DNA of 39,614 nt from a virus. The position numbers and the translations under genes are program-made. Location of the stretch: positions 1 through 39,614 of the IMG/VR virus record IMGVR_UViG_3300043431_000178. The stretch is one strand, 5' to 3'. Numbering within the stretch: the stretch's first letter is position 1; every line of letters begins with the position of its first letter. This document shows, one piece after another, positions 1-39,614 of this stretch. Under the pieces are notes generated by a model that worked only from the letters and a program-made list of their open reading frames with translations, made no database searches and was not told the origin of the DNA.

Positions 1-127
1 TTTTCTTGATGGTCAACTCGGTAGTGCTCATGTTGTCCTTTCGCGCCAGCATCGGCTGGAGGAAACACCCGAGGGCGCTTCCCGCAAACGATATAAGGCA
101 ACGCTGGCGCGGGTATGTAGCCCCGCC
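1..127. repeat. Terminal direct repeat, left copy (assembly overlap of a circular genome)
   Basis: The first 127 bases are identical to bases 39488-39614. The copy carries the leader and first codons (ATG complement at 29-31) of the leftward gene annotated at 39345-39518. An exact overlap of 127 is a common largest k-mer of short-read assemblers, so this is best read as the untrimmed overlap of a circular contig rather than a biological terminal repeat. A circular map fits a headful-packaging, circularly permuted P22-type genome. Confidence 0.93.
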
Positions 128-308
128 GTCCACCGCACCACGAAACTTGAATCATCGGCTGCTGCCTACCTTTGCGTCGGGCTTGGGCATCCATCCATCC
201 ACCGCAGGGCGCGGGCCTCTTGCGAGGGGTGCTTTACGTGGCGTGGGGTGGCGTCTGTTCCAAACAGGAGCTTGCTTCACCTATCTTGTTCCGCTGCGTT
301 GCTTTTGA
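32..308. other. Noncoding leader between tRNA and leftmost leftward gene
   Basis: No convincing gene is seen. On the circular map this is the transcribed leader between the tRNA and the leftward gene at 39345-39518. It holds a full CAGCCGATGCTG hairpin element at 47-59 (the duplicate of 39534-39546) and a partial copy, CAGCCGATG on the minus strand, at 153-161. A leftward reading frame starting at 155 and running over the junction lacks a ribosome binding site and overlaps the real gene out of frame, so it is not called. Confidence 0.6.
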
Positions 309-382
309 TGCCGCCTCCCAGAGTCGAACTGGGGCTCCACGGGTTAGAGACCCGGCGCTCTATCCATCTAAGCTAAGGCGGT
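309..382 (-). tRNA. tRNA-Arg (UCU) with unusual features
   Basis: The minus strand folds into a full cloverleaf of about 74 nt. The D arm has a 4-bp stem with the GG of the loop; the anticodon loop is TCTCTAA; the variable loop has 5 nt; the T arm is CCCAG-TTCGACT-CTGGG. Acceptor pairs 2-71 to 7-66 are intact. The frame set by the arms gives anticodon TCT (Arg), and the CGTGG on the 3' side resembles E. coli argU. Oddities are C33 in place of the near-universal U33, a C-U mismatch at 27-43 and an A-C mismatch at 1-72. CCA is not encoded. It lies just downstream of the leftward promoter PL, so it is probably cut out of the early leftward transcript. It could be a degenerate, inactive copy. Confidence 0.8.
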
Positions 383-654
383 AATTTGTTTTGTGTGATC
401 GCGTCTTGACGCTACTCCCGGCCTTGGAGCCTCCATAGGTATTGATGGCCTGTCGTCTCTACTCCTGCGATCTAGGAGCCTGCTACTACTCATCGTTATG
501 GGATCCCCTCTATCTCTGGCGGGGCCTGTCAAAGACTGTCTTTGGGGCCAATGCACCCCCCGGCGTGTTCCGACACATACCTAGATGGGGTCTGCACTGG
601 CCCGCCCAAAGAACATGCCCGGTTGCCTGAGACTCGCGGGGTGCTGCAAGGACA
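383..654. other. Noncoding leftward-operon leader
   Basis: This 272-bp stretch has no gene with a ribosome binding site. It would be the 5' leader of the PL transcript before the tRNA. It contains a 15-bp palindrome at 530-544 and a small hairpin, CTCCT/AGGAG, at 462-478. Short reading frames across it on both strands lack start signals and plausible composition. Confidence 0.6.
530..544. promoter_or_regulatory. 15-bp perfect palindrome, operator candidate
   Basis: CAAAGACTGTCTTTG is a perfect inverted repeat centred on one base, in the noncoding leader about 105 bp downstream of the inferred PL start. It could bind a dimeric regulator or act as an RNA hairpin in the leader. No second copy was found. 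Confidence 0.35.
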
Positions 655-682
655 AGTGTAGGTCCTATCGGTTCCCTGTCCA
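655..682 (-). promoter_or_regulatory. Leftward early promoter PL (candidate)
   Basis: On the minus strand, TGGACA (5 of 6 to the sigma-70 -35 box, 682-677) is separated by exactly 16 bp from TACACT (4 of 6 to the -10 box, 660-655). An A/T run at 683-703, just upstream of the -35 box, could act as an UP element. Transcription would start near 648 and read the tRNA and then, across the circle junction, the whole leftward operon. The spacer is the putative operator at 661-676. Confidence 0.6.
661..676 (-). promoter_or_regulatory. Operator candidate OL in the PL spacer
   Basis: The minus strand reads GGGAACCGATAGGACC and fills the whole PL spacer. It matches the PR-spacer element at 716-731 at 13 of 16 positions, both ending GGACC directly before the -10 box. 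The likely binder is the Cro-like protein at 744-932. Confidence 0.55.
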
Positions 683-708
683 GCCCTTTTTTTAAAAAAG
701 TTTTGCCC

Positions 709-737
709 TTGTGCGGGGAACCCTTGGGACCCATACT
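709..737 (+). promoter_or_regulatory. Rightward early promoter PR (candidate)
   Basis: TTGTGC (709-714), a 17-bp spacer and CATACT (732-737) form a weak-to-fair sigma-70 promoter, just right of the A/T run shared with PL. The start codon of the Cro-like gene lies only 6 bp after the -10 box, so the transcript would begin at or next to the AUG. This resembles leaderless phage repressor mRNAs such as lambda cI from PRM. Confidence 0.55.
716..731 (+). promoter_or_regulatory. Operator candidate OR in the PR spacer
   Basis: GGGAACCCTTGGGACC occupies the last 16 bp of the PR spacer. It is the partner of the minus-strand element at 661-676 (13 of 16 identical, same position relative to the -10 box). 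A protein bound here would cover both promoter boxes. Confidence 0.55.
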
Positions 738-743
738 TACTAC

Positions 744-932
744 ATGGTGAACCTCAGAGAACGACTCGAATCCAAACACATGAAACCTTCCGACCTGGCA
801 AAGGAGACAGGTTACTCCAAGCGCTATATCAACGCGATTCTTGCCGGGGATAGGAAACCAACCCCGGACACAGCAAAGAAACTAGCCGCCCACTCCAAGC
901 GGGCTTTCAAATGGACGGACTTCTATGAGTGA
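744..932 (+). CDS. Cro-like XRE-family transcriptional regulator
   Basis: This 62-residue protein is almost entirely one XRE/Cro-type helix-turn-helix domain: residues about 13-42 read as helix (DLAKETG), turn and recognition helix (SKRYINAIL), followed by a third helix (TPDTAKKLA). It is the first gene of the rightward operon, the position of cro in lambdoid phages. The likely job is to bind the paired operators at 661-676 and 716-731 and damp both early promoters. The ATG at 744 is chosen because the domain starts there. No Shine-Dalgarno sequence precedes it and the -10 box is only 6 bp away, so translation is probably leaderless. No larger CI-type partner with a cleavage domain is seen. 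The gene overlaps the next by 8 bp. Confidence 0.85.
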   Translation: MVNLRERLESKHMKPSDLAKETGYSKRYINAILAGDRKPTPDTAKKLAAHSKRAFKWTDFYE

Positions 933-1251
933 GCATCTTCCGCGTATTGACGGTGGGGCTGTCTGCCTGACCTGCGGGTGTGGCCCGGTCAATGACTTAA
1001 TGATGGACAGATGGATCGCTGTTGGATTCGGGAGCGCGGGCTACTCGAAGGATGGGGCCATTCTGTGGGAAGAGTCCATGGACCCCGACAGCGAGGAATA
1101 CCCAACCGTGGCGACCGTCGAAGCCCTTGCGAAAGAAGACCCCGACCACGACTGGCGGATCTTCTTTTACGCCCCGCTCTACGAGTCGGAATATCAGCGC
1201 CAAGGCGAGGGAGTTTGGGTGCTAATCAAGAAGGGGGAGGGATTCGCATGA
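925..1251 (+). CDS. Hypothetical phage protein with N-terminal Cys pair
   Basis: 108 residues. The N-terminus carries CLTCGCG (about residues 14-20), a possible half zinc site, followed by a compact mixed region (DRWIAVGFGSAGYS, then a stretch rich in acidic and aromatic residues). It resembles small accessory proteins of phage early operons, but no function can be assigned. The ATG overlaps the end of the Cro-like gene, and the stop overlaps the next start as ATGA, so translational coupling is likely. Confidence 0.75.
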   Translation: MSEHLPRIDGGAVCLTCGCGPVNDLMMDRWIAVGFGSAGYSKDGAILWEESMDPDSEEYPTVATVEALAKEDPDHDWRIFFYAPLYESEYQRQGEGVWVLIKKGEGFA

Positions 1252-1484
1252 CCAAGCCTGACACCCCAAAACCCCGAATCGCGCAACGCTACGCCTGCCA
1301 CCGATGCAGGGACAAAGGATGGGTCATGGAGCCCTACTATTCGGATGACCAACCGACGATGCGCGAGGTTGCTTGCCCCGATTGCAGGCGCGGCCAAGTC
1401 CGCCTCATGACCCGCCGAGAAGTGATCGAGCTGGTAGTCGTCCTGGCCGTGGTCATCGGTATCATCGTGGTGGGGCTGCAATGA
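1248..1484 (+). CDS. Zinc-ribbon protein with C-terminal membrane anchor
   Basis: 78 residues in three parts: a proline-rich start, a zinc ribbon built from CHRC (near residue 17) and CPDC (near 44), and a strongly hydrophobic C-terminus (VIELVVVLAVVIGIIVVGLQ) long enough to cross a membrane once. The ribbon would face the cytoplasm. The start is chosen for its ATGA overlap with the preceding gene; longer in-frame starts would run back through that gene. Function unknown. Confidence 0.75.
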   Translation: MTKPDTPKPRIAQRYACHRCRDKGWVMEPYYSDDQPTMREVACPDCRRGQVRLMTRREVIELVVVLAVVIGIIVVGLQ

Positions 1485-1657
1485 ACACTGACCCCGCCAC
1501 CATCCAGGACCGGCTACTCCACGCCCTAGGATCAATCCAGGCCGCGCACGGGTGCCTTCTGGGCTCGACAATCGCCAATGCTGGGCTGATCTCGGATTAC
1601 CTGGCCGAGGCAAGCGTAGCGGTTAGGGGGATCATTAAGGAGATGCCTAATGAGTGA
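1481..1657 (+). CDS. Hypothetical small helical protein
   Basis: 58 residues, mainly amphipathic helix, with no recognised domain. The ATG overlaps the preceding stop (ATGA) and the end overlaps the next gene by 8 bp, so it fits the coupled chain of early genes. It was chosen over longer frames in the same stretch for this spacing. Confidence 0.6.
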   Translation: MNTDPATIQDRLLHALGSIQAAHGCLLGSTIANAGLISDYLAEASVAVRGIIKEMPNE

Positions 1658-1958
1658 GTCATGCAAGCATGGAATCCCCGCTGGGATCACCTGCGGTTAC
1701 TGCGTCCTGTTTGAGAGTAACGATGCCCTGAAAGCAGAACTGGCCCAGGCCAACCTAAACACTGAGAACTGGCGTCAGGACGCGAACCGCTACCGCGAGG
1801 CGCTGAAGAATGTGCGCGAAGAACTAGCCGGGTGCCTAGAGCGTGATAAAGCCTTCATGTCCATGACCATTGAACAGGTTGAAGCCTGGAACATCGCACG
1901 ACACAACCAGAGCCACGGCTACTGTCTGGACCAAATCAAGGACGCCCTCAACCCCTAA
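1650..1958 (+). CDS. Hypothetical coiled-coil protein with N-terminal Cys motif
   Basis: 102 residues. The N-terminus has CKHGIPAGITCGYC, a possible C-x8-C-x2-C metal site. Residues about 25-75 form a charged heptad-like helix typical of small phage coiled-coil proteins. Function not recognised. It overlaps the preceding gene by 8 bp and is followed by a 27-bp gap containing the ribosome binding site of the next gene. Confidence 0.7.
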   Translation: MSESCKHGIPAGITCGYCVLFESNDALKAELAQANLNTENWRQDANRYREALKNVREELAGCLERDKAFMSMTIEQVEAWNIARHNQSHGYCLDQIKDALNP

Positions 1959-1985
1959 CCCGCGCACTCCAAACGGAGAAACACA

Positions 1986-2186
1986 ATGAACTGCGGAAAT
2001 TGCCATTACGCCCAATGGGTTCCAGGCCGAACCCATCTACCAACTGGGACCCCGATTGGTAACTGCCAATGGAGGCCGCCTATGGATTGGAAACTTCCGC
2101 CCATGCCAATTGCATGGGGATGGATTGACGGGTGCCGCCTTATCAAGCCCAGTGACGAAGGCTGCCCTGTCCATCTGCCAAAGTGA
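1986..2186 (+). CDS. Hypothetical Cys-rich small protein
   Basis: 66 residues with Cys at 3, 6, 27, 50 and 60 (MNCGNC, then GNCQW, GCRL, GCPVHL), a layout often seen in small metal-binding phage proteins. A GGAG-type site sits about 8 bp before the ATG. It is rich in Trp and Pro. No named family is recognised. Confidence 0.65.
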   Translation: MNCGNCHYAQWVPGRTHLPTGTPIGNCQWRPPMDWKLPPMPIAWGWIDGCRLIKPSDEGCPVHLPK

Positions 2187-2223
2187 CGCCCCCCGTGTTC
2201 ACCCTCCGCATCCCAGGGCTACC

Positions 2224-2526
2224 ATGAACAAATACCACGCCATCAGGACGGGCGGACACGCATCCAAGGCCGAGCATCGGAGAGCTGGCGAACTCAAGCT
2301 ACTGGAGCGGGCTGGGAAGATCAGCGATCTCAAGGAGCAGGTTCGATTCGAGCTGGTTCCCAAGAAGGATGGGGACCGGGCTGTGACCTACGTTGCAGAC
2401 TTTACATACATCGAGAACGGTAACTTCGTGGTCGAAGATTGCAAGGGGTTCAAGACACCGGTTTACAACCTCAAGAAGCGGCTCATGCTACACGTTCATG
2501 GGATCAAGATCAGGGAGACCCATTGA
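2224..2526 (+). CDS. DUF1064 family, PD-(D/E)XK nuclease-like protein
   Basis: 100 residues matching the DUF1064 pattern: an N-terminal YHAIRT..G..ASKAEHRR segment, a central basic/hydrophobic region (ISDLKEQVRFELVP), and a catalytic-like core with Asp59 (VADF) followed by ED-C-K (71-74), the D/E-x-K signature of PD-(D/E)XK nucleases. Family members are found in phage replication and recombination modules and are thought to be endonuclease or resolvase-like. The ATG at 2224 follows a weak site in CCAGGGCTACC. It stands just before the replication genes. Confidence 0.8.
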   Translation: MNKYHAIRTGGHASKAEHRRAGELKLLERAGKISDLKEQVRFELVPKKDGDRAVTYVADFTYIENGNFVVEDCKGFKTPVYNLKKRLMLHVHGIKIRETH

Positions 2527-2594
2527 CAGACCGCACAGAACAGCCCACGCTTTAACTGAGACCGGAGCTTGCCGGATTACCCCTTCTGCCCATC

Positions 2595-2650
2595 CCCCCC
2601 TTGGTGCCTGACAGACCGAAAGGTGTTCAGGGCAAGCCACCAAGGAGGGG
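2595..2650 (+). promoter_or_regulatory. Long stable RNA hairpin burying a Shine-Dalgarno-like run
   Basis: The outer helix pairs 2595-2606 with 2638-2650: 12 bp with only A2646 bulged. After a 6-nt bulge (2632-2637), CCTGA 2607-2611 pairs with TCAGG 2627-2631. The tip is ACC-GAAA-GGT at 2615-2624, a C-G-closed GNRA tetraloop. The AAGGAGGGG at 2642-2650, an excellent ribosome binding site, is entirely inside the outer helix. It sits in the gap between the DUF1064 gene and a small gene, so it may act as a translational switch, RNA thermometer or protein-binding leader. Confidence 0.55.
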
Positions 2651-2667
2651 ACCTTTCTGGAGGCCCT

Positions 2668-2904
2668 GTGGCCGCAACCAAACGCAACAAATTCAACCTT
2701 GGGCATGGGTTGACGCTTGAGGTCGTCCCGCCCGATGGTGCGTGCTTCCCTTATGGCGCTATTCGGCTGACACAGGGGGGGCAGGAACCCTTTGTTGTTT
2801 GCCCCCCGTGCTATGCCTCAACAGTTTCAACCGCAATCGCCCTCCGCGTTGCTTCGAGATTCTTCGATAAGCGAGCCAAGGGTGGGTCAGTTCAGGCGTT
2901 CTAA
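2668..2904 (+). CDS. Hypothetical small protein before the replication initiator
   Basis: 78 residues from a GTG that follows GGAGG at 2659-2663. It is a beta-rich small protein with a Cys pair (VVCPPCYAS). An upstream TTG at 2569 would add 33 residues, but would make the strong hairpin at 2595-2650 coding and give an unnatural Pro/Cys-rich start, so GTG is preferred. The stop overlaps the next ATG by one base. Function unknown. Confidence 0.5.
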   Translation: MAATKRNKFNLGHGLTLEVVPPDGACFPYGAIRLTQGGQEPFVVCPPCYASTVSTAIALRVASRFFDKRAKGGSVQAF

Positions 2905-3809
2905 TGGGTGCCCCCTGGTTCAAACTCTACGCCAAAGACTACCTTGGCGACCCCAAAGTGAGGATGTTGTCAGACTCCGACCGAGGCGTTCTGGTCGATT
3001 GCTGGGCCATCCAAACCGAGATTGGGGGGGTTCCGACGGACCCCGTTTCCCTTGGCAAGCTCCTTAATAGGCGTCCTGACCACGCCTTAAGGGCCTTCTT
3101 AAGAGTGGCTTGCTTCTTCGTCCATGACCCCCTTAAGGATGGGTTTATGGTGTCCTTAAGACTACTATCAGAACAGGCCGCCTATTCTGGTAAGGTGCTT
3201 GCTAATCAACTAAATGGTAGCAAGGGTGGGCGCCCCAAGAAAAACCCACTGGGTTCCAATAAAGAACCCACGTATGGAAACCCACAGGTAACCGAACCAG
3301 AACCAGAACCAGAACTAGAAAAAGACAAAAGCATAAAGACAGTTCCGCGCAAGCGCGTCACGAAGCCAAAGGAGGTTGAATCCCTGGATGCCATTTTGGA
3401 TGGCAAGGGATCGCCCCTCTGGGAAACATACTGGGAGTTGGCGGGGCTGTTTGGACCATCCAAAAACCCATCCCCCAAGATCACAGCCAAGCTCTACCGG
3501 TTAGCAACACAGACCGTCGAATCGGATCACATTCAGCAGAAGGCTGTAGAACTAGCCAAGGCCACCTCGGAACAGAAATACCTCCCCCAGCTTGCCAAGT
3601 GGCTTGAAGGGGAAGGCTACCAGAACCCCACCCAAATCCCGCTAACCGGAGGAACCAATGGATCACGAAGCCCCAAACACAGAGCCGAGACTGACGCCGC
3701 CTACATCGCACACCTCGGGGACCGAGCGGCTCAGAGCCCTAGCCCAAGCGGAGGAACAGACAAAGACCTGTCCGACTTGTGGGAGCAGGCGTCCTCTGGG
3801 GGAAACTGA
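2904..3809 (+). CDS. Replication initiator-like protein (DUF1376 / O-like)
   Basis: 301 residues. The N-terminus (WFKLYAKDYLGDPKVRMLSD, then RGVLVDCWAIQ) is the start typical of DUF1376/DnaT-like phage replisome organisers. A charged linker follows (GGRPKKN, then an EPEPEPE run near residues 131-137), and a C-terminal helical domain of about residues 165-235. It lies directly before a DnaC-type loader, the lambda O-P or DnaD-DnaC arrangement, so it probably binds the origin and brings in the loader. A cluster of CTTAAG sites inside its own gene (3063-3160) is the likely origin. Its last 50 codons overlap the loader gene out of frame by 152 bp. Confidence 0.75.
   Translation: MGAPWFKLYAKDYLGDPKVRMLSDSDRGVLVDCWAIQTEIGGVPTDPVSLGKLLNRRPDHALRAFLRVACFFVHDPLKDGFMVSLRLLSEQAAYSGKVLANQLNGSKGGRPKKNPLGSNKEPTYGNPQVTEPEPEPELEKDKSIKTVPRKRVTKPKEVESLDAILDGKGSPLWETYWELAGLFGPSKNPSPKITAKLYRLATQTVESDHIQQKAVELAKATSEQKYLPQLAKWLEGEGYQNPTQIPLTGGTNGSRSPKHRAETDAAYIAHLGDRAAQSPSPSGGTDKDLSDLWEQASSGGN
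3063..3160. repeat. Iteron-like CTTAAG cluster, candidate replication origin
   Basis: Four CTTAAG palindromes begin at 3086, 3098, 3132 and 3155, and a variant CTTAAT begins at 3063. The spacings are 23, 12, 34 and 23 bp. These are close to whole multiples of one helical turn and are not multiples of three, so they do not come from a repeated codon pattern. Elsewhere the hexamer is sparse (seen near 8262 and 36269). Origins nested in the initiator gene are known from lambda O. Confidence 0.5.
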
Positions 3810-4506
3810 ATGCCCCAGGTGTGCAAGCGATACCTTGGAGCAGGCCCAGACTGAGGCAAGATTTAAAACCGAGGTCTTGGACAATCTGGACGAGTACATC
3901 AAAGACCATATGTCCAATATTTCCATGTCCCCACGGGAATTCCGCGCCTCCATGGAGAAGGTACCAAAGGAAATCCGGGCCGCTATTCCCAAGGCCACCC
4001 TAGAGCAGCTATTCGCGGGTCAGATTCCGGCTAATGGGTTTGGGCTTGGTGGGACGACGGGCGGGGGCAAAACGATGGCTGTAGCTGCAATCATTAAGGC
4101 TTATGCCGCATCCCGGGTGAAGTCATACAAACCGAAGCGAAGATTTGCTTTCATGGGTCCGCTTAGCGGCGTCCGATGGACCTCGTGGCCAGACGAAGTG
4201 GCCTGGCTCCGTGCTAACGCCCTGGACCTCACGGCTTCTGAGCGTATCGAAAGGTTAGCTGAAGCCCAGCTACTGATCCTAGATGACCTTGGTCGGGAAC
4301 GCATTAAGGGATCCTACTCTGATGACTGGGCTGCATCTCAACTAGACCATGTGATCAACCATCGATACCGCTGTGAATTGCCTACCATCTGGACTACCAA
4401 CGTGACCGAAATGGACCTCGTGAACCTATACGGAGCCGCCATGCTGCGCCGCCTGACCGCTGATAACCCGCTGATCTGGATCCCGAATCTCAAGGTGATG
4501 GGATGA
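3658..4506 (+). CDS. DnaC-like AAA+ helicase loader with N-terminal zinc ribbon
   Basis: 282 residues. The N-terminus has a zinc ribbon (CPTC at 38-41, CPRC at 52-55). The AAA+ core has Walker A GGTTGGGKT at 131-139, Walker B LLILDD at 205-210 followed by LG, and a sensor-1-like TTN near 247. This is the DnaC/IstB-type ATPase that loads the host replicative helicase onto the phage origin. The start is secured by GGAGGAA eight bases before the ATG at 3658, even though this puts the first 50 codons inside the end of the initiator gene in another frame. The stop overlaps the next start (ATGA). Confidence 0.88.
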   Translation: MDHEAPNTEPRLTPPTSHTSGTERLRALAQAEEQTKTCPTCGSRRPLGETECPRCASDTLEQAQTEARFKTEVLDNLDEYIKDHMSNISMSPREFRASMEKVPKEIRAAIPKATLEQLFAGQIPANGFGLGGTTGGGKTMAVAAIIKAYAASRVKSYKPKRRFAFMGPLSGVRWTSWPDEVAWLRANALDLTASERIERLAEAQLLILDDLGRERIKGSYSDDWAASQLDHVINHRYRCELPTIWTTNVTEMDLVNLYGAAMLRRLTADNPLIWIPNLKVMG

Positions 4507-4841
4507 CCCATCTCTGGGATGACCCGCCAGAGTCGGTTCAACGGGAGTTCAAGCATGGTCCATGGTCTGGAATGCCAACCCGCCATGAGTGGAACAGTAG
4601 CCCAAACCATACCCACATGCTCCCATGTGAGGAATGCGGCTACAAGTGGGGAGAGACTGACTTCTCTTACCGGGCGCACCCATCCCGGCCCGTGGAACGA
4701 CACCGGATCTGCTGGAACTGCTGGATGCTGGATAACAACCCAGAGCAGGTAACAGCCCACTGGTCGCATGTAGACAGCACCAAGCCAGCTCCGCGTGAGG
4801 CCAAGGGGTTCAGCAAGATCCACGGTCAGGCTCCGAGATGA
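4503..4841 (+). CDS. Hypothetical zinc-finger protein
   Basis: 112 residues with two Cys pairs, CEECG (about 42-46) and CWNCW (about 70-74), spaced like a treble-clef or zinc-ribbon fold, plus several His. It might be an HNH-like or RNA-binding protein, but no catalytic HNH pattern is clear. Coupled by ATGA overlaps to the loader before it and the small gene after it. Confidence 0.65.
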   Translation: MTHLWDDPPESVQREFKHGPWSGMPTRHEWNSSPNHTHMLPCEECGYKWGETDFSYRAHPSRPVERHRICWNCWMLDNNPEQVTAHWSHVDSTKPAPREAKGFSKIHGQAPR

Positions 4842-5020
4842 TGCCAGCGGCCTACTACCGAGACCTCAGAATTATCAGGCGCGGCCTGGAGATTTGCCTA
4901 AAATGTGGTAAGGCAGACGCCGAGTTTCCCTACACCTGCTGCACAAAATGTCGAGCGAGGCAGATCAAGATGGACCACGCCTGCACCGAGACGCTGAGCG
5001 AAGCCGAGAAAGCGAATTGA
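4838..5020 (+). CDS. Hypothetical small zinc-finger protein
   Basis: 60 residues with CLKC (about 20-23) and CCTKC (about 34-38), a compact C2-C2 zinc finger set in a basic protein, plus a further Cys near 49. Possible nucleic-acid or protein binding; function unknown. Its ATG overlaps the previous stop. Confidence 0.6.
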   Translation: MMPAAYYRDLRIIRRGLEICLKCGKADAEFPYTCCTKCRARQIKMDHACTETLSEAEKAN

Positions 5021-5087
5021 TGAGAGAGAACGGAAGACATTGCAGGCGGGGTCCGAGTTGAGCGAGAGGTTAGGCGAGGAGCGAGAG

Positions 5088-5303
5088 ATGATAAAAATCC
5101 AAATTCCAATAACACATCAAACGCGCTGGATGGACGCCAAGGGGCGGGAATGGAGGATTATTGAAATGTTCCCATTCGGGCGGAATCTCTGCACCACAAT
5201 CGACCTCCACTATCAGGGGGATTGGCCCACCAAGGAAATTCGTGCGGCGATTTCAGGGCCGCGTGTTGACGCCCAACGCCCCGGGTTAACCCGGCGTGCA
5301 TAG
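5088..5303 (+). CDS. Hypothetical protein
   Basis: 71 residues from ATG 5088, preceded by GAGGAG at a good distance. A TTG further upstream has no ribosome binding site. It is beta-rich (MIKIQIPITHQTRWMDAKGR) with no recognised family. A 14-bp palindrome lies in its last codons. It is the last gene before an internal promoter. Confidence 0.55.
   Translation: MIKIQIPITHQTRWMDAKGREWRIIEMFPFGRNLCTTIDLHYQGDWPTKEIRAAISGPRVDAQRPGLTRRA
5281..5294. promoter_or_regulatory. 14-bp perfect palindrome
   Basis: CCGGGTTAACCCGG is a perfect inverted repeat at the end of the preceding gene and about 100 bp before the promoter at 5386-5413. It may be an operator or RNA hairpin. No U-tract follows, so it is not a standard terminator. 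Confidence 0.3.
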
Positions 5304-5385
5304 CACGTCCGGCGACCGTAGGGTGCGCAGGTTGAACGACCGGTTAGGGCTCCACGCCGAAAAGAAAAATATTTTCAGTGGCCCC

Positions 5386-5413
5386 TTGCAATGGATCAAG
5401 CGTGACCTATACT
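5386..5413 (+). promoter_or_regulatory. Internal early promoter (candidate)
   Basis: TTGCAA (5386-5391), a 16-bp spacer and TATACT (5408-5413) give a good sigma-70 match. An A/T-rich tract (about 5358-5376) lies upstream. The spacer ends in GACC directly before the -10 box, as in PL and PR, so the three may share a regulator or a promoter context. It would drive the gene at 5452 and the rest of the operon. Confidence 0.6.
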
Positions 5414-5451
5414 TAGGATATGGCAGATGAGCCAGACCACAAGGAGCCACG

Positions 5452-5721
5452 ATGTTGAACGCCACCGAGATCAAAGCCATCAATGAAAAGCCTTCGATGA
5501 GCACCGAGGATGCAATGAGCCTAGTGAATGATATGCTGGATTACACAGCTTCCTTGGATTCATCAAAAACAGAAAAGTGCTCCAGCATCAAGGCGAGCTT
5601 CTTTTTGTGGAATTGCTCCGACAATTTTTCGCAACCTGGATGCAATTGGGCTTCCTACACTGGGGATCGCACAGGGAAAGCGATTCTGGCTCATGCGATG
5701 AAATTGGGCTTCTCCTTCTGA
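5452..5721 (+). CDS. Hypothetical protein
   Basis: 89 residues. The ATG at 5452 follows AAGGAG with ideal spacing and is the first gene after the internal promoter. The N-terminal half is helical and acidic; the second half has three Cys and aromatics. An overlapping frame from 5577 is not favoured because its true start appears to be the ATG at 5721. No family recognised. Confidence 0.6.
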   Translation: MLNATEIKAINEKPSMSTEDAMSLVNDMLDYTASLDSSKTEKCSSIKASFFLWNCSDNFSQPGCNWASYTGDRTGKAILAHAMKLGFSF

Positions 5722-5927
5722 TGGCCCGCCCAACCACACTGCAACCGCCTTGGCTTCCCCTAGCAATCAAGCTGGGGGGACCGGCTGAACTCTATGCCCT
5801 GCTGCAGGTCGAACTGGGCATTTCTGAGGCGACTACGAAGCGCATTTGTCGAGGCACCGGGAAGCTGATATACAGCCAGTGGCGCATCGTCGATGCAATT
5901 TTCCGGGCTCATGGTTTGGAGCCCTAA
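5721..5927 (+). CDS. Hypothetical small protein, possible DNA-binding
   Basis: 68 residues starting at the ATG that overlaps the previous stop (TGATG). The stretch LPLAIKLGGPAELYALLQVE, then GISEATTKRICRGTG, looks like helix-turn-helix helices as in Cro-like or CII-like small regulators, but the match is loose. The gene is followed by a 114-bp gap with inverted repeats. Confidence 0.55.
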   Translation: MARPTTLQPPWLPLAIKLGGPAELYALLQVELGISEATTKRICRGTGKLIYSQWRIVDAIFRAHGLEP

Positions 5928-5938
5928 CTAGCGCTATA

Positions 5939-6005
5939 CGAACCGAGAAAAGCGCCCAACGGTTCGCCTAACACCCACAAAAAACTGTAACCATTGGATC
6001 CAATG
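5939..6005. promoter_or_regulatory. Two inverted repeats in the gap before the Ref-like gene
   Basis: CGAACCG (5939-5945) pairs with CGGTTCG (5960-5966), a 7-bp stem with a 14-nt loop. Then CATTGGATCCAATG (5992-6005) is a perfect 14-bp palindrome about 36 bp before the next ATG. Neither is followed by a U-run. They look like operator sites or leader hairpins, possibly for the small regulator-like protein just upstream. Confidence 0.4.
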
Positions 6006-6041
6006 TAAATACAAGCAAAAAGGCAGACCGGAAAGGAACGG

Positions 6042-6416
6042 ATGAGAACCACACGAACGACATCCAGGCGGAAAGGCCCTCCCACGCCCCGGATCAAGGC
6101 CGGGAGGGTGGAAGACCCCGCGCATCTGGCACGTGTCCGTAGCCTGCCCTGCATCGCCTGCGAGATCAGCGGGACAGCCCAGACCACTCCAACGGAATCA
6201 CATCACATTCGACGCGACTCCCTCAGGACCTGCTACGGCAAGGGGCAGAAGGCCGGAGACCATGAGGCTATTCCGCTATGCAAACTCCATCATTGGAACG
6301 GTTCAGTCTGCCAGTGTCTCGGTTGGTCACTCGCCTCGTTTGAGGCTAAATACGGCAATGAAAGGGATCTGCTGGTGCGCACCCTTGAGGCACTGAAGAC
6401 GACGGAGGCCGCATGA
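6042..6416 (+). CDS. Ref-like / HNH-type recombination nuclease
   Basis: 124 residues. After a basic N-terminus, HLARVRSLPCIACEISGTAQ starts a zinc-binding beta-beta-alpha-metal fold, ESHHIRRDS supplies the His pair, and AIPLCKLHHWNG supplies the second Cys and the catalytic HH. This is the layout of P1 Ref-like (RecA-dependent nuclease) and related HNH proteins often found next to nin-region genes. It would make single- or double-strand breaks that feed recombination. AAAGGAACGG precedes the ATG. Downstream come a small gene pair and NinB. Confidence 0.8.
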   Translation: MRTTRTTSRRKGPPTPRIKAGRVEDPAHLARVRSLPCIACEISGTAQTTPTESHHIRRDSLRTCYGKGQKAGDHEAIPLCKLHHWNGSVCQCLGWSLASFEAKYGNERDLLVRTLEALKTTEAA

Positions 6417-6640
6417 ACGAATCCTTGACCCCTGTTGAACGGCTGGTGACTCATCTGAACCTGTACCACCACAGGGATGAGGCACACGCCTTACTCCTGC
6501 TCGACATGGTGTTCCGCCACATGCTGAAAAAGGGCGGTCCCTACACCAAAGGCGGGCAGGAACTGTCGGACATGCTGCTGGAGGCGCTTGAATCCTGGTT
6601 ACCGGATGACCTCCAGATCGTGGATCGGGTGAAGCCATGA
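6413..6640 (+). CDS. Hypothetical helical protein
   Basis: 75 residues, mostly helix (VERLVTHLNLYHH, then HALLLLDMVFRHML). No known family. It is joined by ATGA overlaps to the Ref-like gene and to the next small Cys-rich gene, so probably translated with them. Confidence 0.6.
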   Translation: MNESLTPVERLVTHLNLYHHRDEAHALLLLDMVFRHMLKKGGPYTKGGQELSDMLLEALESWLPDDLQIVDRVKP

Positions 6641-6813
6641 GCCTAGAGCTTCCAATGGACGTATGCCGATGCCAGGGAGACCAGTGCCCCAAGGCCAAGG
6701 AATGCCGCCGAACCGAGACCACAGAGGGCCAGGACTACTGGTGGTCCGATTTCGACACAATCCAGGCTGATGGGATCTGCCCGCATTTTATCCCAGAGGC
6801 GGGGGCCGCATGA
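6637..6813 (+). CDS. Hypothetical small Cys-rich protein
   Basis: 58 residues reading MSLELPMDVCRCQGDQCPKA at the start, with five Cys (CRC, C, C and a late GICPHF). The ATG overlaps the previous stop and the TGA overlaps the NinB start, which supports it as a real gene despite its size. Likely metal-binding; function unknown. Confidence 0.6.
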   Translation: MSLELPMDVCRCQGDQCPKAKECRRTETTEGQDYWWSDFDTIQADGICPHFIPEAGAA

Positions 6814-7226
6814 GCAAGGTCGTGTTTATCCTCCAACCCCAGCCCCACCCTTCACGCCGGAACTGCTGGGAGGCGATCAAAAACGCTCCGGATGGGGTGA
6901 TAGTGGAGATCCGAGAGCCGACCCGGACCGACAAACAGAACGATATGATTCAGCCGATGCTCCGAGAGTTCGCCAAAAAAGCCCCGCCCATCCCGGTAAA
7001 CGGTGAGCCAGTCAGCCTGGACATGGACGACTGGAGGCATATACTGGTAGCTAGATACCGCCGCGAGACCGCCCGGTATGCTCTCTACGGGGGGACGCTG
7101 ATCATGCTCGGGGCCAGCAGCAAAAAGCTAACCGTCAAGCAGGGCCTGGAGTTTGTCGAATTTTTACACGCAGAGGCTGCAAGGATGGAGTTTACGTTGA
7201 CGATGATTGAGCCGGATCCGCGATGA
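6810..7226 (+). CDS. ninB: NinB-family recombination protein
   Basis: 138 residues, close to the 146 of lambda NinB. The signature segments are visible: EIREPTRTDKQNDMIQPMLR, then the DDWRHILVARYRRE region, then the C-terminal LIMLGASSKKLTVKQGLEFV. NinB (Orf) binds single-stranded DNA and acts as a RecFOR-like mediator for annealing and strand exchange. It would work with the exonuclease and ERF protein of the leftward operon. Coupled to neighbours by 4-bp overlaps. Confidence 0.88.
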   Translation: MSKVVFILQPQPHPSRRNCWEAIKNAPDGVIVEIREPTRTDKQNDMIQPMLREFAKKAPPIPVNGEPVSLDMDDWRHILVARYRRETARYALYGGTLIMLGASSKKLTVKQGLEFVEFLHAEAARMEFTLTMIEPDPR

Positions 7227-7378
7227 TAGGAGCCATTGGAGCAGCCATGGCGTCCTATGAGGCAGCGGTTCGGGCGCAGAACTACCAGCAGGCACACACG
7301 AATGCTCAGGCCCAGATGTTCGCTGCCCATGCTAACGCGTATCGTGATTGGTCGCCGCGTATGGGATGCAATCTGTAA
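7223..7378 (+). CDS. Hypothetical small Ala-rich protein
   Basis: 51 residues, MIGAIGAAMASYEAAVRAQN at the start, then an Ala/Gln-rich helix. The ATG overlaps the NinB stop. Composition resembles helical segments of phage structural proteins. No family recognised. Confidence 0.5.
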   Translation: MIGAIGAAMASYEAAVRAQNYQQAHTNAQAQMFAAHANAYRDWSPRMGCNL

Positions 7379-7396
7379 CCGGTATGAGGACACCGA

Positions 7397-7489
7397 ATGA
7401 GACGCACAGCCCTAGGCCTATGGATCGGAGCTATCGTGGCAACCATCATCGCAGCGAGATATTGGGACCAGATCGTGGGGAGGCGGTAA
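7397..7489 (+). CDS. Small single-pass membrane protein
   Basis: Only 30 residues, with a basic start (MRRTALG) and one hydrophobic segment (LWIGAIVATIIAA) and a basic tail, so probably inserted N-in. GAGGA lies 6 bp before the ATG. The stop overlaps the next ATG (TAATG). Function unknown. Confidence 0.5.
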   Translation: MRRTALGLWIGAIVATIIAARYWDQIVGRR

Positions 7490-7680
7490 TGCCTAATCAA
7501 TTCATCCCAGCCAAAGACGTTGGGCGCGTGTTCTTGGACGCGGCAAGAAGCGCAGCCAAGGCCAACCTACCCAACGGGACACCCGAACAGCAAGAGGCAG
7601 TGGCTGCCGCCGCGCTGTGCGGGCTTGGTGCTAGCCTGTTCATGGGTCCACGGGACGCCATTATGGGGGGGAGACGATGA
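7489..7680 (+). CDS. Hypothetical Ala-rich protein
   Basis: 63 residues, with PAKDVGRVFLDAARSAAKAN and a second Ala-rich segment ending GASLFMGPRDAIMGG. The start is the ATG overlapping the previous stop. The same frame reads upstream in another gene's sequence, but without a better start. Function unknown. Confidence 0.55.
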   Translation: MPNQFIPAKDVGRVFLDAARSAAKANLPNGTPEQQEAVAAAALCGLGASLFMGPRDAIMGGRR

Positions 7681-7712
7681 GGACCCACAGCAGTGACGCG
7701 GTGCGCTCATGA
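7677..7712 (+). CDS. Possible 11-codon coupling or leader ORF
   Basis: MRTHSSDAVRS is framed by ATGA overlaps on both sides, from the gene at 7489 to the gene at 7709. It may serve only to carry ribosomes to the next start. It may equally be chance. Confidence 0.25.
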   Translation: MRTHSSDAVRS

Positions 7713-8053
7713 GCGATCACCTGAGACCATACCTAAAAATATCGTCTATTCCCGAATGGGTAAGGTCAGGCAAAATGAGATCCATAGAATATTTTGATGG
7801 GGTGAACGACCTCGCTGTCACGCGGGTTGACCTGCTCGTCGCCATTGACGGCCTCACCATAAACAGGCAAATTGGGGTTGATATAGACATCAATGGGTCT
7901 GGTTATGAACTGCGGGCTAAGCGTCTCTTTTGGGCCAAGAAAAGTCTTAATAAATTCTTTAAGAGGTTCTATGGTCGGGTGTATGGTGTGCTAGCCCCTT
8001 CTCCCCTCGGTGGTGATTATTTGGGCAGTTCCCTCGGGGCACACCATGAGTGA
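7709..8053 (+). CDS. Hypothetical protein before terminase
   Basis: 114 residues, beta-rich in the middle (DLLVAIDGLTINRQIGVDID). Base composition here is more A/T-rich than the neighbours, which could mean recent gain. The end overlaps the small terminase gene by 8 bp. No family recognised. Confidence 0.55.
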   Translation: MSDHLRPYLKISSIPEWVRSGKMRSIEYFDGVNDLAVTRVDLLVAIDGLTINRQIGVDIDINGSGYELRAKRLFWAKKSLNKFFKRFYGRVYGVLAPSPLGGDYLGSSLGAHHE

Positions 8054-8525
8054 CAAGCCGCTCCCACCCAAGCAAGAGGCCTTCGTCCGTGAATACCTCT
8101 TAGACCTCAACGCCTCAGCCGCTTACCTGAGGGCGGGTTACAAGACCGGGAACGCTGATGTCCTTGGGCCTCGGTTGCTGGGAAATGCTAGGGTCGCCTC
8201 TGCCATACGCTCCCGTATGGACGAAAGGGCCGAGCGAGTCAAAATCACGTCGGATCAAGTGCTTAAGAACATCATCGACATCGGGCAGAGGTGTATGCAG
8301 CGGTGGCCGGTCATGGTTGGACACGGCAAAGACCGGGAGCAGATGACTGAGCTGGTCACAGCGGAGGGCGGGGAAGAGGTTCTAGCCCAGGTGTTCCAGT
8401 TCGACTCAGGCGGGGCGCTCAAGGCTCAGGAACTGCTCGGGAAGCATCTGAAGTTGTTCACAGACAAGGTTGAACATTCGGGCGAGATGAAGGTCACGCT
8501 CACCAAAGCGGATGACAGCCTGTGA
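8046..8525 (+). CDS. terS: Terminase small subunit
   Basis: 159 residues. KPLPPKQEAFVREYLLDLNA followed by SAAYLRAGYK is the classic Terminase_2 / XtmA-type N-terminal helix-turn-helix that binds the packaging site. A central helical oligomerisation region and a C-terminal tail (KHLKLFTDKVEHSGEM) that would contact the large subunit follow. Start at ATG 8046. GTGA overlap with terL confirms the pair. Confidence 0.9.
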   Translation: MSDKPLPPKQEAFVREYLLDLNASAAYLRAGYKTGNADVLGPRLLGNARVASAIRSRMDERAERVKITSDQVLKNIIDIGQRCMQRWPVMVGHGKDREQMTELVTAEGGEEVLAQVFQFDSGGALKAQELLGKHLKLFTDKVEHSGEMKVTLTKADDSL

Positions 8526-9880
8526 CCCTCACATTGGCTCAAGAGGGCGCGCAGCAAGTTCTGGCGGGAACGGCAACGCACATCATGGGCGAAGGTGGTT
8601 CAAGGTCTGGTAAGACCTTTCTTTTCGTCCGTGCGACAGCTACCAGGGCGATCAAGGCCCCACGCAGCAAACACGCTATTTTCCGGTTTCGGTTCAATCA
8701 TATCAAGTCGTCCATCATCCTCGGGACCTTCCCGAAGGTTATGGAGGTCTGTTTCCCGCAGGTTCCGTACGAGCTAAACAAGACGGACTGGTATGCCACG
8801 CTGCCCAACGGGTCCGAGATATGGTTCGGCGGCTTGGACGACAAGGCCAGGACTGAGAAGGTTCTTGGTAATGAGTTTGTGACGATCTACCTAAATGAGA
8901 TCAGCCAGATAGCGTGGGAATCCAGAAACCTTGCGGTGACTCGGCTGGCCCAGAAGGTTGACCAAGTAGTTGACGGGGTCAAGCGGCCCATGTCGGTCAG
9001 GATGTATTACGATCTGAACCCGACAAACAAGGGGCACTGGGGCTACAGGCTATTCCATGACAAGCGTGACCCAGACACTAAGCAACCCGTGATGAACCCG
9101 ATGGATTATGCCTATTTTAAACTGAATCCTCAAGACAACATGGCAAATCTATCAGAATCCTATTTGCGAATCCTTGGCGGATTATCGTCTCGGGGCCGTA
9201 AACGGTTTTTAGAAGGGGAATGGTCGGATGAGAATCCTAACGGTCTTTTTAATGACACTGATATCGACCGGTGGAGAGTAATCGACGGCAAGCTGCCCGA
9301 TATGGTCCGGATTGTGGTTGCTGTGGACCCTTCAGGCTCCGGTGATGAGGACAACGCAGACAATGACGCTATCGGAATCGTGGTGGTTGGGCTCGGGACA
9401 GATGGGAGAGCCTACGTATTGGAGGATCTGACCGTCAAGGCTGGCCCCGGGACGTGGGGCAAGGTGGCAACGGATGCCTTTGTCCGTCACAATGCCAGCG
9501 CGGTCATCGGGGAGAGCAACTTCGGCGGTGACATGGTGCGCTTCGTCATCCAGACAGCTAGGGCAAGGACCACCTATAAGGAGGTCAAGGCCACGCGGGG
9601 CAAGGTGGTCAGAGCAGAGCCATTCAGCGCCCTCTACGAGCAAGGCAAAGTCTGCCATGTTGGCAACTTCACAGAGCTTGAGGATGAACTAACATCGTTT
9701 TCGACCGTGGGTTACCTTGGTCAAGGATCGCCAAACAGGGCCGATGCTCTGATCTGGGCGTTGACAGAGCTATTCCCGGGGCTGACCAAGGGGGATGAAG
9801 CGCCGCCCGAGGAAGAGGACCTAGAAACCATACTCATGCGCCGCAGAGGCGGGGCCAACGAGCATAGCTGGATGGGGTGA
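8522..9880 (+). CDS. terL: Terminase large subunit
   Basis: 452 residues from a GTG start. Walker A is GGSRSGKT at 25-32; the Walker B-like strand VTIYLNEIS is at about 120-128, with Glu126 as catalytic carboxylate. The RNase H-like nuclease domain begins at VVAVDPSGSGDEDNADNDAI (first catalytic Asp), with a later acidic cluster ELEDEL and the C-terminal GSPNRADALIWAL motif. It is a PBSX/Terminase_3-type packaging motor and would cut and fill heads by headful. The stop overlaps the next start. Confidence 0.95.
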   Translation: MTLTLAQEGAQQVLAGTATHIMGEGGSRSGKTFLFVRATATRAIKAPRSKHAIFRFRFNHIKSSIILGTFPKVMEVCFPQVPYELNKTDWYATLPNGSEIWFGGLDDKARTEKVLGNEFVTIYLNEISQIAWESRNLAVTRLAQKVDQVVDGVKRPMSVRMYYDLNPTNKGHWGYRLFHDKRDPDTKQPVMNPMDYAYFKLNPQDNMANLSESYLRILGGLSSRGRKRFLEGEWSDENPNGLFNDTDIDRWRVIDGKLPDMVRIVVAVDPSGSGDEDNADNDAIGIVVVGLGTDGRAYVLEDLTVKAGPGTWGKVATDAFVRHNASAVIGESNFGGDMVRFVIQTARARTTYKEVKATRGKVVRAEPFSALYEQGKVCHVGNFTELEDELTSFSTVGYLGQGSPNRADALIWALTELFPGLTKGDEAPPEEEDLETILMRRRGGANEHSWMG

Positions 9881-10116
9881 ATATGACCTACCTAGAGTTC
9901 CTCATCGCCGAGGCCATGGGCATACCATCCGGGGACCCGAGAGTTAGGGCAGCGGTCCAGGCGCTTCATAAAGCCAGAGTGATAGATCCATACGCCCTGG
10001 TTAGGGTTCAGATCCAATCCGATTCATGCAGAGACTATAAACAGGTGATGCGGAAATACCACGTATCCAGGGGTTTTGTCTTTCAGTGTTGGAATTCGCA
10101 GAGCCAGGAGGCTTGA
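9877..10116 (+). CDS. Hypothetical protein after terL
   Basis: 79 residues from the GTG overlapping the terL stop (77 from ATG 9883). A C-terminal segment (DYKQVMRKYHVSRGFVFQCW) looks like a small helix-turn-helix, so it might bind DNA. It ends the rightward gene chain; the next 570 bp lack genes. Confidence 0.5.
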   Translation: MNMTYLEFLIAEAMGIPSGDPRVRAAVQALHKARVIDPYALVRVQIQSDSCRDYKQVMRKYHVSRGFVFQCWNSQSQEA

Positions 10117-10125
10117 GGGAGCTTC

Positions 10126-10157
10126 GCCCAGGCCATCCAGATAGCTGGAGCCTGGGC
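10126..10157 (+). terminator. Strong hairpin just after the terminase operon
   Basis: GCCCAGGC (10126-10133) pairs with GCCTGGGC (10150-10157), and TCCAG (10136-10140) with CTGGA (10145-10149) around an ATAG loop; only CA is bulged. It begins 10 bp after the stop codon. The following bases are not a clean U-run (TGTTGC), so it may be a pausing or mRNA-end-protecting hairpin rather than a full terminator. Confidence 0.5.
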
Positions 10158-10172
10158 TGTTGCATCGCGTCA

Positions 10173-10334
10173 CCAATCGGCCATCGCTTTACCCTTCCGT
10201 TGCGATCAAGGGGCCTGTGGTTTGGTATCTGAGCCCCGGCTTTTGGCCTACTCGCAGTCGCCCAATTCCACACGGTCTGCCATTCGCAGGCATCTTTGGC
10301 GCCTAAAAGCCACGGAAGCGACTGATAGGATTGG
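10173..10334 (+). ncRNA. Candidate structured RNA with three-way junction
   Basis: Helices seen: outer CCAATC 10173-10178 with GATTGG 10329-10334; P1 CTTCCGT 10194-10200 with ACGGAAG 10312-10318; P2 GGGGC 10210-10214 with GCCCC 10233-10237; P3 GGCTTTTGGC 10238-10247 with 10301-10311 (10 bp, one bulged T); P4 10275-10280 with 10286-10291. P2 abuts P3 and P3 abuts P1 with no unpaired base, as in coaxially stacked junctions. No protein frame is plausible here. Known phage RNAs were not matched by eye; function unknown. Confidence 0.4.
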
Positions 10335-10410
10335 GTTTCACATACGCCCACTCAAGGGCTGACGTAACAATCCAATGGCTTCTCAGGGCCTGATGGGATG
10401 CAAGTTGCCC

Positions 10411-10439
10411 TTGCGCGTCCAGGTTTTATGCCCTAGACT
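10411..10439 (+). promoter_or_regulatory. Candidate promoter for a small RNA
   Basis: TTGCGC (10411-10416), 17-bp spacer, TAGACT (10434-10439). The match is only moderate. The predicted start, about 10446, coincides with the first base of a 7-bp hairpin, and an intrinsic terminator follows 35 bp later. Confidence 0.4.
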
Positions 10440-10445
10440 GCCCAT

Positions 10446-10511
10446 GTTGTTTCCGCTAAAACAACGATGCACTCCAAAGCCGCCCCCGTCAAGGGGCGGT
10501 CTTGTTTTATT
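10446..10511 (+). ncRNA. Candidate ~65-nt small RNA (two hairpins)
   Basis: Hairpin 1 is GTTGTTT (10446-10452) with AAACAAC (10459-10465), loop CCGCTA. A single-stranded linker of about 14 nt follows, then the GC-rich terminator hairpin and a U-rich tail. This promoter-hairpin-terminator order is the usual plan of bacterial and phage small RNAs. It could equally be the shortened leader of the lysis transcript. No target was identified. Confidence 0.4.
10480..10511 (+). terminator. Rho-independent terminator
   Basis: CCGCCCC (10480-10486) pairs with GGGGCGG (10493-10499) around CGTCAA, followed by TCTTGTTTTATT. It is the clearest intrinsic terminator in the window and separates the terminase operon from the lysis and head genes. 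Confidence 0.85.
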
Positions 10512-10516
10512 GCCAG

Positions 10517-10562
10517 CGCATGGAAACCCCAAGTAAGGGTAGATATTCCATGCGTGTGGAAT
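10517..10562 (+). promoter_or_regulatory. Mutually exclusive hairpins downstream of the terminator
   Basis: TTCCATGCG (10546-10554) pairs perfectly with CGCATGGAA (10517-10525). The overlapping ATTCCA (10545-10550) also pairs perfectly with TGGAAT (10557-10562). Only one can form at a time, the usual layout of attenuators and riboswitches. It lies about 125 bp upstream of the lysis cassette. Confidence 0.4.
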
Positions 10563-10686
10563 GAGATACCTACAGACTTAGGATGCCGGGGGCGCAACAG
10601 GGGCGAAACCATAACCCTAGGGCTCATACAGATCGAGACCCACCTAACCAACCCACCCTAACGCAATCCCGGCACCCTTGGTGCCC
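10563..10686 (+). other. Leader of the lysis cassette
   Basis: No gene is seen. The end holds GGCACC (10671-10676) paired with GGTGCC (10680-10685), a 6-bp hairpin that abuts the GTG start at 10687. No Shine-Dalgarno sequence is visible, so translation may depend on this local structure. Confidence 0.45.
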
Positions 10687-11133
10687 GTGGAATTAACCCT
10701 AAACAGATCCAAGAGTAATGCCCTAGCCACGCTTGGGCATCTCTTTATTGATGGGGTCCCGTTTTGTGTGACGCTTGAGGATGTGGTCCGACCTGACCCT
10801 AACCTTGCGACACCGGCCAATGAGGCCAAGGTCTACGGCAAGACGGCCATTCCTGCGGGCCGCTACCCCGTAAAGATCACATGGTCTGTGAAGTTCCAGC
10901 GCCAGATGGTAGCAGTTGAGAACGTGCCTGGATTTACGGGTATCCGGATCCATTCAGGCAATGACGCTGACGATACCCTGGGCTGTATCCTGGTCGGGAA
11001 GATCGTCAAGGGGCCTAATTGGGTCCAGGGCGGGTCCGAGGTGATGCCTCGGCTGTTCTTCAAAATCGAAGAGTCCCTAGAGAATGGCCTTGTATGGCTG
11101 AACATCTTCGATGCCCCAGAGGTGGCGGCATGA
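10687..11133 (+). CDS. DUF5675 family protein, possible peptidoglycan-active lysis enzyme
   Basis: 148 residues from GTG 10687 (family members begin with a short beta strand like MELTLNR; GTG 10681 or TTG 10678 would add 2-3 residues). It matches DUF5675: LEDVVRPDP near 30, PAGRYPVKI near 56, then GIRIHSGNDADDTLGCILVG at about 85-104. His89 and Cys100 resemble the His...Gly-Cys active site of L,D-transpeptidase-like proteins. It heads a cassette of holin- and spanin-like genes. Since the only other endolysin sequence in the genome is a fragment at 31425-31535, it is the best candidate for cell-wall attack. The catalytic role is inferred. Confidence 0.75.
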   Translation: MELTLNRSKSNALATLGHLFIDGVPFCVTLEDVVRPDPNLATPANEAKVYGKTAIPAGRYPVKITWSVKFQRQMVAVENVPGFTGIRIHSGNDADDTLGCILVGKIVKGPNWVQGGSEVMPRLFFKIEESLENGLVWLNIFDAPEVAA

Positions 11134-11375
11134 ATCTCGCGCTGAGGCTTCTGAACAAGGGCAACGAGCGCACCCATGCGCTGGTGGCCATTGTCGCCTG
11201 TGGCGCTCTGTCGCTGGCATTGCTCATCCTGGCCGTGGCTGCATTCCGTGGTCGTTCCGTGGCTGGGGAGATCAGCACAGTCTGTATCGCCCTAGGTGGC
11301 CTCATCGGCTGGGTCTACAAGACAGGCAAGGCGGTAGAGGGGTCGCCTGGGGTCGTGGACGGGGGCAAGCCGTGA
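11130..11375 (+). CDS. Holin-like two-TM membrane protein
   Basis: 81 residues with two hydrophobic segments, about 17-36 (ALVAIVACGALSLALLILAV) and 47-62 (EISTVCIALGGLIGWVYK), joined by a short basic loop. Size and position right after the DUF5675 gene fit a class II holin, though small two-TM phage proteins are common. ATG overlaps the previous stop; the end overlaps the next GTG. Confidence 0.6.
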   Translation: MNLALRLLNKGNERTHALVAIVACGALSLALLILAVAAFRGRSVAGEISTVCIALGGLIGWVYKTGKAVEGSPGVVDGGKP

Positions 11376-11578
11376 AGCAGAAACAGCAGGACGAACTGGT
11401 TGACCAGTGCGCCAAGATCGCAGCCAAGGCCCCCAAGATCACGGCCTACGTGCTGGTCTATGAGACCAAGAACGGCGTGATCCATACGCAGCGTAGCGGT
11501 AGTTGGGCGGCTCAGGCGGGCCTTACGAAGGTCGCCGAGACCAACATCATGGGCGGCTTTAGGCCGGTGAACGAGTGA
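11372..11578 (+). CDS. Hypothetical protein in lysis cassette
   Basis: 68 residues from GTG 11372 overlapping the holin-like stop. N-terminal helix (DELVDQCAKIAAKAPKITAY), then a beta hairpin (VLVYETKNGVIHTQRSG). No family recognised. Linked by GTGA overlaps to both neighbours. Confidence 0.6.
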   Translation: MKQKQQDELVDQCAKIAAKAPKITAYVLVYETKNGVIHTQRSGSWAAQAGLTKVAETNIMGGFRPVNE

Positions 11579-11691
11579 CCATCCTCGGCAAGATCCCCGC
11601 CAGTCGTAGCCCGTGGGCATCCTACGCGGCGTTCAAGACCTGGAAGATGGTTCAGAAGGCTAGCCGCAAGGTGTTGGGGGTGAAGCCATGA
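11575..11691 (+). CDS. Hypothetical basic mini-protein
   Basis: 38 residues, strongly basic (SYAAFKTWKMVQKASRK). GTG start inside the previous stop (GTGA) and an ATGA overlap with the next gene. The coupled chain supports it; function unknown. Confidence 0.5.
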   Translation: MTILGKIPASRSPWASYAAFKTWKMVQKASRKVLGVKP

Positions 11692-11888
11692 CCAAGCGCG
11701 TTCTTCTTAAAGACATCGTGATCCCAGCAGGGACCGTATTCGATGATGCCCCCGTTAGGACCGATCGGTCTGCAGGGTGCTATGTCGAAACAGTCATTGG
11801 CCTGACGCCGAATACGGCTGGGTTCCTCACTTATCAGGTTTCCGATGACCTGGGCGAGTGGTTTGCGCCCTTGCGTGGCCGGCCATGA
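11688..11888 (+). CDS. Hypothetical small protein
   Basis: 66 residues, beta-rich (VLLKDIVIPAGTVF at the start, later GCYVETVIGLT). A domain of this kind is seen in small phage proteins that bind or cap structural proteins, but nothing specific is recognised. Its end overlaps the next ATG. Confidence 0.6.
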   Translation: MTKRVLLKDIVIPAGTVFDDAPVRTDRSAGCYVETVIGLTPNTAGFLTYQVSDDLGEWFAPLRGRP

Positions 11889-12493
11889 AGCCTAGCTACG
11901 CAGCCCTCGGCCTTGCCGCCGTCCTCAGCATCCTCGCGGTGCTGTGGGGTGTATCCGAGTGGAGACAGCGCAGCGGGTCACAGGCCGAGGTTCAGGCCAA
12001 CATCGAAAGTGGGGTAGCTAGTGCCAATCAGACCCAGGCCCAGGCATCGGACGCGCTGGTTTCAAACCTCCAGGCCAAGGTGGACGGTCAACAGCAGGAC
12101 CTGGATCGGGTCTCAAAGGAGCGTGATGCGCTCTTGCGAAAGCTGGCATCCAAGCCTGTGCCCGGTGCGAATCCAGCCGATTCCGTTCCTGGGACAGACG
12201 CTATGGATGCTCTCGAAGCTGCGGTTGCTATCCGCGATGAGGTGATCGCCAAAGACGCTGAGGTGATCGATTCCCAAAAGGTGATCATCGACTCTCAGGT
12301 TGGAGTGATTTCTCAATTAACTCTAAGCCGGGACAGTTGGAAGGCCACAGCGGAGGCACGGGAGCGCCAGGCTATGGCCCAGGAAGCCGCGACACGGGCC
12401 TGGAAGAAAGCCGTTACGTCATCCAAGTGGGTCGGTAGGGCTCAGGGATTCGCCGCAGGCATCGCCCTGGGCTATGTCGGGGGGCGGCGATGA
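11885..12493 (+). CDS. i-spanin-like inner-membrane coiled-coil protein
   Basis: 202 residues. An N-terminal membrane anchor (about 5-25, YAALGLAAVLSILAVLWGVS) is followed by a long periplasmic-type region rich in Gln, Ala and charged heptads (about 30-95 and 125-180), and a short C-terminal hydrophobic patch (GFAAGIALGYVGG). This is the plan of Rz-like i-spanins, which link inner and outer membranes in the last step of lysis. No lipoprotein partner (Rz1) is obvious nested in it or beside it. ATG 11885 is chosen over a longer frame because the anchor starts there. Confidence 0.6.
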   Translation: MKPSYAALGLAAVLSILAVLWGVSEWRQRSGSQAEVQANIESGVASANQTQAQASDALVSNLQAKVDGQQQDLDRVSKERDALLRKLASKPVPGANPADSVPGTDAMDALEAAVAIRDEVIAKDAEVIDSQKVIIDSQVGVISQLTLSRDSWKATAEARERQAMAQEAATRAWKKAVTSSKWVGRAQGFAAGIALGYVGGRR

Positions 12494-12771
12494 GCGTAGA
12501 TGAGGTCACGCGGCATGAATTCAATGGGGCCATCGAGGGCATCAGGCGGGAGATCCAGGCGATGGCTGAGAACATCAAGGGCCAGCTCTCCCAGATCCTC
12601 CAGCGCCTTGAGAAGTCCTCAGAAGACTCCAAGAAAATCGTGACACTTGAGGCCAGAATGGATGGCCTAGACAAGCGCTTCGACTCAGCTCAAACGACTG
12701 TCCGTCTTTTGATTGTGGGTCTTGCGACCTCGCTTGCGGGGCACGTATTCAACTTCTTGGCGAGGCGTTAG
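12490..12771 (+). CDS. XhlA-like hemolysin/lysis membrane protein
   Basis: 93 residues: a long amphipathic coiled coil (about 10-68; HEFNGAIEGIRREIQAMAEN at the start) and a single C-terminal membrane span (VRLLIVGLATSLAGHVF). This matches the XhlA plan of a cytoplasmic coiled coil plus a C-terminal anchor, where XhlA works with a holin in Bacillus phages. It ends directly at the portal start. Confidence 0.6.
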   Translation: MSVDEVTRHEFNGAIEGIRREIQAMAENIKGQLSQILQRLEKSSEDSKKIVTLEARMDGLDKRFDSAQTTVRLLIVGLATSLAGHVFNFLARR

Positions 12772-15078
12772 ATGGGCCTCGCGGGCAAGGTCTCCCGGAA
12801 AGTCCTCAAGGCCATCGGCTTCATTGAGTCGGTAGAGACCAGCGAAGAGGATAAAAAGCTGCTGGAGACCATCCGGAAGCATGTCGAGATCGACAATGAA
12901 GCGACCGATCTACAGCGTGAGTTAGAGATCGACGACCTGCGCTACTGCGACCCGATGACCCAGTGGAGTGACTCGGACCGGGCTTCCCGTGAGTCTGAGG
13001 GGCGTCCGTGCCTGACTGAGGATCGGCTTGGTCCGTTCATTACCCAGGTGTGCAACGAGCAACGCAAGAACCGCCCCGCCGTCCAGGTAAACCCTGTCGA
13101 TGGCGGTAGCGACTTGGATACAGCCGAGATCATCCAGGGCATTTTCAGGCACATCGACTACAGCAGCAACGCCGACATGGCGTATGACAACGCCTTCGAG
13201 TCCGCTGTCCGGGTTGGGCGTGGGTTCTACCGTGTCTGCACTGATTACGTCGATGAGGCCGCATCCGATGAGCAGGAGATCCAGGTCAAAATGATCGAAG
13301 ACCCTCACATGGTCTTCATCGACCCTGCGGCGGTTGAGTCCGATTTCTCCGATGCCCGATGGGGGGGCGTCAAGCAATGGCTGTCTGAGTCCGACTTCAA
13401 GGATCAATTCCCCAAGGCGAAGCTGGCCAGTGTTGGGACGGATTCTTGGCGGTCTATCGGTGATGACGAGCCCGACTGGATGAACACGGATGGGTCCGCC
13501 TGCCTGGTGGTCGAATACTTCTACAAGGAAGAGACCAAAGAAACCATCGAGCGCGACGGGAAGAAGCGCCAAGTAGCCAAAACACAGGTGAAGTGGGTCA
13601 AATGCACTGCCGTTGAGATCCTGGAGCGTGGCGACTTCGCTGCCCGGTGGATCCCTATCATTCCTGTTCTCGGGAAGATGGTAAAACAGAACGGAAAGCG
13701 GACCTGGGCTGGGCTTGTGCGACCTGGCAAGGACCCTCAGAAGCGGTTCAACTACCTTCTGACCGCCCAGGTTGAGCGCGTGGCCTTCATTCCCCTTTCT
13801 TCGTGGCTGGCCCCTGAGGGTGCGGTCACGAACAAGCGTGTCTGGGCTGACGCTCATAAGCGCCAGATGGCTATCCTGGAATACAAGCCCACCATTGACG
13901 GCGTCCCCGTTGACCGCCCCACCTTCATCAGCCCTGAGGCCGGGATCGTTGCCATCACCAAGGCACTGGAGGGCGCTGAACAGGGGCTCAAGGGCACCCT
14001 CGGGATGTATGACCCGAGCATCGGTAACCGCCAGGGAAGTGAGTCCGGCGTGGCTATCCAAAGGCTTCAGGCCCAGGGTGAGACCGGGAATTACCACTTC
14101 CAGGACAACCTTGCCAGGGCGCAGCGGCATGAGGGTCGGATCCGCCTCGACCTAGTGAAGTCCATCTATGACACGGATCGCATCGTCCAGGTGGTGGGCG
14201 AAGACGGAACACGTAACACGGTCAGGATCAACGGCCCTATCGAGAACGTAGCCCAGGCCCACAAGAAGGAAGCTATTGGAAAGACGTTCAGCCTCACCAC
14301 CGGGAAATACGATGTGACCATGAGTTCCGGCCCCAGCTACCAGAGCAGGCGTCAAGAGGACCGTGCGTTCCTGCTGGGCATGACCCAGGGTCCGCTTGGT
14401 GAAATCATCGCCATGAAGGCACCGGATCTAGTCGCCAAAACGATGGATAGCCCTATCGCCCGGGAACTGGCTAAGCGGCTGACGCCTCCCGAGTTTGCGG
14501 AGAACCCCGAGGGCGGTGCCCCGATCCCGCCGCAGGTTCAGCAGGCTCTCCAGATGGCCCAGCAGAAAGACCAGCAGGCCGGAATGATGATTGAGCAGTT
14601 GACCGCCAAGGTCCATGAGCTGATGGACCAAGTTGAGGACAACCGTGCCAAGGCGGAAGCCGAGATGGCAAAGGCCGAGCTAGATTCGCAGACCAAGATC
14701 CAGATCGCCCAGATGGACAATGAGGCCAAGATCCTTATCGCCGAGGCCCAGATCATGGGCGCGGGTGCTATCCCTGAGTTAAAGGCCAAGGTGGATGAAC
14801 TGAACCGCCAGCAAGAGGAGATCGCCGAGCTTGCGCTTCACCTCCATGGCGCGATGGGTGCGGGGATGCCTCCTGAGGCCCAGGAACCCGCAGACCCATC
14901 CGAGCCCGTAGAAGCCAAGCCGGACCCCATGCACAAACTGATGGAAGGCCACTCGGCTGCACTCCAGAGCATCGCCGAGGCACTGAAGCGATCCAGTGGC
15001 CCCCGGAAGCGGACCCTCATAAACGGCCCTGATGGGGCACCCACTGGGTTGATTGATGAGCCCGGGGAGGGTGAGTAA
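12772..15078 (+). CDS. P22-like portal protein
   Basis: 768 residues, near the 725 of P22 gp1. The N-terminal and wing/stem regions show the P22 portal pattern: RYCDPMTQWSDSDR near 58, GRPCLTEDRLGPFITQVCNE, then NPVDGGSDLDTAEIIQGIFR. The C-terminal 200 residues are Gln/Ala/Glu-rich coiled coil (about 565-690), the barrel-like part in P22, followed by a Pro-rich tail. Twelve copies would form the DNA gate of the head and bind terminase and the gp4-like adaptor. It starts the structural operon. Confidence 0.92.
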   Translation: MGLAGKVSRKVLKAIGFIESVETSEEDKKLLETIRKHVEIDNEATDLQRELEIDDLRYCDPMTQWSDSDRASRESEGRPCLTEDRLGPFITQVCNEQRKNRPAVQVNPVDGGSDLDTAEIIQGIFRHIDYSSNADMAYDNAFESAVRVGRGFYRVCTDYVDEAASDEQEIQVKMIEDPHMVFIDPAAVESDFSDARWGGVKQWLSESDFKDQFPKAKLASVGTDSWRSIGDDEPDWMNTDGSACLVVEYFYKEETKETIERDGKKRQVAKTQVKWVKCTAVEILERGDFAARWIPIIPVLGKMVKQNGKRTWAGLVRPGKDPQKRFNYLLTAQVERVAFIPLSSWLAPEGAVTNKRVWADAHKRQMAILEYKPTIDGVPVDRPTFISPEAGIVAITKALEGAEQGLKGTLGMYDPSIGNRQGSESGVAIQRLQAQGETGNYHFQDNLARAQRHEGRIRLDLVKSIYDTDRIVQVVGEDGTRNTVRINGPIENVAQAHKKEAIGKTFSLTTGKYDVTMSSGPSYQSRRQEDRAFLLGMTQGPLGEIIAMKAPDLVAKTMDSPIARELAKRLTPPEFAENPEGGAPIPPQVQQALQMAQQKDQQAGMMIEQLTAKVHELMDQVEDNRAKAEAEMAKAELDSQTKIQIAQMDNEAKILIAEAQIMGAGAIPELKAKVDELNRQQEEIAELALHLHGAMGAGMPPEAQEPADPSEPVEAKPDPMHKLMEGHSAALQSIAEALKRSSGPRKRTLINGPDGAPTGLIDEPGEGE

Positions 15079-15467
15079 TGGGCGTGATCTATCAGGCTTC
15101 TCTCAGAACCACGCGCATGAATGCCGTGGAGACCGACATCGACTCAGGCGTGGGTGCCGGGACGCTTGAGATTGGGACCACTGGCTTCGCTTCGACGCTG
15201 GTCACATTCACGCTGTCTGATCCTGCCGGGGTTGTGGCTGGCGATGTGCTGACTGGTTCTGGTATGCCGAAGACCGCCACGGCTGCGGCTGGTGGTGTCG
15301 CGGCTGAGGCTCGGATCAAGAACAGCACCGGAACGGTCATCGTGTCTGGCCTGACCGTGGGCACCTCTGGGACCAATGTGATCATCAGCCCCTCAACCAC
15401 GATCAGCAACGGGCAGACCTGCAACCTGACCGCGTTGACCATCACCCACAACACGGCGGGGGTCTGA
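15078..15467 (+). CDS. Hypothetical structural protein
   Basis: 129 residues of Thr/Gly/Val-rich beta sequence (TLVTFTLSDPAGVVAGDVLT), typical of small decoration or head-fibre proteins. Position between portal and scaffold suggests a virion role. ATG overlaps the portal stop. Confidence 0.6.
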   Translation: MGVIYQASLRTTRMNAVETDIDSGVGAGTLEIGTTGFASTLVTFTLSDPAGVVAGDVLTGSGMPKTATAAAGGVAAEARIKNSTGTVIVSGLTVGTSGTNVIISPSTTISNGQTCNLTALTITHNTAGV

Positions 15468-16258
15468 TGGCTATTGCCTCCCGTGATGACTACATCGCAT
15501 CCGTCAAGCAGCGGCTAACGATCAACAAGACTGCCAGCATCGTGGCTACGGCCTTCCAGCAGACCCAGAACATTCAAGCGGCAGGCAATCCAGGCGCTGG
15601 CACCCTGGCGGGGACTTCAACCGTTGCAGGCATCATCCAGACGGATGCCCTCGCTGGCTACCCGATCATCAATGCCTTCACTGGCGGTGCTACGGGCTAC
15701 CTGACTAGGGTGGAGGCTACCGCGCCCGTGGTGATGTCCATCACCATCGCTGACGTTCTATGGAAGGCTGGGCCTTACCCGTTCAACGCGAATGTGGCTG
15801 TGACCTCGCCTACTTGGGCTGGTCGGGTTCCCGGTGGGACAGACTTCACGGGGTTGGAACTCTGGGTTGAGGCTGTAACAGCCTTCACGGGCATCCCAGC
15901 GGTAACAGTTGCCTACACCGGTCAGGGCGCTGCTGCTGGGACTACCGGCGCTGTTGCTGCTCCCGCTGCGTTGGGCATCGCTCGGCAATACCAGTTGCCG
16001 CTTGCCTCGGGTGACAACGGGCTTCAGTCCATTACAAACGTGACTTGCGCGACAGCCACTGTGGGCACCTTCAATGTCCTTGTGGTGCGGCCTCTGTTCC
16101 GATTCCGAATCCCGGTTGCCGCTTACACGATGAACTTCGACCTGACTCAGACGGGGATGCCGCAGGTATTCGCTGACTCGGCTCTCCAGGCGTTGATCGC
16201 TCCCGATTCAACCGCAACCTCCACGCCTTATGTGGCTCTTGAAGTGGCGAACAAGTAA
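15467..16258 (+). CDS. Hypothetical structural protein, possibly decoration
   Basis: 263 residues. A helical start (SRDDYIASVKQRLTINKTAS) resembles phage head-decoration proteins, followed by a beta-rich body with few charges. It may be a capsid-associated protein. ATG overlaps the previous stop; the next ATG overlaps its own stop. Confidence 0.6.
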   Translation: MAIASRDDYIASVKQRLTINKTASIVATAFQQTQNIQAAGNPGAGTLAGTSTVAGIIQTDALAGYPIINAFTGGATGYLTRVEATAPVVMSITIADVLWKAGPYPFNANVAVTSPTWAGRVPGGTDFTGLELWVEAVTAFTGIPAVTVAYTGQGAAAGTTGAVAAPAALGIARQYQLPLASGDNGLQSITNVTCATATVGTFNVLVVRPLFRFRIPVAAYTMNFDLTQTGMPQVFADSALQALIAPDSTATSTPYVALEVANK

Positions 16259-17127
16259 TGGCGCTCCCATCCAAACTAGGCCCGATTGACCGTCACATCG
16301 GCGGTCTTGCGGGCAGTTTGGCGTCTTACGGGGCCAATGCTGACGCGGTGGTCCAGCAGTCGTTCTTCGAGGCTGGTGCAACTGCTGTCTCGCTGTCCCT
16401 GTCTGCCACTGAGGGCGCGGACCTGTGTGCCTCTACGGTTGCGCTGGTTGCCGCCTCTGCCGACCTGTCGCTTGCTGCTACGGAAGGAGCCGACCTTGCC
16501 TCAGCGACTGCGGGACTGGCTGTTTCGGCTAATTTGGCAGGAACCGAGGGTGCCGACACGGCTTCGGGTGCTGTTGCTGCGGTGGTATCTGCGGCACTGA
16601 GCTCCACTGAGGGGGCTGATACTGCGGCTTCCAATGTGTCCCTGCTGATCACGGCAAGCATGGCGGCTGTGGAGGGTGCAGACCTCTGCGCTGCGTCCAT
16701 GGATGTGGTAGCGGCTGCGTCTGTGGACATGGCCCTGGATGCCGCGGAAGGGGCGGACGAATGCTTGGCCTCTATGGAGATTGTGGTTCCCCAGGTTGTG
16801 CCCCCACCTTCTTACACTTCGACTGCGGGTGGCGGCGCAACCGTCCCGGTGACTGACGACAATCTAGGTGTCTGGCTTGAAGATACCGACGAATCCTCCA
16901 TCGTGCCTGCCACGCCTCTGGCCCAGCCACGCGCACCCAGGCGGGTCACTATCGCTGCGGGTCCAACGGGTTTGGACCTAGCAATAGCTCCACCCTATCG
17001 GGAACCAGTGGCAGAGCCCGTGGTTCTCAAAACTCTCCAGGCCCAATTAGACGGCATTGAGTCGGCTAGGGTGCTGAAGGCGAAACACAACAACCACGCT
17101 TTGCGGCTTCTGCTGCTGGCGTCCTAA
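16258..17127 (+). CDS. Repeat-containing structural protein (EGAD repeats)
   Basis: 289 residues. Six copies of a unit carrying TEGAD (or VEGAD, AEGAD) occur at residues 52, 76, 97, 118, 139 and 164, with spacing 24, 21, 21, 21, 25 and an Ala/Ser/Val beta-like pattern between. A Pro-rich hinge (VVPPPSYTS) and a C-terminal region (QPRAPRRVTIAAGP, then a basic helix) follow. Similar EAAD/EGAD repeats occur in phage and prophage proteins of unknown role. It may be a fibrous virion component. Confidence 0.65.
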   Translation: MALPSKLGPIDRHIGGLAGSLASYGANADAVVQQSFFEAGATAVSLSLSATEGADLCASTVALVAASADLSLAATEGADLASATAGLAVSANLAGTEGADTASGAVAAVVSAALSSTEGADTAASNVSLLITASMAAVEGADLCAASMDVVAAASVDMALDAAEGADECLASMEIVVPQVVPPPSYTSTAGGGATVPVTDDNLGVWLEDTDESSIVPATPLAQPRAPRRVTIAAGPTGLDLAIAPPYREPVAEPVVLKTLQAQLDGIESARVLKAKHNNHALRLLLLAS

Positions 17128-17156
17128 CCGCTGGCTGACGCCGGTATGGAGTAGAA

Positions 17157-17915
17157 ATGCCTGACCAAGACGAAAGCTACCAGCTCATCGACGCACAGGA
17201 ACATGACGGCGAAACGCTAGATCTCGCTGTCGATGAACCCGTGCCCCCCGTTGAGCCTGAACCCGAACCGGCCCCAGAACCTGAACCGGAGACCCCGGAA
17301 CAGATCGAGGAAAAGAAAAAGCTGACCGGTTCAGCCCGTGCAAAGGCCAAGGCCGAGCGATTGGCTGAGGATCTGAGGCAGGCTAACGAGCGGATCGCTG
17401 CGCTTGAGCGTGGCAACCAGCCCGAAAAGCCAGCTCCCACGGGAGCCAGCGGCGCTCCGACCCAGGATCAGTTCGAGAGCCATGCCGAATGGGTGGAAGC
17501 CCTGACGGACTGGAAACTTGAGCAGAAGCTGGCAGAGCGCGACCAAAAGGCCCAGGTTCAGAAGGTAACCCAGTCTTGGGAAGAAAAGAAGGAAGCCGCC
17601 AGGAAAGAACTGGATGACTTCGACGAAGTTCTTGCCGACATGGAGACGCCTGCCCCTGTGGTGGTTGCGGTCATGGCGGAATCGGAACACTCAGCGAAGA
17701 TCGCCTATTACCTGGGTCAGCATCCCGACGAACTGAAGAAGATCAACCAGATGGCCCCACCCGCCGCCGCGCTTGCCGTGGCTCGAATCGAGGCTGGGTT
17801 CACGAAGGTTGATCCTCCGACCCCCAAACCAACCACCAAGGCCCCAGCCCCCCTGCGTCCTACGCATGGCGGCGCTGCGGCACCCCAGGAAGACGCGGGA
17901 TACACCATCTATTGA
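17157..17915 (+). CDS. Scaffolding protein
   Basis: 252 residues: acidic start, a Pro-Glu hinge (PEPEPAPEPEPETPEQ near 33-48), a coiled coil (ARAKAKAERLAEDLRQANER), and a helical C-terminus with a Lys/Pro-rich tail. Position just before the coat gene and this composition match P22 gp8-type scaffolds (303 residues), which nucleate procapsid assembly and then leave. GGAG lies about 6 bp upstream of the ATG. Confidence 0.75.
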   Translation: MPDQDESYQLIDAQEHDGETLDLAVDEPVPPVEPEPEPAPEPEPETPEQIEEKKKLTGSARAKAKAERLAEDLRQANERIAALERGNQPEKPAPTGASGAPTQDQFESHAEWVEALTDWKLEQKLAERDQKAQVQKVTQSWEEKKEAARKELDDFDEVLADMETPAPVVVAVMAESEHSAKIAYYLGQHPDELKKINQMAPPAAALAVARIEAGFTKVDPPTPKPTTKAPAPLRPTHGGAAAPQEDAGYTIY

Positions 17916-17949
17916 TGGCCCGTACCTGGCATTTTGAGGAAAACCTCCC

Positions 17950-19167
17950 ATGCCTGTGACTAACACTTTCAATAACAGGGCAAACATCACCAAGGCTGCC
18001 CTGAAATACATCGAGAACAACTGCGTGTTCATGAAGCATGTGAACCGTGGCTACGATGACCAGTATCGTCAGGATGGCGCGAAGTCCGGCGACACCGCGA
18101 ACATCCGCATCCCCGGTTACGGTGCCTACCGTAGCGGGAAAGTGGCCGCTCCTACCGGTAACAACGAGACGTATGTCCCCGTGGTCCTCCAGCAGGGCGG
18201 CGCGGACTTCCAGCTCTCCAGCAAGGAAAAGACCCTGAACGTGGACGAAATGATCACGATCATGGGGCCTCGCATTTCCAGCGTGGTTTCCGAGATCGAC
18301 CGCCAGGGCCTTGAGCTTGTTCGCGGCCTGTCCCAGGCCACCGGCACCCCCGGAACGGCTCCCACCGATCTGAAGCCCTTCACCGATGCCTACGCCAAGA
18401 TGAGCAAGTTTGGCGCGCCCACCGATGACAACATTTCGGCCATTCTGGACTTTGATACTCAGTCCAGCCTCGTGAATGGCCTGGGTTCCCGGTTCCAGAG
18501 CGCCGTTGAGATCGCCCGTCAGTATCGGGAAGGCACTATGGGCATCGCGGCTGGCATGAAGTTCAGCGCCGACCAGATCGTCCCCAGCCACACCGTGGGC
18601 ACCTTCGGGACTTCCACTCCCCTGATGGCCGCGAACAGCGCCGATGGGGACGCGACGATCAGCACGAATGGCTGGGCCTCCGGCGCTTCGACCCTGAACG
18701 CTGGTGACGTGATCCAGATCGCGGGCGTCTACGCGGTGAATGCGGTTACCAAGCAGTCCACCGGCAAGCTCATGGACTTCCGGATCACCACCACGACCGC
18801 TGACTCTGGCGGTGCCATGGCGACCCTCCCCATCAGCCCCGCGCTGACCCTCACCGGCCCCTTGCAGAACATCAGCGCCCTGCCGCTCTCCAGCGCCAAG
18901 GTCTATGTCTTCGGCAAGAACGACAACACCTACAGCGGCCTTGTCAGCCCCCTCAACGTGGTCTTCCACAAGGACGCCTTCGTTCTGGCCTCCGCTGACC
19001 TCGCTTCCGTCCCCGGCTCTACCCGCATGAAGTCCAGCAAGCTCGATTTCTCGATCCGCGTCTCCGAGTTCTGGGATGGCCGGACGGACGATCAGCTTTA
19101 CCGCTTGGACGTTCTCTTCGGCTGGGCCACCCTGCGGCCTCAGTTCGCCTGCCGCGTTCAGGGCTAA
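17950..19167 (+). CDS. P22-like major coat protein
   Basis: 405 residues (P22 gp5 has 430). The N-terminus (TNTFNNRANITKAALKYIEN, then NNCVFMKHVNRGYDDQ) and the middle (GGADFQLSSKEKTLNVDEMI, RISSVVSEIDRQGLELV) follow the P22 coat family, HK97 fold with an inserted domain. AAAACCTCCC precedes the ATG, a weak ribosome site; GAGGA lies a little further up. Usage of strong codons is highest here, as expected for the most abundant protein. Followed by a decoration-type gene and a terminator-like hairpin. Confidence 0.9.
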   Translation: MPVTNTFNNRANITKAALKYIENNCVFMKHVNRGYDDQYRQDGAKSGDTANIRIPGYGAYRSGKVAAPTGNNETYVPVVLQQGGADFQLSSKEKTLNVDEMITIMGPRISSVVSEIDRQGLELVRGLSQATGTPGTAPTDLKPFTDAYAKMSKFGAPTDDNISAILDFDTQSSLVNGLGSRFQSAVEIARQYREGTMGIAAGMKFSADQIVPSHTVGTFGTSTPLMAANSADGDATISTNGWASGASTLNAGDVIQIAGVYAVNAVTKQSTGKLMDFRITTTTADSGGAMATLPISPALTLTGPLQNISALPLSSAKVYVFGKNDNTYSGLVSPLNVVFHKDAFVLASADLASVPGSTRMKSSKLDFSIRVSEFWDGRTDDQLYRLDVLFGWATLRPQFACRVQG

Positions 19168-19194
19168 CCCTAACCATTCAAAGGAGAATGAAAC

Positions 19195-19620
19195 ATGGCA
19201 ACTTCTACCCCCTACCAGACCGTCATCAGTGATGATCAGCCCGGAATGTATGTGATGACCGTCCCGGTCTTCGCGGCTTCTGCCATTGCGAACGCTGACG
19301 AACTGACGGACTTCATCCCCGGCCATCCCTTCGAGATCACCGGCATCGAGTTCGTCTGTGTGACCCCGATCACCACCGCGGCCAAGACTGCGCTTCTCAA
19401 ACCCTATATCGACGGGACTGTGGTCCCTGGCACGGCGACCGCCGTTGCTGGTGCCATCGCCAAGGGCGTTGTGAAGACCGCCTTCGTGGCCTCGGGTGCC
19501 AAGCTCTATGGCTCGGCTACCAGCAAGATCAAGCTGACCGCCTCTAGCGTCACCGCCTTTGTCGAGGGCGCGGGCTACTGGGCTGTCCACATCCGCAACC
19601 TGGGCGGTAACGCGACCTAG
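19195..19620 (+). CDS. Hypothetical head protein after coat
   Basis: 141 residues, beta-rich, with a Tyr-Val-rich start and a Gly/Ala-rich body (PGTATAVAGAIAKGVVKTAF). AAAGGAGAATGAAAC gives a strong ribosome site. Its location right after coat suggests a decoration or stabilising protein. Confidence 0.6.
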   Translation: MATSTPYQTVISDDQPGMYVMTVPVFAASAIANADELTDFIPGHPFEITGIEFVCVTPITTAAKTALLKPYIDGTVVPGTATAVAGAIAKGVVKTAFVASGAKLYGSATSKIKLTASSVTAFVEGAGYWAVHIRNLGGNAT

Positions 19621-19630
19621 GACTGAACAC

Positions 19631-19656
19631 GCCGGGGGGTCTTCGGGCTCCCCGGC
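19631..19656 (+). terminator. UUCG-capped hairpin, partial terminator or attenuator
   Basis: An 11-bp stem (two G-U pairs) from 19631-19641 and 19646-19656 closes on a C(UUCG)G tetraloop, one of the most stable RNA hairpins. It is followed by CCTTTC, too weak for full termination. Placed after the coat and decoration genes, it would reduce readthrough into the less abundant tail genes or protect the 3' end of coat mRNA. Confidence 0.65.
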
Positions 19657-19672
19657 CCTTTCGAGGTGATCC

Positions 19673-20059
19673 ATGCCCGCAAGCGGCACGACAGTCCTTA
19701 AAACGGGAAGCCTGGTCACAACTGCCGTCACGGCGGATCAGGTGATTCGCAGCCACATCGTTTCACCGGGCAAGAAGTTCGTTCTGTCCTACCTTTCTGC
19801 CAATGTCCGGCTGACCACCTTCGCCACCACGGCCACGAATTTCGGGAAGGTGAGCATTGAGGGGCCAAGCGGGACCAAACTCCAAACCTTCATGTGCGCT
19901 GGCCCCGGTGTCTTGAACGCTCCCGTCTATGTAGAGCTTCCCGAACCCATGACGATCATCGGCAATTCTGACGGAACGACCGTGGTCCGGATTGTAGTCA
20001 CCCCTGCCGCTGCCACGTCGTTTACGTGGGAAGGAAACCTTGGAGGTTACGAGCTATGA
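19673..20059 (+). CDS. Hypothetical structural protein
   Basis: 128 residues, Thr/Val-rich beta protein (VLKTGSLVTTAVTADQVIRS). GAGGTGATCC precedes the ATG. No family recognised; virion location inferred from context. Confidence 0.6.
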   Translation: MPASGTTVLKTGSLVTTAVTADQVIRSHIVSPGKKFVLSYLSANVRLTTFATTATNFGKVSIEGPSGTKLQTFMCAGPGVLNAPVYVELPEPMTIIGNSDGTTVVRIVVTPAAATSFTWEGNLGGYEL

Positions 20060-20280
20060 GCCGTCAATACCCTCGCTGGATCCACCACCTGAGCGGACGG
20101 TCTGTGATCGTCAACAGCCCCGATCACGAGGCTGCGCAGGGTGAGGGCTGGTATGACACGCCTGCTGACTTCCCCGCTTCTGAAGCGGTCCTTGAGCCTG
20201 TTCCGGCCTTGCCTGATAACAACGGGCCTGCCGAGAAGGTGAAGGGCAAGCCTGGGCCTAAGCCCAAGGTGAAGGGATAA
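20056..20280 (+). CDS. Hypothetical small protein with Lys/Pro tail
   Basis: 74 residues. N-terminal YPRWIHHLSGRSVIVNSPDH, then an acidic middle and a tail made of repeated KGKPGPKPKVKG. Small proteins with such starts are common between coat and adaptor genes. ATG overlaps the previous stop. Confidence 0.55.
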   Translation: MSRQYPRWIHHLSGRSVIVNSPDHEAAQGEGWYDTPADFPASEAVLEPVPALPDNNGPAEKVKGKPGPKPKVKG

Positions 20281-20283
20281 CCC

Positions 20284-21015
20284 ATGACCAAGGTTCGAGA
20301 CATCCTGACTGATTCCCTGGTCGAGCTAGGGGTCTTGGACCCGTCGGAAAATATCAGCGCGGGTGCTGCTACCCATGCCTTGCGCGAGTTCAACCGGATG
20401 ATCCAAACCTGGAACATCGAAGACCTCATGGTCTACACGGTGAACCGGCAAACCTTCCCACTCGTTCCAGGCCAACAAGTTTACACAATCGGCGTGGGGG
20501 GCAACTTCAACACGACCACCCCAATCCGTCCAGGCCAGATCGACATGGTCTCTGTGTTGTTCGGAACCCCCGCCGTAGAAATCCCCATCGACATCCTGAA
20601 CGATGAGGAATGGCGGGACATGAGTGTGAAACAGGTCAATTCGACCTTCCCGCTCATGGTTTGGTCGAATGGGAATTACCCCTTGAATCAACTCTCGTTC
20701 TGGCCCGTCCCCCAGATGGTGAATGACGTTGTCCTCTATATCTGGGGGCAGACGACCAGTTTCACCAACATCAATGCAGATGTGACCTTCCCCCAGGGGT
20801 ATGAGGATCTTATGGTCCCGTCCCTTGCACTGAGGCTGGGGCCGTCCTACGGAATCACCCCGAGCAGTGTTACAGCCGCCAAGGCACAGAGCGCAAAGAC
20901 CCTAATCAAACGCATGAATTGGGAACCAACCTACCGAAGCGCAGACTCAGCAATCATGGGCAACGGGACCGGCGCTGACATCTGGCGCAAGTCTCGCGGC
21001 TACGTCCTGGATTAA
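20284..21015 (+). CDS. P22 gp4-like tail accessory / head-tail adaptor
   Basis: 243 residues (P22 gp4 has 166). TKVRDILTDSLVELGVLDP, then ALREFNRMIQTWNIEDLMVY and the FPLVPGQQVYTIG strand, are typical of gp4-like adaptors, which bind under the portal. Late LALRLGPSYG is also typical. The extra length is at the C-terminus. It is placed as in P22, before gp10. Confidence 0.85.
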   Translation: MTKVRDILTDSLVELGVLDPSENISAGAATHALREFNRMIQTWNIEDLMVYTVNRQTFPLVPGQQVYTIGVGGNFNTTTPIRPGQIDMVSVLFGTPAVEIPIDILNDEEWRDMSVKQVNSTFPLMVWSNGNYPLNQLSFWPVPQMVNDVVLYIWGQTTSFTNINADVTFPQGYEDLMVPSLALRLGPSYGITPSSVTAAKAQSAKTLIKRMNWEPTYRSADSAIMGNGTGADIWRKSRGYVLD

Positions 21016-21024
21016 GGAGAACCC

Positions 21025-21189
21025 ATGGCAAAAGAAATCGGAATCCCGAAGAACGCCCCCAAGTCTGTCAAGAAAGCCGATGAAAAGGCTGACAAGGCCA
21101 AGGGCATCAAGGAAGGCTCTAAGGCCGACCTGAAAGAAGACAAGAAGATCATGAAGAAGGCCAAGAAGAATGGGTATAGGCCCTACTGA
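21025..21189 (+). CDS. Lysine-rich small protein
   Basis: 54 residues, about one third Lys (KSVKKADEKADKAKGIKEGS, then KKIMKKAKKNGYRPY). It has AAGGAG before the ATG, and its stop overlaps the gp10-like start (TGATG). Such basic peptides may bind packaged DNA. Too short for a family call. Confidence 0.6.
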   Translation: MAKEIGIPKNAPKSVKKADEKADKAKGIKEGSKADLKEDKKIMKKAKKNGYRPY

Positions 21190-22628
21190 TGCGGATTCCC
21201 GGATCCGTTGGCCCCGCCTACGCCCTCTCGACAGTTCCATTGGACTGTCAGGTGGCGATCAACTTCTATCTGGAGCCGGATGAGCTTCAGACGGGCAAGG
21301 ACGGGTCTATCGGCGCTCTGGTATGCCGCCCTGATCTGACGGTCGAAGCGATCCTCCCACTGTCGCCCGTGCGCGGGTTGTGGCGGGTGTCCTCTACCGG
21401 CCAGGTCTTCGGCGTGGGCGGGAATGGGCTGTATGAGATCCATTCGGACATGAGCGTTACAAAGGTCGGGTCCCTGAAGACCGATACCGGCGCGGTTTCC
21501 ATGTCTGATAACGGGCTCCAGTTGATCGTGGTGGATGGGATCTATGGGCATATCTTGACCCTGTCGAACGGCATTTTTGCTCCCATCACCGCCCCCGCCT
21601 TCTACTCGTCCAAGAAGGCAGTTTTCACCGACACCTACTTTGTCTTGGTGCGGCCTGACTCTGACCAGATTTACCAGTCCGACAGTTACGATGGCTACAC
21701 CTATGGGGCGCTGGACTTCACAACGGCTGATGCGAACCCCGACAAGACCGTGACAGTGCTGCCCTACCGGAATCAGCTGGCGGTCTTTGGTGAGCGATCC
21801 ACCGCGTTCTACGCCAATTCCGGGGGTGCTGCCTTCGCGTTTGACCGGATCCCTGGGGCGCTTATCGAGCATGGCTGCGCGGCCCCTCTGAGCCCCGCCA
21901 AGGACGGGGACACCCTTGTCTGGCTAGGTGAGGATGAATACGGCGCGGGGGTGGTTTACAAGGCCGTTGGATACCAGGCCATGCGGGCGTCTAATTACGG
22001 GGTTGAACTGGCGATTCAGGGCTACGGGGACGTATCGGATGCGACCGGCTTCATGTTCCAGATGCGCGGGCACACCTTCTACGTGCTGTCCTTCCCGAGT
22101 GCTAACACGTCCTGGGTGATGGATGTAGGCCTCGGAACCTGGTATGAGTGGAAGTCTGCCAAGGACGATGGGTCCCAGGGGCCGTGGAGAGCTTCTACCC
22201 ATGTCTGGGCCTTCGGGAAGCACCTTGTCGGGGACTTCGAGAACGGAAAAATCTACTCCCTTGGGTTTTCCAGCCGCAAGGATGACGGAAAGACCATTCA
22301 GCGGCGGCGGCGGATCCCCCCTGTGTCGAACAACCTGAAGCGCATGATCCACTCTAAGGTCCAGCTCGACTGCCGGACTGGGGTTGGAACAGACGGAACA
22401 ACGCTGGGCCAGCAGCCCACGGTGATGCTCCGCTACTCGGACGATGGCGGGATTTCCTGGTCTTCCGAGAAGTGGCAACCGCTTGGACGCATCGGCCAAA
22501 CCTATGCCCGGGCCATCTGGCGAATGCTGGGCCAGTCCCGGAACAGGGTTTATGAGTTCACGGTTACCGATCCTGTCGATGTAGCAATCATGGGGGTGGA
22601 TCTTGACGCCCAGCCGTGCGGGTCATGA
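21189..22628 (+). CDS. P22 gp10-like packaged-DNA stabilisation protein
   Basis: 479 residues (P22 gp10 has 472). Repeated WD-like beta strands ending with G-x-x-Y/W fit the beta-propeller body of gp10. The start RIPGSVGPAYALSTVPLDCQ is typical of this family. It forms the hub below the gp4-like adaptor and carries tailspikes and the needle. Confidence 0.88.
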   Translation: MRIPGSVGPAYALSTVPLDCQVAINFYLEPDELQTGKDGSIGALVCRPDLTVEAILPLSPVRGLWRVSSTGQVFGVGGNGLYEIHSDMSVTKVGSLKTDTGAVSMSDNGLQLIVVDGIYGHILTLSNGIFAPITAPAFYSSKKAVFTDTYFVLVRPDSDQIYQSDSYDGYTYGALDFTTADANPDKTVTVLPYRNQLAVFGERSTAFYANSGGAAFAFDRIPGALIEHGCAAPLSPAKDGDTLVWLGEDEYGAGVVYKAVGYQAMRASNYGVELAIQGYGDVSDATGFMFQMRGHTFYVLSFPSANTSWVMDVGLGTWYEWKSAKDDGSQGPWRASTHVWAFGKHLVGDFENGKIYSLGFSSRKDDGKTIQRRRRIPPVSNNLKRMIHSKVQLDCRTGVGTDGTTLGQQPTVMLRYSDDGGISWSSEKWQPLGRIGQTYARAIWRMLGQSRNRVYEFTVTDPVDVAIMGVDLDAQPCGS

Positions 22629-22816
22629 GGGACGCCCCGATCCGTGAGCCCATCCAGCCCATGCCCCCGGTGTGGTCTATGTGGTTCCAGTCCATGGTCA
22701 AGGAGATCAATGGTAAGCAGAACTCTGTAGCCGGGTTCACCGGGACAATCACCGCCGCTGAACTCGCTACAAAAACAATCACCGTGGAAAACGGCATAAT
22801 CACGGGGTTTGCATGA
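22625..22816 (+). CDS. Hypothetical small tail protein
   Basis: 63 residues: PIREPIQPMPPVWSMWFQSM, then a beta hairpin ending VENGIITGFA. Small proteins of this type accompany gp10-like proteins. Overlaps with both neighbours suggest coupling. It sits where P22 has the needle (gp26), but is too short to be a homologue. Confidence 0.6.
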   Translation: MRDAPIREPIQPMPPVWSMWFQSMVKEINGKQNSVAGFTGTITAAELATKTITVENGIITGFA

Positions 22817-23349
22817 ACTTCCAGGTTGAATACCGTCAAGACGCCGCAATGGATCTTCCGAGTGCGCTTCGGGGGCTCATCACGGTTCCCGAAGTAGCGG
22901 AACCGTGGAACCGGCTCATGGGTGTTCTGTCCTCTGGTGGGGGAAGGGATGAGATCCGGTCATACATCTATGCGGTTGAAGATGAACTCAAAAAGCTACC
23001 GCAGGCCGACCACATCCTAGAGCATTTCTTCGCTGACGGGCTCTATGGACGCCTGGCTGGCATCCCCGCAGGAACCCTGTTCACCACCCCGATCCATAAA
23101 CAAGACAGCGTCCTGACTATCCTTCGTGGCCGGTTGGTCATTATCTCAGAGGACGGTATCAAGCCTTTCAACCCCTCTGATTTTGTAGTGACAACGGCTG
23201 GGATCAAGCGGTTGATCCTGACACTTGAAGAGGTTAGGGCCACGACGGTCCACGCGAACCCAGACAACGAACGCGACATATCCATCCTTGAATCAAGAAT
23301 CTACGCGGAAACATTCGATGAAGTTGAACTAACAGGGGAGGCCGTATGA
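22813..23349 (+). CDS. Cupin-like protein
   Basis: 178 residues. N-terminal helical region, then HKQDSVLTILRGRLVIISED and later strands (KPFNPSDFVVTTAGIKRLIL) like the double-stranded beta-helix of cupins. The usual metal His set is incomplete, so enzymatic activity is unlikely. It may be a structural or sugar-binding part of the tail. Confidence 0.6.
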   Translation: MNFQVEYRQDAAMDLPSALRGLITVPEVAEPWNRLMGVLSSGGGRDEIRSYIYAVEDELKKLPQADHILEHFFADGLYGRLAGIPAGTLFTTPIHKQDSVLTILRGRLVIISEDGIKPFNPSDFVVTTAGIKRLILTLEEVRATTVHANPDNERDISILESRIYAETFDEVELTGEAV

Positions 23350-24023
23350 GCGGATGGATTGCGGGGGCCACGATTGTTGGAACCGTCGGCGGTGCGCTGA
23401 TCTCAGCGAACGCCGCAAGCAAAGCTGCCAGCGGGGCTCAGAACGCCGCGAATCGGGCGAATGACACCCAATGGGCCATGTATAACCAGACCCGCGATGA
23501 TCAGGAGCCGTGGCGAACTCAGGGCGGGATGGCCGTCGGCCAGCTTGGGGAGCTTCTCGGCCCGGGTGGTGAATGGTCCAAGGATTTCTCCATGGCCGAC
23601 TATCAGGCCGATCCCGGGTACCAGTTCCGCCTTGATGCCGGTAACAAGGCGCTGCAGCGTGCCGGTGCGAAGGCCGGGAACAGCCTCAGCGGTGCTCAAT
23701 TCCAGGGCATGGCAGATTACAACCAGGGCGCGGCCTCGCAGGAATATGGGAACGCCTACAGCCGCTTCATGAACAACCGGACGACTCGGTTCGGCCAGCT
23801 TTCCAACCTTGCAGGCCTGGGCCAGTCGAGTGTGGGGCAGACCGGCCAGCTCGGCGCGAACACGGCGAACCAGACGGGCCAGAACACGATTGGAGCCTCG
23901 AACATGAGCGGAGCCGCTGGCCTCGCGAATGCCAACGCCTGGACGGGTGCGCTCAATACCGGCGTGAATACCTGGCAAGACTGGGTCAGAGGTCAGCAGG
24001 CCCAAGCTAACAAGATCGGGTAG
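23346..24023 (+). CDS. P22 gp7-like ejection protein
   Basis: 225 residues (P22 gp7 has 229). A hydrophobic Gly/Ala start (AGATIVGTVGGALISANAAS), then QTRDDQEPWRTQGGMAVGQL and a C-terminal Gln/Asn/Gly-rich region. These traits, and placement before two larger ejection proteins, match the gp7-gp20-gp16 order of P22. It would leave the virion with the DNA and help to build the transfer channel. Confidence 0.75.
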   Translation: MSGWIAGATIVGTVGGALISANAASKAASGAQNAANRANDTQWAMYNQTRDDQEPWRTQGGMAVGQLGELLGPGGEWSKDFSMADYQADPGYQFRLDAGNKALQRAGAKAGNSLSGAQFQGMADYNQGAASQEYGNAYSRFMNNRTTRFGQLSNLAGLGQSSVGQTGQLGANTANQTGQNTIGASNMSGAAGLANANAWTGALNTGVNTWQDWVRGQQAQANKIG

Positions 24024-24031
24024 GGGGACAC

Positions 24032-25513
24032 ATGGCTTTCGATACCTCGATTTTTGGGCTAGCAAACAAGCCGACGGCTCCGCTCCAGACGCCCATGGAT
24101 TCGGCGATGAAACAGCTTGCCATCCAGCAGGCGCAGCAGAACCTACAGGCCGGTAACATCGACATGCAGGCTAAGCAAGCGGCGATGGCCTCAGCCCCCC
24201 AGATGCTTGAACTGAAGCGGCGCGAAGCCCAGCTTGCCTTTGAAAAGAACATGCGGGAGTCGGACGCCGAGACCAGGGCCAAGGCCCACTCAGAGATGAG
24301 CGAGTTCGTCCGGATGGCTACCTCTGTCCAGAAAGAGGCCAAGACACCCCAGGACTTCATGGCAGGCGTCCAGGCCCTTGTGCCGATCGCTGACCCGGAT
24401 GGATCTAAGGGGTTCGCCAAGTTTGCGCAAAACCTGAACCCGCAAACACTGAAACTGATGACCGATCAGACCATGGACCATAAGGCTTGGCTAGAGCGCG
24501 AGTTCCCGAAGGACGTTAAGGTCCCGCTTACACCACATCCAGCCATCGGGCCTGATGGCAAGCCTGGGTTCATGCAGTTGGATGAGAGCGGCAGAGTCCC
24601 GGCAGGCTGGAAGCCCATCCCGCAAGCGGCAATCACAATCGACAACAGGAATAAGGCCGCAATCGAGAAGGATTTCACGCAGCACCCCCTGTATGCACAG
24701 GCCAAGTCCATCTCGGACATGAAGCAGGGCCTCCCAATGAGGCAGGGGAAGCAGGCGGCTGAACTGAACTCCCTAATCGCCAAGATCCGTGAGGATGAGG
24801 GCAAGCCACCCTATGACGCGAACCAGTGGACGAAGGTCAAGCGGTCCAATGAATACTTCACAGGCCAGGGCAAGGCAGCAACGACCCTGACCTCCAACGA
24901 CACCCTCTATGGTCATGCCGATGAGGTTCTGGAAACGCTGGGGGCCGCAGCCCTGAACGACACCAGGGCGCTCAATACGATTAACCAGTTCATCGCACGG
25001 CAGACAGGCGGGGACGCTCAATACAAAGACCTGAAGGTAGCGTCCAAGGTCTACGCAATGGAACTCGCCGGAATGCTGGGCGAGAAGGACATGCACGGAC
25101 GCCAGCAGATCATGGACCTGTTTTCCACCGTCGATAGCGCCAAGTCCTTCAAGGCCGCTGTTGAGCAGTCCAAGAAGATGGCCGCGACACGATCCGCTTC
25201 GCTTGCCAACCAGTATTACCGGGAGACCGGGCTGGACCCCGTGGAAGCCGGGATCATCCCTGAGCGAGTTGCCAAGGGTGCCGTGAACTCCGTGGCGGCG
25301 AGTGGCTACGAGTGGGCGAAGAAGTATCGGACGGGTAGTGGCCCAGAAGGGAAGGAACCCCCCGCCAACTCCAAGCCAGCATCAGGAACACCCGACATAG
25401 CGTCCATCGGAAAGAATGCGCGATTCCCCAAGGCCGCATGGACTAAGGATGGCCCCGATGGGCCGGGTTGGTATGAGCGACTGTCCAACGGTGGCGTCAG
25501 GAAGGTGGAATAA
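24032..25513 (+). CDS. Ejection protein, gp20 position
   Basis: 493 residues (P22 gp20 has 471). Gln-rich helical start (MKQLAIQQAQQNLQAGNIDM), long helical middle with charged heptads, and a Pro-rich end. The position between the gp7-like and gp16-like genes suggests the gp20 role in DNA transfer. Sequence similarity alone is not visible. Confidence 0.65.
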   Translation: MAFDTSIFGLANKPTAPLQTPMDSAMKQLAIQQAQQNLQAGNIDMQAKQAAMASAPQMLELKRREAQLAFEKNMRESDAETRAKAHSEMSEFVRMATSVQKEAKTPQDFMAGVQALVPIADPDGSKGFAKFAQNLNPQTLKLMTDQTMDHKAWLEREFPKDVKVPLTPHPAIGPDGKPGFMQLDESGRVPAGWKPIPQAAITIDNRNKAAIEKDFTQHPLYAQAKSISDMKQGLPMRQGKQAAELNSLIAKIREDEGKPPYDANQWTKVKRSNEYFTGQGKAATTLTSNDTLYGHADEVLETLGAAALNDTRALNTINQFIARQTGGDAQYKDLKVASKVYAMELAGMLGEKDMHGRQQIMDLFSTVDSAKSFKAAVEQSKKMAATRSASLANQYYRETGLDPVEAGIIPERVAKGAVNSVAASGYEWAKKYRTGSGPEGKEPPANSKPASGTPDIASIGKNARFPKAAWTKDGPDGPGWYERLSNGGVRKVE

Positions 25514-27786
25514 TGCCTGGATGGGATGATGTTCCAGTAGCAGACCAGCCAACGGCCAAGGGGTGGGATGCCGTTCCAGTGGCAGATGCTCCACCACCCG
25601 AAGAAGGCGGCATCGTCGGCTGGGTCAAGGGCAAGGTGGCAGAGAACGAAGCGCGGCGTCAGGAGGCTCTGAAGAACCCCGGCAAGTCGTTCCTTACTGG
25701 CCTCGCTAATATTCCCGTGGCTGCATCCAACCCCGGAAGCATCGTGCGGGGTGCCCGTGAGGTGGTGGGCAACAAGACTCCCTATGGCTTCGAGTCCTAC
25801 CTTGGAGACCCCACGCTCGGAAGCGTTGCCAAGGGCGCGGTGGATATGCCGATCAAGGTAGCCCAGATCGCAAGCCACGGCGCTGATGCGTTGGCCGGTG
25901 GGGATGGCAGGGGCCTCGCTGCTGACCGTTTCGCCAACTTCGTGGACAAGATCTACCAAGATCCCACGGTTATGCAGTCCAAGACCGGAGAAGCGGCTGG
26001 ACAGTTCCTGCTGCCGCTGGGGCTTGCATCGAAGGCTAAAACCACAGCCCAGGCGCTCAAGGAAGCCAACCTAGCCTGGAGGGCAACGAAGGCCGGTGCC
26101 ACGGGTGCCGTATTCGCCACCACCGCTTCACCCGATATCAATGTTCAGTCCAATGAGGACTTCGCCAAGCGTCAGATTCTACCGGCTGCCGTTGGGTTCG
26201 GTATCGGCGGGGCAACCCCTGTCGTTGCCGAGGGTCTTGCTGCTGGCGGGGAGAAGTTCCTTCGCTGGCTGGCCCCCAAGTTCAACCCGGAGAAGGCGGC
26301 GAAGATCATCGAATGGGCCGACAAACTGGGCGTCAATATGCGGCCATCAGTGGTCATCAAGGGGTCGCAAGACCCCGCCCGCGAGGTTGCCGAGGCCGAA
26401 GGCGCGGTCAATCGTCTGTCCAAGAAATTCAAGGACGATATGCTAGCCACTCCATTCGACAACCTGGATGATGTGATGAAGGCATCACAGACCCCAGGCA
26501 AGCGCCAGAATGCGGCTACATCCCTCTTGGAGTATGTGAAGGGAAGCGGACTAGACCCTGAGGATGTTCTGAAGACATCAGCCAAGATTCGTGGGCTTCA
26601 GGAGAAGATCCGGCTTGATGAGCTGGCCCTGGTCCGTGACTCGCTGGCAGATAAGGTCCAGAAGGCCGATGTGACGCCGCTGCTCACGGGGATTGATGAG
26701 GCTATCGGCAAACTCAAGATGGACTCCCGTGGTGGTCACGATGCGCTGATCAAGGAACTCCAGTCATGGCGTGGGCGTTTGACGGCCCCTGGTGGTGCTG
26801 ACCACCTGAACATGGTGAATACGGGGCGGTCCCCTGTGGTCATCCGGAATGGGGTTCAGCAAGCGCCCCCCGTTGGTTCTGCGGATCATCTTGGCGGGGA
26901 TCACGGCAACCCACTCAGCTTCCAGAGCCTCAGCGTTACGCGGTCGAACCTGTCGGATGACATCGCAAGCCTCTACAAAGGCGCGAACAGCCAGACGGGA
27001 AGCGCCCCCGCCTATGTCCTCCAGCCCCTCAAGGATGCTCTGGATACCACCATCGCAAAGGCGGCACAGGAAAGCGGGGTGCCCCAGCTTGCGGCGGCAG
27101 ACAAGATGTTCCGGCGCGAATACTCGAAATACAAGTCCACCTACGCTGATCCGGTCATCCGGCAGGCGCTTGAGACCAAAGACCCCGAGGCGCTTGTCGG
27201 TGCCATTCGTCGCATGGGCGAGGACAAGGCCCAGCGGCTGTTCGACTCGCTGGAGTCCAGGGGCCAGAAGGCGTTCCTGTCGGGTCTGTGGGATGAGGTC
27301 ACACGCGGGGCATGGAACAAGCGAACCGGAGACTTCATTCCTGGCAATGTCAGCGGTGGCCTGTTTGATGCTGCCAAGGCGCTCGGCGTTTCAGCCAAGG
27401 GTGAGAATGCCCACGCTCTGGCGGGGATGAATGTGGTCATGCAGGCGCTTGCGAAGTCGGACCCCAAGTTGGCATCGGCCCTGGGTCAGAGGTTCGTTGA
27501 GGGTGCGATGGGCGAGGTTTCCCACAAGGGTTCTGCGGTCATCAAGTTCTTCAATGAGATCAAGGACAAGGGCATCGACTTCCTGTTCGACTCCCCCGCT
27601 GGCCGGGACTTCCTGTTCAAAGCCGGGAGCATGAAGCCAAACAGCCCTGCGTTCATGCGCCTTGTCGAAACCGATGCCCCGCGAATTTTGGGGATGAAGT
27701 CGGGTGGATCTGTCCAGGCACTTTCAACCACTCTCCCCAAAGCCGCCTCCACTGAACCCAGCAGCACCATCGCGGAGAACAAATGA
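25513..27786 (+). CDS. Ejection protein, gp16 position
   Basis: 757 residues (P22 gp16 has 609). It starts with two copies of a GWDxVPVAD unit (GWDDVPVADQP at 3-13 and GWDAVPVADAP at 17-27), then a helical body with an Ala/Gly hydrophobic stretch near 195-245 that could interact with membrane. Such proteins are injected first and help DNA cross the envelope. The stop overlaps the tail gene start. Confidence 0.65.
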   Translation: MPGWDDVPVADQPTAKGWDAVPVADAPPPEEGGIVGWVKGKVAENEARRQEALKNPGKSFLTGLANIPVAASNPGSIVRGAREVVGNKTPYGFESYLGDPTLGSVAKGAVDMPIKVAQIASHGADALAGGDGRGLAADRFANFVDKIYQDPTVMQSKTGEAAGQFLLPLGLASKAKTTAQALKEANLAWRATKAGATGAVFATTASPDINVQSNEDFAKRQILPAAVGFGIGGATPVVAEGLAAGGEKFLRWLAPKFNPEKAAKIIEWADKLGVNMRPSVVIKGSQDPAREVAEAEGAVNRLSKKFKDDMLATPFDNLDDVMKASQTPGKRQNAATSLLEYVKGSGLDPEDVLKTSAKIRGLQEKIRLDELALVRDSLADKVQKADVTPLLTGIDEAIGKLKMDSRGGHDALIKELQSWRGRLTAPGGADHLNMVNTGRSPVVIRNGVQQAPPVGSADHLGGDHGNPLSFQSLSVTRSNLSDDIASLYKGANSQTGSAPAYVLQPLKDALDTTIAKAAQESGVPQLAAADKMFRREYSKYKSTYADPVIRQALETKDPEALVGAIRRMGEDKAQRLFDSLESRGQKAFLSGLWDEVTRGAWNKRTGDFIPGNVSGGLFDAAKALGVSAKGENAHALAGMNVVMQALAKSDPKLASALGQRFVEGAMGEVSHKGSAVIKFFNEIKDKGIDFLFDSPAGRDFLFKAGSMKPNSPAFMRLVETDAPRILGMKSGGSVQALSTTLPKAASTEPSSTIAENK

Positions 27787-29246
27787 CCGCCCTACCCCCC
27801 CTCCTTCCGATTTTCAAGGCTGAGGATGCCGCTGGGGCATCGCTGCCCTTTGCGCTTATCTACACCTACGCAGCGGGGACGACCACGCCCCTTGCGACCT
27901 ACCAGGACGCAGCGGGAACCATCCCGAACAGTAACCCCATCGTGTGCGATGCGAACGGCCTCGCCATCGTATACCTGACGACGGGTGTAGCCTACAAGCT
28001 ACTCCTGACGGATCAGTATGGAACGCTTCAGCCTCGCTACCCAGTGGATGACATTGTGGGCGGAGCCACGGGTTTGACGGGTGCGCCTGGGTCTGTTTGG
28101 AGAAACGGGGCTGGGGTCCCGTCAAATGCGGTCGGCGTCGATGGCGATTTTTACCTCAATGACACGAATGGGGATGTCTACAAACGATCTGGCGGTATCT
28201 ACGCAGTTATCGCTAACATCATCGGGCCTGCTGGCTCGGCTAGAAATGTCATAAGTAATGGCACGTTCTATGGTGGCCTGGAACCATGGATTACTTCCGG
28301 AACCACGACTCCAACACTAGGGGTCGGCCACCTCGCTACACTGGGGGCGGCTCAAGAAATAGCGGCGCAAAGCACGTCCGTAACCGTGACTTCTGTCGGG
28401 TCCATCACGCAGTCATTCACGGCACCTAACCCGGTAGGCACACAGCTTTTAACATTTAACACGGCTTGTTATTTGGAAAGTCTAGCAGCGGCACTTTATA
28501 ACACCGGGTATGTGAAGGTCTACTTCTACTCTGCTACAGATGGCACCGAAACGTTGATCGGGACCTACAATCTTAGCGCCGTAAGCAATGTTCCTAGTTG
28601 GACGCCACACACTATTGATCTAACGACCTATGTGACCGCTCTGGGCGACTACGGGCTACGATTTGAGATCCAGGCTTATACGGACAACACCACGGGGACT
28701 ATTGGAACAAAGGGGACAATAACCGCAGTTGACGATATTAATTTTGTGATGTCGTCCGGAGGGTCTGTTGGTCCCATTGGCCCCGAGGGTCCTGCCGGAC
28801 CTGGCGTGGGGTTAGGTGTCGCGACCTCTTATTCCATGTCCAGCACTCCAACCGGGACCACGTCTGGAACATTGGTCATGATGGGGCTCGGGACAATCAT
28901 TAGATTCACACCTTCATTGTCTACCCGTGTTTTTATTAGTTTGCAGGGGACGTTTAGTAATACTGATGCAGATAGCGGGACTGTATTTGGGGTATGTTAC
29001 GGGACCGGGACTGCCCCAATCAATGGGGCGGCGTCTCCCGGGGGGGGGACGCTTGTTGGAGCCTCTGGGCCATCATACGTGCGCATGACTAGCCCCACGG
29101 CTAATGCTTTCTGCCACGGATGTATCACCTACATCGTAACCGGTCTAACCCCAGGCGCTTCTTATTGGTTCGATTATGCCTTGGCAAATATAACAAGTGG
29201 CACGGCATCTGTCGTAAGCCCATTCGCAACCATTTTTGAAATGTAG
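27783..29246 (+). CDS. Tail appendage / fibre protein with collagen-like segment
   Basis: 487 residues. The N-terminus (PIFKAEDAAGASLPFALIYT, AGTIPNSNPIVCDANG) is the phage fibre start seen in many podovirus appendage proteins. A later GPIGPEGPAGPGVG run (about 333-346) is a short collagen-like triple helix joining two beta-rich domains. The C-terminal domain may bind glycans. Confidence 0.75.
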   Translation: MTALPPLLPIFKAEDAAGASLPFALIYTYAAGTTTPLATYQDAAGTIPNSNPIVCDANGLAIVYLTTGVAYKLLLTDQYGTLQPRYPVDDIVGGATGLTGAPGSVWRNGAGVPSNAVGVDGDFYLNDTNGDVYKRSGGIYAVIANIIGPAGSARNVISNGTFYGGLEPWITSGTTTPTLGVGHLATLGAAQEIAAQSTSVTVTSVGSITQSFTAPNPVGTQLLTFNTACYLESLAAALYNTGYVKVYFYSATDGTETLIGTYNLSAVSNVPSWTPHTIDLTTYVTALGDYGLRFEIQAYTDNTTGTIGTKGTITAVDDINFVMSSGGSVGPIGPEGPAGPGVGLGVATSYSMSSTPTGTTSGTLVMMGLGTIIRFTPSLSTRVFISLQGTFSNTDADSGTVFGVCYGTGTAPINGAASPGGGTLVGASGPSYVRMTSPTANAFCHGCITYIVTGLTPGASYWFDYALANITSGTASVVSPFATIFEM

Positions 29247-29254
29247 GGGGTCAA

Positions 29255-31414
29255 GTGACCGCACCCAATAACGTCCCCACCACATCGAGCATTTTCCAAT
29301 ACCCGCCAGACTACCCGAACGGGCAAACGTCAGAAACATGGAATGCCTATTTCCAGAGCATCAACGACGCCATCAACACGGCTCCGGGTGTGCTTGGTGC
29401 CGTTTCTCTGGTGGATCTTGCAGATACGACGGACCCCGCTAAAGGCGCGGGCCTCGGTGGCTACAATGGCAGCCTTTCATACCCGGTTAATACTGTTGGT
29501 TCGGCTTTGACTGCCCGTATCGTAGCCTCTGATTTAGCGGATGCCGCCTCGACCATCAACGGCGCAGGCCTGGTCGGATACAATGATGCCCTTGCATACG
29601 CCGCCAATACGGTTGGCGATTGGATCCGGACGAAGCTTGTCAAGCTGACCACGCTTGCCGGTTCGGGCGGGGCTGCGCTGGTTGGGTGGATTTCGAGCCT
29701 TACAGGGGCAGTCGCCACCACACAGGATGAGCACAATGGGCGCAGCATCAGCATCCAGGATTTCCTCACCACGGCGCAGAAGGCGGACACGCGGCTGGCA
29801 GACCCAGTGCTGGACTTGTCGGCGGCATTCACAGCGGCCCATGCGGCGCTGTCAGGGGGGGATCGGCTGGTGATTCACGGTCTCTGCCGGATCACTAGCC
29901 CCCTGGCCATTACTAAACGGATTTCGCTTTACTGCCCATCCGCCAAGGACGCGATTGTGGTGGCCGTAGGCGCTTCTGCCGATGGCGTGACATATGACGG
30001 AACGGCTGGCGGCATCAATGGCATGGATATCAATCTAAACGTCTATGGCAAAGCGGCATCCTGCCTCAATGCTGTCGTATATTCTCGTGTGGACAGATCC
30101 ATTATCCGCACAAATGTTCTGGCTGGAGCCGCAGCTTATGGGGTCAAATATAGAGGGTGCCTGATCAACCGCGTAAAAACCGAGATATCTTCCAACTATG
30201 CTTGTCCGCTTACAGGTGCAGTAGCTCCACTAGACTGCATGTTGATTGAAAAACACACCGGGTATTCGGTAGCTACGAATGCCAACGATTTTGATGTGTT
30301 GTTAGAATCTGGGCGGCACGGTGTAGTGGCGACATCCCAACCCGACGAAGGGAATAATACATATCACGGAACCATTGAGGGCCTCTCTGGGAGGCCCATG
30401 GATATGACCTCGCAGACATCAACGTGGTCACACTCCATGCACTGGGAGGCTAACGGTCAATCGGTTTTGTTTACCAACTGTCGTCTGCCCCGCGTCGGTC
30501 CTGACGTTCAACAATCTAGCGGAGGTGATCCGGCCATAGATTTCAATGGTTGCGAGGCTCCAATCATTGACGGCTATTATAACGGACAGATTCGACAGGA
30601 CAGCGGAACATGGGGGTTAGTGTGCGGTCGGTTTATGGCCTCAGCCGCCTCGGACTTGACCCGATTCTCCGGAGAAGGCTATTCGCTGTCTGGCGAATCC
30701 ATCTACCCAATCCAGAACATCAGCACCAGTGCCATGATGAGCGGCGGCGCAGGCCGGATGAGCCACGACAACATTTTCCCCAACGTCTACATGGACATTT
30801 GGGATGCGGGCACCAATGCCTCCCCGGCTGGAACCACGCTCACAAACTGCACGGCTGCAAAACAATGGCTGACTCCCAGTCCGTGCCCTGGAACTGTCGG
30901 TGTCTATGCGGAATTTACTGTCACGGTGGCGGGTGCAACCTCTGGTCCCCACTTTTACATTCCCCAGCAGCCCGCCGAACCGCAGACCCTGAGTAAATGG
31001 AATGTTGCCCGCTATGTGGCCATTACTGTGCCGGTCTACGTGGCCACAGGCCAGCCGGACCTCAAAATCTACGTCAATGGCACACTTCTTGGAACCGTCG
31101 CAACTAAGAATACTTGGGTATGGGTGCGTGGATGCGCCCTGGTATCTGCCAATACGGAACTGGATATCTACTGCGTGCCGTTTACTGGGGCTTCCCCTGC
31201 CACCGGCGTGTTCGATGTGGGAGGTTTGAGCATCTTCAACGGCACGACTCCCAGCAAATTCTTGGTGGACTCCGGTGCTCGTGACCGCTACATCGTGAAT
31301 AACGTAACCTATACTCCTGCGTTCCTTGGCCAGAAGGCCTTCGTATCGGGGACTGGAAAGTGGTATCTGGCGAAGGGAACCGCCTCATCTGCTGACTGGA
31401 TCATCTTGAATTAG
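29255..31414 (+). CDS. Tailspike protein, beta-helix type
   Basis: 719 residues. After a short start come two copies of a linker unit (DLADTTDPAKGAGLGGYNGS and DLADAASTINGAGLVGYNDA, each followed by TVG). This linker is common just after the head-binding part of tailspikes. A region rich in short repeated strands (about 210-500) is consistent with the right-handed beta-helix of receptor-binding depolymerases. The C-terminal 200 residues form a separate beta domain. It would recognise and perhaps cleave host surface polysaccharide. Confidence 0.8.
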   Translation: MTAPNNVPTTSSIFQYPPDYPNGQTSETWNAYFQSINDAINTAPGVLGAVSLVDLADTTDPAKGAGLGGYNGSLSYPVNTVGSALTARIVASDLADAASTINGAGLVGYNDALAYAANTVGDWIRTKLVKLTTLAGSGGAALVGWISSLTGAVATTQDEHNGRSISIQDFLTTAQKADTRLADPVLDLSAAFTAAHAALSGGDRLVIHGLCRITSPLAITKRISLYCPSAKDAIVVAVGASADGVTYDGTAGGINGMDINLNVYGKAASCLNAVVYSRVDRSIIRTNVLAGAAAYGVKYRGCLINRVKTEISSNYACPLTGAVAPLDCMLIEKHTGYSVATNANDFDVLLESGRHGVVATSQPDEGNNTYHGTIEGLSGRPMDMTSQTSTWSHSMHWEANGQSVLFTNCRLPRVGPDVQQSSGGDPAIDFNGCEAPIIDGYYNGQIRQDSGTWGLVCGRFMASAASDLTRFSGEGYSLSGESIYPIQNISTSAMMSGGAGRMSHDNIFPNVYMDIWDAGTNASPAGTTLTNCTAAKQWLTPSPCPGTVGVYAEFTVTVAGATSGPHFYIPQQPAEPQTLSKWNVARYVAITVPVYVATGQPDLKIYVNGTLLGTVATKNTWVWVRGCALVSANTELDIYCVPFTGASPATGVFDVGGLSIFNGTTPSKFLVDSGARDRYIVNNVTYTPAFLGQKAFVSGTGKWYLAKGTASSADWIILN

Positions 31415-31424
31415 GGGGCAGCTC

Positions 31425-31535
31425 ATGAACTTCGACACCGCATTCAACCGACTCATCGACAGCGAGGGGGGCTACAGGTTCCGGGTTCCATGTCGGGCTC
31501 CTGGACAAAAGCTATTCGCGGATAGAAAGGTATGA
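31425..31535 (+). pseudogene. Truncated GH108 (TtsA-like) endolysin remnant
   Basis: MNFDTAFNRLIDSEGGY is the conserved start of GH108 muramidases, with the catalytic Glu in EGGY. After residue 17 the sequence no longer matches: the family continues with an NHPxDPGG-type segment, but here RFRVPCRAPGQKLFADRKV and a stop follow. The full family has about 170 or more residues, and only 36 remain. The gene ends where the leftward operon begins, so the junction may be a deletion or recombination breakpoint. No intrinsic terminator is seen between the two converging operons. Confidence 0.75.
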
Positions 31536-31925
31536 CGCTCTGTCTTCGTTCGTGAGATCCGGTGCCACAGGTAAGCCAAGTGTTCTTTTGGCGTGGTCGG
31601 TGTGGATCTTGGCGAAAGAGCGGAGATCGTCCACCTCGTTCTTGAGGATTCGGTTTTCGTTCTCTATCTCAGCGACCTGGGTTTCCCAAGCCCGGTTTTC
31701 CTTCTCCAAGTTAGTGGCGTATTCGACCTGGATTCGAAGATTGGTTTCCAGTTTCCGGTTCGCCTCCAGCACATCAAGGACTTGGCACGGGAGGGCATCG
31801 CGCTTGGCTTGCTCAAGCTCGGCAATCAGCCCATCAAGGGCTTCCTCCCACTCCCCGCCGATGTTGAAGTCGGATCGGAAGTGGATTTGGCGGAGGGCGG
31901 ATTTCAGAATTTCAGCGTTGGTCAT
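31512..31925 (-). CDS. Hypothetical coiled-coil protein
   Basis: 137 residues, with a short helical start and a long heptad region (about 55-105; KETNLRI would be near its start, later NENRILKNEVDDLRS). Last gene of the leftward operon. Its start overlaps the previous stop. Function unknown. Confidence 0.65.
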   Translation of the reverse strand: MTNAEILKSALRQIHFRSDFNIGGEWEEALDGLIAELEQAKRDALPCQVLDVLEANRKLETNLRIQVEYATNLEKENRAWETQVAEIENENRILKNEVDDLRSFAKIHTDHAKRTLGLPVAPDLTNEDRASYLSIRE

Positions 31926-32176
31926 GGCTGCCCCTCACTTGAGTGTTGGTCGTAGAGGGATGGAGGTCCTGGGTCCTCGTGAGGTAATTCCAGTTCAGCG
32001 TCTTTGACTGCAGCCATGAACGCCGCGATCGGTTTGCGCCATAGATCGTCAAAAAATGGCTGAACCTCTACGCCCCTGCCAAACTTTTGGAAATAGACTA
32101 TTCCGTCTTCCACATAGTGAACATGGATAGTCACTCCGTTCTTGTGGTAGGCGCTCCCTTTGATCGGTTCGGTCAA
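31922..32176 (-). CDS. Hypothetical protein
   Basis: 84 residues from a TTG with AAGGAGG 7 bp upstream. A longer frame in this stretch is the antisense and out-of-frame shadow of the ligase gene, so the TTG is preferred. Beta-rich start (GSAYHKNGVTIHVHYVEDG). A TGTCCA element lies 29 nt upstream. No family recognised. Confidence 0.6.
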   Translation of the reverse strand: MTEPIKGSAYHKNGVTIHVHYVEDGIVYFQKFGRGVEVQPFFDDLWRKPIAAFMAAVKDAELELPHEDPGPPSLYDQHSSEGQP

Positions 32177-32205
32177 GGTGGTCCTCCTTTTGAGGGTCGT
32201 GCAGA

Positions 32206-32211
32206 TGGACA
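32206..32211 (-). promoter_or_regulatory. TGTCCA leader element, copy 1
   Basis: Minus-strand CCTGTCCATC, 29 nt before the TTG start at 32176, at the end of the ligase gene. It is one of six such elements before neighbouring starts. Confidence 0.3.
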
Positions 32212-32214
32212 GGA

Positions 32215-32751
32215 TCAGGCGATCTGCCTGGACTTCGGTTCGGAATCTTTCTCGATGGTCTTCTTGAAATACATGCGCCCTGCGGTGTGGTAGACCACGA
32301 TCCCTTCGGGCTTCATGAATCCAGGGGAAGCCTTGCTCCCGTTCTCGCGGAGGTCTTCCAGCGCGGCGGTCACGGCATCGTTGGTGAAGTCGCCACGGTA
32401 GAGGGTGGGCACCACAGAGCAGCAGGCGGGGCGGTCTTCGCCATCCCAGCGGGACACATTGAACAGGCTGAACCGCTTCTCGGTCATCCCATACTTGCGC
32501 TGGATGCCCTGCCCCCACCACTCCCCAAAGTGGCGACCCTCGCCAAGCTGGAGCAGTTCTTCGCGGTGTTCCATGCCCCACCGGGCGAAGCCGTAGTTAT
32601 CATCCTCGGGTGTGATCCAGCGGGTGCGGGAACCGAAACGGATCTGACCGTCTTCGGAGATGAAGACCTGGGCATTGGTCCCGTCGATCTTCTCAGTGAT
32701 GACGCACTCGCGGGACAGACGGGCGATCTTGGGAAATTCTTCAAACTCCAT
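32215..32751 (-). CDS. Small RNA ligase family protein (Rnl2-like core)
   Basis: 178 residues. Motif I is EKIDG with nucleophile Lys21; motif III-type FGEWWG (E77) and FSLFNVSRW (94-102); motif IV PEGIVV (148-153); motif V FKKT (162-165). These are the nucleotidyltransferase motifs of T4 Rnl2-like RNA ligases and related DNA ligases. It is short (Rnl2 has 334 residues) and lacks the C-terminal domain. It would seal 3'-OH/5'-P nicks, perhaps in tRNA cut by host defence nucleases. AAAGGAACTCCC precedes the ATG. Confidence 0.82.
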   Translation of the reverse strand: MEFEEFPKIARLSRECVITEKIDGTNAQVFISEDGQIRFGSRTRWITPEDDNYGFARWGMEHREELLQLGEGRHFGEWWGQGIQRKYGMTEKRFSLFNVSRWDGEDRPACCSVVPTLYRGDFTNDAVTAALEDLRENGSKASPGFMKPEGIVVYHTAGRMYFKKTIEKDSEPKSRQIA

Positions 32752-32781
32752 GGGAGTTCCTTTCTGGATGGGTGATGGTTT

Positions 32782-32787
32782 TGGACA
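32782..32787 (-). promoter_or_regulatory. TGTCCA leader element, copy 2
   Basis: Minus-strand CCTGTCCAAAACC, then CACCCATCCA and AAGGA, 30 nt before the ligase ATG. The stretch is nearly repeated before the internal start at 33036 (copy 3). Confidence 0.4.
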
Positions 32788-32793
32788 GGTGCG

Positions 32794-33234
32794 CTAGGCG
32801 CGGGTTAGGCAGGTTTTCATCTGCTCTACAAGGGCACTCATCTGGTCGAATTCCTTGGACCGCTCCTCGACCGTGAGATAGATCCGGCGCGTCCCCTTTT
32901 TCTGAGCATCGTCCAGAAGCCGGGTCTTGTTGTGCTGGAGCGTGTCGCCCAGGCGGTTGAGGGTTTCGAGGTTGAACCACTTGGGGTCAGGCGCTACCGC
33001 CGCGTTCATCAGTTCGATGCCGCCATCTCGTGCCATGCGTTCTCCTTGGATGGGTGGCGATTGTGGACAGGCTCGCGCCTGGGGGTATGCGGTTTTGGCG
33101 AGGAAGTCGGCTGCGTCGTAAAGCCCAAGGCGATTGGCAAAGGGGATGAGATCCCGAAGCTGATCTTCCAGTGACCGCTGGGTCTGCGCCTGCTGTTGGA
33201 ACGATTTGAGGGCATCCTTTAACTGGTCGCTCAA
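32794..33234 (-). CDS. Hypothetical protein, possibly two fused genes
   Basis: 146 residues from TTG 33234, preceded by GGAGG. The N-terminal 50 residues are a helical domain; then comes a strange stretch (PQARACPQSPPIQGER) encoded by the copy of the TGTCCA/CACCCATCCA leader and AAGGAGAACGC. It is followed by an ATG at 33036 that would start a separate 80-residue protein (MARDGGIELMNAAVAPDPKW). The simplest view is two small genes joined by loss of a stop, or an internal start that is used as well. Functions unknown. Confidence 0.6.
   Translation of the reverse strand: MSDQLKDALKSFQQQAQTQRSLEDQLRDLIPFANRLGLYDAADFLAKTAYPQARACPQSPPIQGERMARDGGIELMNAAVAPDPKWFNLETLNRLGDTLQHNKTRLLDDAQKKGTRRIYLTVEERSKEFDQMSALVEQMKTCLTRA
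33064..33069 (-). promoter_or_regulatory. TGTCCA leader element, copy 3
   Basis: Minus-strand CCTGTCCACAATC, then CACCCATCCA and AAGGAG, 27 nt before the ATG at 33036. It is the closest relative of copy 2, but here it lies inside an open frame. Confidence 0.4.
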
Positions 33235-33250
33235 TGGAGCCTCCGGCTCT

Positions 33251-33256
33251 TGGACA
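33251..33256 (-). promoter_or_regulatory. TGTCCA leader element, copy 4
   Basis: Minus-strand ATGTCCAAGAGCCGGAGGCT, 16 nt before the TTG at 33234. It shares CGGAGGCTCC with copy 5. Confidence 0.35.
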
Positions 33257-33260
33257 TTCG

Positions 33261-33431
33261 TTATCGGGGCGCGGGGGTTTCATAGGTGGCGTTGCACTTC
33301 GGGCACCGGGCGTCATAGACCATCTTTCCGTCCTTCGCCTCGTGCTTGATCATCACCACCCCCGAGATGGTGGCGAAGTGGAGCCGCACCTTACAGGCTG
33401 GGCAATCGGTGGCGTGTCTCTTGAGTCTCAC
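33261..33431 (-). CDS. Zinc-ribbon small protein
   Basis: 56 residues from GTG 33431, preceded by CGGAGG. CPAC (about 10-13) and CPKC (about 45-48) form a two-knuckle zinc ribbon on a beta frame. An upstream in-frame extension lacks a ribosome site. Function unknown, though this fold often binds nucleic acid. Confidence 0.65.
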   Translation of the reverse strand: MRLKRHATDCPACKVRLHFATISGVVMIKHEAKDGKMVYDARCPKCNATYETPAPR

Positions 33432-33445
33432 GGAGCCTCCGTTAG

Positions 33446-33451
33446 TGGACA
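33446..33451 (-). promoter_or_regulatory. TGTCCA leader element, copy 5
   Basis: Minus-strand GGCTGTCCACTAACGGAGGC, 14 nt before the GTG at 33431. It shares CGGAGGCTCC with copy 4. Confidence 0.35.
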
Positions 33452-33454
33452 GCC

Positions 33455-33658
33455 TCACTCGGGCTGAATAGCTTTGAGAATGTCGGATGGGGTGGCGTGA
33501 TCCAGCCAGTGACCATGCCATCCGGCGATGACGCGGTAGATCCGTTCACGCTCCTGCTTTGCGCCCAGTTCGTAGGCTTGTAGCGGCGTGAGGTTCAGGC
33601 TGTTCTGATCGTAAACAAGGCGCTGAACACCCTGCTTTTCGTCCTCGTCAATGGGCAT
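33455..33658 (-). CDS. Hypothetical protein
   Basis: 67 residues. The segment LTPLQAYELGAKQERERIYR is a helix rich in charged residues. CCGGAGGCACT gives a strong ribosome site. Family unknown. Confidence 0.65.
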   Translation of the reverse strand: MPIDEDEKQGVQRLVYDQNSLNLTPLQAYELGAKQERERIYRVIAGWHGHWLDHATPSDILKAIQPE

Positions 33659-33676
33659 AGTGCCTCCGGTGGATCT

Positions 33677-33682
33677 TGGACA
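33677..33682 (-). promoter_or_regulatory. TGTCCA leader element, copy 6
   Basis: Minus-strand GATCTTGTCCAAGATC, itself an imperfect inverted repeat, 18 nt before the ATG at 33658 and followed by CCGGAGG. Confidence 0.35.
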
Positions 33683-33775
33683 AGATCACTTCGTTGATGG
33701 TTGTTGAGACACTATCTCGATGTAACCCACATGGTTGCTGGGTCCAAGGTTCCGCTCCGCGAAACTCACAGGACG

Positions 33776-34024
33776 CTAAGCGGCAGATGACCGGGGCTTA
33801 ATGCCACGCTTCAGCCAAGCGAACCGCGCATCCCAGGCTTGGGTGTCCTGCGCTCGGGTTGACTTCATACGTGCGACCTTGGCGGTATCCTGAATGCGGT
33901 AGATGCCCTGTGCGGCCTGTTCATCCATGGTTAAGGGGCGCACCTTGGCGGGCTGGTGAGTTACCACGGGCCAGAGCAACGCGAACGCCACGAACACCAG
34001 AAGGAGGATGAGGACGGCGATCAT
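33776..34024 (-). CDS. Small membrane protein
   Basis: 82 residues with an N-terminal membrane span (IAVLILLLVFVAFALLWPVV) and a hydrophilic, basic tail. Overlaps the next upstream gene by 4 bp. It might modify the host membrane or exclude other phages, but there is no direct evidence. Confidence 0.65.
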   Translation of the reverse strand: MIAVLILLLVFVAFALLWPVVTHQPAKVRPLTMDEQAAQGIYRIQDTAKVARMKSTRAQDTQAWDARFAWLKRGIKPRSSAA

Positions 34025-34260
34025 CGGCGCACCCTGCGTAATGGGAAGGGCATCTTGCGGTTGGTCGGAAGTGTTTTGCCGAGGGACACAATTTCACCCA
34101 TGCCCTGCCCCTTGGTTTCGGCTTGGGTGAAAGCGAGGAATACAAAGGGCACTCGGTGCGTCTTGTGGATGAATTGGCCTTGGGTAGCGAAGCGTTTGAA
34201 ATTGAATGAGGCCCAGCAAAAGGCATCCTGCGGTGTCTTGAACGTGTCCCAGGGGATCAT
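34021..34260 (-). CDS. Hypothetical protein
   Basis: 79 residues, aromatic and basic (IPWDTFKTPQDAFCWASFNF, late PFPLRRVRR). No family recognised. Coupled by ATGA overlaps to both neighbours. Confidence 0.6.
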   Translation of the reverse strand: MIPWDTFKTPQDAFCWASFNFKRFATQGQFIHKTHRVPFVFLAFTQAETKGQGMGEIVSLGKTLPTNRKMPFPLRRVRR

Positions 34261-34454
34261 CTTCGTGCCTCCTTCCTCATCTCTTCAGCGATCTTTCGGT
34301 TATGTGCCCTGATCCTCTCGATTTCGCGGTTGCATTCCTGAACCTTCATGGCCCATGATTCAGCGGCCCTCTGTTCTTGGCGCTTTTCGTATGCGATGAC
34401 CGCGAACGGGCTCAAGAACAGGGCTAGGCAGAGTAGGCGGTAGAGGCGGGTCAT
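34257..34454 (-). CDS. Small membrane protein with coiled coil
   Basis: 65 residues. N-terminal hydrophobic segment (RLLCLALFLSPFAVIAYEK) like a signal anchor, then a charged helix (about 28-63). No lipobox is evident, so it is not clearly an o-spanin. Function unknown. Confidence 0.6.
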   Translation of the reverse strand: MTRLYRLLCLALFLSPFAVIAYEKRQEQRAAESWAMKVQECNREIERIRAHNRKIAEEMRKEARR

Positions 34455-34942
34455 GCGACTTTACCTTCTAGGACCATTTCAACAGCCTCGGTGAAGCTGG
34501 CATCACCCTTCAAGGTCTCCATGATCTTGAATGTGCGCATGATGGCTTGAATGTCCGCCAGCTTGGCCTCAGCGGCATCGGCGCGGTCCTGGGCCTCCCG
34601 GTAGTTCCGGTAGTTCTCCATCATCTCGGAACGGGCGGAATCGCGCTCAGCCCTCAGGGTGACGATCTCAGCATCCTTGTCGGCAAGCGGTTCATCGGCT
34701 TTTGGATGGTGGGCGGGAAACACCAATTCCAAATCATCATGATCATAGATAGCGGTTCTACCGTCCTCGCACCTAACGGTTAGCGGAGCTTCATCTGTGC
34801 CATCATCGTAGATGATTTCGCCTTTAAACCCATGGTGGCCGCTGGGGTCGTCACAATGATCCTTAATCCAAACCCTATCCCCCACCTGGAAGGCGCGGGC
34901 CACTGACTTGGTGAATCGTCCCCTGCTGTCTCTCTCACTCAT
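34451..34942 (-). CDS. Protein with SH3/KOW-like N-domain and coiled coil
   Basis: 163 residues. After a basic start (SERDSRGRFTKS), QVGDRVWIKDHCDD, GFKGEIIYDD and TVRCEDGRTAIYDHDDLELV form a beta barrel like KOW or SH3 domains. Then comes a coiled coil (about 88-130). It may bind RNA, DNA or a protein partner; no precise family. Confidence 0.65.
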   Translation of the reverse strand: MSERDSRGRFTKSVARAFQVGDRVWIKDHCDDPSGHHGFKGEIIYDDGTDEAPLTVRCEDGRTAIYDHDDLELVFPAHHPKADEPLADKDAEIVTLRAERDSARSEMMENYRNYREAQDRADAAEAKLADIQAIMRTFKIMETLKGDASFTEAVEMVLEGKVA

Positions 34943-35166
34943 ACTCCACCTCGTAGATTCGCGTATCGAGTGGCCTTGGCTTCCTGATTGGCCTTCCGTG
35001 TGGCGTTGCGCTTGGCGACGGATTCAGCCGTTACCTCGCGAGGGCCGGACTTCAGACGGACGGGGGACTCTTCGTTGTCCTCATGGCATTTCCCGCACAG
35101 GCCAAGGGGGTTCTCTGCGCTGATTGGCATTGGTTCGTTGAGGCATCTACTGGCTCGGCAGATCAT
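34939..35166 (-). CDS. Zinc-binding basic protein
   Basis: 75 residues from the ATG that overlaps the previous gene's stop. Cys pairs CRASRC (3-8) and CGKC (24-27) fit a zinc knuckle; the rest is basic and helical (KRNATRKANQEAKATRYANL). Possible nucleic-acid binding. Confidence 0.6.
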   Translation of the reverse strand: MICRASRCLNEPMPISAENPLGLCGKCHEDNEESPVRLKSGPREVTAESVAKRNATRKANQEAKATRYANLRGGV

Positions 35167-35402
35167 GGGGCACCACACAGAATCACCAGCGTTTTGCCCT
35201 CGACCACGATGCTGTCTTTCTCGTAGTGCTTGCATGTCCCAAGAGGGATAGCGCCCTGCATGTTGGTAATGATCCCGTGGACGCAGCTTGGGGCTTTCTG
35301 GCCCAGCGCATCGGTATGTAGCTTCAAGGGGCATTCTTGGCATTCGATGCTAAAGATTCCGGCATCACCTTCACTCAGAACCACTGTTCGTCTTGTGCTC
35401 AT
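35163..35402 (-). CDS. Hypothetical Cys-containing protein
   Basis: 79 residues. The start at 35402 is favoured by an ATGA overlap with the upstream gene; a longer version would begin inside it. Cys pair CQECP near 22-26, with later Cys at about 40, 57 and 76. Function unknown. Confidence 0.55.
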   Translation of the reverse strand: MSTRRTVVLSEGDAGIFSIECQECPLKLHTDALGQKAPSCVHGIITNMQGAIPLGTCKHYEKDSIVVEGKTLVILCGAP

Positions 35403-35590
35403 GACGCCCCCCTCAGCCTCTTCCGCGCCCCAACCCCTAGCCATGGCTCACGGGCCTGGATGAGCCTCAGGTGGTCCTGTAGGACGTCCAGCCGTGACCG
35501 GTTGAACGTGACCCGAGCGATGACGATCTTGACCCTCACGGCCCATAGGGCGTGCTGATTGACCATGGATGCGATGGTGGCTTGGTTCAT
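35399..35590 (-). CDS. Hypothetical protein
   Basis: 63 residues, helical, basic (VNQHALWAVRVKIVIARVTF). ATG overlaps the exonuclease stop. Family unknown. Confidence 0.55.
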   Translation of the reverse strand: MNQATIASMVNQHALWAVRVKIVIARVTFNRSRLDVLQDHLRLIQAREPWLGVGARKRLRGAS

Positions 35591-36243
35591 GCCGCTACCG
35601 CCTTCCTCGCCTTCAGGCTGGTGAGGGTCTGATCTACTTCGGTGAGGAATGCCAGGACCTCGGCCTCCATCGCGTCAATGCGGGCCTGATCTCGCTTGAA
35701 CCGGATCACGAAAAGCTGGAGGTCTTCGGGGAGCCGTGGATCGAAGCTCACGAAGTCGCACCACTGAGCGCCCGTGCAGGCCATCTGCCAGAGCATCTGG
35801 GGTTGATACTGGCTTGGGACTTCGCCCGCCAGCAGGTATGAAAGATGAGTTGCAGTCTTGGGGGCCTTGATCTCCACCAGGCCGTCAGGGTCCACCAGAC
35901 CGTCAGGGGATGCCGCACCGCGTTCGATGGTGGGATGGATCACCAGTCCGACCTGATCCACTAGAACCCCTCGGGTGGTCTCGTAAGCGGCACGGGCAAA
36001 GGGTTCCTGCTCGGTTCCCCAGCGCATGGCATCGTTGATGAAAATGTCATCCTGCGGGGTTCCAGTCAGGATCTCCGCCACGATCTGAGCGCGGTAGTCA
36101 CGGCGCGAAGCGGCTTCCCCAGTTTTGATCTTGGCCATAACATCGGCAACCTTCGATGCTGTGACCTTTCCGGCGCGGGCGGCCTTCCATTCAGGGGTTC
36201 CCTGTTCCAGATAGACGGCCTTCATTTCGTCGATGATGCTCAC
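35587..36243 (-). CDS. YqaJ / lambda-exonuclease-like recombinase nuclease
   Basis: 218 residues (lambda exo has 226). QGTPEWKAARAGKVTASKVA is the YqaJ start; GTEQEPFARAAYE carries an acidic Glu; SPDG (112-115) with Asp114, then EIK (124-126), form the PD-(D/E)XK active site. It digests 5' ends to leave 3' single strands, which the ERF-like protein encoded just upstream anneals. The start overlaps the ERF stop. Confidence 0.92.
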   Translation of the reverse strand: MSIIDEMKAVYLEQGTPEWKAARAGKVTASKVADVMAKIKTGEAASRRDYRAQIVAEILTGTPQDDIFINDAMRWGTEQEPFARAAYETTRGVLVDQVGLVIHPTIERGAASPDGLVDPDGLVEIKAPKTATHLSYLLAGEVPSQYQPQMLWQMACTGAQWCDFVSFDPRLPEDLQLFVIRFKRDQARIDAMEAEVLAFLTEVDQTLTSLKARKAVAA

Positions 36244-36884
36244 TTCGCACCCCCAGAGAGCTTCTGTTGGCCCTTAAGAACGATCTGGCGGGCATTCTTG
36301 GCCTGGATGATCGTGTCGCGGGCTTCCTTGTCCTTCTCGGCGCGGGCGAAGGCAGAGGCGTAAACCTCAAGCAACGAATCCAGATCCTTGGCATCTTTGA
36401 TGGCCTTGATCATCGGGGCCAGTTCCTCATCCGTGACCTCATCACCAGGGGCCATATTGGAGGCCACGCGGGCTTCGTCGTTCTCGCCGGTTTCCAGGTA
36501 TAGAACCTTCAGCACGGCGCTCTTAGTGGCATACGTGATGGCCTTGCCTGGGGCCTTATCGCCGTAGTCATTCGCGTGAGATGTGAGCCTCACGCTGACG
36601 GTCTGGGTGGGGTCATCGCAATTGACGAAGGCCACATCGAACGTGCCCTCATACCGCCAGAGGGTATTCCCCTTGGCGCTCTTGCCTCCGGTGTCGATCG
36701 TGGTGTCAGTGACTACGGACGGGATGATCATCACCCCGACCTCGATAAACCACTGGCGGGTCTCTGCGACCATGCCGTCATAGGTCACGGCCTTGTAGTT
36801 TTCGACGGCTTTATCTTTCTTGAGATAGGCTACTTTGGACCGGATGAGGTTTAGGCGCTGGTAGATGTTTAGTGCTTCGCTCAT
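36240..36884 (-). CDS. ERF-family single-strand annealing protein
   Basis: 214 residues. The ERF signature runs NIYQRLNLIRSKVAYLKKDK, then VTYDGMVAETRQWFIEVGV, and the conserved GDKAPGKAITYATKSAVLKV with YLETGEND. P22 Erf is the founder of this family and circularises phage DNA. The C-terminus is helical with Lys/Ala. It forms a pair with the exonuclease (4-bp overlap) and probably works with NinB. Confidence 0.92.
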   Translation of the reverse strand: MSEALNIYQRLNLIRSKVAYLKKDKAVENYKAVTYDGMVAETRQWFIEVGVMIIPSVVTDTTIDTGGKSAKGNTLWRYEGTFDVAFVNCDDPTQTVSVRLTSHANDYGDKAPGKAITYATKSAVLKVLYLETGENDEARVASNMAPGDEVTDEELAPMIKAIKDAKDLDSLLEVYASAFARAEKDKEARDTIIQAKNARQIVLKGQQKLSGGAK

Positions 36885-37096
36885 GCTGCGTTCTCCTTAT
36901 GTTCTTGGTTTACCGAATCAGCGCCCTTAGCCCAGCAGGTCTCACAGCACCAGGTAACAGGCCTCTGATCTGTGGGGTCCGTCCAGACCTCGTAGGTGTC
37001 TCCGCACACATCACAGGTGCAACGGTCATCGCTGGTGGATTCGTAATCGGGGCCGGTCCAGAATTCCTCGATCTCTGCTCGGGTTGGGCTTCTCAT
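36881..37096 (-). CDS. Hypothetical zinc-finger protein
   Basis: 71 residues from the ATG that overlaps the previous gene's stop. CTCDVCGDTYEVW (about 27-39) and WCCETCW (about 48-54) give a four-Cys zinc ribbon in an acidic protein. Its stop overlaps the ERF start, so it may help recombination. Function not recognised. Confidence 0.6.
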   Translation of the reverse strand: MRSPTRAEIEEFWTGPDYESTSDDRCTCDVCGDTYEVWTDPTDQRPVTWCCETCWAKGADSVNQEHKENAA

Positions 37097-37443
37097 AGCA
37101 TAGACCCGCAATTGAATGCAGATGTCCACGCTGATTTCATTGAGACGCAGGCTTTACCAATGGCTTCCATATCATAGGTGAGCCCGTAGACTTTCAGTTT
37201 GACCCAACCGTTGGGCGTCTCGCCGCAGATCGTCACATCGAGTGATTCGATCACCTTCCCGAGGATCGCATAGCGCCATGGCGTCACGACCACCTGGGGG
37301 GATCGGTCATTACACAGGCATTGAGGAATCCCCTCGGTTTTCAATGCTGCCCGCCAGTCCACTCCACTTTCCCTAAGACCGTCATTCGGGAAGAAGGTCC
37401 AGCCCTCGGTTTTCAGGTTGGCTCTCAGTTCATCGGTATTCAT
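37093..37443 (-). CDS. Hypothetical protein
   Basis: 116 residues. The start MNTDELRANLKTEGWTFFPN is preceded by AAAAGGACC. Beta-rich middle (SPQVVVTPWRYAILGKVIES). No family recognised. Confidence 0.6.
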   Translation of the reverse strand: MNTDELRANLKTEGWTFFPNDGLRESGVDWRAALKTEGIPQCLCNDRSPQVVVTPWRYAILGKVIESLDVTICGETPNGWVKLKVYGLTYDMEAIGKACVSMKSAWTSAFNCGSML

Positions 37444-37482
37444 AGCTGGGTCCTTTTGGGTCTTCGAGGCACCACCAGGGGG

Positions 37483-37590
37483 TCATGTGTCCTCCAATGA
37501 ATCAAGCTGTTTTTGGAGGAAGTCCATCGCCTGCTGAACCGGGTAGTCTTCACTGTCGAGGCGATCGGCAATCGCGGCGTTCAGTTTCAT
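37483..37590 (-). CDS. Hypothetical mini-protein
   Basis: 35 residues, helical and acidic (LNAAIADRLDSEDYPVQQAM). TGGAGGAACC gives a perfect ribosome site at 7 bp, which is why this small frame is kept. Function unknown. Confidence 0.55.
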   Translation of the reverse strand: MKLNAAIADRLDSEDYPVQQAMDFLQKQLDSLEDT

Positions 37591-37604
37591 GGTTCCTCCA
37601 GCGC

Positions 37605-38036
37605 CTAAGAGACCCTCTGCACCTGTTCCAGCGCGGGGCAGAAGAACGGCGCGACGTGAGCGTTATCGACACGCTGGGCTTCCGCAACGGCTTCCCGCTC
37701 GGCAATCCCAGGGGCTTCCAGCGCCGCGCACCGGGCGTCAATGGTCCGCTGGATGTCTTCGCTGAATTCATCCATGGCCACATCGAAATAGTCGATCTCG
37801 GGTCGTGCTGCAATGGCCCGTATGGCGTCGTTTCCGCTGTAGGCCTTCCGCGCTGCGGCCTCGGTCGTGTAGCGGTCTGCCAGCCACTCGACAAGCAGGC
37901 GCGTGATGTCCTTGGCGGCCTGGTGGGCTTCTTTGATCTCGTCCGTCGGGGGCTTGCCCAGGGTCAGGCGAGTCAGAGCCGGTATCAGTTCAGCGAGTTT
38001 GTCGGGGGCATTGGTTTCTGTGGATTGGATCGGCAT
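37605..38036 (-). CDS. Hypothetical helical protein
   Basis: 143 residues, mostly helix (DEIKEAHQAAKDITRLLVEW, then REAVAEAQRVDN). It has no clear motif. The leader contains GATCTTGCCC, a degenerate relative of the TGTCCA element, then AAGGAG. Confidence 0.6.
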   Translation of the reverse strand: MPIQSTETNAPDKLAELIPALTRLTLGKPPTDEIKEAHQAAKDITRLLVEWLADRYTTEAAARKAYSGNDAIRAIAARPEIDYFDVAMDEFSEDIQRTIDARCAALEAPGIAEREAVAEAQRVDNAHVAPFFCPALEQVQRVS

Positions 38037-38057
38037 GAGGGCTCCTTCTGGGCAAGA

Positions 38058-38225
38058 TCAATCGCGCCAGTATTCTTCGGTTCTGAACACACAGACGCCC
38101 TCGGATAATTCGGCGGTGCTGTTGTCGATATGAACCGAGACATGGGGGTGGCAGTTGTCGTTCAGGAACTTGATTAGGGGCCGTGTCAGGGATTCAAATT
38201 CCATTTTCTTTTCGTCGTTCAGCAT
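38058..38225 (-). CDS. Hypothetical protein
   Basis: 55 residues: MLNDEKKMEFESLTRPLIKF, then a short beta part with one Cys. AAAGGT lies 6 bp before the ATG. Too short for a call. Confidence 0.5.
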   Translation of the reverse strand: MLNDEKKMEFESLTRPLIKFLNDNCHPHVSVHIDNSTAELSEGVCVFRTEEYWRD

Positions 38226-38266
38226 GGGTTTACCTTTAGAGGAATGGGTATGGAGGATGGGGGAAT

Positions 38267-38440
38267 CTATTCAAACTGAATGCGGATTTGAGCAGGGGCG
38301 GCGGATACGGCGGTATGCATTTCGAGTGCCATGCGTTCTGCCAGTTCCTTGATTTCGTCTTCTCCAATCAGCACTTCCGATCGGGTTCTACGCCCAGATG
38401 CGTCATAGAGATCGATGTCAACCTCAATTGAGAACTTCAT
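38267..38440 (-). CDS. Hypothetical protein
   Basis: 57 residues from ATG 38440, preceded by AGGAG at ideal spacing; the longer in-frame extension has no ribosome site. KFSIEVDIDLYDASGRRTRS is beta-like, followed by a helix (DEIKELAERMALEMHTAV). Confidence 0.6.
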   Translation of the reverse strand: MKFSIEVDIDLYDASGRRTRSEVLIGEDEIKELAERMALEMHTAVSAAPAQIRIQFE

Positions 38441-38448
38441 GTCTGCTC

Positions 38449-38535
38449 CTACGCGGCGATGCGCTTGATTGGCGCTGGTGATTTGGGCGGTGGGGGTTGG
38501 GGTGGGCGAAACGGAATGACATTCGGTGGACGCAT
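38449..38535 (-). CDS. Proline-rich mini-protein
   Basis: 28 residues, MRPPNVIPFRPPQPPPPKSP at the start and a basic tail. GGAGG lies 10 bp upstream. NVIPFR-type Pro-rich peptides are seen in small phage genes, which supports it, but the length makes this uncertain. Confidence 0.45.
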   Translation of the reverse strand: MRPPNVIPFRPPQPPPPKSPAPIKRIAA

Positions 38536-38857
38536 GGCTTGGCTGCCTCCAGCTGTGGGGCTCTGTGTGGGTATAAATCACGCGATCGGTCGGCCTTTAT
38601 CAGGACGCTTGCTCACCATCTAGGGGCAATCTGTATCCGACCCTGCTTTTTCGTTGGATCGCGTGAAGTGAATCGGGGCTTTCGGTGTCCATCATCCCGA
38701 TGGGTCATGAGCCCCGGATGTGTGTTTTCGCCCCGAACTGCTACCGAGCGTAGCCCGGTGATATCGAAGCTGGATGGTGGGCCGGACTACCCACTTTCTT
38801 GGCCGCGACTTCACGGCATCCAGCGGTTGCACACTTTTTGCCAGTGCTCGGCGTGGG
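38536..38857. other. Gene-poor gap in leftward operon
   Basis: 322 bp with no supported gene. A minus-strand frame at 38692-38880 lacks a ribosome site and has low-complexity composition. GCTAC/GTAGC (about 38741-38755) forms a small hairpin. On the minus strand TTTATAC near 38571-38577 resembles a -10 box, but no -35 box lies at the right distance. It may be a transcript-processing or late-promoter region. Confidence 0.5.
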
Positions 38858-39061
38858 CTAGGCCAGAAGTGAGTCCACAAAAACTTTGGATTCCATTAGT
38901 GTCGGCACGGGTTTAACCAGTTCTCGGTAGCACCTGATAGCCTGAAGTTTCCCGTGTTCCCGTGCCACCTTCTGAACTTCGCGCCGAATGGACCGTTTGG
39001 TGTGGTGCTTTCGTGTGATCTCAATATCCAGTTTGAAGAAGTAAAAATCGAGTTGCATCAT
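38858..39061 (-). CDS. Hypothetical basic protein
   Basis: 67 residues from ATG 39061 (or 66 from ATG 39058, better spaced from GGGAGGA). The start MQLDFYFFKLDIEI is beta-like; the body is basic and helical (TKRSIRREVQKVAREHGKLQ). Leader carries the CAGCCGATGCTG hairpin. Confidence 0.6.
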   Translation of the reverse strand: MMQLDFYFFKLDIEITRKHHTKRSIRREVQKVAREHGKLQAIRCYRELVKPVPTLMESKVFVDSLLA

Positions 39062-39069
39062 TCCTCCCT

Positions 39070-39082
39070 CAGCATCGGCTGG
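39070..39082 (-). promoter_or_regulatory. CAGCCGATGCTG leader hairpin, copy A
   Basis: Minus-strand CCAGCCGATGCTG, a CAGC/GCTG hairpin, then AGGGAGGA and ATG (8 nt later). The ATG inside it would open a 5-codon frame ending at the gene start. Confidence 0.55.
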
Positions 39083-39091
39083 GCTACTGCG

Positions 39092-39283
39092 TTAGTCAGA
39101 GGATTCGCCGATGTCTTCGTAGGTATTAAGCAGGGTTTCATCGGGGCGGCACAGGTCTACCGCTTCAGCCAGTCCATCCACTGCGGCGACTCTGACAAAA
39201 ATGTTCCGTCCTGCGATTGGAAAGCCCGTATAGGACTGTCCCGGAATTGGTTTTTCTGTGGCGAAGAATGCGATGTCAGGCAT
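39092..39283 (-). CDS. Hypothetical protein
   Basis: 63 residues: MPDIAFFATEKPIPGQSYTG at the start, beta-rich, then an acidic end. AAAGGA 6 bp before the ATG. The longer frame MLRKDP-MPDI is in frame with the ATG in the leader hairpin. Confidence 0.6.
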   Translation of the reverse strand: MPDIAFFATEKPIPGQSYTGFPIAGRNIFVRVAAVDGLAEAVDLCRPDETLLNTYEDIGESSD

Positions 39284-39295
39284 AGGATCCTTTCT

Positions 39296-39308
39296 CAGCA
39301 TCGGCTGG
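39296..39308 (-). promoter_or_regulatory. CAGCCGATGCTG leader hairpin, copy B
   Basis: Minus-strand CCAGCCGATGCTG, then AGAAAGGATCCT and ATG (12 nt later). Just upstream, TGCCC/GGGCA forms another hairpin (39313-39328). Confidence 0.55.
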
Positions 39309-39344
39309 ACCCTGCCCCCGTAAGGGCACGGCTCAAGCGATGGG

Positions 39345-39518
39345 TTACATAGCGCCGGTTTCGTCAGGGACGGCGATAGCGGGGTCGAAAAGTGCCTCAA
39401 CCGCGCTATTCACAGCGCTCAGATCGGGACAGTAAATCGTGGTCTGACCTTCGTCGCTCCAGTTGTGGACGGTATAACCATTTTGGATTTTCTTGATGGT
39501 CAACTCGGTAGTGCTCAT
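39345..39518 (-). CDS. Hypothetical protein, first gene of leftward operon
   Basis: 57 residues: MSTTELTIKKIQNGYTVHNW, then a beta hairpin (EGQTTIYCPDLSAV) and an acidic end. AAAGGAC precedes the ATG. A longer frame from the leader ATG (MLARKDN-MST) exists. On the circular map it is the first gene after the tRNA. Its start is also present in the left copy of the terminal repeat (29-31). Confidence 0.65.
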   Translation of the reverse strand: MSTTELTIKKIQNGYTVHNWSDEGQTTIYCPDLSAVNSAVEALFDPAIAVPDETGAM

Positions 39519-39614
39519 GTTGTCCTTTCGCGCCAGCATCGGCTGGAGGAAACACCCGAGGGCGCTTCCCGCAAACGATATAAGGCAACGCTGGCGCGGG
39601 TATGTAGCCCCGCC
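39488..39614. repeat. Terminal direct repeat, right copy
   Basis: Identical to bases 1-127; closes the circle. See the left copy for interpretation. Confidence 0.93.
39534..39546 (-). promoter_or_regulatory. CAGCCGATGCTG leader hairpin, copy C
   Basis: Minus-strand CCAGCCGATGCTG, then 15 nt (GCGCGAAAGGACAAC) to the ATG at 39518. It is repeated at 47-59 by the terminal overlap. Confidence 0.55.

Follow-up and report, generated by a model that had tools for sequence, protein, structure and literature searches.

We propose that positions 655 to 744 form the early control region of a phage that probably grows strictly lytically. It resembles the PL/PR region of lambda without cI, and a single Cro-like protein would repress both promoters. 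We consider this reading a good deal likelier than any other that we weighed. The window (the whole stretch of DNA analyzed, 39,614 bp) carries an exact 127-bp direct terminal repeat, and the genome is therefore complete and circularly permuted. In profile searches of the window, both the portal (PF16510, E = 9.6e-144) and the coat protein (PF11651, E = 1.4e-24) are of the P22 type, and by these two proteins the phage is an uncultured P22-like podovirus. Portals of GenBank phages reached approximately 35% identity at best among the matches listed. DNA from window positions 1 to 8000 had no similarity to the GenBank phages in our collection, patterns from the coat protein found no match across the viral contigs, and a prophage search of bacterial genomes with alignments of the ATPase and the portal was likewise negative.

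A small set of relatives was obtained by scanning 2.9 million viral contigs with the replication ATPase and the portal. In these relatives we chose promoters by eye where they were expected to lie, and a match in geometry therefore carries no computed probability. The closest relative, G001 (IMGVR_UViG_3300036715_000355), has 57% identity in the portal and 66% in the ATPase.

Divergent promoters and the PL leader

The features of the control region are as follows.

307-383, minus strand: tRNA-Arg (tct), within the PL leader region
597-655, minus strand: conserved start of the PL leader, 59 nt, TTGTCCTTGCAGCACCCCG...GGGCCAG, aligned to the G009 leader
655-682, minus strand: PL promoter (-35 TGGACA, 682-677; 16-nt spacer, 676-661; -10 TACACT, 660-655)
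661-676, minus strand: PL twin site, GGGAACCGATAGGACC, a putative operator for Cro
683-708: A/T-rich gap between the -35 boxes, 26 bp, GCCCTTTTTTTAAAAAAGTTTTGCCC
709-737, plus strand: PR promoter (-35 TTGTGC, 709-714; 17-nt spacer, 715-731; -10 CATACT, 732-737)
716-731, plus strand: PR twin site, GGGAACCCTTGGGACC, a putative operator for Cro
744-932, plus strand: gene for a Cro-like HTH_3 protein (PF01381) of 62 amino acids

An earlier note on this DNA had described two divergent early promoters, PL (TGGACA-16-TACACT) and PR (TTGTGC-17-CATACT). Both are present within 655-744, diverging from the A/T-rich gap, and their description as early promoters is borne out by promoter geometry and by comparison of the PL leader with relatives. 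The hexamers of PR are poor, with 3 of 6 matches to TTGACA in the -35 box and 7 of 12 over both boxes. A promoter consensus scan returned PL only, against 1.7 hits expected, and missed PR; because this frequency is at the chance level, we rejected the scan as promoter proof. Support for PL and PR thus comes from comparison with relatives, not from the hexamers. The 16-nt length of the PL spacer recurs in four relatives, and G001 shares the whole 16/26/17 geometry, its PR being TTGCGC-17-TACGTT and its 26-bp gap containing a T tract and GTTGCCCC. The gap in the window could be a UP-type element. Divergent TTGCAT-16- and TGGACA-16-TATACT promoters are found in three further relatives, G009, G010, and G011.

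Between PL and PR of these three relatives lies an invariant palindrome, GTGACTTTCGTCAC (L064 4154-4167 in G009). Its letters agree with the CRP-type core TGTGA-N6-TCACA, and its center is near -41.5 of PL, a class II activator position. The palindrome is absent from the window.

Alignment of the 59-nt PL leader with that of G009 gave a local score of 29, whereas the maximum in 500 shuffles was 15. The homology sets in where the PL -10 box ends on its 3' side, at the predicted transcription start. This result supports PL as a real promoter and suggests that the leftward transcript carries a conserved signal at its 5' end, possibly antitermination (nut/put-like) or another RNA element. By analogy with lambda nutL and HK022 put, an antitermination site would be our guess. 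Among all viral contigs, the pattern of a -10 box plus CTTGCAGCACCCC occurred only in G009, G010, and G011. When a common RNA fold was derived for the PL leader from three sequences, many of its pairs were broken in the window sequence, and Rfam detected nothing in positions 1 to 1000 besides the tRNA-Arg. This tRNA sits approximately 270 nt into the PL leader and is absent from the fetched parts of the relatives. G011 has a second TTGCAT-16-TATACT promoter followed by the CTTGCAGCACCCC core (L070 ~390-421, minus strand; G011 ~11190-11220), upstream of a pentapeptide-repeat-like gene.

Near-identical sites in the two spacers

The spacer 16-mers had been noted earlier to agree at 13 positions on opposite strands, and this observation was confirmed. 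When the spacer letters were shuffled 200,000 times, with positions fixed by the promoters, only 4 shuffles matched as well (~2e-5). An inverted pair with at least 13 matches anywhere in 90 bp arose in 6 of 500 dinucleotide shuffles (about 1%) and in 2 of 500 stretches of that length drawn at random from the genome. Each site ends directly at its own -10 hexamer. No third copy above chance was found in the window, all other candidates being at least two mismatches from the consensus, and weaker sites occur there at a chance number. A twin-operator pattern with a free center found no match in all viral contigs. Spacer agreement is 8/16 in G001, which is not significant, and 7 to 9/16 in the other relatives, though these keep the promoter layout. 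The twin identity is therefore confined to this phage and is no conserved trait of the clade. Because the sites are phage specific, the twin pattern itself stands without independent confirmation; phage-specific sites within a constant promoter geometry would fit immunity-type operators that change with their repressor.

Position, twinning, and the presence of a single HTH_3 protein in the genome suggest the Cro-like protein as the ligand of the twin sites. Cro operators are usually dyad symmetric. The dyad symmetry of the twin sites is no better than that of shuffles (P = 0.4 to 0.5), and since shuffles do equally well, we rejected dyad symmetry as operator proof. The lack of a significant palindrome is the main weakness of the putative Cro-operator reading. 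It leaves some room for a different regulator, host or phage, at the twin sites, with Cro acting elsewhere or weakly. Many leftward ORFs belong to no known family, and G009 to G011 share, in the space from PL to PR, the invariant CRP-like palindrome (GTGAC-N4-GTCAC), which suggests that outside regulators may act in regions of this kind. We nevertheless judge a different regulator to be unlikely: the gap in the window holds no CRP-like palindrome, the sites adjoin the promoter of cro, whose product is the only HTH_3 protein of the phage, and they vary between phages as the Cro-like proteins do.

Somewhat less probable again is that the similarity arose by inverted duplication of a promoter, or by a shared promoter preference, and has no regulatory meaning. 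Such an origin would agree with the extension of the similarity into the -10 boxes (ACTT is common to both) and with the other phages of the clade, which manage with dissimilar spacers. It accounts poorly for a similarity that is concentrated in the spacer, the least constrained part of a promoter, and weak in the -35 boxes; nor does the window contain a further promoter-like copy. Repression by Cro thus remains the reading that we prefer for the twin sites.

The Cro-like gene and its start

The 62-amino-acid protein matched PF01381 with an E value of 3.1e-11 (43.6 bits against a cutoff of 23, residues 4 to 49), was also placed among the PHROG transcription regulators, and is the sole HTH_3 match in the genome. 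Peptide patterns confirmed no relatives of it in IMG/VR. Among GenBank phages there was a weak match only, to Paenibacillus phage Lily (E = 5e-3), and a fold search with a single-sequence model (pLDDT 70) gave no significant match.

Directly after the PR -10 box come TACTAC and then the ATG at 744. The earlier note had placed the start of cro 6 bp past this box without a ribosome site, and both points hold, since we found no Shine-Dalgarno (SD) motif before the ATG. The cro mRNA is probably leaderless, with a predicted start at 744. The leaderless transcript proposed before can be rated likely from the missing SD motif and from the distance of 6 to 7 nt that separates the -10 box and the ATG in five phages, although three of the five (G009, G010, and G011, each with 7 nt) are near each other and not independent. 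The Cro-like proteins of the five differ widely. Between the -10 box and the ATG of G010 and G011 there is a TAG in frame with cro, so a translation start further upstream is impossible in these two.

Early operons

The genes on either side of the control region are listed below.

925-4506, plus strand: PR operon after cro, with small ORFs and DUF1064/resolvase-like, primosomal-like, and ATPase genes
2224-2526, plus strand: DUF1064/resolvase-like gene, PR operon
2904-3809, plus strand: primosomal-like protein gene, PR operon
3658-4506, plus strand: ATPase gene for replication, PR operon
6042-7226, plus strand: RecA-dependent nuclease and NinB (6810-7226), after the PR operon genes
35587-36884, minus strand: recombination genes of the PL operon, ERF (36240-36884) and YqaJ (35587-36243)

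The PR operon thus runs from cro through small ORFs and replication genes to nin-type genes, and the order of the early genes is that of lambdoid phages. On the circular genome, a transcript begun at PL would pass position 1 and reach the minus-strand ERF and YqaJ genes at the right end. With 3658 taken as the start of the ATPase gene, as listed, the primosomal-like and ATPase genes share approximately 150 bp; in the relative L002, an ATG stands at the place aligned with the ATG at 3658. Low-complexity GCTGCG-type repeats occur in G001 (L002 4280-4590).

On the minus strand, the hairpin sequence CAGCCGATGCTG is found at 39534-39545 (the same as 47-58), 39296-39307, and 39070-39081, just upstream of the SD motifs of three successive leftward genes. 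None of 100 shuffles reached this count. Hairpin and SD motif together form a repeated 5' unit.

Absence of recognized lysogeny genes

Searches of the window found no tyrosine integrase (PF00589), no serine recombinase (PF00239), no S24-type repressor or S24 peptidase, and no second HTH_3 protein. An opposed CI gene between PL and PR is absent, and there is no room for one. The earlier statement that the phage has neither a CI-type gene nor an integrase is therefore supported as far as recognized types of these genes go. The term "one-repressor switch" drawn from it was overstated: a lone autorepressor that nothing opposes produces negative feedback with early shut-off rather than a two-state switch between lysis and lysogeny. 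These gene contents suggest a strictly lytic life style as the probable one. A repressor of a novel kind is conceivable because some leftward ORFs have no family.

No tyrosine integrase was found in G001, G009, G010, or G011, of which G010 and G011 are fragments. That the phage is temperate, with the HTH protein as an immunity repressor and maintenance in an unrecognized form (such as a plasmid prophage or a host recombinase), strikes us as very improbable: the related G003 and G004 have integrases, and some phages use single-repressor lysogeny, but here a complete genome has no recognized integrase, serine recombinase, or S24 repressor, the gene heads the lytic operon in the orientation of the replication genes, as cro does, and four relatives without a detected integrase have the same layout.

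Proposed mechanism and comparison with known systems

Under the proposed Cro-only control, host RNA polymerase would start at both divergent promoters after infection. PR would give a leaderless cro mRNA followed by the replication and nin-type genes, and PL would give a leader with the tRNA-Arg followed by the leftward operon with ERF and YqaJ. As Cro accumulates, it would bind the two near-identical sites, which take up the spacers of both promoters, and block the polymerase, so that both operons, and the synthesis of Cro itself, would be turned down. A wider and more doubtful proposal, offered tentatively, is a clade of lytic P22-like phages built around a compact Cro-only feedback unit, a reduced lambda-type switch whose promoters stand back to back in a fixed geometry, with operators in the spacers that are specific to each phage, a leaderless cro, and the 59-nt PL leader as a cis signal for antitermination or another RNA function. 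If the Cro-only control is real, it would show what is left of the best-studied genetic switch without its lysogeny arm, in a family with temperate members, which have CI and integrase, as well as members without integrase. At about 90 bp plus one 62-amino-acid protein, the circuit is small enough to test Cro feedback in lytic growth without CI.

Like the window, G001 has one Cro-like gene and no detected integrase. Its cro differs in having an SD motif, an ATG 18 nt after the -10 box, and other letters at the sites, and it lies in one early operon while the replication ATPase lies in the opposite one. G004 (IMGVR_UViG_3300005263_000001) resembles the window in its promoter (TTGCGT-17-CATACT), in a cro ATG 6 nt after CATACT, and in a related DUF1064 gene in the operon; unlike the window, it is temperate, with a divergent CI gene, an integrase, and a Cro of the YdaS type.

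The window shares with lambda and P22 the divergent PL and PR, a PR operon headed by cro with replication and nin genes behind it, a PL operon with recombination genes, and a small HTH protein as the expected repressor of both promoters. As in the lambda type, cro (744-932) comes first in the rightward operon, before the replication genes (2904-4506). Unlike both phages, the window lacks an integrase and a cI gene between the promoters, and its -10 boxes are only approximately 70 bp apart. It also has one site per promoter where lambda and P22 have three, and the multiple dyad-symmetric operators per promoter of the lambda type are not present. In the telomere phage PY54, the cro mRNA was found by RACE to be leaderless, starting at the AUG, and an A/T-rich UP-like sequence lies near the cro promoter (PMC4488713); the lambda cI mRNA is leaderless according to the same report (PMC4488713). 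PY54 is temperate and has cI, and its Cro has a single binding site and probably leaves its own gene unrepressed (PMC4488713), whereas the window has two candidate sites that overlap both promoters. Full-text searches of open-licence papers found no P22-like phage described as having a Cro-only region that lacks CI. A leaderless cro is thus known already, with PY54 as the precedent, and what would be new is the Cro-only variant of the lambda-type control region.
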